From positions 1 to 64,000 of IMG/VR virus record IMGVR_UViG_3300028844_005363: a stretch of 64,000 nt of DNA; one strand, 5' to 3'. The notes under the pieces were generated by a model. It searched no databases and was not told where the DNA came from. It worked only from the letters and a program-made list of their open reading frames with translations. A program made the position numbers and the translations under genes. This document shows positions 1-64,000 of this stretch, one piece after another; position 1 is the first letter of the stretch; each line of letters starts with the position of its first letter. This DNA comes from a virus.

Positions 1-2
1 TG

Positions 3-476
3 CAAACTTACAATGATTTGCAAAAAGAATACTTTAAATTAGTTGGTGACATAAACACCGCTAATCTCCAAAACACTATCACTTTAAATGGTGAGAAAGT
101 TAGTTTGGTTGTTGCAATTGAAATGCGTAACAATCTCGAATGGCAGAAAGATTTTGTACGAACCATCCATACTCAGGCTGTGAACATGGAGCGCCGTATC
201 TTAGAATCTAACACTGCTTTAGAAGAAGAGATTCAGCACGTTACTTTACGTAACAAAACAGATTCTATGGCTACAGCTGATGTACTAGAATTAGAAGAGC
301 AAACTCGTAACCGTCTGGAAAAAGCTAATAAAGCTATTATCCATGACCCGTTAAGTATTCGTCTAATGCATGAACGTGAAGCTGCGAAGTATACTGAGTT
401 ATGCGATGAATTGGATACTAAACTTAATATTGCTAATGCTACTATCACTATAGGTGTTGCAGCAGAAGCGAGTTAA
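3..476 (+). CDS. Hypothetical protein, 5' end outside window
   Basis: The reading frame is open from the first bases of the window through 476, so the gene probably starts upstream; the first in-window start-like codon is a TTG at 18 with no clear ribosome binding site. The visible part is about 157 residues, largely helical and charged, with heptad-like stretches in the second half (around LELEEQTRNRLEKANKA) that suggest a coiled coil. The block TLNGEKVSLVVAIEMRNNL resembles the small helical DIP1984-type phage proteins, but that resemblance is only by eye. It lies upstream of the permuted tRNA and points the same way as the replication genes. Function unknown. Confidence 0.7.
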   Translation, partial: QTYNDLQKEYFKLVGDINTANLQNTITLNGEKVSLVVAIEMRNNLEWQKDFVRTIHTQAVNMERRILESNTALEEEIQHVTLRNKTDSMATADVLELEEQTRNRLEKANKAIIHDPLSIRLMHEREAAKYTELCDELDTKLNIANATITIGVAAEAS

Positions 477-480
477 TTTT

Positions 481-596
481 AGTTGGTTTAATGTTGTGAC
501 GAACATTAAGAAAAGCAGTACCACACTTTACTACCTCAAACCATGTGGCTAAATAAAGGTTAGGAGTACTAATCATTCATTCTGATAAATGAAATG
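481..596 (+). ncRNA. Upstream (3') half of a putative permuted group I intron
   Basis: This non-coding stretch precedes the tRNA 3' half. It contains a perfect 8-bp hairpin (TTAATGTT 488-495 with AACATTAA 502-509), a CCACA/TGTGG pairing (about 521-548), and a CATTCATT/AATGAAATG hairpin just before the tRNA, as a P9-like helix would be. The last base before the tRNA piece is G596, as expected for the terminal G of a group I intron. GAGTAC near 564-569 can pair with GTACTC near 843-848 in the downstream half, which would bring the two halves together. I could not assign P3, P7 and P8 by eye, so the intron class is an inference. Confidence 0.5.
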
Positions 597-672
597 CTAG
601 GGAACTTTCGGTTACATGTTCGATTCATGTATGGGGTGCATACCCCATTAGCTCAATTGGTAGAGCAAAAGT
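597..672 (+). tRNA. Circularly permuted tRNA gene (anticodon AGG by position)
   Basis: The tRNA is encoded with its 3' half first. 3' half: anticodon loop CTAGGGA 597-603, anticodon stem ACTTT 604-608, variable loop CGGTT 609-613, T stem ACATG 614-618, T loop TTCGATT 619-625, CATGT 626-630, acceptor ATGGGGT 631-637, discriminator G638. After CAT (639-641) comes the 5' half: acceptor ACCCCAT 642-648, TA 649-650, D stem GCTC 651-654, D loop AATTGGTA 655-662, GAGC 663-666, A667, anticodon stem AAAGT 668-672. All 7 acceptor, 4 D, 5 anticodon and 5 T-stem pairs are perfect, and T33, A14, GG18-19, A15-T48 and the TTCGA T loop are canonical. The assembled molecule is 73 nt. The AGG anticodon would read CCU (Pro), but G73 and A1-U72 are not usual for tRNA-Pro, so the amino acid is uncertain. 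Confidence 0.85.
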
Positions 673-930
673 CACGCATCGCTTTGAGGGAAGCTTAAAT
701 TCCTCGTTAGCTGTCAGCATTTAGATTTGAGATGTTAGATTTGAAATATTAGATATTTTTTCTTCAGATATTTTTGAATAGATATGAGTTGTCACTAAAT
801 CCTAGACTCAAGTTTACAATGGTTTACTACTTACCAGTTAATGTACTCTAGGCTGTCACACCATTAAACAGGTCTAAGCAATAGACTAAAAACAACCGGC
901 TGGTTCACGATACGAACCACTCAAATTTTG
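673..930 (+). ncRNA. Downstream (5') half of a putative permuted group I intron
   Basis: Immediately after the tRNA 5' half, GCTTT (681-685) pairs with the last five exon bases AAAGT (668-672), giving a P1-like helix with a U-G wobble exactly at the exon end (U672-G681), the hallmark of a group I 5' splice site. A P2-like hairpin follows (GAGGGAA 686-692 with TTCCTC 700-705). The rest is AT-rich with possible long-range pairings (TGAGT/ACTCA about 785-810; GTACTC 843-848 with the upstream half; GGTCTA/TAGACT about 871-887). No open reading frame is visible. The ribozyme core is not assigned by eye; a rotated covariance-model search would decide. Confidence 0.5.
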
Positions 931-932
931 TA

Positions 933-967
933 AGCCATTAGATGTAATTATCTAATGGCTTTTTTTA
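933..967 (+). terminator. Rho-independent terminator
   Basis: AGCCATTAGA (933-942) pairs with TCTAATGGCT (951-960), followed by seven T. It closes the transcript that carries the permuted tRNA, just before the ATPase gene at 992. Confidence 0.85.
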
Positions 968-991
968 TTTAGAACTAAGAGGTAATCACCT

Positions 992-1822
992 ATGTTAAAA
1001 GTAACTACCCAAGAGCATTTAGAAGATTCTCTTGCTAATATCTTCCGTATTTTTAGTGGAAGCCACGGCACTATTCGTCCTCATTTTATTCTTACTGGTG
1101 CTAGTGGCACAGGCAAGACTTACACAGTGCAAACATTCTGTGACAACATGAGCATCCCATTTGTAGAAATCAATGCAGCTACTCTTACTAAAGAAGGTAC
1201 TAGTGGTAACAGCCTGTCTAAATCTATGGCTAAGTTAGCTCAGTACCAGGGTATGCCTGTTGTATGTTTCGTAGATGAGTTCGATAAATTATTCTTAGCC
1301 GCTAACACATTAGCCGGTGGTGCTGCTGAAACTACATTAGGCGTTCAGAATGAGTTTCTAAAGGTTATTGAATCAGGCACGGCAGAAGTTATGGGTGAAT
1401 ATGGTAAATACCCTGAGATCAACGTAGAGAACGTTTTGTTCGTATTCGCAGGTGCATTTAATGGTGAAGCTAATATCACTACTAATCGTTTACATGAGCT
1501 AGGTGTTAAAACCGAGTTCCTTGGTCGTGTTGGTTTACTGTATGAAACTAATCCAGTCACATTAGATATGCTTTTCGAGATCCTTGAAAACTCTGAATTG
1601 CTTGATCAATACATGGAAATGTATGGTGACACAGAAAATCGTGATGATGTTATTAATGCCATTAAACCAGTCATTGCACAGCAGCATGAAAAGAGCACTA
1701 TCGGTGCACGTATGATTGCTACCCTTATTCATAAATACTTTATCCAAAGCGGTGTGGTTGAAGTAGATGTAATTACCACGCCTAAAACCAAAAGTAAGCT
1801 TACATTTAGTAAGCGAAAGTAA
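992..1822 (+). CDS. AAA+ ATPase of the replication module
   Basis: 276 residues with a Walker A motif GASGTGKT at residues 36-43 and a Walker B motif VCFVDEFDK at about 91-99, so an AAA+ P-loop ATPase. The ATG at 992 follows an AAGAGGT ribosome binding site. It opens the replication/recombination block, in the place where N4-like phages carry ATP-binding proteins of the gp41-43 neighbourhood, and probably remodels or loads a replication complex (inference). The C terminus is basic and ends in KSKLTFSKRK, a tail that resembles those of the SSB (6164-6913) and the acidic protein at 7539-7973. The nuclease gene follows after 10 nt. Confidence 0.85.
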   Translation: MLKVTTQEHLEDSLANIFRIFSGSHGTIRPHFILTGASGTGKTYTVQTFCDNMSIPFVEINAATLTKEGTSGNSLSKSMAKLAQYQGMPVVCFVDEFDKLFLAANTLAGGAAETTLGVQNEFLKVIESGTAEVMGEYGKYPEINVENVLFVFAGAFNGEANITTNRLHELGVKTEFLGRVGLLYETNPVTLDMLFEILENSELLDQYMEMYGDTENRDDVINAIKPVIAQQHEKSTIGARMIATLIHKYFIQSGVVEVDVITTPKTKSKLTFSKRK

Positions 1823-1832
1823 AGGGGCGTAA

Positions 1833-2804
1833 ATGCTATACAACGAGAAGGAAGTAGACCTATCTGTTGCATTATGGTTAGCAACAGACACGTACGATCA
1901 TGACGATACTGTCATTAGTGCTACAGGGCTTATCAAACCATTAAAGAAAATCATCCTAGCTGGTCGTGTACCTGACGCTGAACGTATGGGAGATGTAATC
2001 AACAATGTTGCATCATCTATAGGCACAGCGGTTCACGACTCGATAGAGAGTGCTTGGGTTAACAACTACAAAGAATCATTAGCTAACATGGGTTATTCCA
2101 AGGCAGTTATTGATAGTGTATTGGTTAATCCAACTGTTGAAGAACGCAAAGCCAACCCTGATAAAGCGTATGTATTTACAGAGCGTCGTACCAAAAAAGT
2201 AATTGATGGTGTGACTATATCAGGTGAGTATGATTTCTGTGCTGAAGGTCGAGTGGAAGATTTCAAAACCACTGGTACTTACACGTACGAGAAAAATACT
2301 AAGGAAAACGAGTACCGCTTACAAGGTAGTATCTATCGTTGGCTTGACCCAGAAATAATCACTCAGGACGTTATGACTATTCAGTATATCTTTACTGACT
2401 GGAAACGTAACCCGATTATGGCTGGTCCTAACTACCCTAAAGCTGCTGTGGAATCTCAGACAATAGAACTACTGTCTTATGAAGAAACAGAAGCTTGGAT
2501 TAAAAATAAATTAGCTGATATTGAGAAGTATAAAGATTTACCTGAATCTGAAATACCTCGATGCACTCAGGAAGATTTATGGCAGGATGACGCTAAGTAT
2601 AAATACTATGCTGACCCTCTTAAGGTAGGTGGGCGTTCAACTAAAAACTTTAATTCTGGTGTAGAAGCCGAACAATGGAAGAACGATAAAGGCAAAGGTA
2701 TCGTCGTAGAAGAGTTAGGTAAAGTGAGAGCTTGCGCCTATTGTGATGGTTTCTCTGCTTGTAAACAAAAAGATGAATACATGACCTTAGGTATTCTAGT
2801 TTAA
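1833..2804 (+). CDS. PD-(D/E)XK exonuclease (RecB/Cas4-like)
   Basis: 323 residues. The nuclease core is seen as GEYDFCAEGRVEDFKTT (about residues 129-145), which carries the D...E-x-K catalytic pattern, followed by the QGSIYRW motif (Q-x3-Y, about 169), typical of the RecB/Cas4/lambda-exonuclease fold. A C-terminal cysteine cluster CAYCDGFSACK (about 303-313) could hold an iron-sulphur cluster or zinc as in Cas4/AddB proteins. The ATG at 1833 has a GGGGCG ribosome binding site. It probably processes DNA ends during recombination-dependent replication or host DNA breakdown. Nuclease assignment is firm; the exact role is inferred. Confidence 0.85.
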   Translation: MLYNEKEVDLSVALWLATDTYDHDDTVISATGLIKPLKKIILAGRVPDAERMGDVINNVASSIGTAVHDSIESAWVNNYKESLANMGYSKAVIDSVLVNPTVEERKANPDKAYVFTERRTKKVIDGVTISGEYDFCAEGRVEDFKTTGTYTYEKNTKENEYRLQGSIYRWLDPEIITQDVMTIQYIFTDWKRNPIMAGPNYPKAAVESQTIELLSYEETEAWIKNKLADIEKYKDLPESEIPRCTQEDLWQDDAKYKYYADPLKVGGRSTKNFNSGVEAEQWKNDKGKGIVVEELGKVRACAYCDGFSACKQKDEYMTLGILV

Positions 2805-2811
2805 TTTAATT

Positions 2812-2840
2812 AAAGACCAGCAGTTTTGTTGGTCTTTTTA
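2812..2840 (+). terminator. Rho-independent terminator
   Basis: AAAGACCA (2812-2819) pairs with TTGGTCTTT (2829-2837) and runs into a T tract and ATTTGG, directly upstream of the next start codon. Confidence 0.8.
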
Positions 2841-2852
2841 TTTGGAAAAATT

Positions 2853-3185
2853 ATGAACATTTTAAATATTATTTTATTCGTATGCAGTGTTGCACTGGTT
2901 TACGTTCTGTTCTTTTTTAAAAGAAAAAAGCATCCTGTTACCGAAGTACTGGTTACACGATCAGTAAAACCAAGCAAAAGAAAAGTGTATGATACGACTC
3001 CTTTTACAGATTCCCAAGTAGAGTACATAAAAAGAAGATTTGCTTTAAACAAAGTTTGTCTCCCAAAGCATAGAGTTACGCAGCTAGAATTAACAATCTA
3101 CTTAAATGCCACGTTTGGTTTAAATAAATCTGTAACTGCGTACCGCCGTGTTTGGAAAAATGAAACTAATAAACAGGAGAACTAA
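2853..3185 (+). CDS. Membrane-anchored small protein
   Basis: 110 residues from the ATG at 2853; an upstream in-frame start at 2826 lies inside the terminator stem and is unlikely. Residues 3-22 form one hydrophobic segment (ILNIILFVCSVALVYVLFFF) followed by a basic stretch RKKH, so a type I-like membrane anchor with a cytoplasmic body. The C-terminal half (DSQVEYIKRRFALNKVCLP... QLELTIYLNATFGLNKSVTAYRRVW) looks like a small helix-turn-helix domain. The stop overlaps the first base of the primase gene. Function unknown; a membrane tether for the replication machinery is only a guess. Confidence 0.75.
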   Translation: MNILNIILFVCSVALVYVLFFFKRKKHPVTEVLVTRSVKPSKRKVYDTTPFTDSQVEYIKRRFALNKVCLPKHRVTQLELTIYLNATFGLNKSVTAYRRVWKNETNKQEN

Positions 3186-5335
3186 TGTTAGATTTAGAAA
3201 CGGTTGAGCATAATTCCATATCAGAGGGATTAGTAGACATCATGTGTGAAAAGACACAAAGTGAATGTCCGCAATTCTTCCGTGTTTTGGTAGCTTATTA
3301 CTTTGGTAAGGTGGCTTCTTCAATGCGAGCCACGGTTAAAACTATTGATAGAGGTGTACTACCTATTAATATTTATGCCATTAACCTAGCACCGTCAGGT
3401 ACAGGTAAAGGCTTATCTACAAATATTATGGAAGAGTCAGTTCTAAAAGGTTTCCGTGATAAATTCATGGAAGAAACCTTTCCTGTATTAGCTGAGAAAA
3501 ATCTAATCCATTTAGCTAACAAGCGTGCCTTGAAAGATGACTTGGATACTGATACGGCTCTTGCGCGTGTTCAGGAAGAGTTTTACACAGCAGGTGAACT
3601 CGCATTCTCATTTGATAGTGCAACGACCGCAGCAGTTAAACAGATGCGCCACAAACTACTAATGGCTAATGCTGGTTCTGTGAACATGGAGATTGATGAA
3701 ATTGGTTCAAATCTTCTAGGTAACGTAGATGTACTTACCGCATTCCTTGAATTATACGATGTAGGTAAAATCAAACAGAAGCTAACCAAGAATACTAAAG
3801 AAAATATTCGTGGTGCTGAAATTGATGGTCGTACACCTACTAACATGATGTTGTTTGGTACTGCATCTAAGTTGCTTAATGGTGGTAAGACAGAAGAAGA
3901 ATTTTATTCTATGTTAGACACCGGGTACGCTAGACGTTGTATTTTTGGTTATGTTAAAGATAATCCAAAGAACCTAGAATTAACGCCTATGCAGTTATTG
4001 AAGCAGATGCGTAACAACACCAGTACAGCATTCTTAGAAGAGCTTAACGAACAGTTCACTAACCTAGCTGACATCATAAACTTTAATCGTGAGATAGAAG
4101 TAAGTGAAGCTGTAACACTAATCTACTTAGAATATAAAATAGATTGTGAGCGCCGTGCACATGAGCTGTTAGAGCATGATGAAATTCGTAAGGCTGAGTT
4201 ATCTCACCGTTACTTTAAAGCCATAAAAGTAGCAGCTACTTATGCTTTCATTGAAGATACTTATGAGATTACCGAAGCTCAAATGTACAGTGCAATTAAG
4301 TTGGTTGAAGAAGCTGGTGAGTCTTTCAAAGGGTTATTAACCCGTGATAGAAACTATGTGAAATTAGCTAAGTATGTTGCTGCTGTTCGTGGCGAAGTAT
4401 CACATGTTGACCTAGTGGAAGATTTACCATTCTACAAAGGCAGCGAGTCAGCTAAACGTGAATTACTAAACCTAGCTATAGCTTATGGTTACAAGAATAA
4501 TATTATCATCAAGAAAATGTTCAATGATGGTATTGAGTTCTTGCGTGGTGAAACACTTCAAGAAGCTGATAATGAAAATCTATGGTTATCACATAGTGAT
4601 GATCAAGCCTATCGTTATGAGTTTGACGATGAAGTGCCTTTTAGTAGTATATCAGAGTTGACCCAATTGGATGATCACCATTGGATTACTCACAAAGTAC
4701 TCGAAGGTCATCGTTGTGAAGAAAAGTGTGTTCCTGGTTTCAATATGATTGTTATTGATATAGATGATGGTTTCCCTATCGAAGCGGCAGTTAAACTAAT
4801 GGAAAATTATACCTTCCATTTATATACCACTAAACGCCACACCGCTAAAGTAAACCGTTATCGTATGGTATTCCCACTTAACTACATATTGAAGTTAGAT
4901 GCAGCAGACTTCAAAGAGTTCATGAATAATTTTTATGAGTGGCTACCATTTGATGTAGATACTGAGACAAACCAACGTTCTCGTAAGTGGTTAACTCATA
5001 ATGGTTCATTCATTGATAACGAAGGTGAGTCAATAGACGCGCTACCATTCATACCTAAAACCAGTAAGAATGAGGAACGTAAGAAGCAGTTACTCGATAC
5101 CGGTTCATTAACTAACTTGGAACGTTGGTTTGTGGATAATACTGGTAATGGTAATCGCAGCAATCAAATGATCAAGTACGCATTGATGCTGGTCGAGAAT
5201 GGTCTTGATTTAGTTGATGTACGACAGTACGTATTAGACTTTAACGAGAAGCTACCTGATAAGATGACCGAGAAGGAAATCAGTAGAACTATTTTGGTTA
5301 GCGCAGCAAAAGCTATTGCCGCTAGAGATGCTTAA
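3185..5335 (+). CDS. Primase with N-terminal P-loop ATPase (N4 gp43-like)
   Basis: 716 residues. The N-terminal part is a DUF3987-like P-loop ATPase: Walker A APSGTGKG at about 69-76 and a Walker B-like EIDEIGSNLL at about 163-172. The C-terminal part has an archaeo-eukaryotic-primase-like core with VIDIDDG (about 522-528, DxD metal ligands), YTTKRHT and RYRMVFPL, and then a PriCT-like helical tail beginning GNGNRSNQMIKYALML (about 656). This combination fits the large ATP-binding replication protein of N4-like phages (gp43 class). Coupled to the preceding gene by a one-base overlap. It would make primers and unwind or remodel DNA at the fork; the helicase part is inferred. Confidence 0.82.
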   Translation: MLDLETVEHNSISEGLVDIMCEKTQSECPQFFRVLVAYYFGKVASSMRATVKTIDRGVLPINIYAINLAPSGTGKGLSTNIMEESVLKGFRDKFMEETFPVLAEKNLIHLANKRALKDDLDTDTALARVQEEFYTAGELAFSFDSATTAAVKQMRHKLLMANAGSVNMEIDEIGSNLLGNVDVLTAFLELYDVGKIKQKLTKNTKENIRGAEIDGRTPTNMMLFGTASKLLNGGKTEEEFYSMLDTGYARRCIFGYVKDNPKNLELTPMQLLKQMRNNTSTAFLEELNEQFTNLADIINFNREIEVSEAVTLIYLEYKIDCERRAHELLEHDEIRKAELSHRYFKAIKVAATYAFIEDTYEITEAQMYSAIKLVEEAGESFKGLLTRDRNYVKLAKYVAAVRGEVSHVDLVEDLPFYKGSESAKRELLNLAIAYGYKNNIIIKKMFNDGIEFLRGETLQEADNENLWLSHSDDQAYRYEFDDEVPFSSISELTQLDDHHWITHKVLEGHRCEEKCVPGFNMIVIDIDDGFPIEAAVKLMENYTFHLYTTKRHTAKVNRYRMVFPLNYILKLDAADFKEFMNNFYEWLPFDVDTETNQRSRKWLTHNGSFIDNEGESIDALPFIPKTSKNEERKKQLLDTGSLTNLERWFVDNTGNGNRSNQMIKYALMLVENGLDLVDVRQYVLDFNEKLPDKMTEKEISRTILVSAAKAIAARDA

Positions 5336-5340
5336 TTTAT

Positions 5341-5360
5341 GGGGCATACGCCCCTTTATT
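5341..5360 (+). terminator. Short GC-rich hairpin with T-rich tail
   Basis: GGGGC (5341-5345) pairs with GCCCC (5350-5354) around ATAC, followed by TTTATTT. It sits between the primase and the next ATPase and may be a weak terminator. Confidence 0.5.
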
Positions 5361-5382
5361 TGATAATCCAATAGGAGCATTT

Positions 5383-6150
5383 ATGCTAGATAAATCACAA
5401 CCTGACGAGGTTGAAGAAGAAGAGTACGAGAATGACAACTTAGTACTTATTTGTGGTAAAGCATCTACAGGTAAATCGCGAAGCTTGAAACACCTTAAGA
5501 ACCCAGAAGGTGTTATTTATTTAAACTGTGAACATAAGAAATTACCTTATCGTTCAGATTTTTTACAAGCCAAAATTACCGACCCATACCAAGTGTATGA
5601 TGCGTTTGAAGAAGCTGAAAATGACCCAGAAATTCATACAATAGTTATTGATACTCTTACATTCCTTATGGATATGTTCGAGACAAAGCATATTGTTGGT
5701 TCTGCTAATACTCAGCAAGGTTGGGGCGATTACTTCCAATTTGCTAAGAAATTATTTTCACACTACATTGCTACGTCTAGTAAGAATGTTATTATTCTTG
5801 CTCATACTTCTGATACTGAAGTGACTGAAGGTAATGCTGTTAGTTTTGAAACTTTAGTGAAAGTTAAAGGTTCATTGATGAACGTAGGTATTGAATCATT
5901 TTTCAGTACTATTGTTCTTACTAAGCGTATGCCTGTTAAGAAACTTAAGAAGTACGAAAATTCTTTACTTTCTTACAGTGAGAAAGAAGAACGTCTTGGC
6001 TTCAAGTACGTGTTCCAAACCATGCAGACTAAAGAAACTGTCAATGAGCGTATGCGCGCATCAGATGATATGTGGGATGATTCTGAAACCTTTATTGATA
6101 ACGATGCTCAATTAGTAATGAGTCGTCTTCATGAATACTACGCCGATTAA
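5383..6150 (+). CDS. RecA/Sak4-like P-loop ATPase (AAA_24 type)
   Basis: 255 residues with Walker A CGKASTGKS (about 24-32) and Walker B HTIVIDTLTFL (about 85-95). The pattern and the following helical segment with WGDYFQFAKKLF and IILAHTSD match phage nucleotide-binding proteins of the Sak4/AAA_24 family, single-strand annealing or recombination ATPases that usually lie next to SSB genes. That is the case here: SSB follows after 13 nt. The first 20 residues are very acidic. ATG at 5383 with AGGAG ribosome binding site. Confidence 0.85.
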   Translation: MLDKSQPDEVEEEEYENDNLVLICGKASTGKSRSLKHLKNPEGVIYLNCEHKKLPYRSDFLQAKITDPYQVYDAFEEAENDPEIHTIVIDTLTFLMDMFETKHIVGSANTQQGWGDYFQFAKKLFSHYIATSSKNVIILAHTSDTEVTEGNAVSFETLVKVKGSLMNVGIESFFSTIVLTKRMPVKKLKKYENSLLSYSEKEERLGFKYVFQTMQTKETVNERMRASDDMWDDSETFIDNDAQLVMSRLHEYYAD

Positions 6151-6163
6151 TTAGAGAGATATT

Positions 6164-6913
6164 ATGTCATTTTTAAAAGCACTAAAAACGAAAGAAAAAG
6201 TAGAAGCACCGATTGACCGTCTTGGTGGATCAACAGTTCGCCCATCAGGTGTTGAACTTTTCAAAATTAAAAACATTTACTTCTTAGCTGCAGATTCTGG
6301 CGCAATGATGTGTTACTTAACTGCTACCGATTCTAAAGGTTTAGATTACCGTGAATCGTTATGTGTTGCTTCAGGTGATGCTAAAGGTAATTCACCTACT
6401 TACAAAGATAAAAACACTGGCGCATTAAACTTCCTGCCTGGTTATAACATCGTTAATGCTCTTGCGATGCTTACTATCGAAACTGATATTACTGACCTTG
6501 AAACTGAAACCATCACAGTTAAGCATTACTCTAAAGCTGCAAGTAAAGAAATTCCTACAGAAGTAGAAGTTGTGACTGACATGATCGGTCAAGAAGTTCA
6601 GCTAGCTATCAAGCATGTTATCAAGAACAAGCAAGAACTTGTTTCTGGTAAGTACGTTGACGTTAATGAAGAGCGCGCATTCAACGAAATTGGTTCAGTA
6701 TTTGAAGCTGATTCAGGTCATACACTACAAGAAGCTTTAGAAGGCGTTGAGCCTGAATTTAAAGACAAGTGGTTAGAAAAGTATGAAGGTAAGCCATTCA
6801 ATACTTACAAAGAAGTAAAAGGCGGTGGTGGTGGTAACTCTGTAACTAGCGGCGGTAACAAAGGTGATGCTGATGCAGGCAAACCTAAAAAATCAATGTT
6901 CAATAAAAAGTAA
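6164..6913 (+). CDS. ssb: Single-stranded DNA-binding protein (N4 gp45-like)
   Basis: 249 residues in the N4 SSB position between the ATPases and the resolvase. Body of beta-type segments, then a glycine-rich flexible linker (GGGGG... SGGNKGDADAG, about 220-240) and a basic tail KKSMFNKK instead of the acidic tip of bacterial SSBs. In N4 the basic C terminus of SSB is what activates host sigma70 RNA polymerase at late promoters, so this protein probably links replication to late transcription of the leftward structural genes. Start ATG at 6164 preceded by AGAGAT. Assignment rests on context, size and tail; the OB fold cannot be proven by eye. Confidence 0.82.
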   Translation: MSFLKALKTKEKVEAPIDRLGGSTVRPSGVELFKIKNIYFLAADSGAMMCYLTATDSKGLDYRESLCVASGDAKGNSPTYKDKNTGALNFLPGYNIVNALAMLTIETDITDLETETITVKHYSKAASKEIPTEVEVVTDMIGQEVQLAIKHVIKNKQELVSGKYVDVNEERAFNEIGSVFEADSGHTLQEALEGVEPEFKDKWLEKYEGKPFNTYKEVKGGGGGNSVTSGGNKGDADAGKPKKSMFNKK

Positions 6914-6932
6914 TAATTAAATCTTCTAACAT

Positions 6933-6957
6933 AAGGCTACTTAGGTAGCCTTTTTTA
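6933..6957 (+). terminator. Rho-independent terminator
   Basis: AAGGCTAC (6933-6940) pairs with GTAGCCTT (6945-6952), followed by a T run and ATTTGAGG, which merges into the ribosome binding site of the resolvase gene. Confidence 0.85.
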
Positions 6958-6969
6958 TTTGAGGAAATT

Positions 6970-7539
6970 ATGGCTATTTTGAATATTGGGGGTTTCGACC
7001 CTTCCATGAAAAACTTTGGTTTAGTTAAAGCCAAGTTGGATATGGACGAAGGTTATTTGTCTGACCTTGAATTATCATTGGTACAAACCAGTGTTGATAC
7101 TAAAAACAAAAAAGTATTGCGTAAAAATGTGCAAGACTTTGAACGCGCCCAGAAGCTCTTTAAGGAGACATCGGCATTCTTTGAGGGATTGGACGTTATA
7201 TGTGTTGAACTGCCTGTAGGTAGTCAATCAGCAGCAGCCATGAAGAGCTACGGTGTTTGTATTGCACTGACAGCAGCATTGAATATACCGATTATCTATG
7301 TAACAGCTACTGAGGTAAAACTAGCTGGTCACGGAACCAAAAACGCGACTAAGCAACAAATGATTGATTGGGTCGTAAACGAGTACCCAGAGCTTCCATG
7401 GCTCCGTTACAAGAAACATGGGGTAATGGTCTTGAATAGTGCAAATGAACACTTAGCTGACGCTATTGCAGCCCTTCACGCTGGCGTTCAAACCGATCAA
7501 TTTGAAATTTATAAACGTTTATATACAGGAACAAAGTAA
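6970..7539 (+). CDS. RuvC-like Holliday junction resolvase
   Basis: 189 residues with an RNase H-fold nuclease pattern: GGFDPSMKNFGLV (D10), DVICVELPVG (E80) and NEHLADAIAAL (D164), the acidic catalytic set of RuvC-type resolvases. It would cut branched DNA before packaging or during recombination. Start ATG at 6970 with GAGGAAA ribosome binding site; the stop overlaps the next ATG (TAATG). Length is close to bacterial RuvC. Confidence 0.85.
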   Translation: MAILNIGGFDPSMKNFGLVKAKLDMDEGYLSDLELSLVQTSVDTKNKKVLRKNVQDFERAQKLFKETSAFFEGLDVICVELPVGSQSAAAMKSYGVCIALTAALNIPIIYVTATEVKLAGHGTKNATKQQMIDWVVNEYPELPWLRYKKHGVMVLNSANEHLADAIAALHAGVQTDQFEIYKRLYTGTK

Positions 7540-7973
7540 TGGCTATTAAAATCCAGTTCGATGAAGCAGAATTAAAAGCAGCAGTTAAAGCACATTTAAA
7601 AGCTAAAATCCCTACAGCAGATGCAAGCACAGTGCAGTTAAACATTGTTGCGGGTCGTCAACCTACGGGTCCATATGCTGAAGTTGATTTTGAGTTTGAA
7701 TGTTTTACTCCTCAGACTGTATCGGATGAAGAAATTAAAGTTGAAGCTCCGGCGAAAACTACTCCATCTAAAAAAACTTTTTCTAAAAAAGTAGTTAAAG
7801 AAGTTGTTGTGACTGACCCAGAAGACACAGTAATTACTGAAGATGATACACCTCCTTTTGATCCAGCAGATGAAATCGAAACCAGCGAAGAAGAAGATGC
7901 TGCGGACGATGCGGAAGAAGAAGATACTCCAACTGAAACAAAACCGCGTAAAAAGTTATTCGGTAAAGCGTAA
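7539..7973 (+). CDS. Acidic protein with SSB-like basic tail
   Basis: 144 residues. Residues 1-65 look like a compact alpha/beta domain (AIKIQFDEAELKAAVKAHL...), followed by a K-rich patch with SKKTFSKK and then a long strongly acidic stretch (about 100-135). The last residues RKKLFGKA match the style of the SSB tail KKSMFNKK. Coupled to the resolvase by TAATG. Not recognised as a known family; the shared tail suggests it binds the same partner as SSB or competes with it (inference). Confidence 0.7.
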   Translation: MAIKIQFDEAELKAAVKAHLKAKIPTADASTVQLNIVAGRQPTGPYAEVDFEFECFTPQTVSDEEIKVEAPAKTTPSKKTFSKKVVKEVVVTDPEDTVITEDDTPPFDPADEIETSEEEDAADDAEEEDTPTETKPRKKLFGKA

Positions 7974-8189
7974 TTGAAAAAAGGTTTCCGCAAAACATTT
8001 TCGGACTTCCGTGAAATTGTAGCAGGGCTAGCTTGTCTAGCTTTGTTACTTGGTTTCATAGCTTCTATTTCTTATATAGCAGTAGCACTAGTAGTATTAT
8101 TCTGCGTATTTGGTGTTATCTATGTAATTAAAGAGGCGGGGAAAGACCCATCCGAAGATGAGTCTACTGAGGATAAAGCTGAAAGGTAG
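7974..8189 (+). CDS. Small membrane protein
   Basis: 71 residues, TTG start directly after the TAA of the previous gene, which supports coupled translation. Basic N terminus, two adjoining hydrophobic segments (about residues 18-35 and 37-53) and an acidic charged tail. Last gene of the rightward replication operon, converging on the vRNAP gene 4 nt away. Function unknown. Confidence 0.6.
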   Translation: MKKGFRKTFSDFREIVAGLACLALLLGFIASISYIAVALVVLFCVFGVIYVIKEAGKDPSEDESTEDKAER

Positions 8190-8206
8190 CTACTTATTCA
8201 GTAGCT
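8188..8206. terminator. Hairpin between convergent transcription units
   Basis: AGCTACT (8188-8194) pairs with AGTAGCT (8200-8206) at the junction of the rightward replication operon and the end of vRNAP. There is no T tract, so termination is a guess. Confidence 0.3.
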
Positions 8207-11200
8207 GCTATCAACGGTAGGGCGGTTAGACCATCTATTGCTTCACCTACTGGATTCAAATTAATCTTACCTATTACATCAGTGAATGGTATGAATGAAT
8301 CCAGTACATCAGGCATATCGACTAACGCAGCTTGGAGGGTAGCTATCTGTAATACTTTGCCTGGATGGTTCAGTATTAAATCAGCTATTACACGTTGTAT
8401 TCTTAGGAAAAACTTAGTAAACATAACCATACCCATATCATTGGCATACTGTAAAGCTACGTGAGTAGGATTATCGTAATCAATGAATGTCTGTACTATA
8501 TCTTGTATAGACTCTTTAGGGTCCATTCCTTTCTTTAGGTTATGCTCATGTAAACTATAACGTGCTACGAAGTCACTCATTTGAGTGGTGTCTCGTAGGA
8601 ATTTATACACACTAGTATCTTGCGCTATAGTGGCAACTTTTAAACCAGTCTTCAAAGAATTAGGTAGTTTATCAGTAACAGGACTTGCCCACTTTTGTAA
8701 CTGATTTTTATATGTGTACGTATCATCCACAGAAGCTAAATCTTCTACGATACTTTGGTACACACCTGCATTAATTAAGTCATTAACTGGATTTACAGCA
8801 ATGCTGTTTTTCAGTCGTGCAATCCTCAATTTAGTCTCCGCAGTACCCTGACCAATCCGAGTTAATCGGTTTAATCGGTCTAACTCTTTAGTATCTCTTT
8901 GATGTTTGTTAGCAGCTCGAACCGCGACAGTATGTGCGTTTACAGCGTCTTTAGGATTAACACCCTTAGCCATAAGCAACAATACATTACTCGCAATATT
9001 ACCCGCTAGTACAACACCACTCCTTACAACAATTACATCTTTAACCAGTTTCATTATTTCTTGCCATACATTTTCAGTCTTTTTAACCCATGGCTTATTG
9101 AGTACACCACCGGCACTGATTAACATATTTCTTAACGCATCGTTAGATACACCTTCAAGAGTTAAGTCTTTACCAATATTCGACACACTCCATTTTCGTT
9201 GACCAAAAATTAGTGGCACTAACGTAGCTGGTACATACATGTTATCGCTTCGCCATACTCTTTTAATTTCCATACGCATCTCTTTAGGAAGCATTTGGTA
9301 TATCTCTTTATAAGCTGGGTCGTGCGAATCAATACCTATTTTAACAAAGTCACTTGGGTCTTTTTGGTATTCAGTTCTGAACTGTTTATAAGCCAGTGAA
9401 ACCACTTCTTTATTAATTTCAGCAGAGTTTTTCTTATCAACAATACTCGCATCCATTACACCCATGTTAGTAACAAAGTCATTGTTCTTATCTAATAGCT
9501 GTTCCTTGGTTTGTTCGTTCATCAAGTAACGGTAAGCGCGCGTTTTACCAGTCTTACCAAGTATAGGAACCAATGGGCTACTACCTGCTTCAACATATGA
9601 AGGAGCATCACTGAATAAAGCTTCAATCATTGCACCTTGTTGGTTTTGGTATCCATCAAAATCTTCACCAGCAATTGCGGCTGCATCATCAATATCTTCA
9701 TACTCAGCAGCACGTATTTGAAACTGCGTTTTACCTTTAGCTTTTTTACTAGTTAATGATGTTGCGCCAGCTTGCCATGTAGTAACCAAACCATCTCTAT
9801 TAACAAACAAGTATCTATCTTCTTGGTTCGGGTCAAGAGGGTCTTTAGGTAATGGATTGTTACCTACACGGAAAAAGTTAGCGTTCTGCATTTCAATAAC
9901 ATCTTCTAAGCTACCAACCTCATAAGTTACATTAGGGTCATAAATTTCTTTAGTGTAGCCCTTTTGCACATTGATAGGATCACCATCAAATAACTCGTTA
10001 AATGCACGTTCGCGGAAATCTTTATTAACAGCAATGGTGAATGTAATACCATTGTTGATTGGATCTCTTGCAAACTCACTAGCTACCAAACTTCTAAGCT
10101 CTTTTATCTGAGTAGGATTGGTTTTCTGTAAAGCAATCAATGATGCTAAGTAATCTATCGTTGTTTCTGCAGCTTCAACATTACCTTCAATAGTTACTTC
10201 GGCGTTATCTAAACCATATAGATTAGCTATTACGTGAGCATTCATTTTACCTAAGTTTTCTGTATGCACACCGGTAGCCATATAACTTCCTAAACTAGTA
10301 GCCATTTTACGGTAGTAGTTTTTATTGCCTGGATAATCATTTTCAAGCTTTCTGGTTAAACGACCTATCTCTTTACTTAACTTTTCAGATGACTCTATGA
10401 AACCACGTATTTGATTCATTGAATAATCACCATCATCAAGTAAAGATGAAATTTCTGTTTTCAATAAACCCTTTAGTACAGCCGTTCGTTTTTCAGCAGT
10501 AAGAACACCTTCCTCAAAGTTATCTACTAGATGCCCCTCAACAGCCTTTGCAGCAGCCAAACGTGTTTGGTCTACCATTTTATTAGCTATTCGATTCATC
10601 ACTTCCCAAGGACGTGACAGCTTATCAGAACCAGCAATCTCCCTAGCAATACTACCTAATAGATTTTTTTCAGTCATACCCATACGCTTACTCATATCAC
10701 GTAATGCAACTGCGTAGGCAGGAGCTTTAGTATGTAAGGCACTCTTAGCGGCATTCGCTAAATTAGCTACCGGTTTTATAGCCTGAGCTGGTTTGCTCTT
10801 TAGAATGGCTGTCAGTGGCGCTACTGCCCATAATGCAGTTGCTTTAACCTTTGCATCCAATGCTGTGGTAGCTCTATCGTAAGTAGCTGCAATAGTACCT
10901 TTCTTGGTATTATCCACACTTGCTAACGCATGAGCCATCTGCATCATAGCTTCACTGCCATTCAGATTTTTAGTACCAGTAATGCGTTGCCCTAGTTGAT
11001 CAGCTAGTCTTTCCACAATTTTCAAGAATGTAGAAGTAATGTCACCTGCCCAGATATTTTTCCATAAGCTATTTGCAGGTGCTACGGTCATATCCACTTT
11101 ATCTAAGGCATTCATGAATGCACGGTTAGTTGTACCAAATACCAAAAATTCATGTAGGTATGAGTTTCTACCAACACTGTCATTATTAGTATTGTTATAA

Positions 11201-14200
11201 ATATAATCATAACGTAACTGTGCCGCTGCTAATTCAGTAGGGTAACTTAATGACTGTTCGGTAATTACCACACCATCTCTGTCAACCATTTGGTTAGCAG
11301 AATTAATGTTTATGAAGTCTTTAGCTGTAATCTCCTTACGACTAATTTCCCACATCTTTTCTAACTGACGCGAAACCAAACTATTAGCATTAATACCTAT
11401 CTGTGTAACGTGATGCAGTAATTCATGTAAGTAAGTTTCTTGTGCACTCATTTGAGTACCGTTGGCTAACATACCACGTCCAATGTTTAAGAATACTTTA
11501 TCGTTTTGGATAGCACCTACAGTAGTGTTACCACCTGAACGAACATGCAGCTTAATCGGGTCCATTACTTTATTAACTAACGTACCAAGTAATTTCTCTA
11601 AATGCTTAGTGTGAGTAATAGGGTCACTTACATTACCTACTTTACCTAGCACATTGAATATCTGTTCAGAGTTCATGGCATCTACTTCGCGAGTACTTGA
11701 AGCCACAAAGTTCTCTATATCAATACTAGATACACCGTCAGAAAATAATGTACCTTGGTTTTCATCTACAGGTCGTCTTAAAACAACAGTTGTTACATCC
11801 GTGTCTGTAGAGAACAAATCAACTACCGTATACTCACTAGTCGCATTAACAGCATCGGTGATGTACTCGTAGTTAACTTCTTTTAGAAAGTTTTCCCCAA
11901 TCGTTACATTAGTGTCGTTGGCTATAGCACCATCAGGCATAGATATTTGCACATCAACTGGTACTACTTGCAAGTCATCCAATACTAAAGCTAACTGGTT
12001 CGCTCGCTCTGCTTCATACACTTCTAAGTTATTAAAGTTAATCTCAAACTCATTGCGTAATGTCCCAAGAAGTCTACGCCCTTTTCTAGTGTCCAAAGAC
12101 TCAACAGCCTTATCTACTTCGTCCAAAAACTCTTTAGCAGTTTCTTTAGAGTAAATACTTTTAGCAGTACGTTTAGGTGCGCGCTCTCCCGGTTTAGGTA
12201 TGTTGAACGTTTCAAGAAATTCAGCTTCCACTTCTTGAAAACCTAATTCAGTTAACGAAGGTAAGTTAGTTTTATATGCACCACCTTCCCCTTTATTGTA
12301 CTGCTGTACTACTGCAATTTTGTTTTTAATAACTGCGCGGTACTGCTGCGTTTCTTGCTGCATTACTTTAAGAGCAACTGACATATTAGGCAGTTCTTCA
12401 AAATCTGCAGGGAACATAGAAGCATACGCGTCAAGTACTCTTGAATGCATCTCTGCTATGTTGTCTACGATACTAAAATCACTCATGGCAACATCAGTCA
12501 TAGCCTTATTAAAAGTCTCAGTGCCTTTTTCTACATCATTAAGTGAGAATATTAAGGCATCATGTACGTTAACCGCAGCGTACTCAGCCATGGTTAAATA
12601 CATAGTAGCAGCATCCATACCATGTACTTGACCAACTACAGCATTAGGACCAGCATCTTCAAATGTTTGGTTATAAGACATAGAGTTTAATGAACCAACT
12701 GGCTTAGTAGGTTTATTTGTTTGGTGCGTACCTGTGTGACCACGTTCATTGTATGAATGAGGTTTGCTGTACTTATACTCGATACGAGATGTAGCATCCT
12801 TGGTTACAATGTTTTCTTTGCCTACAGGCATGAAACCATCTTCAACACTTTCAGAAAAATAGTTAGCCATTATAGGCATTACATTTTTAAGGTCGCGCTC
12901 TATTTCTAAATAATCTTCTTGGCTCAAGTCTACAAAGTTAGGGTCTAGTGCTTTACGTTCAGCCTTCTCTGACTCTATGCGCGCATGGTACATTTTCTTA
13001 AACATAGTGGTTGCTTCGCTAACGGCATTCACCAACAATTTACGCGACTCTACGAATGTACCAAACTTCTCATCCATTGCTGTTTCTAGCGGTGCGCCAA
13101 AGTAGTCGCTTACCGTATCTACAAAATTAGCAACGTCTACTTCATCAGTTAAGCCAACTTTCTTATCTAATTTAACTCGTTTACCTACAACGGTGTTTAC
13201 TGCATTACGAAGTTCTTCAACACGTGCACGTGCCTTTGCACCTTCTGCTTTGGCTTCTGCTCGTTTGTCGAAGTTTTTAAGTGCTAGTACGCCTTTGTTA
13301 GAAGCTATGAACTTATCAGTTACTTCTATAGTAGCTAGGTTCTTAGCAATCTCTTCATGCAGCTTATCCAGTACAGTCATAGAGAAGTTGGCTATAATTT
13401 TCTTAATAGCAGCACCGTAGTTAGAAGTCATTAGTGGGTCTTTAGCCAATTGACGACCTAACTTAGTTACTACATCTAAAGCAGAAGAAGACTCTTTATC
13501 TTCTATAAACGAACCTACTATAGTTTCTAAAGCATTAAGCTTGTTAAGATTTACCTTGTTCTTTTTAAGGCGTTGCACAGCGCGCTGCTCACCTTTTGTA
13601 AGGTTATCGTAACCAACACCTGTAGTGATCACCTTTTTTAATTCTTTAAACGCATTAGTCCAGCCTAGTGAAATATCTTCATAGCTATCATAGTTGCCTG
13701 GTTGTTCACGCCATTTAGCATATGTCATATCTGGATCAGTAAACATACCAGTACGTGCAAGCATGGTTTCAAGTTGTGACCATGTAGATGCACCTACTAT
13801 TTGAAGTAAGCTCAGTGCTACACCATTCGTTAAACCATCAACCTCACGACCGATGTCAGTAACAAACGATGTCTCGCCATTAGCATAGGCACGTTTCTGT
13901 GAAGCCAATGCAGATATACCATCTAGGCTAAACATGTTGTTACCACCTGCTTGGATACCAGCAAGTAAGGCTGCTTGGTTCTCAGGAGTATGCCCCCAAT
14001 CTTCAATAGCGATATATGCATCAACAGCTTCTTGTATTACTGGCTTATCAATAGTGCTTCTCGCAGATGCAACACCAGCAGCAATTGATTCTTTATCTGG
14101 TGATGTGCCTAATGCTTCACCTACGGCGATATAGAAGTTATCCATCAGTTGTAGGTCTGACTTACCAATCTTCACTGTGAATGACTCAGGCGCTATTACA

Positions 14201-17200
14201 TGCCTATGGTTCTTATCTGTTTGAATATTGATAGTGTTTGATGCAATACCCATTCGGAAGTTTTTCCATACCACATGCATGAAGTAGAACGGTGATGTTT
14301 TATCCGCACTACCATCCCAGAAATCACGCATATGCTGTAAGCCACGAATCTTAGCTTCGTTGTTACGTAGTATAGAATTATGGTTTAGTGCATGCTCACC
14401 TGATAGGTCATGTTGTACCCCGCCGATCACTTCTTGAGCTTCTTCATCAAGTGACAGCAATACACCCATTAAACCAGTCTTCCAAGTATGCTTAGTGTGT
14501 GACGATTTCTCAGCAATCTTTTTAATTTTGCTTGGGATATTCTGATCACTAGCTAAAAGCTTCTCCTGCACAAACTCAGGAGGAGTATCATGTGGTGCTG
14601 TTACAGTTGACTCAACATCAAATAGTTTCTCCATTAGCTTACGTCCTGATGTCATATCAGTAGTAAAGCGAGTTAGTGAAGCTGCCGGTGTAAATTTATT
14701 TACACTAGACTCAGCAACGTTAATAAACTTAGTGTTTTCAACTGAACCAGTTACAGTAGGTAAGCCTTGCACAAAGTTTAGTGTGTTGTTATTTACCTGA
14801 GTAATTTTTACTAAGCCTTGAGCTTCAAGCACATCAATAATTTGGAAACCAATTGATATTTCCATTTTACCTTTTAGAATAGCTTCGGTAGTTTTAGGTG
14901 CATTGATACCTAACGAGCGTAAATAAGTTTTACCTAGTTGTTCAGCTACAGTACGTAAGTTGTTACCTACATCAGCAAGCAAGTCTTCTTCTAAACGACT
15001 TACTATGTCATCTTGTTTCTTGTCTTTAAGTAGCGCATTAATAGCTGCATCATCATTAACGAAACCATCAAACGCTTTATCACCTAAGTAGTTGTAGGCA
15101 ACGATAGCCATACCAGCAACAATATTACCGTCAGTATTATGACCAGTAATTGTATTAAACAATTCCTGTGATGGATTTCTGCCTGTGTATCGTGGGTCTG
15201 CTTTATTGAATGTAGCTTCAAAGTTCTCACGGAAGTCTTGTGTAAATTCCTGAATATCAAGCAGCTTAGTACGCTCTTCTTCATTAAGGTCTTTAGCTAC
15301 AGCCATATCGCTAATATCTAAATCAAAGAAGTTCTTTTCATTGGCTAAAACACTTTCAGTTTTACGTACTTTAAACTTACTCTTTAGGAATGCATTCTCT
15401 TCCAAAGCACGTTTAATTGTATAAGTAGGGCGCTCCAAAAAGTTCTTAGCTACGCGTAAACCAAAACGCTTAAACGGTGTATTGGCTCGCGCTTCGCTTT
15501 GCCCATTAGCGTAAACTTTAAGACCTGCTGTTACATCACGTAATGCTTGCTCACGGTTCTCAAAAGGTACTTTCTCAACAAACTTTTTAATAGAGTCTAA
15601 AATCTTATCTACTCGTTGTTTGCCGTCAGCTTTTTTAACCTTATTCAATCCAGTAGACAGTGTTTTACGTAGGTTAGCTGTGTTCACATACTGACCAACA
15701 TACTCACGAACAGTATCCAAGGCATCACGTTTGCCTATAGTTTCGTTCTGAATAGCATCTACTTTTGCGTAAAGCTCTTTAGATAATTCTGTATCACCTA
15801 TTTTTTCAGCGAATGCAGCTTGTTCAATAAGAGTAAATAATTCAGGGTTAGCTGATTTAGATGCACGGTTCTTAAGGTCTATGCTAGCAACGCGTCTAAG
15901 CGATTTTAAGGCACGTAATTGTTGTGCTGCCGTAAGTGCTTCACCACTATCTAATATGCCTTGTACAGTCTTAGCTGCTTTGCTCTTAGGGAACTGTGAA
16001 ACCAACTCATTAGTCTCAGTAGTCTGTATTGCTTGAGTTGCTTCATAAGCATCTTTTGCTTTTGTTGAGCCAGATTCTAAATCAGTCAATACATTAAGTG
16101 CTGTAGCTAATGAACCATAACGCTTAACTAACTCACGGTTAGCTAATTCAGTTTGTTTAAATGCATTCTTACTTTCAGATGCAAAGCGTACTGATGTATC
16201 AAAAGCTTCCTTTAATTCAAGGTCAGGCATTACAGCGAAGTCAGTAGCAATATTACTTGGTACGTCAGCGGCAGTAATCTCAGGTGTTGAGTCATTGTTG
16301 ATAGTGATACCAGCTTCGGCTACAGCAGCTTCCCATTCAGCAGTAACCGCAGCATCACTTTCTGATATTGGCGTACTATCAATCGCAGCTTCTACAGATT
16401 TAGTTGTAGCTTCTGATGTTGTAACCACCGGCACTACTTCACCATTAGGTGTGATAGGTGCAGCTTCTGTTACTTTTGGTTTATTACCAAATTTTTTCTG
16501 CATCATTAATGACGCTTCTGATAGTGCATGTTTAAGTGCAAAAGCTTCTGCTTTCGTAGCAGCTACTAATTTACCAGTAGTATTATCAATAGTGATACCG
16601 GTCTTCTCAGCTATACGTGCAACTTCTGGGTCATTAGGATTTTTCTTATAAGCAGCAAAACCTTGTTTAAGTGCCAGGTACTTTGCCATGTGACCTTTAG
16701 CAAATGATGCAAAATTATTTATGGCAGATGTTGCACCGGCAGTGTCATTATTATCAGTGGCTAATTGGATCACGTTCATGTGATCAACTAAACCCATATT
16801 AGTCTCACTACCCTCAAACACTTCACGATTTACTTCTTCAAGTGTTTTGGCTTGCTCTACTGCTTGTTGAGTAGATACATATGATTTAATACGCGAGGTA
16901 GTTTCAGCAGTTAAACCATCTGCTTTAAGTAAGTCACTTGCTTGCTCTGATGAAGGAGCTGAGTTTAATACTTGGTTCGCAGTACTGTTAGCATCCGTTG
17001 GGTTACTAATTTCAGCAATAGAAGTAATTGCAGCAGCCAAGTCTTCTGAGCTTAATTCATCAAAGCGTTTCATCTGACCAACAGCTTTAATGTACTGAAC
17101 CATCTTGGCTTGCTTTGCGGCTACAGCTTGTTGGTCTTCAGGGGTTGCTATTGCATCTGTCTCAGCAGTAACTTCTTTATACAAGTTAGTTATGTGAGTA

Positions 17201-19263
17201 CCTACTTCCTGAATTTTTTCAGCAAGTGGTTTGTCTGGATTACTTTCCAATACTTTACGTGACAACAATACAGCCAATGCATCTTCTGCTTTGTACGTAT
17301 CTTTAGTGCTATCTAAAATAGCCGCCGTGTTACCTGATGCAATTGCTGATTCAACGCGCGCAGTACGTTTGATTGATTCAGGAACCAAAGTAGATGCATT
17401 AGGTACGTCTATTTTATCTAGCACCTTTTTAACCGCAGTGCCTACTTTAACTAGGTCTTGTGTACCACCAGATACTACGCCCGCACCAGCACCAGTAAGT
17501 CCACCAGCTAAGCTACCCGCAGCAATACCAGCACCAGTACCTTTAGTAATACCAACATCTTTATCAGCAAATACTTTTACAGCAGTGTTAGCTGTAGTTT
17601 GACCTAGACCAGACTGACCAGCTTCCTCAAGCGTTTCGCGTATAGCACCTGCCGCAGGTTGGGTTAGTATTTTAGGTATCGCTTTATCTAAACCACCAAG
17701 TCCTGTAAGTAAATTACCTTCAAATTTTGAAGCACCTGTTGCCTTAGAAATTAAACCAGCACCTAAACCTACCATTACTAATGTAGTGTCAAAGGTTCTT
17801 TTTGATAGTTCCATACGAGCATCTTCAAAGCTCATACCTTCTTTACGTAAATCTTGGTACTGAATATTAGATGATAGTGTTTCTTCTGATTTACCAAGTA
17901 CTCTCGCCTTAGCATCTACCGCATTAGACAAACCTTCTGATGCACTTACATAAGCCAAGTTGGCTCTTGATGCAGCTTTACTTAACGCAGCCTTACCCAC
18001 ATCACTAGCTTTATAAGCAGTAATTTCAGCAGCAGATAAACCACTAAGTTTAGATGCTTGAGCAGCTTTACCTACAGCACCACCAGCAAATAGTTGAAGT
18101 GAGCTTTCTAAAGCCACATCGTATAAAGCTAGCTTATTGGTTTTGTAGCTCTCGAGTGCCGCCCCAATATCACCACCAAGGTCAACAACACTAGCGCCAA
18201 GTTCTGAGTAACCTTGATTAAGCATTTTCTCAATACGAACTTCGCGACCTTCGTCACGTATTTGACCAGAGCGAGCCACTTCTTCTAATTCAGATTTAAC
18301 CTGATCACTATTAAAGTTATCGGTAATAAATTCACGCGCTTGGTTAAAATTTTGTGATAGCGCTTGGTCATTACCAGTAAGCTTTTTATTAATACGACTA
18401 GATATAGCATCTAAACTATCTGGTTTTAAATCAGTACCGGCTAATTGGTCTACAGCACCTAATGCTTCGCTTACTGGATTCTTTCTTGATAACAGATCAA
18501 GTGCACCGTAAGCCATCTGTCCTAAACCTAAAGCACCTTTAGCACCTACAGCAGTAGCAATATCCTGATTTACTTCTAAGTCTGTTCTAGGCTCGCGTAG
18601 GTCTTTACCTTTGATAACAGCATCACGATGTTTAGAAACAGCGGCATCTAGTTCACGGATACGCTTTTCACTAGGTGTTAAGCCACGTGTCTCATCATAG
18701 TCAGGTGACACTTCTTGAGTAGGTTTGTACTTACTAATATTTTCAGGCGTAGCTGGGGCTACTCTTGTTAGTGTAGTTGGTGTACCTTCATGCGTATTCT
18801 GCTGATAAATATCAAGACCTTTAGTTACATACTGAGGTGTTTTCTCAAAAGGTGCCGTGACAGTATCAAATGCTGCTTTAGCATAAGCAAAACCATTATT
18901 GGTAGTTGGTTCATTTGTTGGTTCAGGTGCTTGTGCAACTACAGGGCGCTCAATATTTGGAGGTGTGAATGTAGGTATGCGTTGCACGTTCGGTGCAATA
19001 TCAGTTTGTGCAAACAATTGTTGCTCACCTTCTGCATAAGGTCTTGATTCAGGCACTACGTCTACAGGACGTTCAATAGCAGGTGCATTAGCTTCAGGGT
19101 TCATGTGATTTACAATGTCAGCAAGCATATCTGCATTTACATTTAGTGTACCGCGCTCGCCAGCACCCTGAATATTACTTGCAGTTTTTATTACATCTTC
19201 GGGTGACATACCACGGGCAATTAGTGTTTGTGCAATATCTCTGGTGCTTGGGGTGTTCGCCAT
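8194..19263 (-). CDS. Virion RNA polymerase, 3689 residues (N4 gp50-like)
   Basis: A giant single-subunit T7-type RNA polymerase carried in the capsid and injected with DNA to transcribe early genes. T7-family motifs, by residue: FRMGIASNTINIQ (R1670, the R-x-x-x-N-x-Q block), VDGLTNGVALSLLQI (motif A, D1809), KDPLMTSNYGA (motif B, K1941) and NVHDALIF (motif C, D2235). Their spacings (139, 132, 294) are close to those in N4 vRNAP. The polymerase is thus central, flanked by about 1300 N-terminal residues (Ala-rich, repetitive) and 1400 C-terminal residues. The C-terminal part includes LHELLHH (residues 2612-2618), an HExxH metallopeptidase-like motif. N4 vRNAP is about 3500 residues. No reading-frame break was seen. 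The ATG at 19263 has a TAGGAG ribosome binding site. Confidence 0.97.
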   Translation of the reverse strand: MANTPSTRDIAQTLIARGMSPEDVIKTASNIQGAGERGTLNVNADMLADIVNHMNPEANAPAIERPVDVVPESRPYAEGEQQLFAQTDIAPNVQRIPTFTPPNIERPVVAQAPEPTNEPTTNNGFAYAKAAFDTVTAPFEKTPQYVTKGLDIYQQNTHEGTPTTLTRVAPATPENISKYKPTQEVSPDYDETRGLTPSEKRIRELDAAVSKHRDAVIKGKDLREPRTDLEVNQDIATAVGAKGALGLGQMAYGALDLLSRKNPVSEALGAVDQLAGTDLKPDSLDAISSRINKKLTGNDQALSQNFNQAREFITDNFNSDQVKSELEEVARSGQIRDEGREVRIEKMLNQGYSELGASVVDLGGDIGAALESYKTNKLALYDVALESSLQLFAGGAVGKAAQASKLSGLSAAEITAYKASDVGKAALSKAASRANLAYVSASEGLSNAVDAKARVLGKSEETLSSNIQYQDLRKEGMSFEDARMELSKRTFDTTLVMVGLGAGLISKATGASKFEGNLLTGLGGLDKAIPKILTQPAAGAIRETLEEAGQSGLGQTTANTAVKVFADKDVGITKGTGAGIAAGSLAGGLTGAGAGVVSGGTQDLVKVGTAVKKVLDKIDVPNASTLVPESIKRTARVESAIASGNTAAILDSTKDTYKAEDALAVLLSRKVLESNPDKPLAEKIQEVGTHITNLYKEVTAETDAIATPEDQQAVAAKQAKMVQYIKAVGQMKRFDELSSEDLAAAITSIAEISNPTDANSTANQVLNSAPSSEQASDLLKADGLTAETTSRIKSYVSTQQAVEQAKTLEEVNREVFEGSETNMGLVDHMNVIQLATDNNDTAGATSAINNFASFAKGHMAKYLALKQGFAAYKKNPNDPEVARIAEKTGITIDNTTGKLVAATKAEAFALKHALSEASLMMQKKFGNKPKVTEAAPITPNGEVVPVVTTSEATTKSVEAAIDSTPISESDAAVTAEWEAAVAEAGITINNDSTPEITAADVPSNIATDFAVMPDLELKEAFDTSVRFASESKNAFKQTELANRELVKRYGSLATALNVLTDLESGSTKAKDAYEATQAIQTTETNELVSQFPKSKAAKTVQGILDSGEALTAAQQLRALKSLRRVASIDLKNRASKSANPELFTLIEQAAFAEKIGDTELSKELYAKVDAIQNETIGKRDALDTVREYVGQYVNTANLRKTLSTGLNKVKKADGKQRVDKILDSIKKFVEKVPFENREQALRDVTAGLKVYANGQSEARANTPFKRFGLRVAKNFLERPTYTIKRALEENAFLKSKFKVRKTESVLANEKNFFDLDISDMAVAKDLNEEERTKLLDIQEFTQDFRENFEATFNKADPRYTGRNPSQELFNTITGHNTDGNIVAGMAIVAYNYLGDKAFDGFVNDDAAINALLKDKKQDDIVSRLEEDLLADVGNNLRTVAEQLGKTYLRSLGINAPKTTEAILKGKMEISIGFQIIDVLEAQGLVKITQVNNNTLNFVQGLPTVTGSVENTKFINVAESSVNKFTPAASLTRFTTDMTSGRKLMEKLFDVESTVTAPHDTPPEFVQEKLLASDQNIPSKIKKIAEKSSHTKHTWKTGLMGVLLSLDEEAQEVIGGVQHDLSGEHALNHNSILRNNEAKIRGLQHMRDFWDGSADKTSPFYFMHVVWKNFRMGIASNTINIQTDKNHRHVIAPESFTVKIGKSDLQLMDNFYIAVGEALGTSPDKESIAAGVASARSTIDKPVIQEAVDAYIAIEDWGHTPENQAALLAGIQAGGNNMFSLDGISALASQKRAYANGETSFVTDIGREVDGLTNGVALSLLQIVGASTWSQLETMLARTGMFTDPDMTYAKWREQPGNYDSYEDISLGWTNAFKELKKVITTGVGYDNLTKGEQRAVQRLKKNKVNLNKLNALETIVGSFIEDKESSSALDVVTKLGRQLAKDPLMTSNYGAAIKKIIANFSMTVLDKLHEEIAKNLATIEVTDKFIASNKGVLALKNFDKRAEAKAEGAKARARVEELRNAVNTVVGKRVKLDKKVGLTDEVDVANFVDTVSDYFGAPLETAMDEKFGTFVESRKLLVNAVSEATTMFKKMYHARIESEKAERKALDPNFVDLSQEDYLEIERDLKNVMPIMANYFSESVEDGFMPVGKENIVTKDATSRIEYKYSKPHSYNERGHTGTHQTNKPTKPVGSLNSMSYNQTFEDAGPNAVVGQVHGMDAATMYLTMAEYAAVNVHDALIFSLNDVEKGTETFNKAMTDVAMSDFSIVDNIAEMHSRVLDAYASMFPADFEELPNMSVALKVMQQETQQYRAVIKNKIAVVQQYNKGEGGAYKTNLPSLTELGFQEVEAEFLETFNIPKPGERAPKRTAKSIYSKETAKEFLDEVDKAVESLDTRKGRRLLGTLRNEFEINFNNLEVYEAERANQLALVLDDLQVVPVDVQISMPDGAIANDTNVTIGENFLKEVNYEYITDAVNATSEYTVVDLFSTDTDVTTVVLRRPVDENQGTLFSDGVSSIDIENFVASSTREVDAMNSEQIFNVLGKVGNVSDPITHTKHLEKLLGTLVNKVMDPIKLHVRSGGNTTVGAIQNDKVFLNIGRGMLANGTQMSAQETYLHELLHHVTQIGINANSLVSRQLEKMWEISRKEITAKDFININSANQMVDRDGVVITEQSLSYPTELAAAQLRYDYIYNNTNNDSVGRNSYLHEFLVFGTTNRAFMNALDKVDMTVAPANSLWKNIWAGDITSTFLKIVERLADQLGQRITGTKNLNGSEAMMQMAHALASVDNTKKGTIAATYDRATTALDAKVKATALWAVAPLTAILKSKPAQAIKPVANLANAAKSALHTKAPAYAVALRDMSKRMGMTEKNLLGSIAREIAGSDKLSRPWEVMNRIANKMVDQTRLAAAKAVEGHLVDNFEEGVLTAEKRTAVLKGLLKTEISSLLDDGDYSMNQIRGFIESSEKLSKEIGRLTRKLENDYPGNKNYYRKMATSLGSYMATGVHTENLGKMNAHVIANLYGLDNAEVTIEGNVEAAETTIDYLASLIALQKTNPTQIKELRSLVASEFARDPINNGITFTIAVNKDFRERAFNELFDGDPINVQKGYTKEIYDPNVTYEVGSLEDVIEMQNANFFRVGNNPLPKDPLDPNQEDRYLFVNRDGLVTTWQAGATSLTSKKAKGKTQFQIRAAEYEDIDDAAAIAGEDFDGYQNQQGAMIEALFSDAPSYVEAGSSPLVPILGKTGKTRAYRYLMNEQTKEQLLDKNNDFVTNMGVMDASIVDKKNSAEINKEVVSLAYKQFRTEYQKDPSDFVKIGIDSHDPAYKEIYQMLPKEMRMEIKRVWRSDNMYVPATLVPLIFGQRKWSVSNIGKDLTLEGVSNDALRNMLISAGGVLNKPWVKKTENVWQEIMKLVKDVIVVRSGVVLAGNIASNVLLLMAKGVNPKDAVNAHTVAVRAANKHQRDTKELDRLNRLTRIGQGTAETKLRIARLKNSIAVNPVNDLINAGVYQSIVEDLASVDDTYTYKNQLQKWASPVTDKLPNSLKTGLKVATIAQDTSVYKFLRDTTQMSDFVARYSLHEHNLKKGMDPKESIQDIVQTFIDYDNPTHVALQYANDMGMVMFTKFFLRIQRVIADLILNHPGKVLQIATLQAALVDMPDVLDSFIPFTDVIGKINLNPVGEAIDGLTALPLIAATE

Positions 19264-19280
19264 AACCGCTCCTAAATAGA

Positions 19281-19327
19281 GTAGTTAAGCTAACTACCCT
19301 GAAAATAAAATATAGATTCGGGGTAGT
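19281..19327 (-). promoter_or_regulatory. Alternative hairpins in the vRNAP leader
   Basis: On the minus-strand RNA, an 11-bp stem with one wobble (19293-19303 with 19317-19327; core ACTACCC/GGGTAGT) competes with a 7-bp triloop hairpin (GTAGTTA 19281-19287, TAACTAC 19291-19297), because both use bases 19293-19297. The pair lies 18-64 nt before the vRNAP start codon and may attenuate or time its expression, or simply terminate the upstream gene. Confidence 0.45.
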
Positions 19328-19356
19328 GTATTACTATTAACTAAATTTTGTTAGTC

Positions 19357-20790
19357 CTAGCGACTCTGTTGTTGAAATCTATCTGAAATACGTTTGATTG
19401 CATCAGTGTCCTCAGCTTTCAATGCAACACGTAATTGTCCTCGTAACTCATTCAACACTTTCTGGCTCAGTACATCACGCTCACCGTTGGCTTGTGTGCT
19501 TGTATTGATAAGAGCATTGTATAATGTGTCACGGTCTGTTTTACCAGTCTCAGGGTCTTTAGCACCCGTTGCTGCACGCTGTAATTGAGCTGCTGTAAGT
19601 TTAACAATATTGGCTGGGTCATCAGTATTAGGATCATAATCTTTAATACCGATAATCTTGTCACCGCTAGGGTTATACTCATATGCTTTATTGCCCTGGC
19701 TAATACCTTCAAATAAATCTTTAGTAGCACTTTTTGTAAGGTCAGGTGAACCAAAAGCACCAGAGTCATACAGGTTAGTTACACCCGAACCAATTAAACC
19801 TAATGGACTAAAGCCTGTAGCTGCTCTACGTAGAAAACTTTCTTCAGGAGCAGCAGTGACAATTTCATCAATTGCAGCGCTATCTTCAGTTAGTTTCTGT
19901 TCAGCAGACTTCGGAGCATTAAGCTTAGTACGACTTTCTTCAAAAGCAATCTGCTCATTAGCGTTATCATACAAAGCTTGGATACCCGCTTTACGTCTAT
20001 CCTCTGCTTTCGTTTCTTTTTCGGTTTTCTTATTACCTGCATCAACGCCAGTAATAAAATCACTATTAGCTTTATTGACTAAAGATACTGGTAAATTCAG
20101 TTGACCCAAAGCATCTGCTAAAACACTACGTCCTGTAGCAGTATCACTAGAATTTGCAGCTTGTACTGCACTACCTACTAAGTTATCAACAAGGCGTGAT
20201 TGTTCCTCTTCTCCTCTTTTAATATCACGTTGACCTATATTGTACTCATTAGTCGCATCACCACGTTGTTGCTCAATTATACTGTTACGTAGTTGACCTG
20301 AATTAGATAGCGTAGGGTTATCCTCTAATAGCTTTTCTAAACCAGTATAGTCACGACCAGCAAGCAATGACTGAGCAGCTATATTAATTGGCTTCTCTGC
20401 TTGAGTTGCTACTTGATCATTAAAGGCATTCTCTGATGTTTGGTCGGTACGTAATACATTATCACGACCTTGAAACTGAGTGAGTGCCTTACCAATATTT
20501 TGTTGGTTCAAACCAGCAGCGGCTAATTGCTCTGCTGAGAAATTACCTCCGGCATTAAGTTTGTTGTATTGCTCAAGTGACCCGATACCTTGAATCTGGT
20601 TCAACACTCCTTGCGTTAAGTTATCTTGTTCTGTCGCTGCCGCAGCTTCACGACCACGTACGGTATTAGCAGCTAGTGCTTGTAATCCGTTGATGCTGTT
20701 TTGTACCCCAGCTATCGAAGCTGCGCGTAGGTTGTTAGAGTCGCTGAAATTAGGTCCACCTACTGAGCGCCATGTAATAGGCTGCGCCAT
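19357..20790 (-). CDS. Internal virion protein (N4 gp51 position)
   Basis: 477 residues from the ATG at 20790 (MAQPITW...), which has a GGGGG ribosome binding site and lies just after the stop of the upstream gene; a longer in-frame start at 20880 would overlap that gene. Gln/Ala/Asn-rich and mostly helical, with a glycine-rich middle segment (FSPLGLIGSGVTNLYDSGAFGSPD, about 330-353). This composition is usual for ejected or channel-forming proteins of podoviruses. Immediately upstream of vRNAP in the operon, so it probably accompanies vRNAP in the virion. No enzyme motif seen. Confidence 0.75.
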   Translation of the reverse strand: MAQPITWRSVGGPNFSDSNNLRAASIAGVQNSINGLQALAANTVRGREAAAATEQDNLTQGVLNQIQGIGSLEQYNKLNAGGNFSAEQLAAAGLNQQNIGKALTQFQGRDNVLRTDQTSENAFNDQVATQAEKPINIAAQSLLAGRDYTGLEKLLEDNPTLSNSGQLRNSIIEQQRGDATNEYNIGQRDIKRGEEEQSRLVDNLVGSAVQAANSSDTATGRSVLADALGQLNLPVSLVNKANSDFITGVDAGNKKTEKETKAEDRRKAGIQALYDNANEQIAFEESRTKLNAPKSAEQKLTEDSAAIDEIVTAAPEESFLRRAATGFSPLGLIGSGVTNLYDSGAFGSPDLTKSATKDLFEGISQGNKAYEYNPSGDKIIGIKDYDPNTDDPANIVKLTAAQLQRAATGAKDPETGKTDRDTLYNALINTSTQANGERDVLSQKVLNELRGQLRVALKAEDTDAIKRISDRFQQQSR

Positions 20791-20791
20791 A

Positions 20792-21355
20792 TTAACCCCC
20801 TGCCTTAGTATTAGCGCCATACTTCTGTATGTAATCACTAACAGCACTATCAATAACTGATTGGTCTGTCTCACCAGCACTACGCAAACGTGTTGCTTGT
20901 CGAGTAGCTAAACGCTCATTCGTTAAGTTAGCACTATTTTCCAAATTAGTATTGGATAAGTCTTTCTGGTAATTGAACTGATCCTTTGCTAACCCCAAAC
21001 CTTTAATACCAGTGTAAGCACTTAGAAGACCATTAAGTGCACTTAAGCCAGTAGCCGCAGTGTTGAGGTTTCCATTACTAAAGAATGAACTATCCGCACC
21101 TTGTGTTAGACCACCAGTAGAAATTTGCCCACCTAAACCATTTTGTAACTGACCAGCTTGGTTTATACCTGTCTGGTCTGCTAGTAAGTTTGAAAAATCC
21201 ATCTCACCTAAAGAAGTAAAATTACCAAAACCACTAGTATCTGTAGGTACACCTGTACCTCCAAAAACAGTAGTAGCATTCCCTAATGGGCTTGTTGACT
21301 GTTTTTTTAGTAAGTCACTGAACCCATCGATATTGCCTGTGTAGCCGTTAGCCAT
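20792..21355 (-). CDS. Small virion protein (N4 gp52 position)
   Basis: 187 residues from the ATG at 21355 (MANGYTG...). Gly/Asn/Thr/Gln-rich N-terminal half, then a helical segment (LSAYTGIKGLGLAKDQFNYQ) and charged helices to the C terminus. Resembles small internal or tail-interior proteins of podoviruses by composition and place. One nucleotide separates it from the next gene. Function unknown. Confidence 0.7.
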   Translation of the reverse strand: MANGYTGNIDGFSDLLKKQSTSPLGNATTVFGGTGVPTDTSGFGNFTSLGEMDFSNLLADQTGINQAGQLQNGLGGQISTGGLTQGADSSFFSNGNLNTAATGLSALNGLLSAYTGIKGLGLAKDQFNYQKDLSNTNLENSANLTNERLATRQATRLRSAGETDQSVIDSAVSDYIQKYGANTKAGG

Positions 21356-21379
21356 CGTATTAACCCTTAAAATTAATTG

Positions 21380-21408
21380 AACCACCTCACTAGTATACTA
21401 AGGTGGTT
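21380..21408 (-). terminator. Hairpin between structural genes
   Basis: AACCACCT (21380-21387) pairs with AGGTGGTT (21401-21408); on the minus strand AT-rich sequence follows. Possible partial terminator or processing site. Confidence 0.45.
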
Positions 21409-21426
21409 GTGTTCTGCACAGAAGCT

Positions 21427-23622
21427 TTATAAACTTAAACCAGAAGTATTAACACTAGGTAATTCTAATTGCCCTTCGTAAAAATTCGTTAGTGCATCTA
21501 AAGCGTACACACCGGGATTAGGTGAACCTACTGTTCTACCGAAAAAATTATCAGGTGTTTCATTTGCTAAGAAACCAGTGTTACGTACTATCCAAGCTGG
21601 GTCTACCCCGACATCTAATAAGCCGTCACTCGCTTCTTCTAAAGCATCCATTGCTTCATTGTATTCTGTTAAAAACTCTGCGTATTCTTCTTCGAGGTCT
21701 TTAAACTCTTCCTCTGTAAACTCATTAATATTTTGAGCCACTAAGGTTACGATTTTAAGCATATCCTCTGCATTAGGTAAGTAAGCAAAAGTCTCACCAG
21801 TAAATCCGTAATAAGCTGAAACTGCTGCTGCTATTATAGCTAGTACAAGTGCTACTTCCCCACCAAATTGGTTAGCTAGGAATGTAGTTACTACACCCAC
21901 TGCTTCAGAAACAGCAGCACCTATAATAATGGCTTCAAGAATATAGGCAACTACTTCACTAATACCTTGTTGAACAGCAACACCTATTTGAGGTGACATA
22001 TATATAACAGACACAACAAAAACAATAACTTTAACTGCTGCCCAAAAGTCTTCTCGCTCATACCATTTAAGTTTTATCTGCTTAGATGATTGAGTAACTA
22101 GAACCATACTTGATAGCATTGCTGCTGTAGCTTTAGATTTTGACATACTACTAACTACTGTATGGTTCATAGGTATAACAATGCCTGATAAAACATCTTC
22201 ACTATCTAAAGGGAAAGCATTTCTAAGTGTATATATCGGTGTCTGAGTACTATCCAGATAATTAGTAACCAGCTTATTAGCTAAGTTACCTACTCGCATT
22301 CTTCTGCCTGTTCGTGCTACAGCATCATAGTAATCAACATAGATATAACTAACTTCCCCTGTTTGTTCTTCTATCTCCCAAGTATCGTTGTAGCCTTGGT
22401 CATAGTTAATATACTTACCGAACTTATAACCAGACTCGCCATTAATATAAGGTATTGTTTGGCTATCCATGTAGCCCCATGAAAGCTGTACTTTGAAACT
22501 AGAAGGTATCTGCTCATAGAACCATAAGTAAGAGGTGTCACCTCTGTATATGTTTCCAGACTCTTCCCATTCAAGTTTGGTTTTAGGACCATAGTTTTCA
22601 ATTATGTATTCCATAAACTTATACAAGTATTCTAAGAGTATTTCATCTAGCTCAAGTATATCGGAAATAACTAAAGCAGGTGCGATATACGCTCTGTTTA
22701 CTTCAGCAATATCAGGGTTAGACTCAAGATTTTCTTTTATAGTATCTAAGTCCATACCGTAATATTCTAGTAAACGTTCTGTCTGTTTAAGACGTTCAGC
22801 GTTTTCCTCAGCATCTTCAGTAGACTCTTCACCTATCCATTCTGGACTTGATTCAAGAGAACCTAATCTTATTAAAGCCAGTGGGTAGTACTGGCTTTGG
22901 ATACCACCTAATATAATTTCTGTTAGGTCAGGGTAAGTCCATTTCTGTGGGTCATAAGTAAAATAGAAATCTGAGGTAGCACCATAACTAAAACGTATAC
23001 GCACCACTTTATTTAGTGTGCTACCTGGGTCTCTGAAGTCACTCCAAGTCTTATAAATTTTGCCTGTTTCTAAAGTAGCTGCTTTATTATCTGGGTCAAA
23101 CATATCGTAAGTAACAACCAAATCATATTCAGGTGGTGCTTGTGGGTCATCATCTGGGTTACTTCTTTCGTACTCAACATCTGTTACTTCTGCCGCATAA
23201 CCAGTAGGCATATTAAACATGTTAATATAATAGCCACTACGTTTATCTACTTTACCGTTAAAAACATTAGCTATATTAGCCAGTTCATATATTGCCGTAA
23301 TAACTTTATCATACTCATTAGTTACGTAAGTAATATCAGAAGACGAAGTACTTAGTTCACCAGCTAGCCAAGATTTTACTGCATCCCAATCTATAAGCTC
23401 ATCTTCATTATTTGCTTGCCATATGCCACGGTAGTAGTCATTCAATCCATAGCTATATGCTTTACGGAAATCTACGTTGTAACCACTGACAAGCCCGTCA
23501 AGAATAGTAGGTACTTTTTCCCAATCATTTATGACAGCACGCAAAATAGATGACCTAATTATATTAGGACGTTCTGTGAATATTGGTGTAGCTGATGCAC
23601 CTACTACCGTATAAGTTGCCAT
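21427..23622 (-). CDS. Large virion structural protein (N4 gp53 position)
   Basis: 731 residues. The N-terminal two thirds is Tyr/Trp/Asp-rich beta-type sequence. Around residues 530-620 there are strongly hydrophobic segments (WAAVKVIVFVVSVIYM, IIIGAAVSEAVGVVTTFLA, VALVLAIIAAAVSAYYGF), then an acidic coiled region (FTEEEFKDLEEEYAEFLTEYNEA) and a short C-terminal domain. Hydrophobic helices in a virion protein fit a role in forming the channel for DNA and vRNAP through the cell envelope. The five genes between vRNAP and the capsid match N4 gp51-gp55 in number and order; the assignment rests on that order. Confidence 0.8.
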   Translation of the reverse strand: MATYTVVGASATPIFTERPNIIRSSILRAVINDWEKVPTILDGLVSGYNVDFRKAYSYGLNDYYRGIWQANNEDELIDWDAVKSWLAGELSTSSSDITYVTNEYDKVITAIYELANIANVFNGKVDKRSGYYINMFNMPTGYAAEVTDVEYERSNPDDDPQAPPEYDLVVTYDMFDPDNKAATLETGKIYKTWSDFRDPGSTLNKVVRIRFSYGATSDFYFTYDPQKWTYPDLTEIILGGIQSQYYPLALIRLGSLESSPEWIGEESTEDAEENAERLKQTERLLEYYGMDLDTIKENLESNPDIAEVNRAYIAPALVISDILELDEILLEYLYKFMEYIIENYGPKTKLEWEESGNIYRGDTSYLWFYEQIPSSFKVQLSWGYMDSQTIPYINGESGYKFGKYINYDQGYNDTWEIEEQTGEVSYIYVDYYDAVARTGRRMRVGNLANKLVTNYLDSTQTPIYTLRNAFPLDSEDVLSGIVIPMNHTVVSSMSKSKATAAMLSSMVLVTQSSKQIKLKWYEREDFWAAVKVIVFVVSVIYMSPQIGVAVQQGISEVVAYILEAIIIGAAVSEAVGVVTTFLANQFGGEVALVLAIIAAAVSAYYGFTGETFAYLPNAEDMLKIVTLVAQNINEFTEEEFKDLEEEYAEFLTEYNEAMDALEEASDGLLDVGVDPAWIVRNTGFLANETPDNFFGRTVGSPNPGVYALDALTNFYEGQLELPSVNTSGLSL

Positions 23623-23645
23623 ATTTAAAAACCTTAATTAAAAGA

Positions 23646-23667
23646 AAAGGACTCAAATGAGTCCTTT
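23646..23667 (-). terminator. Rho-independent terminator
   Basis: AAAGGACTC (23646-23654) pairs with GAGTCCTTT (23659-23667); on the minus strand it is followed by a T-rich run. It lies after the repeat protein gene. Confidence 0.7.
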
Positions 23668-23695
23668 ATAATTTACACCAAAATGCTTCTGAATG

Positions 23696-24916
23696 TTACC
23701 TGCCTAAATCACTTAGCATTGTTTGTAACACTGAAATCATATTGTTAGGGTCAGACACTGCATCAGGGTCATTTGACTTAGCTATAGCGTACACATCGTT
23801 AGCTGCTTTAACTCGCTTAACTTGTGCATCCCATTCAAAGCCTTCTGTCTGACGAGCATACAGAGCTTTCTGTTTACCGATAACACCAGCAACAGTTACA
23901 CCGCTTGCTGTATCTTTGATTTGTGCTTCTTCGGTTGCTTTCTTCTGGTCGAGTAATGATTTCTCAGAATCGATTTTACTCTTCTGTGAAGTAAGCACAG
24001 TGTTCTGTGTAACTGCGTTGGTTTTGTTCTGACCTATTAATGCTGTTTCCGCATCTATTTTAAGTTCTTCTGAAACCAAGTTTGTTTTCTGTTGTGTTGA
24101 TAAAGTAGTGTCAGCAACAATCTTAGCAGCTTGGTTTGTAAGTACAGTACCTTGTTTTGGTATGTTCAAAGCTTCTGCTTGTAGATTGGTTCTTTGTTGC
24201 GTAAACATAGCCTTTTGTTCAGTAATGAGTGTTTGGTTTATTTCTTCACTCGTTACTTTCTCATCAGTCAAGTTACGTTCAGAAGCCAAGTTAAGTACTT
24301 GCTGTCCTTTAAGCTCTATACCTGCCGATACATCAAGCACCTGCTTATCAAGTAATAAACCTTGTTTAGGAATATTCAAACCATCAGCAATTAAGTTAGA
24401 TTTCTGTGCTACAGATACTGCAATATCAGCAGTAAGTTTTTCTGCTTGCTTATCTAACAACAAACCTTGTTTAGGTATGTTAAGTGTATCTGCTAATACT
24501 TGAGTATTTTGGCTTTCTTTAAGAACTGTACCAGCTTCAATATCTAATTGCTGTACGCCCTGTGTAACGACCTGTGCGTCAACTAATTTCTTATTACTAC
24601 CTTCGGTAGCTGTCTTCGCTACAACAAGCTTAGTGCTCTCTACAGTGCCTAAACCTTCTAGTACTGCATTAGCTTCTTGTTGCTTAATTAGGTTAGCTTG
24701 TGCGCTTTGTAATTCACGCTGCAGCTCAAACTGAATAGATTGAGCCATGGCAGATTGCACAATACCTAAATAGACAGTGGAATAATCTTCACCATCTATA
24801 CGACCGCTAGTGTACTCATTCTTTAAATGAGCAGCAGCTACACGCATCAACTTATCAAAACTACCGTTACCTGTTAAGGAACCTTCGGTGACTGTATCTA
24901 TTGTTATATCTACCAT
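23696..24916 (-). CDS. Repeat-rich coiled-coil virion protein (N4 gp54 position)
   Basis: 406 residues, very rich in Gln, Thr, Ala and Lys. It contains three copies of LNIPKQG (encoded near 24152-24175, 24357-24380 and 24468-24490), each followed by [LT][LV]L[DT][KN]Q, inside longer degenerate repeats with the pattern Q-K-x-N-L/A. The C-terminal part (EGFEWDAQVKRVKAANDVYAIAK) is conserved-looking. Such repeats suggest a long helical rod or a neck or tail-tube-associated protein. ATG at 24916 with AGGTAA ribosome binding site. Confidence 0.78.
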   Translation of the reverse strand: MVDITIDTVTEGSLTGNGSFDKLMRVAAAHLKNEYTSGRIDGEDYSTVYLGIVQSAMAQSIQFELQRELQSAQANLIKQQEANAVLEGLGTVESTKLVVAKTATEGSNKKLVDAQVVTQGVQQLDIEAGTVLKESQNTQVLADTLNIPKQGLLLDKQAEKLTADIAVSVAQKSNLIADGLNIPKQGLLLDKQVLDVSAGIELKGQQVLNLASERNLTDEKVTSEEINQTLITEQKAMFTQQRTNLQAEALNIPKQGTVLTNQAAKIVADTTLSTQQKTNLVSEELKIDAETALIGQNKTNAVTQNTVLTSQKSKIDSEKSLLDQKKATEEAQIKDTASGVTVAGVIGKQKALYARQTEGFEWDAQVKRVKAANDVYAIAKSNDPDAVSDPNNMISVLQTMLSDLGR

Positions 24917-24929
24917 GACTATTTACCTA

Positions 24930-25511
24930 TTAATCGTTTGATGCGCCATCACGTAAAGCTTGTGCTTTAGCTAATTTTTCAAGTTCTTTAGGTGTAAGAG
25001 CTGGTAAGTAATCAATACCAAATTCTTGAACCAACTTAGCTTTACGCACTTTTTTACCATTAACAGTAGTTGTATAAAATTGCTGGTATTTACGCTCTTC
25101 AATCATGTTAAGTAGAATTTTTTCTACATGCCATGGTTCATTAAATTGGATGAAACGTGAGTGTGTACCTACCACTGAATTAGACGCTTTAAAGAACTCA
25201 CCTTCATGTTCATTCTTTTTAGGGTTAAGACACGTAATACGTACGCGATATAGTTTAGAAGCTGCTTTACGTAAGCGAGCATTGCGCTGGTGCTTAGTTT
25301 CAACAACATGCACATTTTTATCTGTACTAGTAACTTCGCTGTCTTCATCATCAGCAACAGGATTCATGGCTTTACTTACGCGGTCACGTAAAGTAGTAAG
25401 ACCAATGTTAGGACTGAATGGTAAACCTAGTGACGTAGCACGTCGCTTTAGTAGTACCATTTCTTCTTGTTCTAATTCTTCAGGTGTTTTCTCTTTTTCA
25501 AGTAATGTCAT
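24930..25511 (-). CDS. Hypothetical structural-operon protein (N4 gp55 position)
   Basis: 193 residues. Acidic, helical N terminus (LLEKEKTPEELEQEEMVLLKRRATSLGLPF) that resembles a LEM/SAP-like helix-extension-helix, then a basic region and the block RVRITCLNPKKNEHEGEFFKASN. It sits directly downstream of the capsid gene terminator. Not recognised beyond position; it may be a head completion or decoration protein. Confidence 0.7.
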   Translation of the reverse strand: MTLLEKEKTPEELEQEEMVLLKRRATSLGLPFSPNIGLTTLRDRVSKAMNPVADDEDSEVTSTDKNVHVVETKHQRNARLRKAASKLYRVRITCLNPKKNEHEGEFFKASNSVVGTHSRFIQFNEPWHVEKILLNMIEERKYQQFYTTTVNGKKVRKAKLVQEFGIDYLPALTPKELEKLAKAQALRDGASND

Positions 25512-25558
25512 TGCCTAGCTCTCTTTTTTGGATTGGGGTGATACCCAGAAGTTTACAC

Positions 25559-25583
25559 CTAAAAAGCCCCAATTAAGGGGCTT
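25559..25583 (-). terminator. Rho-independent terminator after capsid gene
   Basis: AAGCCCC (25564-25570) pairs with GGGGCTT (25577-25583); on the minus strand the stem is followed by TTTTTAGG. It would limit readthrough from the strongly expressed capsid gene. Confidence 0.85.
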
Positions 25584-25604
25584 AGTAGAGGTTACGTTAC
25601 TGGA

Positions 25605-27035
25605 TTACCAGCTAGCAACACATTTCAGTAATGCGATACGTTCAGGACGTAAAATCATCATACCGTAGTACCACTTGATTGACATAAAGCCAAGCTCGCC
25701 GTACGGGTCATGTGCACCGTAAGATGCTTCTGATTCAGGAGCAACATGCTTGATTTTAAACTTAACTGTTTTACCAGCAGTTTGGAAACCAATAGTTACG
25801 AAAGATTCAGAACCTACAACAAGTGCAGGGAATACATCGTAGTTACCACCAGTTTCACGGAAACCAGCATTATCAGTAACAGGTGCACCTTCGCCAGCCC
25901 AATGAGCCATCTCAGGAACAACGATGATACGGAACTCATCAACAGAACCGATTTCACCTTCTGCAATTGAACCAGCACCAGCAGCATATTTTTCTACTGA
26001 GATGAAAGCTTGGTTGCCGAATGTATCAGCCATACGCTTAAACATTGGTTTAAGTTCTGAACCGATGTATAGGTAACGAGCGCCATTAATAACGCGAGTA
26101 TCAACCATACGAGTACCAGTAATAAGCTTAGTATTCTTAGGACAACGGTTGTTGTCTAAGTCGATACCAAGACGCATAAGGTCTTCATAAGTGATCTCAG
26201 AAGCTAAACCACCAACTTCACCAGTTACTTCGTTAGTTGCCATTGCTTCACCACCGAAACGCACAACGCCAGCACCATTGATCAAATCAATTTGGATAGC
26301 ATCTTCGGTAATTTCTAAAGCACCGTTAAGCATTTCACGGTTAATGTGCATTTGCTTTTCAGAATCAGAATCGAAATCCATAGACTCTTTAGTGTATTCG
26401 TCAAAGAAACCCATTTTTTCAATAGAGCCTTTGATTTGCACACGCTTGAAGCCAACGCGGTTAACACGACCACCGTTTTCAGATAACAATGGCATCTTAG
26501 AAACCATCTTACCCATATCTTTACTTGAACCATAAAGATTACCAGATGCAGCAACTGCGCCTAGTGTATCAACAATAGTCCAACCAGCAGTTACAGCAGC
26601 AGCTTTAGACGTATTGTAGTCGGTGTCAAAAATACCGTACTCTTTGAAGTAATCAAGCGCACGTGTTTTAGCAGCAGCCAATGCATTAGCAGCAGAGCTA
26701 CCTTCACCTACAGCATACAAAGTAACGTAACCATTACCAGTAGAAGTATTTTCAGGTGGTAGTAATTCAATAGTAACTTCTTGAGTTACTGTCGCGCCAT
26801 TTGCATCAATACCCTGGTCATTGATATTCGCGTCATCAAGTAAAGGTAAGTAAACGTAACGCTTAATTTCTTTACCCATGTGCTTAGGCATACCAAAAGT
26901 ATCTGATAGCTGTGTGAACACTTGCTTTTTACGAGTTTCTGTTAACGCTTTACGTTGGTACAGAAACGTATTCATTTGTTCGCCGCCGATCGTAGAGTCT
27001 ACGCCACCCGCCGGATTATTATATTGCATAGTCAT
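25605..27035 (-). CDS. Major capsid protein (N4 gp56-like)
   Basis: 476 residues. The N terminus NTFLYQRKALTETRKKQVFTQL, the block MPKHMGKEIKRYVYLPLLDDANINDQGID and the later INGARYLYIGSELKP...EKYAAGAGSIAEGEIGSVDEFRIIVVPEM follow the N4-type HK97-fold capsid protein. The gene is followed by a strong terminator, and a scaffold-like gene and the portal lie upstream in the same operon. Assignment from sequence pattern plus order. Confidence 0.9.
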   Translation of the reverse strand: MTMQYNNPAGGVDSTIGGEQMNTFLYQRKALTETRKKQVFTQLSDTFGMPKHMGKEIKRYVYLPLLDDANINDQGIDANGATVTQEVTIELLPPENTSTGNGYVTLYAVGEGSSAANALAAAKTRALDYFKEYGIFDTDYNTSKAAAVTAGWTIVDTLGAVAASGNLYGSSKDMGKMVSKMPLLSENGGRVNRVGFKRVQIKGSIEKMGFFDEYTKESMDFDSDSEKQMHINREMLNGALEITEDAIQIDLINGAGVVRFGGEAMATNEVTGEVGGLASEITYEDLMRLGIDLDNNRCPKNTKLITGTRMVDTRVINGARYLYIGSELKPMFKRMADTFGNQAFISVEKYAAGAGSIAEGEIGSVDEFRIIVVPEMAHWAGEGAPVTDNAGFRETGGNYDVFPALVVGSESFVTIGFQTAGKTVKFKIKHVAPESEASYGAHDPYGELGFMSIKWYYGMMILRPERIALLKCVASW

Positions 27036-27055
27036 AAGAGTACTTCCTAATTAAG

Positions 27056-28126
27056 TTATCTAAACTTTTTATCAAATTGTTTATCAAATTCTTCATCAGA
27101 CAAGTTGCTTAAAGCATCTAGTTCTAAGAGGTCATTTGATGTGTGTGTAGTGGTTCTCTTTTTAGGGATAGCTACACGTTTTTTATTTACAGGCTTAGAC
27201 TTAGATTGAGTACTCTCAGATTTAGGAGCGGCTTGCTGTTGACCAGCATTGGCACGTTCTAATAATTCTGCACCGACTTTCTTGTATGCCTCAAAATCAC
27301 TTAAACCAACTAAACCATTAAAGGTACGTTGGCGGTCTACTTCACCAGAGATTAAATCAAATACGCCGTTACCCATTTGCTCATTCAAGTGAATGAGTTC
27401 TTGTGGGGCAGCTACAATTGATGCACTTGATGCTTTGTCCCATGATTTAGTTACTGTATCAATAGTTTTGGTGAATGAGTCAGTGCCTTCAATTTCACGG
27501 ATGACATCATCTAAAACCATCTCACTATCACTAGGTGCATAAGACTTTGGTTTGTATTCTGCGCTATCTTCAGTGTTTACGTCAAGTGGGTCTATACCAC
27601 TATCTGCAATCATTTTATTAATAGCTTGTGGATTTTTGTTGTGTAAGTCGATTAAGTAACTAAGCTTCTCTTCATCCATTAAGCCATGCTTCTCAAGCAT
27701 ATGACCTACACGGGTAAGAGGTTTAATAGCAGCCATCTTCTTACTGTAGTTAGCACCCATCTTCATTAGGGTACGAGCTTCTTCAATAGAAGTAACTGCC
27801 ATTTCACGCTTGTTAGCTTTGAATGGTTTATATAGCTCTGCTAGTGGATCTTCGGCTTCCGATTCTTCCGCAGGATTTTCTGCAGTTTCTTCTTCTTCTT
27901 CCGTAGCATCATCTTCTTCCGCATCATCAGTTTCATCGGTTTCTTCTTGTTCATCAAGTTCATCCGTTTCGACTTCATCCGATTCAGGTGCTAAAGCACC
28001 TTCCTCGTCTTCGTCTTCAACTGATTCCGCAGCTTCGCTTGAAACATCATAGTCTGGTAGTTCCATATTCATGAAATCTTCATCAGACATATTTTCAATA
28101 TCATCGAAACTTGGATCACTCATCAC
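27056..28126 (-). CDS. Scaffold-like acidic protein (N4 gp57 position)
   Basis: 356 residues. Residues 1-95 are extremely acidic (Glu/Asp/Thr/Ser runs), followed by a helical domain (KPFKANKREMAVTSIEEARTLMKMGANYSKK) and a basic low-complexity patch (KSESTQSKSKPVNKKRVAIPKKR) with a final acidic helix (LSDEEFDKQFDKKF). The acidic, helical, capsid-adjacent profile fits a scaffolding or capsid-assembly protein. The motif around residues 90-125 matches the DNA-packaging/scaffold proteins that N4-like phages carry between capsid and portal. Confidence 0.8.
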   Translation of the reverse strand: MMSDPSFDDIENMSDEDFMNMELPDYDVSSEAAESVEDEDEEGALAPESDEVETDELDEQEETDETDDAEEDDATEEEEETAENPAEESEAEDPLAELYKPFKANKREMAVTSIEEARTLMKMGANYSKKMAAIKPLTRVGHMLEKHGLMDEEKLSYLIDLHNKNPQAINKMIADSGIDPLDVNTEDSAEYKPKSYAPSDSEMVLDDVIREIEGTDSFTKTIDTVTKSWDKASSASIVAAPQELIHLNEQMGNGVFDLISGEVDRQRTFNGLVGLSDFEAYKKVGAELLERANAGQQQAAPKSESTQSKSKPVNKKRVAIPKKRTTTHTSNDLLELDALSNLSDEEFDKQFDKKFR

Positions 28127-28139
28127 ATAGCTCCTTTAA

Positions 28140-28469
28140 TTATTCTTCGTCTGAGTCAGCAGGACCATCAGAAACATCTTCATTGTGGTCTTCAATAGCT
28201 TTTTCAGCTAGGTTTGCTTCGTGTTCGATTACTTGTAAGTAACCTTTGAATGAGCTAATAGAATCAATGTCACGGATTACAGCAGCTTGAGCTTCAGGTG
28301 AATCCATAGAAGGAGTGCCTTTAGCCATAACAAGACGAACACATTCATCTTTAAAATAACCATCAAGAACCACTGCTTTGAAATCTGGGTTTTGTAGTAA
28401 GCGACCTAGTGCTTGTTTTTTGCTGATCAGTTTATTCGCGGCTTCTAACGTAAGATGTGCATTTGACAT
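28140..28469 (-). CDS. Small structural-operon protein (N4 gp58 position)
   Basis: 109 residues from the ATG at 28469 (MSNAHLTLEAANKLISKKQALGRLL). Helical with an acidic C terminus (EDHNEDVSDGPADSDEE). The motif LISKKQALGRLLQNPDFKAVVLDGYFKDECVRL is the conserved-looking part. It lies between portal and scaffold-like genes and has no known enzymatic motif. Confidence 0.75.
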   Translation of the reverse strand: MSNAHLTLEAANKLISKKQALGRLLQNPDFKAVVLDGYFKDECVRLVMAKGTPSMDSPEAQAAVIRDIDSISSFKGYLQVIEHEANLAEKAIEDHNEDVSDGPADSDEE

Positions 28470-28530
28470 TTGTATTACCTTTTTTTGTGTCCTCACCTCA
28501 TTGGCGAGATTGCTTATTAAACATGAAAGT

Positions 28531-28553
28531 AAGCCATAGATGTACTATGGCTT
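28531..28553 (-). terminator. Hairpin between portal and gp58-like gene
   Basis: AAGCCATAG (28531-28539) pairs with CTATGGCTT (28545-28553). On the minus strand a short T-containing tail follows, so partial termination is possible. Confidence 0.55.
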
Positions 28554-28574
28554 TAGGGTTTTCATATCAGGAAC

Positions 28575-30725
28575 TTAGTTATTCTGGGACTTATCTCCCG
28601 AATTTTCAAGTTGTTTCTTTATAATCTCAAGTTCCATGTTTCCTTGGGCTTGGGCTTTTTGTTTCTGCAAGTCACGCTCTTGAGTTGTACCAGACTCTTT
28701 CTCTACGAAATCCAGAGAGTTTATATCAGCTTCCGAATCCAACTTACGAGCCTTACTAGCTTCGGTTACTGCTTTAGCTCTATCCAGTACAGCCTTAGCT
28801 TGTTCTGACATAGGTTCGATAGTTTTCTTCTGTAACTCAGCTTCAAGAACAGCAATACGTAATTCTTGTTCACGTTGTGCTAATGGGTCAGGAGTCGGTT
28901 TGAACTCTTCTAACTCTTTAGCCAATGCAGGCATTTTACGTAGACGAGCAATGTTAGCTAAAATCTTCTGCGACAGTTCAGGCATCATATTGTTACCCAT
29001 AGTCTGTAGCATGAAAGCCAACTCTTGCGCTTTAGCGTTATCAACTTCAGCAGAACTAATATCAACTACTAGGTCAAAATTACCTGCTAAGTCATCTCGT
29101 CTAATGTCAGCAAATACATCGTCAGTAACACGCACGTATTCTTGCTCAGAAAGATAAACACCATTCATTGCAATTATTCTACGAGCCACACGTTTAAGAC
29201 CGTCTGACATTCTTCGTAGGATACCAAGCTCACGTTTACTTGCAGCATCTAAAGCGCCACGGATACCAGTAGCTACATCACCTAAACCATCACCACTAAT
29301 GCCACCGGCAAATGCACGAACACCTGTTAGTGATTCAGCTTCTTGGTTTTGCATCTGTAACATCAAGGGTGCTGATTGTGGAATTTCTTCCATCTTATTC
29401 ATGTAGAATAATTTGCTAGGATCAGTTTGCCCTTGGAACTCAAAATCATCACCGTCTTTAAACTTACGGCGGTTAGTAATATTAAGAGCATCGTTACGTA
29501 CGCCACGTTGACCATTTGCAGAACGAGCCACAATATCAATCATAGCGCGAGTTAGTGCACCTGCAATTTTTTGGTTGTCTTCTAAAAGTACACCATCTGG
29601 CTCACCATAAATTGCTTTACGTACTGGCAAATATTGAACTATTTCAAAAGGTGGTTTTCTATCAGGGAATGGATTTTCTTCCATACGTATAAGTATATTA
29701 CCAACCCATGCAGCAACAATTGGTACAGTAGTACCATCATCGTGAATATCCCAATCACCCCAATATTCTGTAACTACTAATTCTTTACGTGCTTTGTCGC
29801 TAAATTCAAAACTCTTTTCATCAGCATCTTCGTAATCAGGGTGAGCCAAAGCTTCATTGCTGCCTGGTCTAATTTTATCTAAATCAAAGTAAATACCTTG
29901 TGCTTTTAAACCAGATAAAGAACTTGTGAAGTTATACCCAACAAATCTAGCATCTTCTATTTTACCTTCACAAGATGGATCAACTACCACATTTTTATAG
30001 TGACAAATTTCTAAAGTAGGTTGGTTTTTAACAGTACGTTCTTCGCTAACTTCTTCCTCATCTTCTAGTATAGCAACGTGAGGAATACCAGTAGCTTGCG
30101 TGTATTGTAGTGCTATTTTGTTATGCTCAGGCACCGAGTCAAAGTCATACTCTTCTGACTGAGAAAGCTCTATAAGCTTCTGTAAGCGCTTCGCTACTGT
30201 AGGGTCATTAGTTGGTGCATAAGAATAGTTTTGTACTGTACGAGTAACTACAGCAATCTCTTCTTCCCAACCAATACGTACAATAATAGTACCTTCATCT
30301 ACAGCAGTACGTACATACTCATCAATGAAAGCCACCTTCTCAATTTGTGTATTAAACTGATTGTTTATAATAAGGTTATTTTGGCGTGCTGCTAGCTTAT
30401 CTGCATGCGTTGTAGGACGTATACTGAACATATTCTCAGTACTTAGAAAAGCTTCTGACAATGCGGCGTACCGCCATTCTGCCTGTTTACGTATAAGCTT
30501 AGTCTGCACAGATGAACGATTAGGACGTTTTTTAACTGCCGCTGAACCACGTACATGCAAGTTATCTAGGTATCGGTCTATCTTCGCTACTTGAGTACTA
30601 TGATCTGATTTGGCACTTGTTAAGTCTTTTTCCAAATCAGATATTGAAGGTACACTAGTCCATTCAGGTAAATTACTAGGTGCACTAGTATCTTCCTCGT
30701 TGTAGTCATCTTCTGCTTCTAACAT
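28575..30725 (-). CDS. Portal protein (N4 gp59-like)
   Basis: 716 residues, the usual size for an N4-type portal. Recognisable blocks are VRGSAAVKKRPNRSSVQTKLIRKQAEWRYAALSEAFLST near the N terminus, the FVGYNFTSSLSGLK segment, and ARSANGQRGVRNDALNITNRRKF with the ALTRAMIDI helix in the clip/wing region. The C-terminal Q/K/E-rich helix (REQELRIAVLEAELQKK) would form the barrel or crown. It is the dodecameric DNA gate of the head and starts the leftward structural operon, divergent from the island at 30815. Confidence 0.9.
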   Translation of the reverse strand: MLEAEDDYNEEDTSAPSNLPEWTSVPSISDLEKDLTSAKSDHSTQVAKIDRYLDNLHVRGSAAVKKRPNRSSVQTKLIRKQAEWRYAALSEAFLSTENMFSIRPTTHADKLAARQNNLIINNQFNTQIEKVAFIDEYVRTAVDEGTIIVRIGWEEEIAVVTRTVQNYSYAPTNDPTVAKRLQKLIELSQSEEYDFDSVPEHNKIALQYTQATGIPHVAILEDEEEVSEERTVKNQPTLEICHYKNVVVDPSCEGKIEDARFVGYNFTSSLSGLKAQGIYFDLDKIRPGSNEALAHPDYEDADEKSFEFSDKARKELVVTEYWGDWDIHDDGTTVPIVAAWVGNILIRMEENPFPDRKPPFEIVQYLPVRKAIYGEPDGVLLEDNQKIAGALTRAMIDIVARSANGQRGVRNDALNITNRRKFKDGDDFEFQGQTDPSKLFYMNKMEEIPQSAPLMLQMQNQEAESLTGVRAFAGGISGDGLGDVATGIRGALDAASKRELGILRRMSDGLKRVARRIIAMNGVYLSEQEYVRVTDDVFADIRRDDLAGNFDLVVDISSAEVDNAKAQELAFMLQTMGNNMMPELSQKILANIARLRKMPALAKELEEFKPTPDPLAQREQELRIAVLEAELQKKTIEPMSEQAKAVLDRAKAVTEASKARKLDSEADINSLDFVEKESGTTQERDLQKQKAQAQGNMELEIIKKQLENSGDKSQNN

Positions 30726-30760
30726 TTATATGCCTTAAAAGTGTTTATATTTGTTTGTAT

Positions 30761-30775
30761 AGTAGCTGCGCTACT
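30761..30775 (+). promoter_or_regulatory. vRNAP-type hairpin promoter
   Basis: AGTAGC (30761-30766), loop TGC, GCTACT (30770-30775): a 6-bp stem with a T-N-C triloop (G-N-A on the template strand) 39 nt before the ATG at 30815. Same geometry as the early-region hairpins. Confidence 0.6.
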
Positions 30776-30814
30776 GCTCCCGAATCAATCAATAAATCCG
30801 TAGAGAAATATATA

Positions 30815-31399
30815 ATGAATAATGAACCGGTAGATTATAACAAAGGTTGTGACAATACACAGTCTCCTTATTATGTAGGTGAACCAGAACAATGTGATTT
30901 ATGTTCTAGTATGGTTCCAGAAGGTTGTACTACGCAAGTATCAACTACTCAGCATGCTTGTGTAAGTTGCCTTAATGTCATTAACCAGTTTAAACCAGAT
31001 TACCCAACAGTGTTTTCCGACCAGGCAGAGTTTCTTACTGCCGGGGATGTACCATTCCCTCTTACTGACCAAGATGAAATGACTCCAATGCAGTCGGCTG
31101 AACTTCTTGTAGATGAGTATGAAGAGTGGGGTGAGGAATCACACTACTTAAGAACTGGTAACTTGAATGACTTAAAGGAGTGTATTGATATTATTTACAC
31201 TGCTGCTCAATACTTGAATCAGTCCGTTGGTGTTACTGCTGCGGGTAAACTGTGGGATATTGTACACAAGCATAATATGAGTAAGTGTATTGACGGTAAA
31301 CTACGTAAGTTACCTAACGGTAAAATTGATAAACCAGAAGGCTTTGATAAGATGTCATTCATTCCAAAATTTGAAGAGGTTCTTTCAGATGAGTTCTAG
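30815..31399 (+). CDS. Zn-ribbon plus MazG-like NTP pyrophosphohydrolase
   Basis: 194 residues from the ATG at 30815. N-terminal zinc ribbon CDLC...HACVSC (about residues 23-55) followed by an all-alpha NTP pyrophosphohydrolase of the MazG/PRA-PH type: ELLVDEYEEWGEES (E-x3-E metal-binding helix, about 102-115), LKECIDIIYTAAQY (E-x3-D), and VHKHNMSKC with GKIDKPEGF, the typical phage MazG-like tail. It would hydrolyse a nucleoside triphosphate such as a non-canonical dNTP; in other phages MazG proteins also affect alarmones. First gene of a rightward island preceded by a vRNAP-type hairpin. Confidence 0.85.
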   Translation: MNNEPVDYNKGCDNTQSPYYVGEPEQCDLCSSMVPEGCTTQVSTTQHACVSCLNVINQFKPDYPTVFSDQAEFLTAGDVPFPLTDQDEMTPMQSAELLVDEYEEWGEESHYLRTGNLNDLKECIDIIYTAAQYLNQSVGVTAAGKLWDIVHKHNMSKCIDGKLRKLPNGKIDKPEGFDKMSFIPKFEEVLSDEF

Positions 31400-31967
31400 T
31401 AGCGTCTTGGATATAATTTCAAATATCACTGACCCTAAGCAATGCACTGCTGAAAAAATTAGTGGTATGTGCGATATGTCCGTACATCAACTCAGACGCA
31501 AGTACGCTACCGATATTAAGTTACATAAACAATCGCTTAACAATAAACCGCCTACTGTGGCAGTTACCCCTACCGCACCTAATGAATCTAACCAAGAGCT
31601 GTTAAAAATTTTAGTTACCTTGTCGGCAAAAGTAGACAAACTTACTAAAGAAGTAATTAAGCTGCGAGATAAGCGCAGTAAAGACGAGACTAGTGAAGGT
31701 TGGTACTCTACTGGCTATGATATGAATGGTACGATGGCTGGTGATAGAGAAGCCTACGTTGAACTACTTTTTGCTAGTGGCGCTAAGCGCAAAATGACAT
31801 GGGGTGATTACATAGATTCAGGTAGAAGGTTTATAGCTTTTGTTAATACCAATTACGAAGATGCAGGTGATTGCTCAAGTGATGTTTATATGTCTATACG
31901 TCCTTGTGAGACACCTCCGCATACCGCAAGTATCCGTAAAATAATGAAACATTTAGGAATTAAGTAA
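31389..31967 (+). CDS. Hypothetical HTH-like protein
   Basis: 192 residues; the ATG at 31389 overlaps the end of the MazG-like gene by 11 nt with an upstream ATTTGAAGAGG ribosome binding site. The N-terminal 40 residues (AEKISGMCDMSVHQLRRKYATDIKLH) look like a helix-turn-helix. A Pro/Thr-rich linker, a coiled coil (LLKILVTLSAKVDKLTKEVIKLRDKRS) and a C-terminal domain (GWYSTGYDMNGTMAGDREAYVELLF) follow. Possible DNA-binding regulator; not recognised. One-base overlap with the dNMP kinase gene. Confidence 0.7.
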   Translation: MSSSSVLDIISNITDPKQCTAEKISGMCDMSVHQLRRKYATDIKLHKQSLNNKPPTVAVTPTAPNESNQELLKILVTLSAKVDKLTKEVIKLRDKRSKDETSEGWYSTGYDMNGTMAGDREAYVELLFASGAKRKMTWGDYIDSGRRFIAFVNTNYEDAGDCSSDVYMSIRPCETPPHTASIRKIMKHLGIK

Positions 31968-32674
31968 TGAGCTTTAATGTATACAAACAAGGTACCAATG
32001 GTTACGCACTTTACTTCGCTAAAGGCGATTGGCGTGAGTCGGCAAGTGTTCGTAATGATCAACTTAAACCAGTAGCTGAAGCTATGATTGGTATTACAGG
32101 TACTTTGAACCATGGCAAGAATACTTTAGCTGGTCTAATCCAGAGTCATTTAGTAACTACCAAACGTAAAGAGATGGCTTTTGGGGATGCACCTAAAGTA
32201 ATACTACAAAAAGTATTTCCTAAGTGGACTTCAGCACACTTTTATACGCGCGAACTTAAAGAAGCTGTTTGCCCTATATATGGTATTAGTCCTCGTACAG
32301 CTATGACTAAGTTCGGTACTGACTTTATGCGTAACTCACTTGGTTTACCACGTTACTGGATTAACTTATTAGAGGAGGATATGGAAACTCTTGGCCGTAA
32401 ACCAGAAGACGTAATCATTACTGATATACGTTTTAATAATGAAGCTGCTTGGGCTAAGTCTAATGATGGTTTCATTATCCGTATACGTGACCCTCGTAAA
32501 CCTGTACCTACTGAAGAAGAAAGTGAGCAAGGTATCTCTACCATGTTCATTGATTTCGATATAGAAAATGATGGCTCTATTGATGACATCGTAGATAAAC
32601 TCCTTATACTGAAACCTCTTTATTACTTACCAAAGAGTTTTCCAGAAGATGAATCGCGAATATTCCCTCAGTAA
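31967..32674 (+). CDS. Deoxynucleoside monophosphate kinase (T4 gene 1 type)
   Basis: 235 residues. P-loop GITGTLNHGKNTLAGL (about 42-57), the SPRTAMTKFGTDFMR substrate-binding block and the VIITDIRFNNEAAW block characterise phage dNMP kinases, which phosphorylate dTMP, dGMP and 5-substituted dCMP to diphosphates. The lid region (RIRDPRKPVPTEEESEQGIS) is also typical. The first 40 residues form an N-terminal extension. Together with the MazG-like protein, dUTPase and ThyX-like genes it shapes the dNTP pool. Confidence 0.88.
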   Translation: MSFNVYKQGTNGYALYFAKGDWRESASVRNDQLKPVAEAMIGITGTLNHGKNTLAGLIQSHLVTTKRKEMAFGDAPKVILQKVFPKWTSAHFYTRELKEAVCPIYGISPRTAMTKFGTDFMRNSLGLPRYWINLLEEDMETLGRKPEDVIITDIRFNNEAAWAKSNDGFIIRIRDPRKPVPTEEESEQGISTMFIDFDIENDGSIDDIVDKLLILKPLYYLPKSFPEDESRIFPQ

Positions 32675-33119
32675 AAACAGTCAAGCAAAGGTAGATACGT
32701 GCGCTCCTATTATTAAATCAGTAGTAGCGCGCGCTATGGAAATTGCTAATACTCGTAAATTACACTGCCCTGATTGGGGTGTTAGTTCAGGTAAACGAAC
32801 CACTGATGAACAATTCAATATGTACCGTAAAGGTCGTTCAATGGTTATCAAAGATAAAGGTTCAAGTGAGTACGCTGTAGTTGACCCATTTAAAGTTATT
32901 ACTAATGCGGATGGTTACGCTAAGAAGTCAGCTCATCAAACTGGTTTAGCTATTGATATTTATTGCTATGTTGATGGTCAAACTAATTACGACTTTGATA
33001 ATTTAGCTGCTGTTGCTACATGCTTATTTGCTGCTGCTTGTGAACTAGGTGTGCATCTAGTTTGGGGTGGTAACTGGAATAGCCTAACGGATGCACCTCA
33101 TTTCGAGGTGAAGCTATGA
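32649..33119 (+). CDS. Endolysin, peptidase M15C (L-alanyl-D-glutamate type)
   Basis: 156 residues. The zinc-binding pattern SAHQTGLAIDIY (H96, D103) and DAPHFE (H151) with SSGKRTTDEQFNMYRKG define a VanY/M15-family peptidase like the T5 endolysin, which cuts the peptide stem of peptidoglycan at lysis. N4 itself uses an N-acetylmuramidase, so this is a replacement. Overlaps the dNMP kinase gene by 26 nt and the hydrolase gene by 4 nt (ATGA), so tightly coupled. No signal peptide, so a holin or other export is needed. Confidence 0.92.
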   Translation: MNREYSLSKNSQAKVDTCAPIIKSVVARAMEIANTRKLHCPDWGVSSGKRTTDEQFNMYRKGRSMVIKDKGSSEYAVVDPFKVITNADGYAKKSAHQTGLAIDIYCYVDGQTNYDFDNLAAVATCLFAAACELGVHLVWGGNWNSLTDAPHFEVKL

Positions 33120-33673
33120 ATATATTAATCCATGGTTACAATGTACGTGACCCAATGACTACTGTAGGGCGTTTACAGAAGCGTTTATCTAATACCTATC
33201 TATTTGTATATGGTTGGTTTGGTTTGACCTCTGTACTGCTATACAACAAACGTGAAGCCATAAAACTTAAAGAGCTTTTAGACCAGCATCCTGAAAGTAC
33301 TGTTTATGCACATTCGAATGGTTGTGCTATTGCTGTATTAGCTGCTGAGTTGGGAGCCAAGATTAAAACATTGGTTTGTATTAACCCTGCGCTGAAGACT
33401 GATTATGTATTCCCAGATACGATTACTAATGTAGGTGTGGTTCATACTAAACATGACGTACCAACTAAGGTAGCTCGTTTCTTGGATTACGTACCGTTTA
33501 TTCAGTTGATTGTACCTAACGCATGGGGAGCCATGGGAAACTATGGTGCAGAAGATAAGCGAGTTAAAAACTTTGATTTCAGTGATTACTTAGATGGGCA
33601 TAGTGCTTTTTTTGAGTATAGAAATATGGATATATGTTTGCCTGTTGTTCGTTCGTGGGTAAAACAATTGTAA
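33116..33673 (+). CDS. Alpha/beta-hydrolase (esterase-like)
   Basis: 185 residues with an alpha/beta-hydrolase plan: oxyanion-hole HGYN near the N terminus (H6-N9), nucleophile elbow AHSNG (S67), acid HTKHD (D114 likely) and GHSAFF (H162). It is small for the fold and the elbow starts with Ala, not Gly. Coupled by ATGA to the endolysin gene, so it may act in lysis, for example on lipids or on linkages of the outer envelope, in the way mycobacteriophages pair LysA with LysB. That role is an inference from position. Confidence 0.8.
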   Translation: MNILIHGYNVRDPMTTVGRLQKRLSNTYLFVYGWFGLTSVLLYNKREAIKLKELLDQHPESTVYAHSNGCAIAVLAAELGAKIKTLVCINPALKTDYVFPDTITNVGVVHTKHDVPTKVARFLDYVPFIQLIVPNAWGAMGNYGAEDKRVKNFDFSDYLDGHSAFFEYRNMDICLPVVRSWVKQL

Positions 33674-33677
33674 AATT

Positions 33678-33703
33678 AGCCATCCTTCGGGATGGCTTTT
33701 TTA
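33678..33703 (+). terminator. Rho-independent terminator
   Basis: AGCCATCC (33678-33685), TTCG loop, GGATGGCT (33690-33697), then six T. It ends the rightward lysis/nucleotide island, just before the convergent receiver gene. Confidence 0.9.
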
Positions 33704-33710
33704 TTTGGAA

Positions 33711-34157
33711 TTAAATGCCGTCCTTATATTTTTCAGTGAATGATCGCATTTCATCTTTCATAGGTTGCATCAACTGTGTAATGCCACTAACTATGTCATG
33801 TTTAATTACCTGAGAAACCAAATAATCTAAAGATACTGGTTTAGGCATATAGTCTACAACACCTAAATGTATCGATTGGCTTAGATTATCAGGGTCATCA
33901 CTACCAGAAACGAATATAACAGGAATGTCCTTAGTTACTTCATTAGACTTCAAGGCTGTGCAAACCTGAAAGCCATCCATGCCTGGCATAACTAAATCCA
34001 ATACTACAAATGAAGGTTTATGTTCTAGGGCATATTCCACTGCTTTTGTGGGATCAGCCAAAGCAATTGCTTTAACTCCCGCACGCTCAAAAGCTTCTAG
34101 GAATACACGCCTATCTAAAGGACTATCATCAATAATAAGTACAGTCGCATTACACAT
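33711..34157 (-). CDS. Stand-alone CheY-like response-regulator receiver
   Basis: 148 residues containing a complete receiver domain: acidic pair IIDDS (D10, D11), phospho-acceptor VVLDLVMPGMDGF (D54), switch residue FVSGSD (S84) and MPKP lysine (K106). No output domain, only about 28 further helical residues. All residues needed for phosphorylation are kept, so it could take phosphate from a host histidine kinase or act as a phosphate sink or CheY mimic. Receiver proteins are uncommon in lytic phages. It is in an operon with the membrane coiled-coil gene 3 nt upstream and converges on the lysis island. Target unknown. Confidence 0.93.
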   Translation of the reverse strand: MCNATVLIIDDSPLDRRVFLEAFERAGVKAIALADPTKAVEYALEHKPSFVVLDLVMPGMDGFQVCTALKSNEVTKDIPVIFVSGSDDPDNLSQSIHLGVVDYMPKPVSLDYLVSQVIKHDIVSGITQLMQPMKDEMRSFTEKYKDGI

Positions 34158-34160
34158 ATT

Positions 34161-34463
34161 TTATTCCTTGTTGTGATTATGCTGCTGAAGATTAGTTAAA
34201 GTCATGCTGTGCAATCTTTTTTCTAAATCCAGTTCAGCCCGCAAAATCGTGTCGTTAAGTTTTCGAAGGTCAACCCCAAGCGGAACCAGTTTACCATCTA
34301 TGTCGGTTAACTTTGCCTGAATGATTTCAACATCTTTTTTTAAGTTGGCATTATCCAATGCAAGAGCTTCAATCTTTTCTTTCTGCTTACTCCAAGCATT
34401 AGCTAATGCACCAATAGGTACTATTAAAATTGCCCAAATGAAAGACATTAAATTCAAATCCAT
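34161..34463 (-). CDS. Membrane-anchored coiled-coil protein
   Basis: 100 residues. One N-terminal transmembrane segment (about 5-24, LMSFIWAILIVPIGALANAW) followed by a long coiled coil (EKIEALALDNANLKKDVEIIQAKLTDIDGKL) and a His/Asn tail. This is the layout of an inner-membrane spanin, a small holin-like protein, or a membrane scaffold. No outer-membrane lipoprotein partner was found nearby. Three nt upstream of the receiver gene, so the pair may act together. ATG at 34463 with AGAGGTAAGT ribosome binding site. Confidence 0.72.
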   Translation of the reverse strand: MDLNLMSFIWAILIVPIGALANAWSKQKEKIEALALDNANLKKDVEIIQAKLTDIDGKLVPLGVDLRKLNDTILRAELDLEKRLHSMTLTNLQQHNHNKE

Positions 34464-34604
34464 ACTTACCTCTATTTTGATTACCTGCCTCTATCAGATC
34501 AGAGAAATACACCTCTGAGGTGCTATGTTACGCAAGTATTAGATATAAATATAGGAATACCCGACTGTACTTAATCATACAGTCAGGGTGATTACAGAAG
34601 CTTT

Positions 34605-35903
34605 CTACATAGCATCCAATTCTTCTAAGTAAATACGATCAGACATAACAGCTCTATCAAATACTATTTCCTTATTATATAGCTTGTTGTTTATCATAAC
34701 GTTCTTCAAAGTGATAATGTCGCCTGTAGCATAAAAACGCATAATAGGCGTAATACTAGCATCATCCAGCAAAATCTTACCGCCGATAACATCAATACGT
34801 GAATTATCAGAAGAGTAAGCTATGTTGGTTCGTAGCACTGAACCTCTATCCAAGCTAAGCTCATCAAACGATTGCGCGTCACCATATATGTTACAACCAA
34901 TTACTTTTACATAGCCCTGTGATTGCACACAAGCACCTTCATCACGAAAAGCTCTTGTATTTTTAATAGTACAACCAATCAGCTTATTGGTTAACGAGTA
35001 TGACCATACACCAACACCGTATTTACAGGTGTTCATTGTAGAGTCTACTACGCGCATATCCCCACCTTTACAATCAATACCTCGGTCGCCACAATTTAGA
35101 AAGTGACTATCATAGATACGCTGCTTAGTACCCGCATTAATAGTAATACCATCACCTTGAATATAACTGTCGATAATCTCCCCTGTATTATTTTGAGTGA
35201 AACCACAGTTTTTAACATACAGACTTCTTATGTATAAGTTATCTGCAATGTTACAAGTGATTGCATTAGGGTACGCCGCGCCTTGCACCGAAGCCATATC
35301 AATCTTAGCATCAGTAATTGTAACGTCCTTAACATTGTCGTATAGACGAATACCAGCTTTCTTCAAGTACTTCGCTCTAAAATTATCCACAACTACAGGA
35401 CCATTAGTAGAAGCTATATATATACCGGTAGATGCGTTAAACACTTTAATATCAGAAAGTCTATTACTGCCTGAATTAGAGTGCATATACAGTGCGCTGT
35501 TAAAGTGAAAGAAAGTCATGCACGTTATATCGGTATGCTTAGATTCAACAAAAAAAGCCAAAGCACCATCACTATCTGTATTTTCCCAAGGATACTGTGT
35601 AACCCCTAAAAAGTAAGGAGCCGTATCTCTCGTAGGTAGTACCGCATTACGTGAAGGGGCGCTACCACCTATAATACGTAACTTACCTTCGCTGCTTCCG
35701 CTATTGGCTTGATATGTATGAATACTGTCATCTATATCTATGTTACTTTTTTCGCCTTTTATTTTACTTATAAGCAAAACATCATCTTTACCTAACTTGT
35801 CGGTGCTGTCTAAAATTTTAGATTTAATTTCAGCCAATCCCATTGAGTTAGCCCAAGAACCACCAGTGTTTGAACCACTAGGACTTGCTCTGTATATACC
35901 CAT
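34605..35903 (-). CDS. Appendage/tailspike protein with beta-helix fold
   Basis: 432 residues. After a short N terminus, residues about 90-400 show repeated short beta strands with Asn/Asp/Gly turns (SRIDVIGGKILL, LIGCTIKNTRAF, IYDSHFLNCGDRGIDC), the signature of a right-handed parallel beta-helix of pectate-lyase type. It would bind or cleave host surface polysaccharide as a tailspike or appendage. No trimerisation domain obvious. Position between the lysis island and connector genes corresponds to the N4 gp65/66 appendage region. Confidence 0.82.
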   Translation of the reverse strand: MGIYRASPSGSNTGGSWANSMGLAEIKSKILDSTDKLGKDDVLLISKIKGEKSNIDIDDSIHTYQANSGSSEGKLRIIGGSAPSRNAVLPTRDTAPYFLGVTQYPWENTDSDGALAFFVESKHTDITCMTFFHFNSALYMHSNSGSNRLSDIKVFNASTGIYIASTNGPVVVDNFRAKYLKKAGIRLYDNVKDVTITDAKIDMASVQGAAYPNAITCNIADNLYIRSLYVKNCGFTQNNTGEIIDSYIQGDGITINAGTKQRIYDSHFLNCGDRGIDCKGGDMRVVDSTMNTCKYGVGVWSYSLTNKLIGCTIKNTRAFRDEGACVQSQGYVKVIGCNIYGDAQSFDELSLDRGSVLRTNIAYSSDNSRIDVIGGKILLDDASITPIMRFYATGDIITLKNVMINNKLYNKEIVFDRAVMSDRIYLEELDAM

Positions 35904-35919
35904 TTTATTACCTCAATTA

Positions 35920-35945
35920 CAGCCAGTAATACTACTCACTGGCTG
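35920..35945 (-). promoter_or_regulatory. Hairpin before the beta-helix gene
   Basis: CAGCCAGT (35920-35927) pairs with ACTGGCTG (35938-35945). The T-rich side (TTTATTTATTTT) lies on the plus-strand side, so on the minus strand it precedes the stem; this may be an intercistronic stability element, not a terminator. Confidence 0.4.
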
Positions 35946-35967
35946 GTTTATTTATTTTAATAACTAC

Positions 35968-37995
35968 TTAAGCCCATAACCAAGTACCGTCGCCTTGACC
36001 TACAGGTGACTCACCAACTTTTGGTAATGAACCATTAGCATCAATAACTGTACTTACTTCATAAGGGAGCGCAATGAAGTTACCTTTATTAATGTCTTTC
36101 TGGTTTAAATAATCAGTGTCTACAATCAAGTAATCTATAATTGGTAGTTTACCTGATGCATCCCAAGCAACACCATCTACGGCAAAATCAAATGCAAATT
36201 TAGTCGCACCTTCAGGCACTACTACAGAACGGTATGCACCATTAACGCCATCGTGATAGCTAGCGCTACCCTTAGCTACAATGATGTCATTGTCGTCAGC
36301 AAACCAATAACTGCTATTATCACCACCGGTGTCTAGCTTAATAGTATAACCAGCTTCTAGCCCTGTGATAATAGTAGTGGTTCTACGTTCTGGTGTCGTA
36401 GTACTCAGGCGCAATATATTACTAGCTGCACCTCCGTTATACCAAGAACCTGCTTGCACACTAAAAGTTAAAGGTGATGGCGCATAAAGCTTAGCTTCGT
36501 CTTCCATAGTCATAAGCATACGAGATTCTTCAGGTAACACATTACTAAAAATATAATTAACTAATCTTCGTAAACCATTATAATTTGGATGCGTGAAATC
36601 CAAGTAATACTCGTCCATTAAATGTACGGCTTTGGTTGCTGCCTTGCCACTAACATAAACACTATCTTCAAATTCTAAAGGTAATGTTTTGTACATAGCA
36701 TCAAGCTCATCATTGTCCGATGCACCTGTTTCGTTAGGTGATACAAATACAATTAAAGTATTAGGTCTTGAAGCTAGATAGGTATTGAGTCCATTTACAA
36801 TATCCTGTTTCACTTCATCTACCGTCTGTCCGCTGTGGTTAATACCTAACGACATTTCTAATATCGTTGTACTGCCTGTTCCGGGGGTACGTGTTATTGC
36901 TTCAGTCAGGGTAGAGTTACCGGTATTACTTCTCCAATTACCTGCTGTTTGACCACCACTAGAATTTTCTAAAGCTTGAAAGTTTATCTTAGCTAACTGT
37001 GGTTCATAGTAATCTAAGGAATCAACCTCACCACTTAATCGTGTACTGTCACCAGTAACTACATAGGTGTAAGGTGTCTCAGACTTTAAGGCATCAAGGA
37101 AACGTTGTTTGATAGCAGTGGTTACTATTTCTGTACCGCCACCAACATCACCGTCATCTACAGCACCGCTTATTACTTTCCAGTCTTTTGCTGTAGAAGT
37201 ACCCAGGGCAACAAAGTACTCACCAGTGTTAGGGTTAATTAGTCGCTCACCTTCGTACAATGGTGCATGAATAGGTGTGCTTCTAACTGGTATAACTTCA
37301 TTTTCTAAACCAGTGTAAAAATCAGCTTCTGTTGGTTCTGGGTAGTCAGAGTAAGTAAGGTACTTATCTTTAACATACTCATCACCATTTTTGTTGTAAC
37401 GAACATCGAGGTCATACTCACCTTCAGCATCAAAAGCACCTAAACCCTCCTGACCTTCCATGTTCTCTGAAATCATAGTCCAACGTTCTTTACTATTATT
37501 TATTGTATAAATAATATAAGAAGGTACTTTTAATACACACTCGCCTACGTCTTCTTCCCTGATATGCAATTCACCAGCAGCAAACAACCACTCTGAACCA
37601 TACTTTATAAGCACATTAGCAAGACCATCATCGTCTTTAAAATTACCTAGCGTAACCACACTAATATCTTTTAAAGCTTCTTCGTCCATAAGTAAGAAGT
37701 CCGCATAAGTAGGCACTAAAACACTACCACCCGAACCACCAATAACAACACCTCCGGGTGTCACTCCATCATGTAAGTGGATCTCCCACTTTTCAACATC
37801 AAGAGTAAGTTCCCCTTCCATACCTATAAAATTTTTATTTTCTTCTGTAGTTCCCTTTTTTGGTCGCAGTACTCGGCTGCCTTCTGTTTCTGTAACGAAA
37901 CCGCCAATGAAATCACTATTCATTCTTTCAAGTGATTCCGCTATCTTACTACCACACTCTTTGTCGTCATCACAACTAATTGCAATAATACCCAT
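35968..37995 (-). CDS. Tail appendage with C-terminal SGNH-hydrolase domain
   Basis: 675 residues; the ATG at 37995 overlaps the upstream stop (TAATG). The N-terminal part (about 1-90) carries the fibre-type block EGELTLDVEKWEIHLHDGVTPGGVVIGG, which recurs in phage tail fibres. Residues about 315-500 form an SGNH/GDSL esterase: VVTGDSTRLSG (Ser), SSGGQTAGNW (Gly), FVSPNETG (Asn) and DFTHPNYNG (Asp/His). A C-terminal domain of about 170 residues looks like a carbohydrate-binding beta sandwich. It would de-acetylate host surface polysaccharide. Its C-terminal two thirds is paralogous to the protein at 41186-42433. Confidence 0.88.
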   Translation of the reverse strand: MGIIAISCDDDKECGSKIAESLERMNSDFIGGFVTETEGSRVLRPKKGTTEENKNFIGMEGELTLDVEKWEIHLHDGVTPGGVVIGGSGGSVLVPTYADFLLMDEEALKDISVVTLGNFKDDDGLANVLIKYGSEWLFAAGELHIREEDVGECVLKVPSYIIYTINNSKERWTMISENMEGQEGLGAFDAEGEYDLDVRYNKNGDEYVKDKYLTYSDYPEPTEADFYTGLENEVIPVRSTPIHAPLYEGERLINPNTGEYFVALGTSTAKDWKVISGAVDDGDVGGGTEIVTTAIKQRFLDALKSETPYTYVVTGDSTRLSGEVDSLDYYEPQLAKINFQALENSSGGQTAGNWRSNTGNSTLTEAITRTPGTGSTTILEMSLGINHSGQTVDEVKQDIVNGLNTYLASRPNTLIVFVSPNETGASDNDELDAMYKTLPLEFEDSVYVSGKAATKAVHLMDEYYLDFTHPNYNGLRRLVNYIFSNVLPEESRMLMTMEDEAKLYAPSPLTFSVQAGSWYNGGAASNILRLSTTTPERRTTTIITGLEAGYTIKLDTGGDNSSYWFADDNDIIVAKGSASYHDGVNGAYRSVVVPEGATKFAFDFAVDGVAWDASGKLPIIDYLIVDTDYLNQKDINKGNFIALPYEVSTVIDANGSLPKVGESPVGQGDGTWLWA

Positions 37996-38699
37996 TAGCA
38001 CCAACCCTCATCAGTATTTTTCATTTCTTTAGATATTAGATTAATAGTATCTTTACTTTCTAATCTAGCGCATTCATTTTGGTATATAGAGTAGTAATTA
38101 TTACTCTGGGATTCCCCAGCCAATGATTTACGATTCTTGTAAATACGATGACCTATGTAAGCCAATAAAGCTTCCGTGAATTGTATAGGTAAATTTATTT
38201 CTTGCCCTTCAATGTCATCACCTTCAAGTCTAATTTTCGGGTGTTTAGCCTGATAAATTACATTGTACATTGTGTCCTGAATAGTCTCAGGAAACTCAAT
38301 AGTATTGAAGCTTGGTAACATTACTGACGAACAAAATGATTCGTTATTAATGAATACTGGTTTATTACACGCGTCCACCACTCTATCTATACGAATAATG
38401 TCATCGGTAAAAGGTGCGCTTGAAGAATCTATAATGTACTTATTTGGTTTAGTACTTATAGTACTTAAAGCATAATCACTTTTTAAGTGGTAAGTGGTAA
38501 CACCTGATACCTGCTTTAATAGCACATTACTAAATCGCAATTCAAAGCGTGCATGCAAAGCATCTAAGGCTGCATTAATAGCAGGTATAACTTGTACGTA
38601 CTGGTCTGGCTGAGTAACTGTTTGGGTGTCATCACCACCTATAGATAAGTGCGCTAACTCCCCATAAGCCAAGTGTTCTAATATGTCACTAACTAACAT
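37995..38699 (-). CDS. Head-tail connector/structural protein (N4 gp67 position)
   Basis: 234 residues. The N-terminal block VSDILEHLAYGELAHLSIGG...QVIPAINAALDALHARFELR matches the gatekeeper/adaptor-like proteins next to the terminase in N4-like phages. The rest is helical with a C-terminal SNNYYSIYQNECARLES segment. TAATG overlap with the SGNH appendage gene. Confidence 0.8.
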   Translation of the reverse strand: MLVSDILEHLAYGELAHLSIGGDDTQTVTQPDQYVQVIPAINAALDALHARFELRFSNVLLKQVSGVTTYHLKSDYALSTISTKPNKYIIDSSSAPFTDDIIRIDRVVDACNKPVFINNESFCSSVMLPSFNTIEFPETIQDTMYNVIYQAKHPKIRLEGDDIEGQEINLPIQFTEALLAYIGHRIYKNRKSLAGESQSNNYYSIYQNECARLESKDTINLISKEMKNTDEGWC

Positions 38700-38748
38700 T
38701 TTAATTACCTTGTTTTATTAATAATCTTTAGTATAACTTAATGGCTTG

Positions 38749-40365
38749 TTACACAGCATAACTATCGTAAGCACCAACCTCTGGTTCTTCCTCTTCTTCC
38801 CAAATTTGTGAATCTTCATTAAAAGAAAGAGGGGTTTCTTCACTAGGCATAAATGAGTTGATCAGCGGCAACATTGATATTGTATCCGCAAAGTCATCAT
38901 GCTTAGATTTAAAGCCTTTACGTGATACTAGTTGCATTTCTTCCTGCATTTCTAGCATCTCTGGTGACTTATTAAGTTCCTCAGGAAACAATATTTTATG
39001 GTTCTTGAATAACGGAACCACTACATTAAATCGCGTAATTTTATCAGTGCTAGGTCTAATGCCTGGATTACCTTCATTGTTCTCAGAAGTTAGATTAAAG
39101 TAACAACGCTTAGTACCCATCTCTCTTCTAACCCAAGAAACAAAACCTTTCTGTTGTCCGCTTATTTCAATACCTACTTCTAGTGGTTTATAAATTTGAA
39201 CCAGTCTAAATAAGTCATCGACAGTCACAGCCATATCTTGCTGCTTACAAACACCGTCTACCCAAAACCAAGTACCATCAGAACTTAATGCCCACACAGA
39301 AATAACACTGAAATCACTAGCTTCCTTTTCAGAAGTTGCAAAATCCGTAGTGATATAAAAGTTATAACCATCTTTATGTTTAAGTAATGTGTTTCGTGAA
39401 TACCAGTTAATTTCGCTGTCTTTAATTAATCTATCTTCTTCTGACATAATTCGTAGCATTAGCTCCTGATTGAATGAATCCACCTTACCCGCTTTGAAAG
39501 CTTTGGTGTACTGTTTAAGTACATAATCATAAGTAAATCTATCAGGCCATGAGCCTTTAAACTCACTACGCTTGCATGGAAATTTTTCACATACAGGGTA
39601 AACGTTTACGTACCATGCACCAGACTCAACCGCTTTGTACAATGGGTCACGGGCGTTAAAGGGTGTACCTGACCATATGATTTTAGACTTAGTAGGATGC
39701 AGAGCGTAATCCACAGCTTTATACACTGTGTCATCTACGCTCGCTATAACCGTTTCTGAGCGTGCATCTTCATCAGATATTAAATCGTCCAGCACAGCAA
39801 GCACAGGACGCTTACCCATCTCCTTGGCTCCACGTACGCCGGTCTTAGCACCATAACCTTTTATAATAAAACGATTGCCGTCAGTGTTTCTAAATTCCCA
39901 ACGTATATCAGTAAACTTAGCCACAGGCACATATTCTTGTAAAAATTCAGAGTTCTCCCAACGGAACTCCAAGTTTTTACGCATATTTTTTACACCATTC
40001 TCTATACTATCAGAAACATAGATAGCCAAAGGCACTCTACCAAAGCCAGGAATTGAACCATAAACAGCAATGTATAAAAATAAGTACTCACCTAACAATG
40101 TTGTTTTCGCTATGCCACGGTGACATAGGTTGATTGTGTTTTGGCGCTTACCACTTATTTGATCAAGCATACGTAAATGAACTACAGGTGTTTTATTCTC
40201 CTCACCCTCATGACCATTAACCATCTTAATGAATGTCACAAATTCAACGGCAAAAGTACTTGGTACATAGCAATCATCTATTGAATAATTTACTTCATTA
40301 ATCCAAGCTTCTACTGTCTTTTCTGTTGGTTCCTCTAAAGGCACTTCCTCATCAAAATCATACAT
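38749..40365 (-). CDS. terL: Terminase large subunit (N4 gp68-like)
   Basis: 538 residues. The ATPase part has Walker A-like CHRGIAKTT (81-89) and Walker B VLAVLDDL (188-195), with the adjoining DE-type residues. The nuclease part has TTDFATSEKEASDFSVISVW (D341, D351), VGIEIS (E400) and a C-terminal KHDDFADTISML, the RNase H-like metal ligands. It packages genome-length DNA; the N4 type generates short direct terminal repeats. Overlaps the gp69-like gene by 8 nt. Confidence 0.95.
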   Translation of the reverse strand: MYDFDEEVPLEEPTEKTVEAWINEVNYSIDDCYVPSTFAVEFVTFIKMVNGHEGEENKTPVVHLRMLDQISGKRQNTINLCHRGIAKTTLLGEYLFLYIAVYGSIPGFGRVPLAIYVSDSIENGVKNMRKNLEFRWENSEFLQEYVPVAKFTDIRWEFRNTDGNRFIIKGYGAKTGVRGAKEMGKRPVLAVLDDLISDEDARSETVIASVDDTVYKAVDYALHPTKSKIIWSGTPFNARDPLYKAVESGAWYVNVYPVCEKFPCKRSEFKGSWPDRFTYDYVLKQYTKAFKAGKVDSFNQELMLRIMSEEDRLIKDSEINWYSRNTLLKHKDGYNFYITTDFATSEKEASDFSVISVWALSSDGTWFWVDGVCKQQDMAVTVDDLFRLVQIYKPLEVGIEISGQQKGFVSWVRREMGTKRCYFNLTSENNEGNPGIRPSTDKITRFNVVVPLFKNHKILFPEELNKSPEMLEMQEEMQLVSRKGFKSKHDDFADTISMLPLINSFMPSEETPLSFNEDSQIWEEEEEPEVGAYDSYAV

Positions 40366-41059
40366 CTTCTATGTCCTGTATTGGTTTATGGAATAGAGAA
40401 GACTGAGCCACCTCATGAGCGTTGTTGTTACCTTGCTTGATACTATTCACCTGTTTCTCAGCAAACTCGTTCATAGCTGTGCGTAGAGCGTCTATTGCAC
40501 TATCTTCTTTGTGCGTTATTTCTAATTCCATTTTAGACACTTCAGGCTGTTTAAGATGGGTCATAAGACTGTTTGCAGCATCCGATCGGACTTTAGGACT
40601 TACATCAAGATTGGTAGCTATACTGTGCTGTACGTTAATAGCATCCTGAAATTTATCCGAGTTAAGTATGTACGATGGAATTAGAGTTTGTTCTCTAATT
40701 TTATTAACCAAAATACTTTTGTTATATGCAGCTACATGGCTACTAATATCTTTATCAGTTACGCCATTATCTAAATGTGTTTGGTAGCGATCAGGAAAAG
40801 TTTTTATGTAAGCAGATTTATTAGTATCACCGCGCACCTTGAAACCCATGTAACGAACAGCATCAATATAGCTATCCATTTTAAAGCGACCATCGTTAAG
40901 TACACTAGTAAAACCCAATAAATTATCGCGATAAACTTCGCGCTCATAAGGGTCATCAAATAGTGAATTAACGGTATCAACTAAACTTTGTGTTGCTCGT
41001 TCTTTTATATGTTTAGGCAGGACAGCCTTGAATGTATCTAGTGTTAAACCATTACTCAT
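40358..41059 (-). CDS. Terminase-associated protein (N4 gp69 position)
   Basis: 233 residues directly upstream of and overlapping the large terminase gene. Helical; the segment HKEDSAIDALRTAMNEFAEKQVNS near the C terminus and TNLDVSPKVRSDAANSLMTHLKQ fit an oligomeric small-terminase-like protein. Small terminases are poorly conserved, so the role is inferred from position. Confidence 0.7.
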   Translation of the reverse strand: MSNGLTLDTFKAVLPKHIKERATQSLVDTVNSLFDDPYEREVYRDNLLGFTSVLNDGRFKMDSYIDAVRYMGFKVRGDTNKSAYIKTFPDRYQTHLDNGVTDKDISSHVAAYNKSILVNKIREQTLIPSYILNSDKFQDAINVQHSIATNLDVSPKVRSDAANSLMTHLKQPEVSKMELEITHKEDSAIDALRTAMNEFAEKQVNSIKQGNNNAHEVAQSSLFHKPIQDIEDV

Positions 41060-41114
41060 TGTGAATGCTCGAAGTTAAATAATGATTTAGTATATAGGTG
41101 CTTGGTAGGTATAA

Positions 41115-41168
41115 GCAAACAATGTTACAAACCTCTCGTCTGCGACTTCGGTTTGTAGCATTGTTTGT
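41115..41168. repeat. 19-bp inverted repeat in intergenic spacer
   Basis: GCAAACAATG-T-TACAAACC (41115-41133) pairs with GGTTTGTA-G-CATTGTTTGT (41150-41168), 17 Watson-Crick and 2 wobble pairs, around a 16-nt loop. It lies between the esterase gene end and the start of the gp69-like gene and may terminate transcription or bind a protein. Confidence 0.75.
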
Positions 41169-41185
41169 TTGAGGGTTTTTCTATT

Positions 41186-42433
41186 TTACAAAGTACCCCA
41201 CAACCAAGTGCCGTCACTTTGCCCTATTTGTATCTCACCTTCTTTTGGTACGTTTCCTTGTGCATCAATAGATAAAGGTGTCATTGCATAAGGTAAAGAT
41301 ACAGGTAAACCTTCATTTACTTGTACTTGTGTTTTGTAAACCAAAGGCGTTACTAAGTACTCTATAACAGGTACTTTGCCACTAGCGTCCCAATCATCAC
41401 CAGTATTTGAAAATGAGTAACCCATCTTAGTTGCACCTAATGGAACGGTTACAGATCTAAAAGCCCCATCAGCGCCGTCATGATACGAAGCAAAACCAGA
41501 AGAGATAAAATTGTTATCGTCATCAGCAAAGTAATAACTTGAGTTATCCCCGCCAGTATCTAACTTGATCACAAAATTTGGCTCAACATCAATTAGCGTT
41601 GTGGCTCGTCTATCAGCCTTGCTTGAGTCAAAGCGCAGTATAGGAGTTTCTGTAGTACCGCCCTTATACCAGTTACCATTTTGTACTGTAAAAGGTAAAG
41701 AACCCGTAGGTAACAAAATAGGTTGATCTTCCATAGTCATAGTCATGGCTGCTTTTAAAGGCAACACTTGACTAAAAATGTAATTAACTAAACGACGCAA
41801 ACCATTAAAATTTGGGTGCGTAAAGTCAAGGTAGAAGTCATCATTAAGGTGCACATCTGTAGTAGCATACTTACCACTGACGTATACAGAATCAGCAAAC
41901 TCAGCAGGAAGCGTTTTATACATAGCATCCATTTCATCATTAATATCTGTACCAGTCTCATTAGGTGATACAAAGATTATTAGTGTGTCTGGCTTTGCTG
42001 TTAAGTATGTCGTAAGTCCTGCAATAATATCAGCCTTAACTTCTGCAACTGTTCTACTAGATTTATTAATACCTAAAGACATTTCAAGAATAGTTGTACT
42101 TCCTGTGCCTGGGGTATTATCTATAGCTTCTTGTACTGTAGAGTTACCAGTATTACTTGCCCACCATAAAGCTGTTTGTCCGCCGCTAGCATTGTTATAT
42201 GGTTCAAAGTTTATCTTCGCTAATTGTGGTTCGTAGTAGATAGTTGAATCTAGCTCACCACTACTACGAGTACTATCTCCTGTAACGATGTAAGTGTACT
42301 TTTCATCGGCAGCTAAAGCTTCAGTAAAGCGTTGTTTGATTGGCGTGTTATCTTGCGCAATAAGCGCATTGATATTCTCTTTAATAAGTTCGGTAGTGTA
42401 GTTCACACCACAAACCATATTTACTAGATACAT
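41186..42433 (-). CDS. Second SGNH-hydrolase appendage protein
   Basis: 415 residues from the ATG at 42433 (MYLVNMV), which has a GAGGACTT ribosome binding site. SGNH esterase motifs VTGDSTRSSG, ASGGQTALWW, FVSPNETG and DFYLDFTHPNFNG match the appendage at 35968-37995 almost block for block, and the C-terminal beta domain (NGNWYKGG, IKLDTGGDNSSYYFADD) is paralogous too. It lacks the long fibre-type N terminus, so it may be attached through another protein or act as an accessory depolymerase. It ends in IGQSDGTWLWGTL, like its paralog. Confidence 0.88.
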   Translation of the reverse strand: MYLVNMVCGVNYTTELIKENINALIAQDNTPIKQRFTEALAADEKYTYIVTGDSTRSSGELDSTIYYEPQLAKINFEPYNNASGGQTALWWASNTGNSTVQEAIDNTPGTGSTTILEMSLGINKSSRTVAEVKADIIAGLTTYLTAKPDTLIIFVSPNETGTDINDEMDAMYKTLPAEFADSVYVSGKYATTDVHLNDDFYLDFTHPNFNGLRRLVNYIFSQVLPLKAAMTMTMEDQPILLPTGSLPFTVQNGNWYKGGTTETPILRFDSSKADRRATTLIDVEPNFVIKLDTGGDNSSYYFADDDNNFISSGFASYHDGADGAFRSVTVPLGATKMGYSFSNTGDDWDASGKVPVIEYLVTPLVYKTQVQVNEGLPVSLPYAMTPLSIDAQGNVPKEGEIQIGQSDGTWLWGTL

Positions 42434-42588
42434 AGTATTAAGTCCTCGTTGCACTGTATTAATTTATCACTACAGCTAACTAGTTTTGTGACAGAATCGT
42501 ACCACTTAAATTCTGTAGTTTTATTTACAATTAGTGATGCCAGTAAGTTTACCTTAATGGGTTTACTAATTAAATTACGAGAAATCAT
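42424..42588 (-). CDS. Small hypothetical protein
   Basis: 54 residues. The ATG at 42588 lies one nucleotide past the stop of the upstream gene (TAATATG) and its stop lies inside the first codons of the esterase gene, so it is translationally coupled at both ends. Helical with three Cys (LVSCSDKLIQCNEDLILC). Possibly a fibre assembly or attachment factor; not recognised. Confidence 0.6.
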   Translation of the reverse strand: MISRNLISKPIKVNLLASLIVNKTTEFKWYDSVTKLVSCSDKLIQCNEDLILCI

Positions 42589-42589
42589 A

Positions 42590-42850
42590 TTAACCGCCGT
42601 AGCTTTGCACTATTAGATTGGTAACATTAGTAGCAACTAACACAGGGAAGTTGCCTTGCCCATGCACTAAAGATAACGTACTAGGTACTGTTATAGCACC
42701 TTCGGGAATATCAACATATTGACCGTTAGAGTCTGAGAAAGCTAACTTTGCAGAACCCGCACCCAAGTCGCCAGAGAATACGAATACTGTAGTGGTTTGA
42801 TTGTGGTTCGCTACTACAGTGTTAGTAGTACCGGTGATTACTTTTTTCAT
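42590..42850 (-). CDS. Small beta-rich virion-like protein
   Basis: 86 residues, ATG at 42850. Thr/Val/Asn-rich beta-type sequence (VITGTTNTVVANHNQTTTVFVFSGDLGAGSAKLAF) as in small decoration or fibre-tip proteins. Sits in the fibre block. Function unknown. Confidence 0.65.
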   Translation of the reverse strand: MKKVITGTTNTVVANHNQTTTVFVFSGDLGAGSAKLAFSDSNGQYVDIPEGAITVPSTLSLVHGQGNFPVLVATNVTNLIVQSYGG

Positions 42851-42865
42851 TGTCTATCCTAATGG

Positions 42866-42902
42866 TTAAAAACAGGACTGATATTAACAGACCTGTTTTT
42901 AA
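42866..42902 (-). terminator. Rho-independent terminator
   Basis: TTAAAAACAGG (42866-42876) pairs with CCTGTTTTTAA (42892-42902), with T-rich arms on both strands. It follows the Tad2-like gene. Confidence 0.7.
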
Positions 42903-42912
42903 CAAGGTAGAA

Positions 42913-43401
42913 CTACTTAACCAGTACCCAATCCTCTGCTAGTAAATCTGACTGTGACGCGACCCAAGGTACAACATCACCATCCACAGATTTTATTGCT
43001 ATGTAGGCACGATAAGAAACATATGGTCCAAACGCAGCTTTAGCCACTTCTGTTTGTGCAGGGTAAATATTTTCAGGTACGTAGTACAGAAACATACCTT
43101 TACCATTCCAGCCCTTACGAGCAACCTTGTGACCTTCTTTAAGCAACACAATAGCATCACCCATAGAAACGCCATACTCAACACCACGATACGCATTATG
43201 GAACACTTCACTAGGCGACCATGAGATATAACCTTTATGGTTTGGGTGATTACTTTCACCGCCATCAACATACTCAACTAAGTAACCTGCATCATCAGTC
43301 TCATCTTCTGGCATAACCCAACCACGATAATCATTATATTGTTGGCGAGTCATTGCAGTACATAGTACTTGTTTGGTTCCAATACACAGCTCATTATTCA
43401 T
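42913..43401 (-). CDS. Tad2-like (DUF2829) protein with N-terminal phage domain
   Basis: 162 residues. Residues about 78-162 are a DUF2829 domain: DAIVLLKEGHKVARKGWNGK, MFLYYVPE, YIAIKSVDGDVVPW and SQSDLLAEDW. This is the family of Tad2, which defeats Thoeris immunity by sequestering the cyclic signalling nucleotide. Residues about 1-72 (MTRQQYNDYRGW, AGYLVEYVDGG, GYISWSPSEVFHNAYR) are a second phage-typical module often found in front of such proteins. Five nt separate it from the gp49-like gene. Family call is firm; anti-Thoeris activity is not shown, since DUF2829 proteins vary. Confidence 0.88.
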   Translation of the reverse strand: MNNELCIGTKQVLCTAMTRQQYNDYRGWVMPEDETDDAGYLVEYVDGGESNHPNHKGYISWSPSEVFHNAYRGVEYGVSMGDAIVLLKEGHKVARKGWNGKGMFLYYVPENIYPAQTEVAKAAFGPYVSYRAYIAIKSVDGDVVPWVASQSDLLAEDWVLVK

Positions 43402-43405
43402 GTGA

Positions 43406-43945
43406 CTATTCCCCTTCTTCTATTTTTTTAATGCGAGTAGTTAGAATACTTTCGTAGTCTTTCATTATGTCAAACTGGTTACTTAAATCATTTTGTGATT
43501 CTAAAGTTAAACCCTTGAACATAGGTGTATAAAAGAAATCACCTAATGCTTTAACTTTCACAGACAACTCAGCTAGTTCAATACGCATGCGCTCAATAAA
43601 AGTAGTCTCAACTTTTGGGGCTGCTAAAGTCTTAGCTAGGTGGTAGCCTTCAAGCTCCCATAACTTTTCGCGTGATTCTTTTACGCACTTTTCAGTACAG
43701 TATTTAACACCAAGCTCAGCATTGAAATTACGTTTATCTACACAAGCCATCTCAGAAACAGCTAATGTGAAGTCAACAGCTCCCATTGGTAACACGCCCA
43801 CAACAAGAGTAGTAGTCGTACCTTCTACAAGTGATGGTTTATAAATCACTTGCTCCATCAGCTCAGCTATATATTCAGGCAATACTTTAGGAAATATTGC
43901 ACCATTGTCTTCAAAGTCTTTACACATATCTTTATCGTCAGTCAT
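43406..43945 (-). CDS. Phage gp49/66-like protein with C-terminal helical domain
   Basis: 179 residues. The middle part (MGAVDFTLAVSEMACVDKRNFNAELGVKYCTEKCVKESREKLWELEGY) fits the Phage_gp49_66 family seen in many siphoviruses and prophages. The C-terminal part (ERMRIELAELSVKVKALGDFF...LTTRIKKIE) is a helical module common in phage proteins of unknown role. Start overlaps the stop of the wHTH gene (TAATG). Function unknown. Confidence 0.78.
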   Translation of the reverse strand: MTDDKDMCKDFEDNGAIFPKVLPEYIAELMEQVIYKPSLVEGTTTTLVVGVLPMGAVDFTLAVSEMACVDKRNFNAELGVKYCTEKCVKESREKLWELEGYHLAKTLAAPKVETTFIERMRIELAELSVKVKALGDFFYTPMFKGLTLESQNDLSNQFDIMKDYESILTTRIKKIEEGE

Positions 43946-44310
43946 TACTTTCCCTCAACATTAAAAATTCTACCATCTATAAATCTATGGGTTGATTCTG
44001 CTTCCCACATCTCTTTAACTTTATCAGCCTTACAACTACTATGACCGATATAAATTACATACTGTCTAGGTCTTAATTGATCAACTAATATCAAACCTAA
44101 CTTAGTAAGTTCACGCTTACGTTTAGCTAAAGTATTTTTGGTAATACCTAAACCAAGCATAATATAACTATCATTAAAGTCAGCACCATTACGTAGCCCC
44201 GACAAGTAACCATAAAGCCTATAAGCGCCATCACTTAAAGAACTATCAATAGCTAAAGACTTGTCCATCTTTACCCAATTCTCTTTAGGGAATATATGCC
44301 TAACTATCAC
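43945..44310 (-). CDS. Winged-helix protein
   Basis: 121 residues. The segment DKSLAIDSSLSDGAYRLYGYLSGLRNGADFNDSYIMLGLGITKNTLAKRKRELTKLGLI is a clear winged helix-turn-helix of the replication-initiator/DnaD-like or helix_turn_helix_36 type. It probably binds DNA and could regulate the accessory operon or take part in replication. The start overlaps the upstream gene by 4 nt. Confidence 0.8.
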   Translation of the reverse strand: MIVRHIFPKENWVKMDKSLAIDSSLSDGAYRLYGYLSGLRNGADFNDSYIMLGLGITKNTLAKRKRELTKLGLILVDQLRPRQYVIYIGHSSCKADKVKEMWEAESTHRFIDGRIFNVEGK

Positions 44311-44537
44311 AAAGTAACTCCTGCCTTGATAGCATGATGCCCAACCATGTAAACCAATTCTACATAAGCTTCAACAAACGTAGTTTCTTCCTCACCATAA
44401 GGGTCTTCTCTACGAGGATAAGCAACACCAGTATCTGAAACTACATGCCCTACCTTTTCATAAACTTCTTTAGCGGGTGATTTAGATATGGCTGACAAGT
44501 AAGCTTCTTTAGCCTTAGCTTCTCTAGTTAAACACAT
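44307..44537 (-). CDS. Hypothetical small protein
   Basis: 76 residues, ATG at 44537 with AGAAGAGA upstream. Helical (REAKAKEAYLSAISKSPAKEVYEKV, then VEAYVELVYMVGHHAIKAG). First gene of the leftward accessory operon, bordering the non-coding divergence region. Not recognised. Confidence 0.65.
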   Translation of the reverse strand: MCLTREAKAKEAYLSAISKSPAKEVYEKVGHVVSDTGVAYPRREDPYGEEETTFVEAYVELVYMVGHHAIKAGVTL

Positions 44538-45007
44538 AACAATCTCTTCTGACTTAATTGGTTCTACACACTAGCAGTATTGACATAATCAATCAATATA
44601 ACCAACTACTGTTAATTTATACAGTGGGTATCTTTTATTGGGTAGCGTACAAGGTATCTTTATTTGGGGGTACTATACAAGAATACGTTCGTTCGCTTCG
44701 CTCTCTCTCTGAATGGCTCCGCAAACTTTAAAGATAGTAGCGGGATTTTTCAAAAATTTTTTGTGAGAAAAGTTGGGGGGAATTTTCTAATCTGGGTATC
44801 AAGGTAGTACTGTGTGTATTTACTCCAAAAGCTGAGACTACCCCCCCTACCTAATTACTTCTGTGGTTCGCAGACTACCTACCCACCTTCTTGCTTCTAC
44901 TATCACCACGCTCATACTCTCAACTCCTCAGGCATGTTGACCTCATACATATTCTCAGCAGTGCTACGCACCAGTGATGAACAATACCGTTCAATCAATC
45001 ATAGGAT
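44538..45007. other. Non-coding divergence region, candidate genome-end site
   Basis: About 470 nt without a supportable gene between leftward late genes and rightward early genes. It holds unusual homopolymer tracts (GGGGG near 44667, six G at 44775-44780, seven C at 44841-44847), a pyrimidine-rich stretch (about 44835-44935), two small GCTTCGC/GCTCCGC elements at 44695-44720, and the first early-type hairpin at 44961. In N4 the linear genome ends with short direct terminal repeats lie between these two transcription units, so a circularised assembly would fuse them here. An ORF on the plus strand (44814-45011) is not convincing. Confidence 0.5.
44961..44971 (+). promoter_or_regulatory. vRNAP-type hairpin promoter
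   Basis: GTGC-TAC-GCAC: 4-bp stem, T-N-C triloop (template strand loop GTA), 42 nt before the ATG at 45014. First early gene downstream. Confidence 0.65.
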
Positions 45008-45013
45008 ATGACA

Positions 45014-45295
45014 ATGAAAATCTTTAAAGCTATCGGTACAGTAGTAGACGCAATGACATCAGCAGCAGTAAAAGGCTGTAAAACTGTAGAGAATGTATTT
45101 AGTTATACTGAATCAGTAAGTGGTTCTATGCTACTAGAACAACAGTTAGATGCTCATAAAGCTAACCAACTAATCATGCAGGATATGGCAGACCAAGGCA
45201 TAGATATTAGTGAGTTCAGCACTACTATCAAACCTAAGGCAAAGGCTCAAACCAAAGAGCCTAAACCTAAAGCCAAGTCTAAAGGTAAGGCATAA
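45014..45295 (+). CDS. Early hypothetical protein with basic tail
   Basis: 93 residues; the ATG at 45014 has AGGA 7 nt upstream and is preferred to the ATG at 45008. Helical body (FKAIGTVVDAMTSAAVKGCKTVENVF) and a Lys-rich C terminus (KPKAKAQTKEPKPKAKSKGKA) that suggests nucleic-acid or membrane binding. First gene of the early region, placed like the small early genes of N4. Function unknown. Confidence 0.7.
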   Translation: MKIFKAIGTVVDAMTSAAVKGCKTVENVFSYTESVSGSMLLEQQLDAHKANQLIMQDMADQGIDISEFSTTIKPKAKAQTKEPKPKAKSKGKA

Positions 45296-45302
45296 CATCA
45301 AC

Positions 45303-45320
45303 GCTAGTCTTCGGACTAGC
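45303..45320 (+). promoter_or_regulatory. Hairpin before early gene
   Basis: GCTAGTC (45303-45309), TTCG, GACTAGC (45314-45320). Placed like the early promoter hairpins, 28 nt before the next ATG, but the loop is TTCG with a 7-bp stem and may instead be an RNA stability or terminator element. Confidence 0.4.
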
Positions 45321-45348
45321 AACCCTCATTATCAATAAGGACATAACC

Positions 45349-45600
45349 ATGTTTACTCTAATCAAACTAACATTCAAACTACTCTTTATCTCTTTAACCA
45401 AACAGAATAAAGAAGCCATCACAGCAATCCAAACAGAGGTAGCCATAGCTTACCTCAAGCGTGAAACTAGACCACTAGACCAGTTAGGTGTAGAAGAGCT
45501 ACGTTACCTACGTACTCAAGTACAACGTGGTGCACCAGCATCAAGCAACAAGACAAACCAACTTCATCGTATAGATTATCGTATAGCTAATCTGTCGTAA
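45349..45600 (+). CDS. Early hypothetical protein
   Basis: 83 residues, ATG with AAGGACAT upstream. Hydrophobic N terminus (FTLIKLTFKLLFISLTK), then Arg-rich helical sequence with EELRYLRTQVQRGAP. Possibly membrane-associated. Not recognised. Confidence 0.6.
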   Translation: MFTLIKLTFKLLFISLTKQNKEAITAIQTEVAIAYLKRETRPLDQLGVEELRYLRTQVQRGAPASSNKTNQLHRIDYRIANLS

Positions 45601-45942
45601 CAAATTCCCTAGTCACTAGTAATAGTGATTAGGGATTAAAACCTAAGCCACTTAGCCCACACAACACAACACCATTAGAGATAGGGAGATAGGGAAATTC
45701 CTCCTAATATTAATATCTAAATAGTTCCATCACAAGCTCCTCTAAGCCATCCTAAGCACACATAGAATTAAGCCATGCCATTGTATTCCTATAGGGGAGA
45801 AATGCTCTGAGGATTGACTAGGGTAGTAATAATAGTCTCCACTCCATCCCAATATCTACTCACTCCATTAAACTATATCTACCCTATAAACCAACAAATA
45901 AATACAGGGATTTTAATTGGTAAGAAATAGTTAACTTTAAGA
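45601..45942. other. Non-coding region with hairpin
   Basis: About 340 nt with no gene. A strong 12-bp inverted repeat (CCCTAGTCACTA 45607-45618 with TAGTGATTAGGG 45623-45634) follows the previous gene. The rest is C/T- and A-rich with repeated short CTCC, CCTAAG and ATAGGG words. It may be a terminator plus leader, an origin, or part of a terminal repeat. No coding signal seen. Confidence 0.5.
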
Positions 45943-45953
45943 GTGCTTCGCAC
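45943..45953 (+). promoter_or_regulatory. vRNAP-type hairpin promoter
   Basis: GTGC-TTC-GCAC; the template strand reads GTGC-GAA-GCAC and contains GCGAAGC, the very stable mini-hairpin found in N4 early promoters. 37 nt before the ATG at 45991. Confidence 0.75.
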
Positions 45954-45990
45954 AAGAGGTGAAATTCATTTAATTAAAAGGAATACAAAT

Positions 45991-46332
45991 ATGACAGTTG
46001 TACCAGAGACTTTAGTTATCGCCTTTACTCATAAAAGTGTGTGTTTAGGTATATGTGCTGTGTTACAGGATGCATATCTTAAAGGTGACATATCATCAAA
46101 TACTGAGTCTTTATTAAAAGCCAGAATGTATAGCTTCTTAATAGATAAAGGTTGGTACTCAGGACTACCTTTGTATCCTATATCTGATGTGCCTAGTAGC
46201 GGTTTAAGTGCCTTACATGCATTCCATAGCAACGATAACTTATGGAATATAAACACTCCATATGGTCGTAGAAGAATTCTTGTTTATAAAGAACTTTGTG
46301 AATACCTTGAACAACTAAATGCAGGTATCTAA
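45991..46332 (+). CDS. Early protein, YGRRR-family member 1
   Basis: 113 residues from the ATG at 45991 (AAAGGAA ribosome binding site). It belongs to a phage family with a central YPI...PSSG block and a C-terminal NLWNINTPYGRRRILVYKELCEYL. Paralogs lie at 46771-47133 (NLWNRTTEYGRRR) and, more distant, 48148-48555 (MYSNEDSYGISRN). Function unknown. Confidence 0.7.
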   Translation: MTVVPETLVIAFTHKSVCLGICAVLQDAYLKGDISSNTESLLKARMYSFLIDKGWYSGLPLYPISDVPSSGLSALHAFHSNDNLWNINTPYGRRRILVYKELCEYLEQLNAGI

Positions 46333-46355
46333 TCCAACCCTTTGTGTAATCAAAC

Positions 46356-46368
46356 AGTGCTGCGCACT
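46356..46368 (+). promoter_or_regulatory. vRNAP-type hairpin promoter
   Basis: AGTGC-TGC-GCACT: 5-bp stem and T-N-C triloop (template loop GCA), 44 nt before the ATG at 46413. Confidence 0.7.
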
Positions 46369-46412
46369 TAGCGTGGTATTTGTTTGACACTATTTTTATT
46401 AAGGAATAAACC

Positions 46413-46667
46413 ATGAATATAAATTCACTTAATCAGATGATTAAAGTTATTACTAACAGACCTGTAATTATAGAAGTTAGTGATGCTAATGGAACTGTGT
46501 ATCGTCTAGTAAGTAAAGTTACTAATTATGACCCAATTACTAAAGAGAGTGTGCCTTGTATTCTTTTACAAGAAGGTACAAATGGTAAGTATTTAGAGGG
46601 TGAAGGGTACATAGCTGTTAGCTATGAATACTTGTTTTTATACAGTGAAGTTGATGCATTAGCTTAA
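46413..46667 (+). CDS. Early hypothetical protein
   Basis: 84 residues, ATG with AAGGAAT upstream. Beta-type sequence (RPVIIEVSDANGTVYRLVSKVTNYDP, YIAVSYEYLFLYSEVD), likely a small beta barrel. Not recognised. Confidence 0.65.
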   Translation: MNINSLNQMIKVITNRPVIIEVSDANGTVYRLVSKVTNYDPITKESVPCILLQEGTNGKYLEGEGYIAVSYEYLFLYSEVDALA

Positions 46668-46677
46668 AGGGAAAGTT

Positions 46678-46781
46678 ATGGAATTTAATAGTGATTTATA
46701 TAAGCAAGCAATGGCAACTTACGTTGTGAAGTCTATGAGCATCTTAATGATTATTTAATGGAGTTACGTAATGCTGAGTAA
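46678..46781 (+). pseudogene. Tiny gene with possible frameshift
   Basis: An ATG at 46678 (ribosome binding site AAGGGAAAG) opens a 26-codon frame ending at 46758. A shift by -1 at about 46716 instead gives a C terminus LRCEVYEHLNDYLMELRNAE whose stop (46779-46781) overlaps the next gene's start, as coupled phage genes do. Either a broken 34-codon gene, a programmed shift, or a sequence error. Confidence 0.35.
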
Positions 46782-47133
46782 AGAAATAAAAGCAGATATA
46801 GCCGAACGGTTTGTAGATGTACCTTTAAATAAAGATTGTGGTATTTGTCACCATATAGGTGAAGTACATCAGGACGATGATGAGTACGTGTATTTGCATA
46901 CTCATTTACGCAATGCCATTAAGCAATCAGGTTACGGATACGATGAACCATCATGCGATACATTCCCCATTAAACCTTGGGATGGTGCTGGTGGTGATGA
47001 TGGGCATACAGCCTATATCACCGCTGTTAATAGTAACAATTTATGGAACCGTACTACTGAATATGGGCGTAGAAGACATGCCGTGTATAACATTATGTTA
47101 GATAACTTACGTGAAGACGTGAGCCAGTCTTAG
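46771..47133 (+). CDS. Early protein, YGRRR-family member 2
   Basis: 120 residues. Contains CGICHHIG, a central SCDTFPIKPWDGAGGDDGHTAYI segment and the C-terminal NLWNRTTEYGRRRHAVYNIML, paralogous to the protein at 45991-46332. The family recurs in many phages with GICxN and YP..(G) blocks, but no function is assigned. Preceded by GGAG ribosome binding site. Confidence 0.7.
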   Translation: MLSKEIKADIAERFVDVPLNKDCGICHHIGEVHQDDDEYVYLHTHLRNAIKQSGYGYDEPSCDTFPIKPWDGAGGDDGHTAYITAVNSNNLWNRTTEYGRRRHAVYNIMLDNLREDVSQS

Positions 47134-47135
47134 CA

Positions 47136-47146
47136 GTGCTTCGCAC
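47136..47146 (+). promoter_or_regulatory. vRNAP-type hairpin promoter
   Basis: GTGC-TTC-GCAC, identical to the hairpins at 45943 and 50481, 32 nt before the ATG at 47179. Confidence 0.75.
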
Positions 47147-47178
47147 GGGTTATAGTATTTAACTTTAAGGAAATATTT

Positions 47179-47541
47179 ATGAAGATTCAAGAATTGTTAA
47201 ACCTGTATAAATCTAACTGTAACACTATCGAAAATGGTGTTGCTGCTTTAGGCAATGCACAGGTAGCAATAGTCAGTAAGATTTATGACTTGACTGAACA
47301 AACCAAAGCATCGGTTTTACTCACTCTTGAGCAAACCAATCTGCTTACTGAGGTTGATGCTATTCGTGACCTTAGTGATGATGATTTCTTATTACTACAG
47401 GATTTAGTAATGGAAAGTGATGAAGCATCTCGTTGGCATAACAGCAATGTAGATGTCATCGTAGATGTGTATTCCACTTGGCATCCTTGTGATGTATGTA
47501 GTGGTGCTTACACATTCGATGAACCTTGTGTGTTTCATTAA
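47179..47541 (+). CDS. Early hypothetical protein with Cys-rich C terminus
   Basis: 120 residues. Helical first two thirds (VAIVSKIYDLTEQTKASVLLTLEQTNLLTEVDAI) and a C-terminal HPCDVCSGAY...EPCVFH segment that could bind zinc. ATG with AAGGAAA upstream; TAATG overlap with the next gene. Confidence 0.65.
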   Translation: MKIQELLNLYKSNCNTIENGVAALGNAQVAIVSKIYDLTEQTKASVLLTLEQTNLLTEVDAIRDLSDDDFLLLQDLVMESDEASRWHNSNVDVIVDVYSTWHPCDVCSGAYTFDEPCVFH

Positions 47542-47738
47542 TGAGTAAGGTAAGTTCATTAATTACGGCACTATCTACAACGATAGTGCTGCTCCTCATT
47601 CTTAGTGTTACACCACTAGAATTATATAGTAGTCAGCCAATCAAGTTAGCTAAATACTTCTTGGTTGCTTACTCAATTACAACAGTCTATTACATGATAG
47701 CTGTGTTCATTGAAAAGGTTACACCTCATGAAAAATAA
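47541..47738 (+). CDS. Small two-span membrane protein
   Basis: 65 residues from the ATG at 47541, which overlaps the previous stop (TAATG). Two hydrophobic segments (about 7-24 and 36-55) with short loops and a charged end. Overlaps the next gene by 11 nt. Function unknown. Confidence 0.65.
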   Translation: MSKVSSLITALSTTIVLLLILSVTPLELYSSQPIKLAKYFLVAYSITTVYYMIAVFIEKVTPHEK

Positions 47739-48138
47739 ATATGAGCGCATGGCGTATGAATTAGAACACAACTTAGATACTCGTAATTCGTTGTGTTCTA
47801 ACATGTCTAAGATTTGCAACCAGTATAACTTAGGTGATAAAGCAGTGTTTACAGACTTAGCAAAAGAGGAAGCAGGTAAGTTATTACTGCTCTCACTTGA
47901 TTCATTATTCTTTATCAAGTCACCCGGTGAGCATCCTGCAGATGCATTTATGAAGTCGTATAAGGCACGTGATTTCTATGACTTGTCTTTAGAGTCATGC
48001 AGGAATAGACATAAGGTTACGCAGTCTTTAATACTTACTTTGTATAAGAAGTCAGATGAGTATGTGCGTACTATCTCAACCATCAAAACAGTCGGTTTAG
48101 TTGGTCTGTTAATGATAACAGCAATATTTGTAATTTAA
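47728..48138 (+). CDS. Tail-anchored early protein, MKNKYE paralog 1
   Basis: 136 residues from the ATG at 47728 (MKNKYERMAYELEHNLDTRNSLC). The C terminus ends in a single hydrophobic anchor (TVGLVGLLMITAIFVI). N terminus and topology match the gene directly downstream (MKNKYEALANHLANNLD), so the two are tandem paralogs. Not recognised otherwise. Confidence 0.68.
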   Translation: MKNKYERMAYELEHNLDTRNSLCSNMSKICNQYNLGDKAVFTDLAKEEAGKLLLLSLDSLFFIKSPGEHPADAFMKSYKARDFYDLSLESCRNRHKVTQSLILTLYKKSDEYVRTISTIKTVGLVGLLMITAIFVI

Positions 48139-48147
48139 GGAACACCA

Positions 48148-48555
48148 ATGAAAAATAAATACGAAGCACTAGCAAACCATCTAGCAAATAACTTAGATAA
48201 TAAAGTAGGTATTTGTCAAAATATCCATAAACATACTAGTGATGTTGAGTTACACAATAGATTTAAACTTTCAGCTCAGCTTGTAGGTAAACCACACTTC
48301 TCAGGTGATTATGCATATCCAGTTGCTTCACCTGATGGTGAACACAGGGTAGCGTTTTATACAACACTATGTAAGGAAGAAGGTATGTATAGTAATGAAG
48401 ATAGCTATGGTATTAGTCGTAATATTATACTTAATAAATTCATTACAGATTTACTTGTTACCTCTGTTGATTATGAAGCAAGAAAATTCAGAAAACGTAT
48501 TGTATTAGGACTAACCGCAATTGTGGTAGCCACAGTAATCTCATATTTAATTTAG
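48148..48555 (+). CDS. Tail-anchored early protein, MKNKYE paralog 2
   Basis: 135 residues. N terminus MKNKYEALANHLANNLDNKVGICQNIHKH, a middle FSGDYAYPVASPDGEHRVAFYTTLC block with EGMYSNEDSYGISRNIILNKF, and a C-terminal anchor (IVLGLTAIVVATVISYLI). The GICxN, YPV and YG-x-R blocks tie it to the YGRRR family, while the N terminus and anchor tie it to the preceding gene. Function unknown. Confidence 0.7.
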   Translation: MKNKYEALANHLANNLDNKVGICQNIHKHTSDVELHNRFKLSAQLVGKPHFSGDYAYPVASPDGEHRVAFYTTLCKEEGMYSNEDSYGISRNIILNKFITDLLVTSVDYEARKFRKRIVLGLTAIVVATVISYLI

Positions 48556-48563
48556 GGATATTT

Positions 48564-48827
48564 ATGGAACAGTTTATAGCACTATTGGTTAGCCTACATA
48601 ACCAAGCAAAGAAGCAAGATTTACCGGTATATGCACAGAATCGTAATATTAAGAATCTTGTTCATTACATGTATATTCAGGGTGTTATCCCTATGGCTGT
48701 GCACAAGAAATGTATTGCTTACCTTAAACCATTTGATGAAGTCATTGAAGTTAATGACCCTTGGGCATACCGTGAGTATGAAGCTAACCGTAAGCTTGCT
48801 TATGAACTACTAATCGTGGTGCATTGA
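48564..48827 (+). CDS. Early hypothetical protein
   Basis: 87 residues, ATG with AGGGATA upstream, helical and basic (NIKNLVHYMYIQGVIPMAVHKKCIAYLKPF). Not recognised. One nt separates its stop from the next ATG. Confidence 0.62.
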   Translation: MEQFIALLVSLHNQAKKQDLPVYAQNRNIKNLVHYMYIQGVIPMAVHKKCIAYLKPFDEVIEVNDPWAYREYEANRKLAYELLIVVH

Positions 48828-48828
48828 T

Positions 48829-49035
48829 ATGAGATATTCGTTACTACTATCAGCATTATCATTAAGCCTGCGCTCAGTAAGCTCACCACCTACATTTGTA
48901 GAACCCTATGCTGCGATAAACGTTAAAGCTGCTCGTAATCATAGTGATGCACTAAAACCTACTAAAGCAGGTACTTCTGCGGCTACACAAAAGCGTGCTA
49001 AAAAGAAGCGTAAGAACAAACGTAAGCGACGCTAA
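48829..49035 (+). CDS. Small basic protein with signal-like N terminus
   Basis: 68 residues. Hydrophobic N terminus (MRYSLLLSALSLSLRSVSS) like a weak signal sequence and an extremely basic C terminus (KRAKKKRKNKRKRR). It could bind nucleic acid or the membrane. Coupled to the preceding gene. Confidence 0.5.
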   Translation: MRYSLLLSALSLSLRSVSSPPTFVEPYAAINVKAARNHSDALKPTKAGTSAATQKRAKKKRKNKRKRR

Positions 49036-49043
49036 TCCTTTAA

Positions 49044-49084
49044 TGCTGTAATGCCATGACTTTACATAGTTATGCTTACAGCAT
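49044..49084 (+). other. Intercistronic hairpin
   Basis: ATGCTGTAA (about 49043-49051) pairs with TTACAGCAT (about 49076-49084) around a long loop, without T tract. Possible processing site. Confidence 0.35.
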
Positions 49085-49117
49085 CCCTTACACAAGCAAT
49101 TTGAGGTGACTAAGTAA

Positions 49118-49402
49118 ATGACCCAAGCAATAAAGAATATTCTGCGCAGCAGAACAGTTGGTGAGTATGGCACTAATAAATTAGGTGACCTGATGAGAAC
49201 TTTAGATACTCATTTTAAAGAACATATATTTATAGATATTGAGCATGATGAGTTTGTTAAAGATAACCCAGATGTGACTATTAAAGACTTATTAGTAGCA
49301 GCTACTTTACGTGGGCATCACGTAGTTCACTACGCTACCAAGTCTCGTATTTGGTTAACTAAAGCCGTGTCTGAACTAGTCATGGATATGACAAGCATCT
49401 AA
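49118..49402 (+). CDS. Early hypothetical protein
   Basis: 94 residues, ATG with GAGGTGAC upstream. Mixed alpha/beta with DLLVAATLRGHHVVHYATKSRIWLTKAVSEL. No recognised motif. Confidence 0.62.
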   Translation: MTQAIKNILRSRTVGEYGTNKLGDLMRTLDTHFKEHIFIDIEHDEFVKDNPDVTIKDLLVAATLRGHHVVHYATKSRIWLTKAVSELVMDMTSI

Positions 49403-49466
49403 TCATCATGAGGTGACTGCATTGCAAGCAAACGCAGTGCAGCGCCAGCAATAAGCAGGAACCGAA

Positions 49467-49676
49467 ATGAATAAACTCAAAACAGTATGTGGCTTACTAG
49501 TACCAGTGCTAATAACCCTAGTTTTAGGGTTCTTCGCGCTAGGCAGTACAGTAGCAATGATTTATACAGGTGAAATTATACCTGTGTATATTCCATTAAA
49601 TATATTGATGGCAATCGTCATATGGATGATTTGGCACTCATATATTCAACTTAAAAAATCAACAGGAAGTAAGTAA
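49467..49676 (+). CDS. Small two-span membrane protein
   Basis: 69 residues, ATG with AGGAACC upstream. Two transmembrane segments (about 7-31 and 39-59), charged C terminus. One-base overlap with the next gene, so a coupled pair of membrane proteins. Confidence 0.62.
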   Translation: MNKLKTVCGLLVPVLITLVLGFFALGSTVAMIYTGEIIPVYIPLNILMAIVIWMIWHSYIQLKKSTGSK

Positions 49677-49879
49677 TGAGAATAAAATCAGATATATGTC
49701 TAGGCATGATTGTAGGTGCACTAATGGTTATATTGTTAGGTGCTGTTGTGCAGACAGTTCAGCAACAAAATGAGTATGCTGAAGCAGCGGATGAGTGCGT
49801 ACAAAAGTTAATTAGTGATGGTGTTCCTCGTAATAACATCATGACATTGAAAGGCAAATGCTACTTGGGAGCAGAGTAA
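49676..49879 (+). CDS. Small membrane-anchored protein
   Basis: 67 residues. N-terminal anchor (ICLGMIVGALMVILLGAVVQTV) and a C-terminal domain with two Cys (ADECVQKLISDGVPRNNIMTLKGKCYLG) that may form a disulphide in the periplasm. It resembles small phage envelope proteins; function unknown. Confidence 0.62.
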   Translation: MRIKSDICLGMIVGALMVILLGAVVQTVQQQNEYAEAADECVQKLISDGVPRNNIMTLKGKCYLGAE

Positions 49880-49880
49880 T

Positions 49881-50051
49881 ATGTATACGATAGCAATTAA
49901 AAAACATAGTGATGGTTCAGTACTTAAAACAATCGGTAGTTCAGCAACACAACGTGGTCTTCAACGTACCGAGAATGGTGTGAACATTAATTTAAACCAT
50001 GAGGAATACTACACTGAGATTGTAGATAAGGATGATATTGAAAGTGAATAA
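49881..50051 (+). CDS. Small hypothetical protein
   Basis: 56 residues, ATG at 49881, two nt after the previous stop. Reads MYTIAIKKHSDGSV...RTENGVNINLNHEEYYTEIV, a beta-type small domain; the GVNINLNHE pattern looks like a recurrent phage early protein. Its end overlaps the DUF4326 gene by 20 nt. Confidence 0.6.
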   Translation: MYTIAIKKHSDGSVLKTIGSSATQRGLQRTENGVNINLNHEEYYTEIVDKDDIESE

Positions 50052-50388
50052 TTGGAACCAACGTATTCTGATAGGTAAAGTCGGTAAAGAACTTACTGGC
50101 TTTAAGAATATCAGAATTGATAGAGCTACAGCATTGGGTAATCCTTATGTGCTGTACCGTCCAGAGGACAGAGAGGGTGTATGTGAATCTTACAAACACT
50201 TCTTAGACCATGAGCTTGATAAGCAAGAGAATCAGCCTCTATTGGAACTGTTCGAGCATATCTTTGATTTGGTATGTGATGGTCACGTAGTTAACCTACA
50301 GTGCCATTGTACGCCGTTACAGTGCCACGGTGAGGTTATAAGAGATAAGTTAATTCATTATCTTGAGCTTCATGAAGTAGAATTTTAA
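50032..50388 (+). CDS. DUF4326-like protein
   Basis: 118 residues. The blocks RIDRATALGNPYVL, REGVCESYKHFL and the Cys/His pattern LQCHCTPLQCHGEVIRDKL match DUF4326, a domain of phage and bacterial proteins with a probable metal site. The ATG at 50032 lies inside the end of the preceding ORF; a GTG at 50044 is an alternative start. Biochemical role unknown. Confidence 0.75.
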   Translation: MILKVNNWNQRILIGKVGKELTGFKNIRIDRATALGNPYVLYRPEDREGVCESYKHFLDHELDKQENQPLLELFEHIFDLVCDGHVVNLQCHCTPLQCHGEVIRDKLIHYLELHEVEF

Positions 50389-50389
50389 G

Positions 50390-50415
50390 CACCCTTCGGG
50401 GTGTTTTATTTTTTT
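50390..50415 (+). terminator. Rho-independent terminator
   Basis: CACCC (50390-50394), TTCG, GGGTG (50399-50403), then a T-rich run of 12 bases. Confidence 0.85.
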
Positions 50416-50480
50416 AAGCCAAATAAAACACACGAGAACTGTATCACCTCCGCTAATCATCTTCTGCGCGCGCTGATTAA

Positions 50481-50491
50481 GTGCTTCGCAC
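50481..50491 (+). promoter_or_regulatory. vRNAP-type hairpin promoter
   Basis: GTGC-TTC-GCAC, third exact copy, 54 nt before the ATG at 50546 and upstream of the RNAPII genes, whose early expression is required in N4. Confidence 0.75.
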
Positions 50492-50545
50492 ATGTGGTGG
50501 GAATAATCCCTTTATTTAAAAACCAACCACCATTGGAGATATATC

Positions 50546-50806
50546 ATGGCTTTAACAAAGACTAAGAAAACTGCTGCTAAAAACGATAACTTTGAACAGG
50601 CTGATGCGTTCATGAATTTAGAGTTAGTCGATAAGCACAACAAACGTCACAGCATTTCTAAAGGCTTACCACTTCATATTAAGAATTGGTTAATGGCTCA
50701 AATGATTACTGCTGCTGGCGAAGACCCAGATTTAGAGTTCAACCTTGTAGGTAAAATTACAATTGTTGTTCCTGATGCTGAGCGTGAGCAAATTGCTTTC
50801 ACGTAA
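50546..50806 (+). CDS. Hypothetical protein upstream of RNAPII genes
   Basis: 86 residues, ATG with GGAGATA upstream. Lys-rich N terminus, then HKNKRHSISKGLPLHIKNWLMAQMI-type sequence and a beta-type end (LEFNLVGKITIVVPD). Position fits the small early proteins that in N4 precede or assist RNAPII, but no homology can be claimed. Confidence 0.65.
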   Translation: MALTKTKKTAAKNDNFEQADAFMNLELVDKHNKRHSISKGLPLHIKNWLMAQMITAAGEDPDLEFNLVGKITIVVPDAEREQIAFT

Positions 50807-50826
50807 TTTGTTAGATTGTTAAATTT

Positions 50827-50858
50827 GGGTAAGCATTCGTGCTTACCCTTAATTTTTT
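50827..50858 (+). terminator. Rho-independent terminator
   Basis: GGGTAAGCA (50827-50835), TTCG, TGCTTACCC (50840-50848), then TTAATTTTTTT. It lies between the small early gene and RNAP1, so it may tune the level of RNAPII. Confidence 0.88.
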
Positions 50859-50879
50859 TGGTACATAGAGGATACCCGA

Positions 50880-51806
50880 ATGTCAGATGAATTAATGTTA
50901 CAACAGGTGATGATAGAGCGTACTCACAACCGCCGTGAGATAGGTAATATCATTCGTAATGAGATTATTGGCTCATACAATGAAGGTGACTTCACACCAC
51001 TGGATACAGCCATAGAATTGTTAGAGGAATGGTTGTGGTTAGATGACCATGGTTACAAATCTAAGAATGATAGAGTTAGGGCTTTAAGAGCTGATCCAGA
51101 TTTCAGTGCTGAAGAAGTAATACTTAATATTCTTACATGTTTATTGAGTTCACCAACAGCATCTACCATTCAAAATGTAGCTGCTTATGCTGCGTCAACA
51201 TTCGACCTTGGTGATATTTATAATAACATTAAGACTGCTTCAGAAATGATAGCTGTGATGGTTGATGCAGACCTGTATGACATTATTCTACCTAAGAATA
51301 GTGAGACTGGTTCATTGATGGTAGAAGCTAACTTTCAGCTAACTGAAGATGTCATTAGTGATATTGCTATGCGTCATTATTTACCACCAATGTTAGTTAA
51401 ACCAAACAGAGTAACTAACAATTTTGATTGTGGTTACATGACTGTTCGAGAGCATTTAGTTCTTAAAGCGCATAACTCAGATAACGTAGCACCGTTAAAT
51501 TATGAAGCCATAAACATTACTAATGCTATCCCTTTAAGCCTTGATACTCATATGCTTCAGTGGAAAGAAGAGATTACCGAGAAGCACGATACGATGGCTA
51601 AGATACTTAACTTCGAGCGTATGGCTAAAGCTTCAAGAAGAGTATATGACCTGATGCTTCGTAACGGTAATAAGTTCTACGCGCCTAATAGATATTGCGC
51701 TCGCGGACGTATGCACATGCAGGGATACCACATCAATCTGCAGAGTAATAAATACAAGCGCTCGTTAATTAATCTTAATAAAAAAGTCTTAATTGGAGGT
51801 ATCTAG
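50880..51806 (+). CDS. RNA polymerase II subunit 1 (N4 gp15-like)
   Basis: 308 residues, the N-terminal part of a split T7-type polymerase. The C-terminal block YCARGRMHMQGYHINLQSNK (about 273-292) aligns with the T7 RNAP DWRGRVYAVSMFNPQGND region, and the protein ends about 17 residues later, as expected if the palm and fingers are on a second polypeptide. Together with 52522-53508 it forms the middle-gene polymerase. Start ATG at 50880 with GAGGAT ribosome binding site. Confidence 0.87.
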   Translation: MSDELMLQQVMIERTHNRREIGNIIRNEIIGSYNEGDFTPLDTAIELLEEWLWLDDHGYKSKNDRVRALRADPDFSAEEVILNILTCLLSSPTASTIQNVAAYAASTFDLGDIYNNIKTASEMIAVMVDADLYDIILPKNSETGSLMVEANFQLTEDVISDIAMRHYLPPMLVKPNRVTNNFDCGYMTVREHLVLKAHNSDNVAPLNYEAINITNAIPLSLDTHMLQWKEEITEKHDTMAKILNFERMAKASRRVYDLMLRNGNKFYAPNRYCARGRMHMQGYHINLQSNKYKRSLINLNKKVLIGGI

Positions 51807-52267
51807 TGCAAAGTCGTATGCATACTAAGAATCACCCGCATCCTACAGTGTTAGAGGTGATCCGTATTCGTAAGAATAAGCAAGCTATTTGGGATAGCTT
51901 GTTAGGTGATAAGTCTCCCACCACCTTTGGTGACTTGGTTGAGAGAAATGGTTGGAACCAACTAACGGCTATGAGAGGTGGTGGTAAGTCAGTATTTGCT
52001 GGTTTGTATGGTAAAGCCTTAAACAATGACTTCTCTCCGGACTTCGCAAAATTAGAAGCTATGGCAGCAGCCCATCAAGTCAAAATGCTTGATACATTTG
52101 GTTTGCTTAGTGATAACCATATTTATAATCCTAGTGAAGATTATAAAAATCCAGCACATCAATGGGGTATCCATGATGAGTACCATCCAAAGAAGATTAG
52201 AACCCTTGGGCATCAAGGGATACTACATAACTATGACTTCCCCGTAATTACAGTGAGAAACCCATGA
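51806..52267 (+). CDS. Hypothetical protein inserted between RNAPII subunits
   Basis: 153 residues. GTG start at 51806 overlaps the RNAP1 stop by one base and has a good GGAGG 8 nt upstream. Basic N terminus, then TTFGDLVERNGWNQLTAMRGGGKSVFAGLYG and a His/Tyr-rich C terminus (GIHDEYHPKKIRTLGHQGILHNYDF). No T7-polymerase motif, and no part of the polymerase is missing from the flanking subunits, so it is an added gene. Not recognised. Confidence 0.7.
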   Translation: MQSRMHTKNHPHPTVLEVIRIRKNKQAIWDSLLGDKSPTTFGDLVERNGWNQLTAMRGGGKSVFAGLYGKALNNDFSPDFAKLEAMAAAHQVKMLDTFGLLSDNHIYNPSEDYKNPAHQWGIHDEYHPKKIRTLGHQGILHNYDFPVITVRNP

Positions 52268-52494
52268 GCAGAGCAGAAAAGCGTAGATACGAGCGTCAAC
52301 GTAAACTTGAAGTAGCTAGGAACGAAAAGCTTATTATGGAAAGTTTAACGGGTGAAGATTCGGATGATCATAGAAATATTGGTTGGGATATGCCATTCAC
52401 ATTCGATGAAACTCCGCGACGTAACATTACTAAAGCCAGAGGTGGTATTACCAAACAAGGTAAAACTAAATACCCAATTCGTAAGAAACTTTAA
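52264..52494 (+). CDS. Hypothetical basic protein inserted between RNAPII subunits
   Basis: 76 residues. The ATG overlaps the previous stop (ATGA). Basic helical N terminus (RAEKRRYERQRKLEVARNEKL), an acidic patch and a basic C terminus. Likely nucleic-acid contacting, unassigned. Confidence 0.68.
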   Translation: MSRAEKRRYERQRKLEVARNEKLIMESLTGEDSDDHRNIGWDMPFTFDETPRRNITKARGGITKQGKTKYPIRKKL

Positions 52495-52521
52495 TTAACT
52501 TCAATGTAGAGGATTGAACTA

Positions 52522-53508
52522 ATGGAACAATACACGCCGTACGAGTACCTGAAAATAGATGTTTGTAACAACTTCGGCTTGGATAAATTGTTATGGAGCC
52601 AGCGCATACAATGGTTCAATGATAATGAAGCCAACTTATATGACTTGGTAGAACAGTCTGATAATAGTTGGGGTTTCATCAAAGCATTGAACGCGGTTGA
52701 AGATGCTAAAGCACATAAACCTACCGGTCATATTATGGGGCTAGATGCCACAGCGTCAGGACCACAAATCATAGCGTGTCTTACTGGCTGCATAACATCA
52801 GCTAGACAGGTGAACTTAGTCAATACAGGTAAGCGTGAAGATGCATACCTAAACATGACTACTCACATGGATGATAAGTTTGGTTTGCAAATAGAACGGG
52901 ATGATATTAAGCCAGCACTAATGACTACATTCTACGCGTCTACAGCTAAGCCAAAGGAAATATTCGGTAAAGATACACCTGAGCTAGCAGCATTCTATGA
53001 TGCATTAGAAGCTAAGTTTCCGGGCTGTGTAGAGTACCTGAGTGACGTTCAAAGCTTATGGAACCCAGAAGCCTTAGAATACAGTTTCACGTTACCTGAT
53101 GGTCATGTGGCGCGCTTCAAGGTCATGGAAACCATGGAAGCTAGAATTGAAGTAGGTGAGATTAAATCATCATTTACGTACCAAACCAAAGTTAATGCAG
53201 CTATGGATTTTGGCTTATCGTTACAAGCTAATATCGTACAAGCTATTGATGGTTGGATTGACCGTGAAATGAAGATACGTGCATACAAGCAAGGTTGGGA
53301 AGTCATATCAATATTTGATGATTGGCGAGCCAGTCCTAATAATATGCAACAGCTTCGTCAGAACTATGTAGACATACTTTGTGAGCTTGCTGATATGGAT
53401 ATACTTTCAAGTATATTAAGTGAGATTGCAGGTGAAGATATAGTGTTCGAAAAGCTAAGTGATAATCTATCAGATTACATTAAAGATGCTGAATATCCAT
53501 TGAGTTAA
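52522..53508 (+). CDS. RNA polymerase II subunit 2 (N4 gp16-like)
   Basis: 328 residues, catalytic half of the split T7-type polymerase. GLDKLLWSQRIQWFNDNEANLY (19-40) aligns with the T7 GVDKVPFPERIKFIEENHENI block. Motif A is GLDATASGPQIIACL (D75), motif B DDIKPALMTTFYAST (K130) and motif C SIFDDWRASPNN (D266). In motif C the usual His of the HD pair is Phe. LQANIVQAIDGWIDREM precedes it as in T7. It transcribes middle genes with subunit 1 in N4. ATG with GAGGATTG upstream. Confidence 0.9.
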   Translation: MEQYTPYEYLKIDVCNNFGLDKLLWSQRIQWFNDNEANLYDLVEQSDNSWGFIKALNAVEDAKAHKPTGHIMGLDATASGPQIIACLTGCITSARQVNLVNTGKREDAYLNMTTHMDDKFGLQIERDDIKPALMTTFYASTAKPKEIFGKDTPELAAFYDALEAKFPGCVEYLSDVQSLWNPEALEYSFTLPDGHVARFKVMETMEARIEVGEIKSSFTYQTKVNAAMDFGLSLQANIVQAIDGWIDREMKIRAYKQGWEVISIFDDWRASPNNMQQLRQNYVDILCELADMDILSSILSEIAGEDIVFEKLSDNLSDYIKDAEYPLS

Positions 53509-53513
53509 AAGAT

Positions 53514-53569
53514 ACTAACCTAGGGGAGGTGCACTACGTGCACTTTGCTTGGGTTAGTTAACTTTTTTT
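53514..53569 (+). terminator. Terminator after RNAPII operon
   Basis: ACTAACC (53514-53520) pairs with GGTTAGT (53552-53558), enclosing a perfect GTGCAC-TAC-GTGCAC triloop hairpin (53529-53543), followed by seven T. The inner triloop hairpin has the same T-N-C form as the early promoters, but the outer stem and T run make termination more likely. Confidence 0.7.
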
Positions 53570-53680
53570 CTACTAGAACTCACCGATTAAATTGGTAAGA
53601 ATTTTAGGGAAAAAGATAGTAAATTGAAAATCTAACTATCTATAAACTAACTTTTAAAATCATACCCTTTTTGACTGTTC

Positions 53681-53723
53681 ATACCCTATAAGATGCCTCT
53701 ATCATTTTATAGGGTATTTTTTT
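53681..53723 (+). terminator. Rho-independent terminator
   Basis: ATACCCTATAA (53681-53691) pairs with TTATAGGGTAT (53707-53717), then seven T in a row. Second terminator in the gap between RNAPII and the dUTPase. Confidence 0.85.
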
Positions 53724-53736
53724 ATTAGGAATACAA

Positions 53737-54555
53737 ATGAAATCAGTATTAGATACACAATTTAAGATAGTACCGGAAGCAGGCGAACCAACTAAGTTAA
53801 AGTTTGACCCAATTCAGTTATATCATATGTGTGAATTACAGGATGAAGCTAATACAGCTATGTCATCTTCAGCGTGGCGTGATAGTACAGATGATTCTTT
53901 ATGGTATTACCGTGCGATCAACAATGAGCTAGCAGAGCTTGCTACTCACATTGGTATCAAATGGTGGAAGAACGAGCATCCTACAGATGAAATCGAAAAA
54001 GCAGCTTTTGCCCAGGCACGTATGGAAGTAGTAGATATTCTGCACTTTGCTTTGTCTTACGTAATTCGTGATATTCATAAGAAAGTACAAGAACCATTGT
54101 ACGACACGATTGTACAAATGCCAGCATTACAGTACCCAGTCCTCATTCCATTAGGTCGCTTTGCAGGTAACGATGCAGCAATGCTAAATACTACTTATGA
54201 CACGGTTACTATCAACGATTTTGTTGAACAGTGCCAATTCGTAACGCTAGCGAATGCAGGCTTACCACTAAACTACCTGCTTGTATTGGCTGAGATGCTT
54301 GGTTTCACAGCACAAGAACTCTACGTGACTTATATAGGTAAGAATATACTTAACAAGTTCCGTACTGCTAACGGTCAGCGTGATGGTTCATACTTGAAAA
54401 TTTGGAACGGTATTGAAGATAACGAATACTTATCATCATTCCTGAATAACCATTTTGAAACTAATGATCAACCAACAGGTATTGATGATGTTATGGATTA
54501 CCTAACAGGTGTTTATGCAAACCATGTAGACCAAGGTACCGCTACTCGCGGTTAA
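53737..54555 (+). CDS. Dimeric all-alpha dUTPase
   Basis: 272 residues. Family blocks: ELQDEANTAMSS near residue 33, WYYRAINNELAELATHIGIKWWK (E-x-x-E metal helix), ARMEVVDILHFALSYV (E-x-x-D helix) and KNILNKFRTANGQRDGSYLKIW with EDNEYL, all typical of dimeric dUTP/dCTP pyrophosphatases. It would remove dUTP and supply dUMP for the ThyX-like enzyme at the window end. ATG with TTAGGAAT upstream. Confidence 0.92.
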   Translation: MKSVLDTQFKIVPEAGEPTKLKFDPIQLYHMCELQDEANTAMSSSAWRDSTDDSLWYYRAINNELAELATHIGIKWWKNEHPTDEIEKAAFAQARMEVVDILHFALSYVIRDIHKKVQEPLYDTIVQMPALQYPVLIPLGRFAGNDAAMLNTTYDTVTINDFVEQCQFVTLANAGLPLNYLLVLAEMLGFTAQELYVTYIGKNILNKFRTANGQRDGSYLKIWNGIEDNEYLSSFLNNHFETNDQPTGIDDVMDYLTGVYANHVDQGTATRG

Positions 54556-54563
54556 GGAAGTAT

Positions 54564-55034
54564 ATGTTTAAGTTTATTAGAAAGCTGTTCAGAAAGAAGC
54601 ATAAATTTACAGGTACTCGTTTTACAAAGCGCCGTGTTGTATGCCCTTCAAAAGGTGATGCGTATTTGTTGTACTACAACAGAAATCTGGATTTATGGTT
54701 CACTTACGCAGAACTTTCAGATTACTACACCGCAGCGCAGTTGACTAAGTACACGGTACTTTCCCCTAGTGAAGATACAGAAACATCAGATGATGCTGCA
54801 TGGTTTAAGCATGGTTGGCAAGATAACCACGAAGTGACTGACCCTGCTCTTAGATCTGAAGGATACACTCACGATGTAAGTCCTACTAGAAGGTTCAATA
54901 GAGATCAGTACCACAGCAGCCATGATAATAGCAGTAATGTTGGTATCTCTGATAGCGGTAGTTACAGTTCGTCTAGTGACAGCAGTAGTAGTAGTTGTTC
55001 TGGTGGTGGATTTTCAGGAGGTGGTTGCGATTAA
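54564..55034 (+). CDS. Hypothetical protein with Ser/Gly/Cys-rich tail
   Basis: 156 residues. N-terminal basic amphipathic stretch (FKFIRKLFRKKHKF), a globular middle (CPSKGDAYLLYYNRNLDLWFTYAELSDYYTAAQLTKYTVL) and a low-complexity tail of Ser runs ending CSGGGFSGGGCD, like tails of some membrane-facing proteins. Nine nt after the dUTPase gene. Function unknown. Confidence 0.7.
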   Translation: MFKFIRKLFRKKHKFTGTRFTKRRVVCPSKGDAYLLYYNRNLDLWFTYAELSDYYTAAQLTKYTVLSPSEDTETSDDAAWFKHGWQDNHEVTDPALRSEGYTHDVSPTRRFNRDQYHSSHDNSSNVGISDSGSYSSSSDSSSSSCSGGGFSGGGCD

Positions 55035-55045
55035 GTAATAATAGT

Positions 55046-55065
55046 AGGGCGCGGTTCCGCGCTCT
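55046..55065 (+). promoter_or_regulatory. GC-rich hairpin before small-gene operon
   Basis: Perfect stem GCGCGG/CCGCGC (55049-55062) extended by AGG/TCT, 33 nt before the ATG at 55099. Same position as the early promoter hairpins, but the loop is GTTC-like, not a clean triloop. Variant promoter or terminator. Confidence 0.4.
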
Positions 55066-55098
55066 ATTCCCAATTTTTTATTCACCATAGGAATAAAT

Positions 55099-55341
55099 AT
55101 GAGCCAAATTTCATATACTCAATGGCTTGCAGAGAACTCTTATCGTGCAGACGAGATGGTCTCTGAAGCTCAAGTTATTTCAACAGGCACAGTTAAAGAA
55201 AAAATCGAAGAAATTATCAGCTATGAAGAAAAATCTGAAATTCTCTTTGAGATAGTAAAACCTCAAACTAGTAAAACGTTGCGTGAAATCACAGCTGCTG
55301 AATTACGTGAACTTGCCCTTAATTTTAAGGATGGTTTGTAA
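55099..55341 (+). CDS. Hypothetical small protein
   Basis: 80 residues, ATG with AGGAATA upstream. Acidic helical (VKEKIEEIISYEEKSEILFEIVK) with C terminus TAAELRELALNFKDGL, similar in style to the tail of the protein at 55746-56129. TAATG overlap with the next gene. Confidence 0.68.
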   Translation: MSQISYTQWLAENSYRADEMVSEAQVISTGTVKEKIEEIISYEEKSEILFEIVKPQTSKTLREITAAELRELALNFKDGL

Positions 55342-55688
55342 TGATAGCGGTACACAGGCAAAAATTAATTCCTGGGCTTGCAATACCTTTAACTGGTGCT
55401 TTAGTTGCAGCTAGTGTTGCTTTTCGTACTCGCGACCCAATCAAGTTTGTCCTCCCAATTTTTGGTAACACAGTAGAAAAAGCAAACCAAAAGCGTATCG
55501 CTGAGAGTAATGAAGCTTGGACTGAAATATTCAAGTTCATTAATGAAAATTACTATCACGATAAGGAACATACTTACGTGATGCTGACAACCAAAATTTA
55601 TGGTAATCGTTCTGTAATTTTCGTAGAAATAGAAGACCCTCAAGAGGTGAGTAAAGATGAAAAGCTTAGAATACAAACAAAAGTATAA
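55341..55688 (+). CDS. Hypothetical protein
   Basis: 115 residues. A hydrophobic segment near the N terminus (IPGLAIPLTGALVAASVAF-like, about 11-29) and an alpha/beta remainder (YVMLTTKIYGNRSVIFVEIED). Its end overlaps a 29-codon gene by 32 nt. Not recognised. Confidence 0.65.
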   Translation: MIAVHRQKLIPGLAIPLTGALVAASVAFRTRDPIKFVLPIFGNTVEKANQKRIAESNEAWTEIFKFINENYYHDKEHTYVMLTTKIYGNRSVIFVEIEDPQEVSKDEKLRIQTKV

Positions 55689-55746
55689 TGCTTTGATTGA
55701 TGAATTACATGGCGCACTTGTCATTAATTCTAAGGGTGGTTTGTAA
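55657..55746 (+). CDS. Tiny gene encoding a helix shared with its neighbour
   Basis: 29 residues (MKSLEYKQKYNALIDELHGAL then INSKGGL). ATG at 55657 with a GAGGTG ribosome binding site and TAATG coupling to the next gene. The segment YKQKYNALIDELHGAL repeats the C-terminal FKQKYSALVAELRGAL of the next protein, so it is unlikely to be chance. It may be a minimal partner or decoy of that helix. Confidence 0.5.
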   Translation: MKSLEYKQKYNALIDELHGALVINSKGGL

Positions 55747-56129
55747 TGAGAGTACAAAACCACTTAGCACAGTTAGCTGGTAAGCAGATAAACCAACTGT
55801 GCAAAAACACTGATGAAGCTAAGGCACTCGCTGTTACAGTCCTTATGGATTTGATGAACCTATCAAATCAAGAAGAGCTTCATTTGTCAGTTGGTCCACT
55901 AAAATTTTCAATCATTGTTGAAGAGTCAGACGTCGGACTTGATTTAAAAGAACGTGACCTCCAAGGCGACACTACTTACGTAGATAAAGTCACTGAAGGG
56001 ATGCAAAAATTTGGCATGCCGGTAACGTTTCATGAGCCACCAGCACCTACAGTAGATTTCAAACAAAAGTACTCTGCCTTAGTTGCTGAGTTACGTGGCG
56101 CACTTGCAGAGCTTGCAGCGAAGATTTAG
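55746..56129 (+). CDS. Hypothetical protein with KQKY helix
   Basis: 127 residues. Helical N terminus, a beta stretch (LHLSVGPLKFSIIVEES), a Pro-rich linker (HEPPAPTVD) and a C-terminal helix FKQKYSALVAELRGALAELAAK that is shared with the tiny gene before it. TAATG overlap with that gene. Function unknown. Confidence 0.68.
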   Translation: MRVQNHLAQLAGKQINQLCKNTDEAKALAVTVLMDLMNLSNQEELHLSVGPLKFSIIVEESDVGLDLKERDLQGDTTYVDKVTEGMQKFGMPVTFHEPPAPTVDFKQKYSALVAELRGALAELAAKI

Positions 56130-56162
56130 CTTTTGAAATCACGCAAATATTGGAGAACCAAA

Positions 56163-56501
56163 ATGACTAAAAAAGTGTTAGTAGAAATGCTTGCTTCAGA
56201 CCTGCATTTACTAGGCGAGCATCGTGTTGTTAGTACTGATGTATGTTTACTTGAAGTACTTAACCAAAACATAACTCACTTTGATGAGTTGTCTGATTAT
56301 GAGCAATCACAAGTAGTTGAAGATTGTGCCGAATCAATTAAAGAAGATGCTTCAGGTATTTTCACAGAAATTTACTTAGGGCGTTGTCCTCAAAAAGATA
56401 CCCGTACATACACTCTTTTAGACCATGGAGTGTACTACGAAGGTAACTACATTGAAGACGGTGATGTACTTACAATTGATGTTTATAAGGACTCCGTGTA
56501 A
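56163..56501 (+). CDS. Hypothetical protein
   Basis: 112 residues from the ATG at 56163 (TTGGAGAA ribosome binding site), preferred over an in-frame start at 56133. Acidic; LNQNITHFDELSDYEQSQVVEDCAESIKE, then beta-type GVYYEGNYIEDGDVLTIDVY. TAATG overlap with the next gene. Confidence 0.66.
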   Translation: MTKKVLVEMLASDLHLLGEHRVVSTDVCLLEVLNQNITHFDELSDYEQSQVVEDCAESIKEDASGIFTEIYLGRCPQKDTRTYTLLDHGVYYEGNYIEDGDVLTIDVYKDSV

Positions 56502-56944
56502 TGAATAATGTAAATTTTAGTGAATTGACTGATGCACAACTAGCTGTTGTGTTGGAAGCCATACGCCGCACTATAAAGCAAGGTAAACCAGCTTTCTCTA
56601 CTGTTGTAGGTGATTGTGTATACCGCACTCCTGAAGGCTTACGTTGTGCTGTAGGCTCTATTATTGAAAACAAACTCTGCACTCCTGCTATAGAGAAAAG
56701 AAGTATCAATGTAGGGGTAGTACAAAGAGCAGTATTCGCTAGCTTCCCTGGTGTTGATTTAGATAATCCAGCGTTTATTAGTATCATGGCAACTGTTCAG
56801 ACCGCGCATGATCAGGTAGCGACAGCAGATGATGATGAAACAGATTTTCGAGAAGCTTTTGTTACTCGATTGAGCGCCACATTCCCCTCAGTGGTTATGT
56901 CAATAATCCGTGGATATGTGGATTTTTATAAATCAAAAGACTAA
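56501..56944 (+). CDS. Hypothetical protein with GLRCAVG motif
   Basis: 147 residues. The block CVYRTPEGLRCAVGSIIENKLCTPAIE belongs to a recurrent phage and plasmid family with a (Y)RTPDG..CAIG signature of unknown function; the remainder is helical (QTAHDQVATADDDETDFREAFVTRL). Coupled to the preceding gene. Confidence 0.68.
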   Translation: MNNVNFSELTDAQLAVVLEAIRRTIKQGKPAFSTVVGDCVYRTPEGLRCAVGSIIENKLCTPAIEKRSINVGVVQRAVFASFPGVDLDNPAFISIMATVQTAHDQVATADDDETDFREAFVTRLSATFPSVVMSIIRGYVDFYKSKD

Positions 56945-56952
56945 GGAAAATA

Positions 56953-57759
56953 ATGTCTATACATGCAGACTATTTCTTTAAAGATTCAGAGCAAATGGTA
57001 TTAGCTGTTGATGTAGTAATTCGCCGACAGAATCTCACTAGTTTTTGGTGTGATACTACCTTAAACTCTATAACAGGTTTAGAGTTTAAGATAGACGCTT
57101 CAGATGTTTACACTAAAGAGTTGCTTAAATCTACAGGCGCTTGGCTAGATGTACGTAAGAGTCCATGGGCAGTTTTAGATGGACCAATGCATTTGAAGAA
57201 TCTTGTAAGTAATGACCCAAAATCAAGTTACAAAACAATCTATTTACGTGATAGTGACCTTCACTATTTACATGCAAATGGTTTGGTAGAATCAGACACC
57301 ATAGCAGCACCTACTCTACCCCCAGAACCTTTACCGTCTACTACTACTACACCAGTAAAATTAACAGGAAATAAAATGACTACATCACTTAAGCAAACAG
57401 CAGCAGCAACACTTGAATCAAACAAAGCAGGCGGCATCCTTGCCCTTAAAGTTGCGGTAGGTAAAGCAGCAAATCGTACAGCAGTTCGTGCAATCAAAGG
57501 TAAGCTACCAATGATGGCTCGCGGTTATGCTGACACTCCATTAGGCGCACTAGTTGTAGCTAACTTGGCTCAGGTAGCAGTACACCAGTTTGCAAGTACC
57601 AATCTTAAAGCAGCTACGGTTGCTGATGCAATGGTACAGGCAGCAATGCTTGACGTAGTAAACATGATTGATATTGATACTCTTATGGATGGTATTCTCG
57701 ATAAAGTTAGCGATACTAAAATCGACGACTTAATCAAGGCTACTGAAGAGTCTAAGTAA
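56953..57759 (+). CDS. Two-domain early protein with internal start site
   Basis: 268 residues. Residues 1-115 form one domain (SIHADYFFKDSEQMVLAVDVVIRRQ...), then a Pro/Thr linker (APTLPPEPLPSTTTTP), then an Ala-rich helical domain from M142 (MTTSLKQTAAATLESNKAGGILALKVAVGKAANR...GYADTPLGALVVANLAQ). The second domain has its own AGGAAAT ribosome binding site before the in-frame ATG at 57376, so it may also be made alone. The C-terminal domain recurs in phages as a free protein. Function unknown. Confidence 0.72.
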   Translation: MSIHADYFFKDSEQMVLAVDVVIRRQNLTSFWCDTTLNSITGLEFKIDASDVYTKELLKSTGAWLDVRKSPWAVLDGPMHLKNLVSNDPKSSYKTIYLRDSDLHYLHANGLVESDTIAAPTLPPEPLPSTTTTPVKLTGNKMTTSLKQTAAATLESNKAGGILALKVAVGKAANRTAVRAIKGKLPMMARGYADTPLGALVVANLAQVAVHQFASTNLKAATVADAMVQAAMLDVVNMIDIDTLMDGILDKVSDTKIDDLIKATEESK

Positions 57760-57779
57760 TCAAAGTACTTTTACTAGGG

Positions 57780-57794
57780 GCGTACTCCGTACGC
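57780..57794 (+). promoter_or_regulatory. vRNAP-type hairpin promoter
   Basis: GCGTAC-TCC-GTACGC: 6-bp stem with T-N-C triloop (template loop GGA, as in the N4 P2 promoter), 39 nt before the ATG at 57834. Confidence 0.72.
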
Positions 57795-57833
57795 TCTTAT
57801 TCCCCTGTAATCTCAAATATAAGTAGATACATA

Positions 57834-58268
57834 ATGGATACATTAACTAAATTACAAGCAACCGCTAAGCGTATATTAGATTTTCCTGAAGACCTAAATT
57901 TGCACATGGCATCTTATGCATCAAAGCCTGTAAGTCAACTGGTAGATAACAAGCATGTTTGTGGTACTACATTTTGTGCTGTAGGGTTTTTAGCTCATTT
58001 AGATAGTTACCCTAAAGAGTACCGCACGGCTTGTACTGAGTTCAAATACGCTGCGTACTCTGAGGACTTAATCGGTGATCCACAAAATGCTTTTGATTTT
58101 TCAAACAACTGGCAATTTCTATTTTCTGAAAATTGGACAGACGACTTAGTTTTATTAAAGAAGCGAGCGGCATACGTACTTGAACATGATGACATACCTG
58201 ATACTGATGATTGGTATAAGTTCGATAACTTAAATGAGCAATCATTTCTTAATAAATGGAATACCTAA
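57834..58268 (+). CDS. CGTxxCA-family protein 1
   Basis: 144 residues. ATAKRILDFPEDLNLHMASY, CGTTFCAVGFLAHLDSYPKEYR and an acidic C terminus. The CGT-x2-CA-x-G-F/W-L-A block marks a widespread phage family of unknown function. Paralogous to the next gene, which it overlaps in the reading-frame end region. Confidence 0.72.
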   Translation: MDTLTKLQATAKRILDFPEDLNLHMASYASKPVSQLVDNKHVCGTTFCAVGFLAHLDSYPKEYRTACTEFKYAAYSEDLIGDPQNAFDFSNNWQFLFSENWTDDLVLLKKRAAYVLEHDDIPDTDDWYKFDNLNEQSFLNKWNT

Positions 58269-58270
58269 CA

Positions 58271-58744
58271 ATGGTTGCATTATCTAAATTTCAAGAAACA
58301 GCACAGCGCATACTTAATTTCCCAGAAACCTTCATACTTGATATGGGTACTTACTCATCTAGCCAAGACGATGACGTTACTAAAAGACGCGCTCATAATT
58401 GCGGTACGTCTTATTGTGCTGCCGGTTGGTTAGCTTATCAAGATGAATATCCTGAGCAATATCGTGAAGACGTTGCATGGTATCCACTAATTTTGTTTAG
58501 GCATGCTGAGTACTCTGCCGCCCTTATAGGTCATGAACAATTTGGCTTAGAGTGGACTTTCTTGTTTGGTGATTTCTGGTCAGATACATTTGAATCTCTT
58601 AAAAAGAGAGCGCATTACGTATTAAACCATAATGCTGTACCACCTAAAAACCAATGGTATCAGTACATGCGTACTCAAAATAAAGAAGTTTTTGAGTTTA
58701 ATTATATGAGTCAAATTAATCGCCTTTATTTAGGTAGTGAATAA
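58271..58744 (+). CDS. CGTxxCA-family protein 2
   Basis: 157 residues from the ATG at 58271 (MVALSKFQETAQRILNFPETF). CGTSYCAAGWLAYQDEYPEQYR, HAEYSAALIGHEQFGLEWTFLF and SLKKRAHYVLNH align with the previous protein throughout, so a tandem duplication. An in-frame ATG at 58256 overlaps the previous gene and is less likely. Confidence 0.72.
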   Translation: MVALSKFQETAQRILNFPETFILDMGTYSSSQDDDVTKRRAHNCGTSYCAAGWLAYQDEYPEQYREDVAWYPLILFRHAEYSAALIGHEQFGLEWTFLFGDFWSDTFESLKKRAHYVLNHNAVPPKNQWYQYMRTQNKEVFEFNYMSQINRLYLGSE

Positions 58745-58757
58745 TTAAGGTAATTTT

Positions 58758-59003
58758 ATGTCAGTAACTATACAAAAAGTACCAAACAAAGTTCGTGTAG
58801 ATGCAGTAGACGCAGGTGAGGTTGTTATCTTTAACGAGCAAGCTTGGATTATTACTGAGGGTCATGGCGTAGGTCGTCACGAAGATTTAGTTTATGCAGT
58901 TAATTTGGATAACTTAAACAGCGCTTTACTTGAACCATTTGATTTAGTTCAACTAGCTTACTTTATTAAAAAAGAGTTAGTAGTAGCACCAAAAGGTATT
59001 TAA
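58758..59003 (+). CDS. Hypothetical small protein
   Basis: 81 residues, ATG with AAGGTAAT upstream. Beta-rich (RVDAVDAGEVVIFNEQAWIITEGHGVGRHEDLVYAV), like a small barrel domain. Two nt separate its stop from the next start. Confidence 0.66.
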   Translation: MSVTIQKVPNKVRVDAVDAGEVVIFNEQAWIITEGHGVGRHEDLVYAVNLDNLNSALLEPFDLVQLAYFIKKELVVAPKGI

Positions 59004-59004
59004 T

Positions 59005-59172
59005 TTGTGTTGTCCGTTGGAAATAAACCAAGCTGATAAAGACTTGGCTATTGTAAAGTATGGCTGTAACCAAGACGAGCTGTTTGAAGCTGAGAAGCTT
59101 TATTACCGCTCGTCTTATTCATGGCTTACATGCGCAAAAATTATCACTAAAAAGAGAGTACAGAATGGCTAG
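59005..59172 (+). CDS. Small hypothetical protein, TTG start
   Basis: 55 residues. TTG at 59005 with AAAGGT 8-9 nt upstream; the stop (59170-59172) overlaps the next gene's ATG at 59165. Reads CCPLEINQADKDLAIVK, then YGCNQDELFEAEKLYYRSS and SWLTCAKIITKKRV, a protein-like composition with four Cys and coupled position, which supports a real gene. Not recognised. Confidence 0.5.
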   Translation: MCCPLEINQADKDLAIVKYGCNQDELFEAEKLYYRSSYSWLTCAKIITKKRVQNG

Positions 59173-59707
59173 CGCTAGTACTGAATGGCAAGTTCGTTTT
59201 GATAAGCTCACCCCTGAAAAGAAAGCCATAGTAGCTCAACAGAAGTTACGTAATATAGGCTGTCTGTATATCCATAATATTGATGATGTAATCAATAAGC
59301 AGACCTTCTTTTTTAATATCAAAACCAAGCAAAGAATAAATGGCACTCCTGAGTTAGTACACCTAGTAACTAAATACCGCTTGTTGTGGGACATTGAATT
59401 AGTTGCCGTAGGTCGTGACAACAACAAGGAGACTTACATAAAGCATACAGGGTACGCATTTAAGACCCATGTGCTTCAATCAGAAATAGCAGAAGCATTA
59501 GGCAAGATACACTACAAATATTTCTTCACGCAGATACCAGCAAACCATAGAGTTAATATGGCTTGGATTGGTGCACCTAAGAACAACGTAGCGGCTATCA
59601 ACGATGATGCGTACATACGTGACCTTTTGTATAACTTCGGAGCTTTACGCTCTACAGGGCAATTAGATGAATCAAGAGACTACAGTAACCCACCAAGTGA
59701 TATGTGA
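59165..59707 (+). CDS. Hypothetical protein
   Basis: 180 residues from the ATG at 59165 (MASASTEWQVRF) with AGAGAG upstream; a longer frame from 59060 runs through the small gene before it. Basic, mixed alpha/beta (QRINGTPELVHLVTKYRLLWDIELVAVGRDNNKETYIKH). Overlaps the DUF3268 gene by 41 nt. Function unknown. Confidence 0.68.
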   Translation: MASASTEWQVRFDKLTPEKKAIVAQQKLRNIGCLYIHNIDDVINKQTFFFNIKTKQRINGTPELVHLVTKYRLLWDIELVAVGRDNNKETYIKHTGYAFKTHVLQSEIAEALGKIHYKYFFTQIPANHRVNMAWIGAPKNNVAAINDDAYIRDLLYNFGALRSTGQLDESRDYSNPPSDM

Positions 59708-60080
59708 TTACTGTGGTGAATTAGCTGAGGTAACTTCAGGTAAAGTTATTTACCCTAAGTTACCAAAACTATCTCACTTGGTTATCTACGCCTGTTTCCC
59801 TTGTGATGCTTATGTAGGTACTCACAAAAATAGTGGTACTCCACTAGGTAGACTGGCTGATAAGAAGCTCAGAACACTTAAAATGAAAACGCATGCTGCG
59901 TTTGATCCGCTGTGGAAAAGCGGCTATATGCACCGTACAGAAGCCTACAATTGGCTTGCTAAACGGATGGGTATTAAAAAGCACTGTTGCCACATAGGTA
60001 TGTTTAATGAGAGCCAATGCACTCAAGCAATATCTATGTCTAAGGCGATGGTCAAACAAATTAATTTGGATACAAAATGA
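59667..60080 (+). CDS. DUF3268 zinc-finger protein
   Basis: 137 residues. CDYCGELAEV, YACFPCDAYVGTH, GTPLGRLADKKLRTLKMKTHAAFDPLW, AYNWLAKRMGI and HIGMF...C follow the DUF3268 pattern, a treble-clef-like zinc-binding family frequent in phages. Possibly nucleic-acid binding; no proven function. Start inside the previous gene, stop overlapping the next (ATGA). Confidence 0.85.
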   Translation: MNQETTVTHQVICDYCGELAEVTSGKVIYPKLPKLSHLVIYACFPCDAYVGTHKNSGTPLGRLADKKLRTLKMKTHAAFDPLWKSGYMHRTEAYNWLAKRMGIKKHCCHIGMFNESQCTQAISMSKAMVKQINLDTK

Positions 60081-60880
60081 AAAACACTCCAATTTCTAAA
60101 GTAGAACAAAGCCAAGATTTAACCTCTAAGTCGCTTAAAATAAGCAAACAGGTAATTCTTGAGCAGTACCATAAAGACACTATGGCTACTTACACTTCTC
60201 AGAATGAGGCAATGGCAAAGCTCAGTGCTTGCTTAGAAGCTCATAACTACGAAGACTTGCAGCAATTTAGTAATACACTTGATAAGTACATTACTGACCG
60301 TGCAAAGTTACTGGTATGTGATACGTCTGAAATGACTCGTCTGCGTAATTTACTAAATAAATTACTTGATTGTTCTCTGTTAAAAAATACAGACATGTTC
60401 GAGTTTCCTACACCAAGAACAGGTTTACCAACCAACCTTGTGCGTACGATAAACGATTCTAGCTATACAAATTTGATTAAAGAGTTTGTGTTAGTGGAAG
60501 GTACGGGTGCTTGTTACGTATACACGTACACTTATGAAGAACGTATTATTGTAGCTGCTGAACTGGAAGAGCGACAACTTGGTAACGATTATGTAGAAGA
60601 TTGTTTTAGTTCTTTTGAGTTGGAAGTAGCAATCCCTTCTTCATATGGTGCGGTAATTGCTAGCATTATTGAGTACTCAAAAATCTGTAAAGAACTTATT
60701 TACAAGCGCGAAACCATCACAACTAAAGTATCTAATATTGATACTCACCTTGAGAAACTTGAAGCGCAACTACTCGTTAAAGAACTTCAAGATGCTGGTA
60801 ACACAGAAGCTCTTGACACTATTCAAAGCATCATCCAATCAGCCACTGGCAACAATGAATTACTATTAGGAACTAAGTAA
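60077..60880 (+). CDS. Hypothetical helical protein upstream of MoxR/VWA pair
   Basis: 267 residues. N- and C-terminal coiled-coil stretches (QNEAMAKLSACLEAHNYEDLQQFSNTLDKYI; THLEKLEAQLLVKELQDAGN) around an alpha/beta middle with FVLVEGTGACYVYTYTYEERI. TAATG overlap with the ATPase gene, so it may be a partner or substrate of the chaperone pair. Not recognised. Confidence 0.7.
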   Translation: MKNTPISKVEQSQDLTSKSLKISKQVILEQYHKDTMATYTSQNEAMAKLSACLEAHNYEDLQQFSNTLDKYITDRAKLLVCDTSEMTRLRNLLNKLLDCSLLKNTDMFEFPTPRTGLPTNLVRTINDSSYTNLIKEFVLVEGTGACYVYTYTYEERIIVAAELEERQLGNDYVEDCFSSFELEVAIPSSYGAVIASIIEYSKICKELIYKRETITTKVSNIDTHLEKLEAQLLVKELQDAGNTEALDTIQSIIQSATGNNELLLGTK

Positions 60881-61914
60881 TGGATTTAACATTTACACAA
60901 TTAACCAAAGTAGTCGGCGCAGTTATTGAAGGTCGTCGTGTACCAATGATCACCTCTAAACCAGGTGTAGGTAAGAGCGCAGTATTTCAATATCTTGCAA
61001 AGCTTTACAATTTATTCCCTATCGACATTCGTTTAACCACTTACGACACAGTTTCGTTAAATGGTTTTCCTTCTGTTGATGAATTAGCTAATCGTTCTAC
61101 ATTCGTGCCTATGGGTATCATTCCTATTGCTGGTCGTGATGCAATCCCTAAAGGTTACGATGGTTGGTTAGTCAACTTTGATGAATTACCTGACTGTACT
61201 CCTACCATGCAATCAGCAGCGTATAAGATAATCTTAGACCGCTTTGTTGGTGATCATAAAATACATGACAATGTGTTAATGATGGCTTGTGGTAATGGCG
61301 TAAACCATGGTGGTGCAGCACATCGTGTTACTGCTCCAATGAAGTCTCGTTTAGTACATTTCGGTATGGCAAGTCATGTTGTTGGTTGGATCAATTGGGC
61401 AATCCCTGCTGGTATTGATTACCGCATAGTTTCATTCTTACGTGAGCGCCCAGAGCTATTAAATAACTTTGACCCAGCGACAGTGAGTGGTGTTATTACA
61501 TTTGCTTGTGAGCGTACATACGAAATCCTGAGTGATGTTGCTGGTCCAATTGATGTATGGGATTCAGAAGTATTCCCTATCCTTGCCGGTGCTATTGGTG
61601 ACGCTGCAGCTACAGAGCTTTACAATTATGTGAATGTCTTTGCTCATTTACCGTCTATTGATGATGTTATTAAAAGTCCAACAAGTGCTGATATACCTAA
61701 TGAACCATCATCTAAATATGCAATGGTTGGTAAGCTAGTTGGCTTCATGGATAAAAATAACTTTAGCCAGTTCATGACTTACATAAATCGTTACCCTTCA
61801 GAGTACGCAATGAACTTTGCACGTAATGCTTTGCGTAAAGACCGTACTCTTAAGAATCATCCACAAATACAAAAGCTAGTATCACAATCTGCTATTAATT
61901 TTGACGTTATCTAG
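60880..61914 (+). CDS. MoxR-type AAA+ ATPase (N4 gp24-like)
   Basis: 344 residues. Walker A SKPGVGKSA (26-34), Walker B WLVNFDELPDC (96-106) and a sensor-type VLMMACGNGVNHGGAAHR (N and R). The MoxR family works with VWA-domain partners to assemble or remodel metal- or protein complexes, and such a partner is the next gene, 11 nt away. Counterparts are gp24/gp25 in N4, where their target is not established. Confidence 0.88.
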   Translation: MDLTFTQLTKVVGAVIEGRRVPMITSKPGVGKSAVFQYLAKLYNLFPIDIRLTTYDTVSLNGFPSVDELANRSTFVPMGIIPIAGRDAIPKGYDGWLVNFDELPDCTPTMQSAAYKIILDRFVGDHKIHDNVLMMACGNGVNHGGAAHRVTAPMKSRLVHFGMASHVVGWINWAIPAGIDYRIVSFLRERPELLNNFDPATVSGVITFACERTYEILSDVAGPIDVWDSEVFPILAGAIGDAAATELYNYVNVFAHLPSIDDVIKSPTSADIPNEPSSKYAMVGKLVGFMDKNNFSQFMTYINRYPSEYAMNFARNALRKDRTLKNHPQIQKLVSQSAINFDVI

Positions 61915-61925
61915 GTAGGTAATAT

Positions 61926-63029
61926 ATGAGTGATTTCGATAGAATGTTTGGTTCAGCTAAGTTAAATCTTGGTATGGATAAAAGAACAATGTTTTATTCA
62001 GCACTGCTACTTGGCATGAATCATATCTTTGATGTTCCTCATGTTTCCCGTGCTGCTACAGATGGTCCTAATCTTTATTTAAACAAAGAGTGGTTCGCAG
62101 GTATAACCCTACCAGAAGCCATTGGTGTAATAGCTCATGAAGTGAACCATGTACTTCAAGAACATTGCACCCGTGGTCTTGATTTGAATGATAAAATATT
62201 CAACTATGCTTGTGATTATCTAATTAATAATGAGTTAGACGATGCAGGTATTGAATTACCTGACCCTAAACTTATGGATCATAAGTATGATGGCTGGGAG
62301 TTACTAGCTATCTATGATGATCTCTTAAAAGACGAAGCTGATTTCCCTGAGATTACTTTGGACATATTGCCACCGGCATCAGGTACAGAGACTCAGATAA
62401 AGACTCAGATAGACATGATTATCTCACAAGCAGTTACCATTACAAAAATGGGTGGCGGCACAGTACCAGCAGTTGCAGAACGTTACATCGAAGAGCTAGC
62501 ACATCCTAAGATACAATGGGATCAAGCGCTAGCTGAGTTTGCTCAAGAGCTTGCTGCTAAAGATTACACTTGGGAAAGATTTAATCGCTCTTACTTTCCT
62601 AAATTTATATTACCTGGTATGGGTGGTAATAATATGGATGAGATTGCGTTTGCTTTGGACTCTAGTGGTTCAGTAAGTAACACAGAATTTAATTCATTCA
62701 GAGCAGCCATACAAAACTGTCGTGAAATAATGGAACCAACTAAGACAACTATAGTTGATTTCACCACGCAGATTAATAATGTATACGAATTGGATCAATT
62801 CGAAGAAATGCGTGATTTAACCTTTGATGGTTGGGGTGGTACTGACTTACACCCTGTAATCGAATTTTTTAAAGATAGAAATCCCACGGTATTAGTAGTG
62901 TTTAGTGATTTAGATTGCTGCCCTATAGAAATACCACCTGATTATCCTATAGTATGGGTCTGCATCAATGCACCGTATCAAACAGTTAATTTCGGTAAAC
63001 TAATACATTACTCTACACATGATTTGTAG
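61926..63029 (+). CDS. VWA-domain protein with HExxH motif (N4 gp25-like)
   Basis: 367 residues, DUF2201-like layout. The N-terminal domain has AHEVNHVLQEH (H71, E72, H75, H80), a zinc-metallopeptidase-type HExxH-x4-H. The C-terminal VWA domain has a MIDAS FALDSSGSVSN (D245, S247, S249) with a later GWGGTDL (T). Paired with the MoxR ATPase. Whether the HExxH site is active is unknown; many DUF2201 proteins keep it. Confidence 0.88.
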   Translation: MSDFDRMFGSAKLNLGMDKRTMFYSALLLGMNHIFDVPHVSRAATDGPNLYLNKEWFAGITLPEAIGVIAHEVNHVLQEHCTRGLDLNDKIFNYACDYLINNELDDAGIELPDPKLMDHKYDGWELLAIYDDLLKDEADFPEITLDILPPASGTETQIKTQIDMIISQAVTITKMGGGTVPAVAERYIEELAHPKIQWDQALAEFAQELAAKDYTWERFNRSYFPKFILPGMGGNNMDEIAFALDSSGSVSNTEFNSFRAAIQNCREIMEPTKTTIVDFTTQINNVYELDQFEEMRDLTFDGWGGTDLHPVIEFFKDRNPTVLVVFSDLDCCPIEIPPDYPIVWVCINAPYQTVNFGKLIHYSTHDL

Positions 63030-63061
63030 GGTAATCCCCTAACAAAGTACATGAGTAGTAA

Positions 63062-63283
63062 ATGAATATTGTAGACTTTAATAAAATATATGACGCAGAG
63101 TTTCTATGTGAAGCTCTGTTTAGTAATGCTTCAGACAAAACAGTAACAGGTATTGTATTAGCCGCGCCGGTCAAAGGCGTTAATGGTCGCTATACAGTGC
63201 ACATTGATTCTGTATCTCTAAGAATACCTTTAAACCGTATTCTAAAATTAACCAAATCATCTCGTAAATGGGATGACCTTTAA
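63062..63283 (+). CDS. Hypothetical small protein
   Basis: 73 residues, ATG at 63062. Beta-type C-terminal half (TGIVLAAPVKGVNGRYTVHIDSVSLRIPLNRILKL). Ribosome binding site is poor (TGAGTAGTAA). Not recognised. Confidence 0.62.
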   Translation: MNIVDFNKIYDAEFLCEALFSNASDKTVTGIVLAAPVKGVNGRYTVHIDSVSLRIPLNRILKLTKSSRKWDDL

Positions 63284-63295
63284 ATAGGAATTACT

Positions 63296-63709
63296 ATGAA
63301 AATTGGTCAAAAAGTAAAATTTAAAATAAGCACTAAAGTAGTACTTACAAAAATGGGTAGTGGGCTTAGTGAAGATGTCTTAGATGCTGACTATTTTGTA
63401 GTAGCATTTACACCAAACAATTTACTTGTTCTTTCAAAAGAACCATGTGATCAAGCAATTGATGTAAACACAGTACGTCTTGTACCTGACGGAGTTGTAG
63501 TTTCAGACTGCGCTGTTGAAATTGTAGAAACCAAGCGTGAAGAGTTCTACCGCATTTTAGGTGTTCAAGTAAACGACTATGATAAGCCTACATTTCTGGC
63601 TGCTGAAAAAACCATAGAGCTAGTTAATGACGTTATGTGTCGTGACCCTGGTCTTGGTATGCGCGTACTTCAGTTAGGTCGTGAGCTTGCTGCGGAGAGT
63701 GCCGAATAA
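63296..63709 (+). CDS. Hypothetical protein
   Basis: 137 residues, ATG with AGGAATTA upstream. Basic beta-type N terminus (KIGQKVKFKISTKVVLTKMG), helical C terminus (PTFLAAEKTIELVNDVMCRD). TAATG overlap with the ThyX-like gene. Not recognised. Confidence 0.66.
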   Translation: MKIGQKVKFKISTKVVLTKMGSGLSEDVLDADYFVVAFTPNNLLVLSKEPCDQAIDVNTVRLVPDGVVVSDCAVEIVETKREEFYRILGVQVNDYDKPTFLAAEKTIELVNDVMCRDPGLGMRVLQLGRELAAESAE

Positions 63710-64000
63710 TGACTATTCGTGTAGAGATGATTCAAGCTAGTAAATGTGCTGTAACTGGTAAAGAAATCTTCACTTTAGCTCTTGAGTACCCTCGTCAAAT
63801 ACATGCACAACTACTGACACATGGTGTCTTTAGTAAAAATGGTAGTAGTTCACGCGCAGTACCAATTGGTGCAGCTATTGATCAAGTTCGTGATAACCCA
63901 TCTAAAGTAATTTGGACAGGTAAGCAATCAGGTATGCAAGGTCTTGACCTTCAAGGTGATTCTAAGTTACTTGATATGGCTGACTTGGTTCATGCATTGG
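63709..64000 (+). CDS. ThyX-like protein, 3' end outside window
   Basis: 97 codons visible from the ATG at 63709. FTLALEYPRQIHAQLLTHGVFSKNGSSSRAVPI, then AIDQVRDNP, VIWTGKQSGMQG, follows the N terminus of phage flavin-dependent thymidylate synthase-like proteins (typical LEYPRFIHAELMTHRVFSRNASSSRAIPV). It would make dTMP from dUMP, in line with the dUTPase and dNMP kinase in the same genome. Cut by the window end. One departure: HG where HR is usual at the LLTH(R) site. Confidence 0.82.
   Translation, partial: MTIRVEMIQASKCAVTGKEIFTLALEYPRQIHAQLLTHGVFSKNGSSSRAVPIGAAIDQVRDNPSKVIWTGKQSGMQGLDLQGDSKLLDMADLVHAL

What the first reader, a model, noticed from the sequence alone, without database searches (positions are those of the whole stretch)
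597..672. Circularly permuted tRNA gene in a phage
The 3' half of a tRNA (597-638) lies upstream of its 5' half (642-672), separated by only CAT. When rejoined at the anticodon stem-loop, every stem pairs perfectly (7 acceptor, 4 D, 5 anticodon, 5 T) and the invariant bases are in place (T33, GG in the D loop, TTCGA T loop, A15-T48), giving a 73-nt tRNA. Permuted tRNA genes are established in some algae and archaea; I know of no textbook phage case, though similar ones may have been reported recently. The full complementarity of four separate helices makes chance very unlikely.
Basis: seen in the sequence. Interest (0 to 1): 0.95.

Follow-up and report, generated by a model that had tools for sequence, protein, structure and literature searches.

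The report
Phage RNA with permuted tRNA-like fold
A bacterial virus carries a small RNA gene whose pieces are those of a transfer RNA in swapped order; comparison with hundreds of relatives shows it is most likely not a working permuted tRNA gene but a member of a known type of tRNA look-alike (YrlA-like Y RNA), of a divergent kind whose usual protein partner is not encoded in this virus.

Summary
At 597-672 a T arm, an acceptor stem closed by GCAT and a D arm follow each other, and AAAGT (668-672) can pair with ACTTT (604-608). Rejoined, ARAGORN calls a 73-nt tRNA-Pro(AGG). The virus is N4-like and has no ordinary tRNA in its 74.8 kb record. 'Permuted tRNA gene' is not the best reading. This order of arms is the tRNA-like module of YrlA, the bacterial Y RNA; Rfam RF02553 is the only significant match (E 1.3e-7, below its gathering score). 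At least 180 modules in IMG/VR and GTDB show the same topology. Acceptor stems are often capped by UUCG/GNRA tetraloops and loop bases 32-34 are not kept, so these are tRNA mimics rather than tRNAs. Modules with YrlA-type flanks go with a Ro60 (TROVE) gene in 20/26 bacterial genomes and 18/20 phage contigs, against 0/10 control genomes. The window phage lacks TROVE and its basal stem is unresolved, so I call it YrlA-like, not a proven Y RNA. A second phage class (ACAGCAA flanks) also lacks TROVE (0/17).

The parts
604..608 (+).
   Evidence: Sequence; in relatives the base facing the free position covaries A-T, T-A, C-G in 8 of 8 distinct elements; 45 of 119 elements without an upstream anticodon arm have 5/5 pairs against 2% in shuffled pairings
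597..603 (+). CTAGGGA, resembles the 3' part of a tRNA-Pro anticodon loop; one side of an internal loop in the YrlA-like reading
   Evidence: Sequence; GGGA was kept by the search pattern in the relatives, bases before it vary
614..630 (+). T arm ACATG-TTCGATT-CATGT
   Evidence: Sequence; RF02553 and R1 alignments
631..648 (+). acceptor-stem hairpin ATGGGGT-GCAT-ACCCCAT, 7 bp closed by a 4-nt loop, no encoded CCA
   Evidence: Sequence; fold
651..666 (+). D arm GCTC-AATTGGTA-GAGC
   Evidence: Sequence; RF02553 alignment
668..672 (+). 3' strand (AAAGT) of the helix next to the D arm
   Evidence: Sequence; covariation in relatives
606..670 (+). match to Rfam RF02553 YrlA, model positions 23-85 of 114, 35.6 bits (gathering score 69)
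586..598 (+). 5' strands of candidate basal stems: TAAATG 586-591 with 718-723, or AAATGCT 592-598 with 716-722; not resolved
   Evidence: loosened descriptor 5 of 100,000 shuffles, but flank profile HMMs do not find it and R1 does not align it
673..715 (+). 3' linker with a predicted hairpin (GAGGGAA...TTCCTC), longer than in most relatives
   Evidence: folds; a short hairpin in this linker can be read by eye in some relatives, e.g. L008 and L397
716..723 (+). 3' strand of the candidate basal stems (AGCATTTA)
932..967 (+). terminator-like hairpin with T run, likely end of the transcript that includes the element
   Evidence: Sequence and fold of 480-980; not tested with the terminator scan

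Best explanation
A phage-encoded small noncoding RNA with the permuted tRNA-like module of YrlA-type Y RNAs: a tRNA mimic, not a tRNA precursor. The transcript stays in one piece. A basal stem (its exact pairing not settled here) leads into an internal loop and a 5-bp helix (604-608/668-672), which with the T arm, the capped acceptor stem and the D arm forms the tRNA-like body. The likely mechanism, inferred from the family and not shown for this phage, is that the module is bound as a tRNA by tRNA-binding enzymes or by PNPase, while the basal stem binds a Ro60/Rsr protein supplied by the host. If no Ro60 is available, it acts as a free tRNA decoy, for instance for anticodon nucleases. Shown here: topology, family match, covariation of the split helix, linkage of the family to Ro60. 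Not shown: expression, Ro60 binding, decoy function.
For: RF02553 YrlA is the only significant Rfam match. Relatives with the same module match RF02553 from end to end, including L308 in a second N4-like phage. L308 shares the window's split helix and flank almost letter for letter (CTAGG-AACTTT / AAAAGT against CTAGGGAACTTT / AAAAGT). The split helix covaries. Acceptor loops of the family are UUCG or GNRA in 45 of 75 four-base loops, and only 11 of 183 have CCA after one base. TROVE/Ro60 is found in 20 of 26 bacterial genomes and 18 of 20 phage contigs with YrlA-type flanks, and in 0 of 10 genomes that hold only ordinary tandem tRNAs. A 28-sequence bacterial alignment shows basal stems with both-side changes.
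Against: The score is half of Rfam's gathering score and covers only the module. Profile HMMs of the YrlA flanks do not pick up the window's flanks, and model R1 aligns them poorly. No TROVE gene was found in the 74.8 kb record. The fold of the whole element is no more stable than shuffles (z -1.0). The 3' linker is unusually long.
Confidence: 0.83

Rival explanations
1. A true circularly permuted tRNA-Pro gene: the transcript is cut and ligated at the anticodon loop, RNase P and 3' processing open the acceptor loop, CCA is added, and a decoding tRNA results.
For: All four helices pair, ARAGORN accepts the rejoined molecule, U33 and the 7-nt loop fit, the split stem is conserved, and CCU is the phage's commonest Pro codon (194 of 348).
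Against: Bacteria and phages are not known to splice permuted tRNAs, and no ligase, RtcB or splicing endonuclease was recognised among the proteins scanned (many small ORFs have no match). Bases 32-34 differ among relatives and U33 is lost in L073, L611, L610, L386 and L615. From general knowledge, bacterial Pro tRNA carries C1-G72, A73 and G15-C48, whereas here they are A1-U72, G73 and A15-U48. No CCA is encoded. Relatives have capped acceptor stems and accompany Ro60.
Confidence: 0.06
2. A natural permuted intron-exon arrangement: the two halves of a group I intron flank the tRNA halves and splice out a circular tRNA.
For: U672 could pair with G681 in a P1-like hairpin AAAGU/GCUUU, another hairpin follows like P2, and 596 is a G, as a group I 3' end requires (sequence).
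Against: No Rfam match to group I introns in 480-900 or 597-1000 even at E 10; no conserved P3-P8 core or 'GAUAUAGUC'-like element seen by eye; relatives with the same split helix have short linkers with no room for an intron. A permuted order cannot be scored by the available tool, so this is not a full test.
Confidence: 0.03
3. A Ro60-independent phage tRNA mimic belonging with the ACAGCAA-type class rather than with Y RNAs, acting as a decoy for tRNA-cutting or tRNA-binding host enzymes. (This is a sub-reading of the best explanation: same topology, different partner.)
For: The window phage has no TROVE; a whole class of permuted modules in tRNA-rich phages lacks it too (0 of 17). L220 of that class shares GGAACTTTCGGTT and AAAAGT with the window.
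Against: The window lacks the ACAGCAA motif. The host could supply Ro60. The structurally similar L308 has YrlA-type TTACTTC flanks. No function is known for either class.
Confidence: 0.3

Closest known systems
[quoted passage not shown]
   Same: Order T arm - closed acceptor stem - D arm, a helix next to the D arm, GTTCGA T loop and GGTAGAGC D arm
   Different: Basal stem and Ro60-binding internal loop not recognisable with confidence; long 3' linker; no Ro60 gene in the record; score below the gathering score
YrlA-like RNA of a second N4-like phage, L308:4192-4304 (IMGVR_UViG_3300028042_000006)
   Same: N4-type primase in the same 74.6 kb contig, no TROVE found, same split helix AAAGT/ACTTT, CTAGG-A before it
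   Different: Has TTACTTC motif and two clear basal stems; different locus
Circularly permuted tRNA genes of algae and archaea
   Same: Halves in swapped order, T arm before D arm
   Different: Those are spliced at a BHB motif and yield working tRNAs with CCA; here no such machinery, variable loop bases, capped acceptor stems in relatives
Two-piece (permuted) tmRNA of alphaproteobacteria and cyanobacteria
   Same: T arm and 3' acceptor strand before the 5' acceptor strand
   Different: tmRNA has no regular D stem; no tmRNA match here

Membership tests
YrlA Y RNA | Permuted tRNA-like module (T arm, closed acceptor hairpin, D arm in this order) | tested here: met
YrlA Y RNA | Helix next to the D arm joining module and basal stem | tested here: met
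   604-608/668-672; covariation in relatives
YrlA Y RNA | Score above the Rfam gathering score | tested here: not met
   35.6 against 69 bits; the phage relatives scanned that match end to end also stay below it (33-54 bits)
YrlA Y RNA | Long basal stem with the conserved Ro60-binding internal loop (AAUGC / CUUGU in the GAATGC type) | tested here: inconclusive
   Loosened descriptor fits, 5 of 100,000 shuffles, but flank HMMs and the covariance model do not
YrlA Y RNA | Ro60/Rsr (TROVE) protein encoded in the same genome | tested here: not met
   No PF05731 match in 74,757 bases; may be supplied by the host, so not exclusive
YrlA Y RNA | Binds Ro60; module modified by TruB and Dus | not testable with these tools
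   needs biochemistry
Permuted tRNA gene | Complete rejoined tRNA cloverleaf | tested here: met
Permuted tRNA gene | Anticodon loop and identity bases conserved in homologues as in a working tRNA | tested here: not met
   loop bases before GGGA vary, U33 lost in five relatives
Permuted tRNA gene | Circular or rejoined transcript | not testable with these tools
   needs RNA from infected cells
Group I permuted intron-exon | Group I catalytic core in the flanks | tested here: inconclusive
   no group I intron match at E 10, but the permuted order could not be scored directly

The most novel reading that the evidence does not exclude
The element belongs to a large, so far unseparated set of phage RNAs with permuted tRNA-like modules that work without Ro60 (the ACAGCAA class and divergent members such as this one), serving the phage as tRNA decoys, for example against host anticodon nucleases.
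Probability: 0.3. Interest if true: 0.72.

Novelty: new variant of a known kind. Interest (0 to 1): 0.42.

Why it matters
The linkage table (Ro60 present with TTACTTC/GAATGC flanks, absent with ACAGCAA flanks) makes a testable split between true Y RNAs and a Ro60-free set, and the N4-like phages of the window and L308 would be simple cases, each without TROVE in its record.

Tried and rejected
(1) Rfam gathering scan of the window: nothing. (2) Group I permuted intron-exon: P1-like hairpin and a G before the 3' half looked suggestive, but there was no family match and relatives lack room for an intron. (3) Profile HMMs of bacterial YrlA flanks on the window: no hit at the locus, so my by-eye flank match AATGC...GAACT / AGCTGTC stays weak; the descriptor that accepts it had its spacing loosened after I had seen the window. 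(4) Close relatives of the AAA-ATPase neighbour: of 80 loci only an apparently identical contig (L121) has the element, and L148 has a different YrlA-like RNA elsewhere, so there are no close homologues for direct covariation. (5) blastn of 560-760 against phages: only tRNA-like scraps. (6) Chance overlap of tandem tRNAs: excluded by the 4-nt spacer and zero ARAGORN tRNAs in the record. (7) The key primary papers on YrlA (Chen 2014, Wang 2018, Sim and Wolin 2018, 2020) are not held; they are known here through PMC8394870, PMC7790460 and PMC7765460.

Full report
Observation. Read 5' to 3', it holds the 3' part of a tRNA (anticodon-stem strand ACTTT 604-608, T arm 614-630, acceptor strand 631-637), four bases GCAT, and the 5' part (acceptor strand 642-648, D arm 651-666, anticodon-stem strand AAAGT 668-672). 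ARAGORN sees no tRNA in the window as it stands, but calls one tRNA-Pro(agg) when the halves are rejoined or the segment is duplicated.

Genome. The window is part of a 74,757-base virus record. Primase, split N4-like RNA polymerases, portal and major head protein place it with the N4-like phages. No tRNA was found in the rest of the record. The element lies in a 515-base noncoding stretch between a tail-fibre-like ORF and an AAA-ATPase gene.

What it matches. Against all of Rfam, the only significant match is RF02553, YrlA (Y RNA-like), at 606-670, 35.6 bits, E 3e-6 in 421 bases and 1.3e-7 in the whole record. The match covers model positions 23-85, that is the tRNA-like module. The gathering score is 69, so by Rfam's own rule it is not a member, but the phage relatives scanned that match from end to end also stay at 33-54 bits. 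In YrlA the module has exactly this permuted order, and the RF02553 consensus shows a helix between basal stem and module. The literature held here describes YrlA as a stem plus a tRNA-like domain that binds Rsr and PNPase and is modified by tRNA enzymes (PMC8394870), proposes that the domain may inhibit an anticodon nuclease (PMC7790460), and states that several phages carry YrlA (PMC7765460).

Relatives. After removing tandem tRNAs as far as simple rules allow, I sorted modules by their flanks: 127 with TTACTTC-like, 23 with GAATGC and 33 with ACAGCAA motifs, out of 253 distinct elements (sorting by simple motifs, so approximate). A 28-member bacterial alignment of the GAATGC type (one of the 28 is a viral contig) gives basal stems with changes on both sides. 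Of 26 bacterial genomes with TTACTTC or GAATGC modules, 20 have a TROVE (Ro60) match; of 10 control genomes chosen because they hold only tandem tRNAs with the same pattern, none does. Of 20 phage contigs with these flanks, 18 have TROVE. Of 17 phage contigs with ACAGCAA flanks, none does; some contigs are fragments.

The split helix. Among 119 modules without an anticodon arm upstream, 45 have five of five pairs and 85 have at least four, against 2% and 15% when the strands are re-dealt among elements. In a scan that fixed only the 3' strand as GGGAACTNT, the base facing N is its complement in all eight distinct elements: A-T in the window and L611; T-A in L073, L614 and L615; C-G in L386, L610 and L612. 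So the helix is real. In the same elements the loop bases before GGGA vary and U33 is often absent, which does not fit a decoding tRNA.

A bridging case. L308 lies in another N4-like phage (74,616-base contig with an N4-type primase), also without TROVE. Its RNA matches RF02553 end to end (40.1 bits), has the TTACTTC motif and two basal stems, and carries CTAGG-AACTTT ... AAAAGT, nearly the window's CTAGGGAACTTT ... AAAAGT. It is the best single argument that the window element is YrlA-like.

Mimic rather than tRNA. In the three flank classes, 45 of 75 four-base acceptor loops are UUCG or GNRA, and only 11 of 183 loops have CCA one base after the stem, so the acceptor stem looks permanently capped. 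In the window the loop is GCAT. From general knowledge, the Pro identity bases C1-G72, A73 and G15-C48 are absent. No RNA ligase, RtcB or splicing endonuclease was recognised among the phage proteins scanned, though many small ORFs have no family match and not every ORF was scanned.

What is not settled. The window's basal stem is unclear: AAATGCT/AGCATTT (592-598/716-722) competes with TAAATG/CATTTA (586-591/718-723) and GGGAA/TTCCT (600-604/700-704). A descriptor of the YrlA basal stem fits the window as well as only 5 of 100,000 shuffles, but I had widened its spacing after seeing the window, while neutral flank profiles and the R1 model do not recognise the flanks. The phage has no TROVE gene and its host is unknown. 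Hence 'YrlA-like tRNA mimic' rather than 'Y RNA'.

Verdict. Observation confirmed; interpretation partly supported. The most likely identity is a divergent member of the YrlA-type tRNA mimics. The function (tether to Ro60/PNPase through a host protein, or a free tRNA decoy) is inference. A correction to my notebook entry: the ACAGCAA tally is 17 contigs, the other two of the 19 named there (L014, L252) having different flanks.

Noticed in passing
L038:1148-1246, L049, L226, L234, L245, L253, L263 and others: A class of permuted tRNA-like RNAs in tRNA-rich phages with stem-ACAGCAA before the anticodon region, often ACGTAAA after the D arm and TGTT after the basal stem; 0 of 17 contigs carry TROVE/Ro60, unlike the TTACTTC/GAATGC class (18 of 20).
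   Followed up: partly
L014:8146 and 8922, L611:7305; L610:7868, L536:2776-3069: Further flank variants of the permuted module (CATCCTTCT and CTTATTTCT motifs), sometimes several copies in one contig; no TROVE in L014, L610 and L611.
   Followed up: partly
TTACTTC-class elements, e.g. L055, L089, L100, L102: Many of these phage RNAs keep a full anticodon arm with ordinary anticodons (Asn GTT, Thr TGT, Lys TTT, Ser GCT are frequent), as would suit anticodon-nuclease decoys.
   Followed up: no
L308:4179-4314: Second N4-like phage with a YrlA-like RNA with two basal stems and the window's split helix, no TROVE in its 74.6 kb contig.
   Followed up: yes
L073, L078, L115: Three near-identical contigs with a permuted module (ATAGT/ACTAT split helix) in a long noncoding region, no ordinary tRNA in the fetched stretches, no TROVE in the L073 contig.
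   Followed up: partly
477-991: A 515-base noncoding stretch around the element with several strong hairpins (487-508, about 904-921) and a terminator-like hairpin at 932-967; most of it is unexplained by a 150-nt Y-like RNA.
   Followed up: no
42913-43401: Protein with a Tad2-like domain (PF11195, Thoeris anti-defence 2), E 4e-25.
   Followed up: no
33711-34157: Stand-alone response-regulator receiver domain (PF00072, E 5e-23) in a phage.
   Followed up: no
L606 (392 kb phage record): Several GAATGC-type YrlA-like RNAs in one jumbo phage record, which also has a TROVE match.
   Followed up: no
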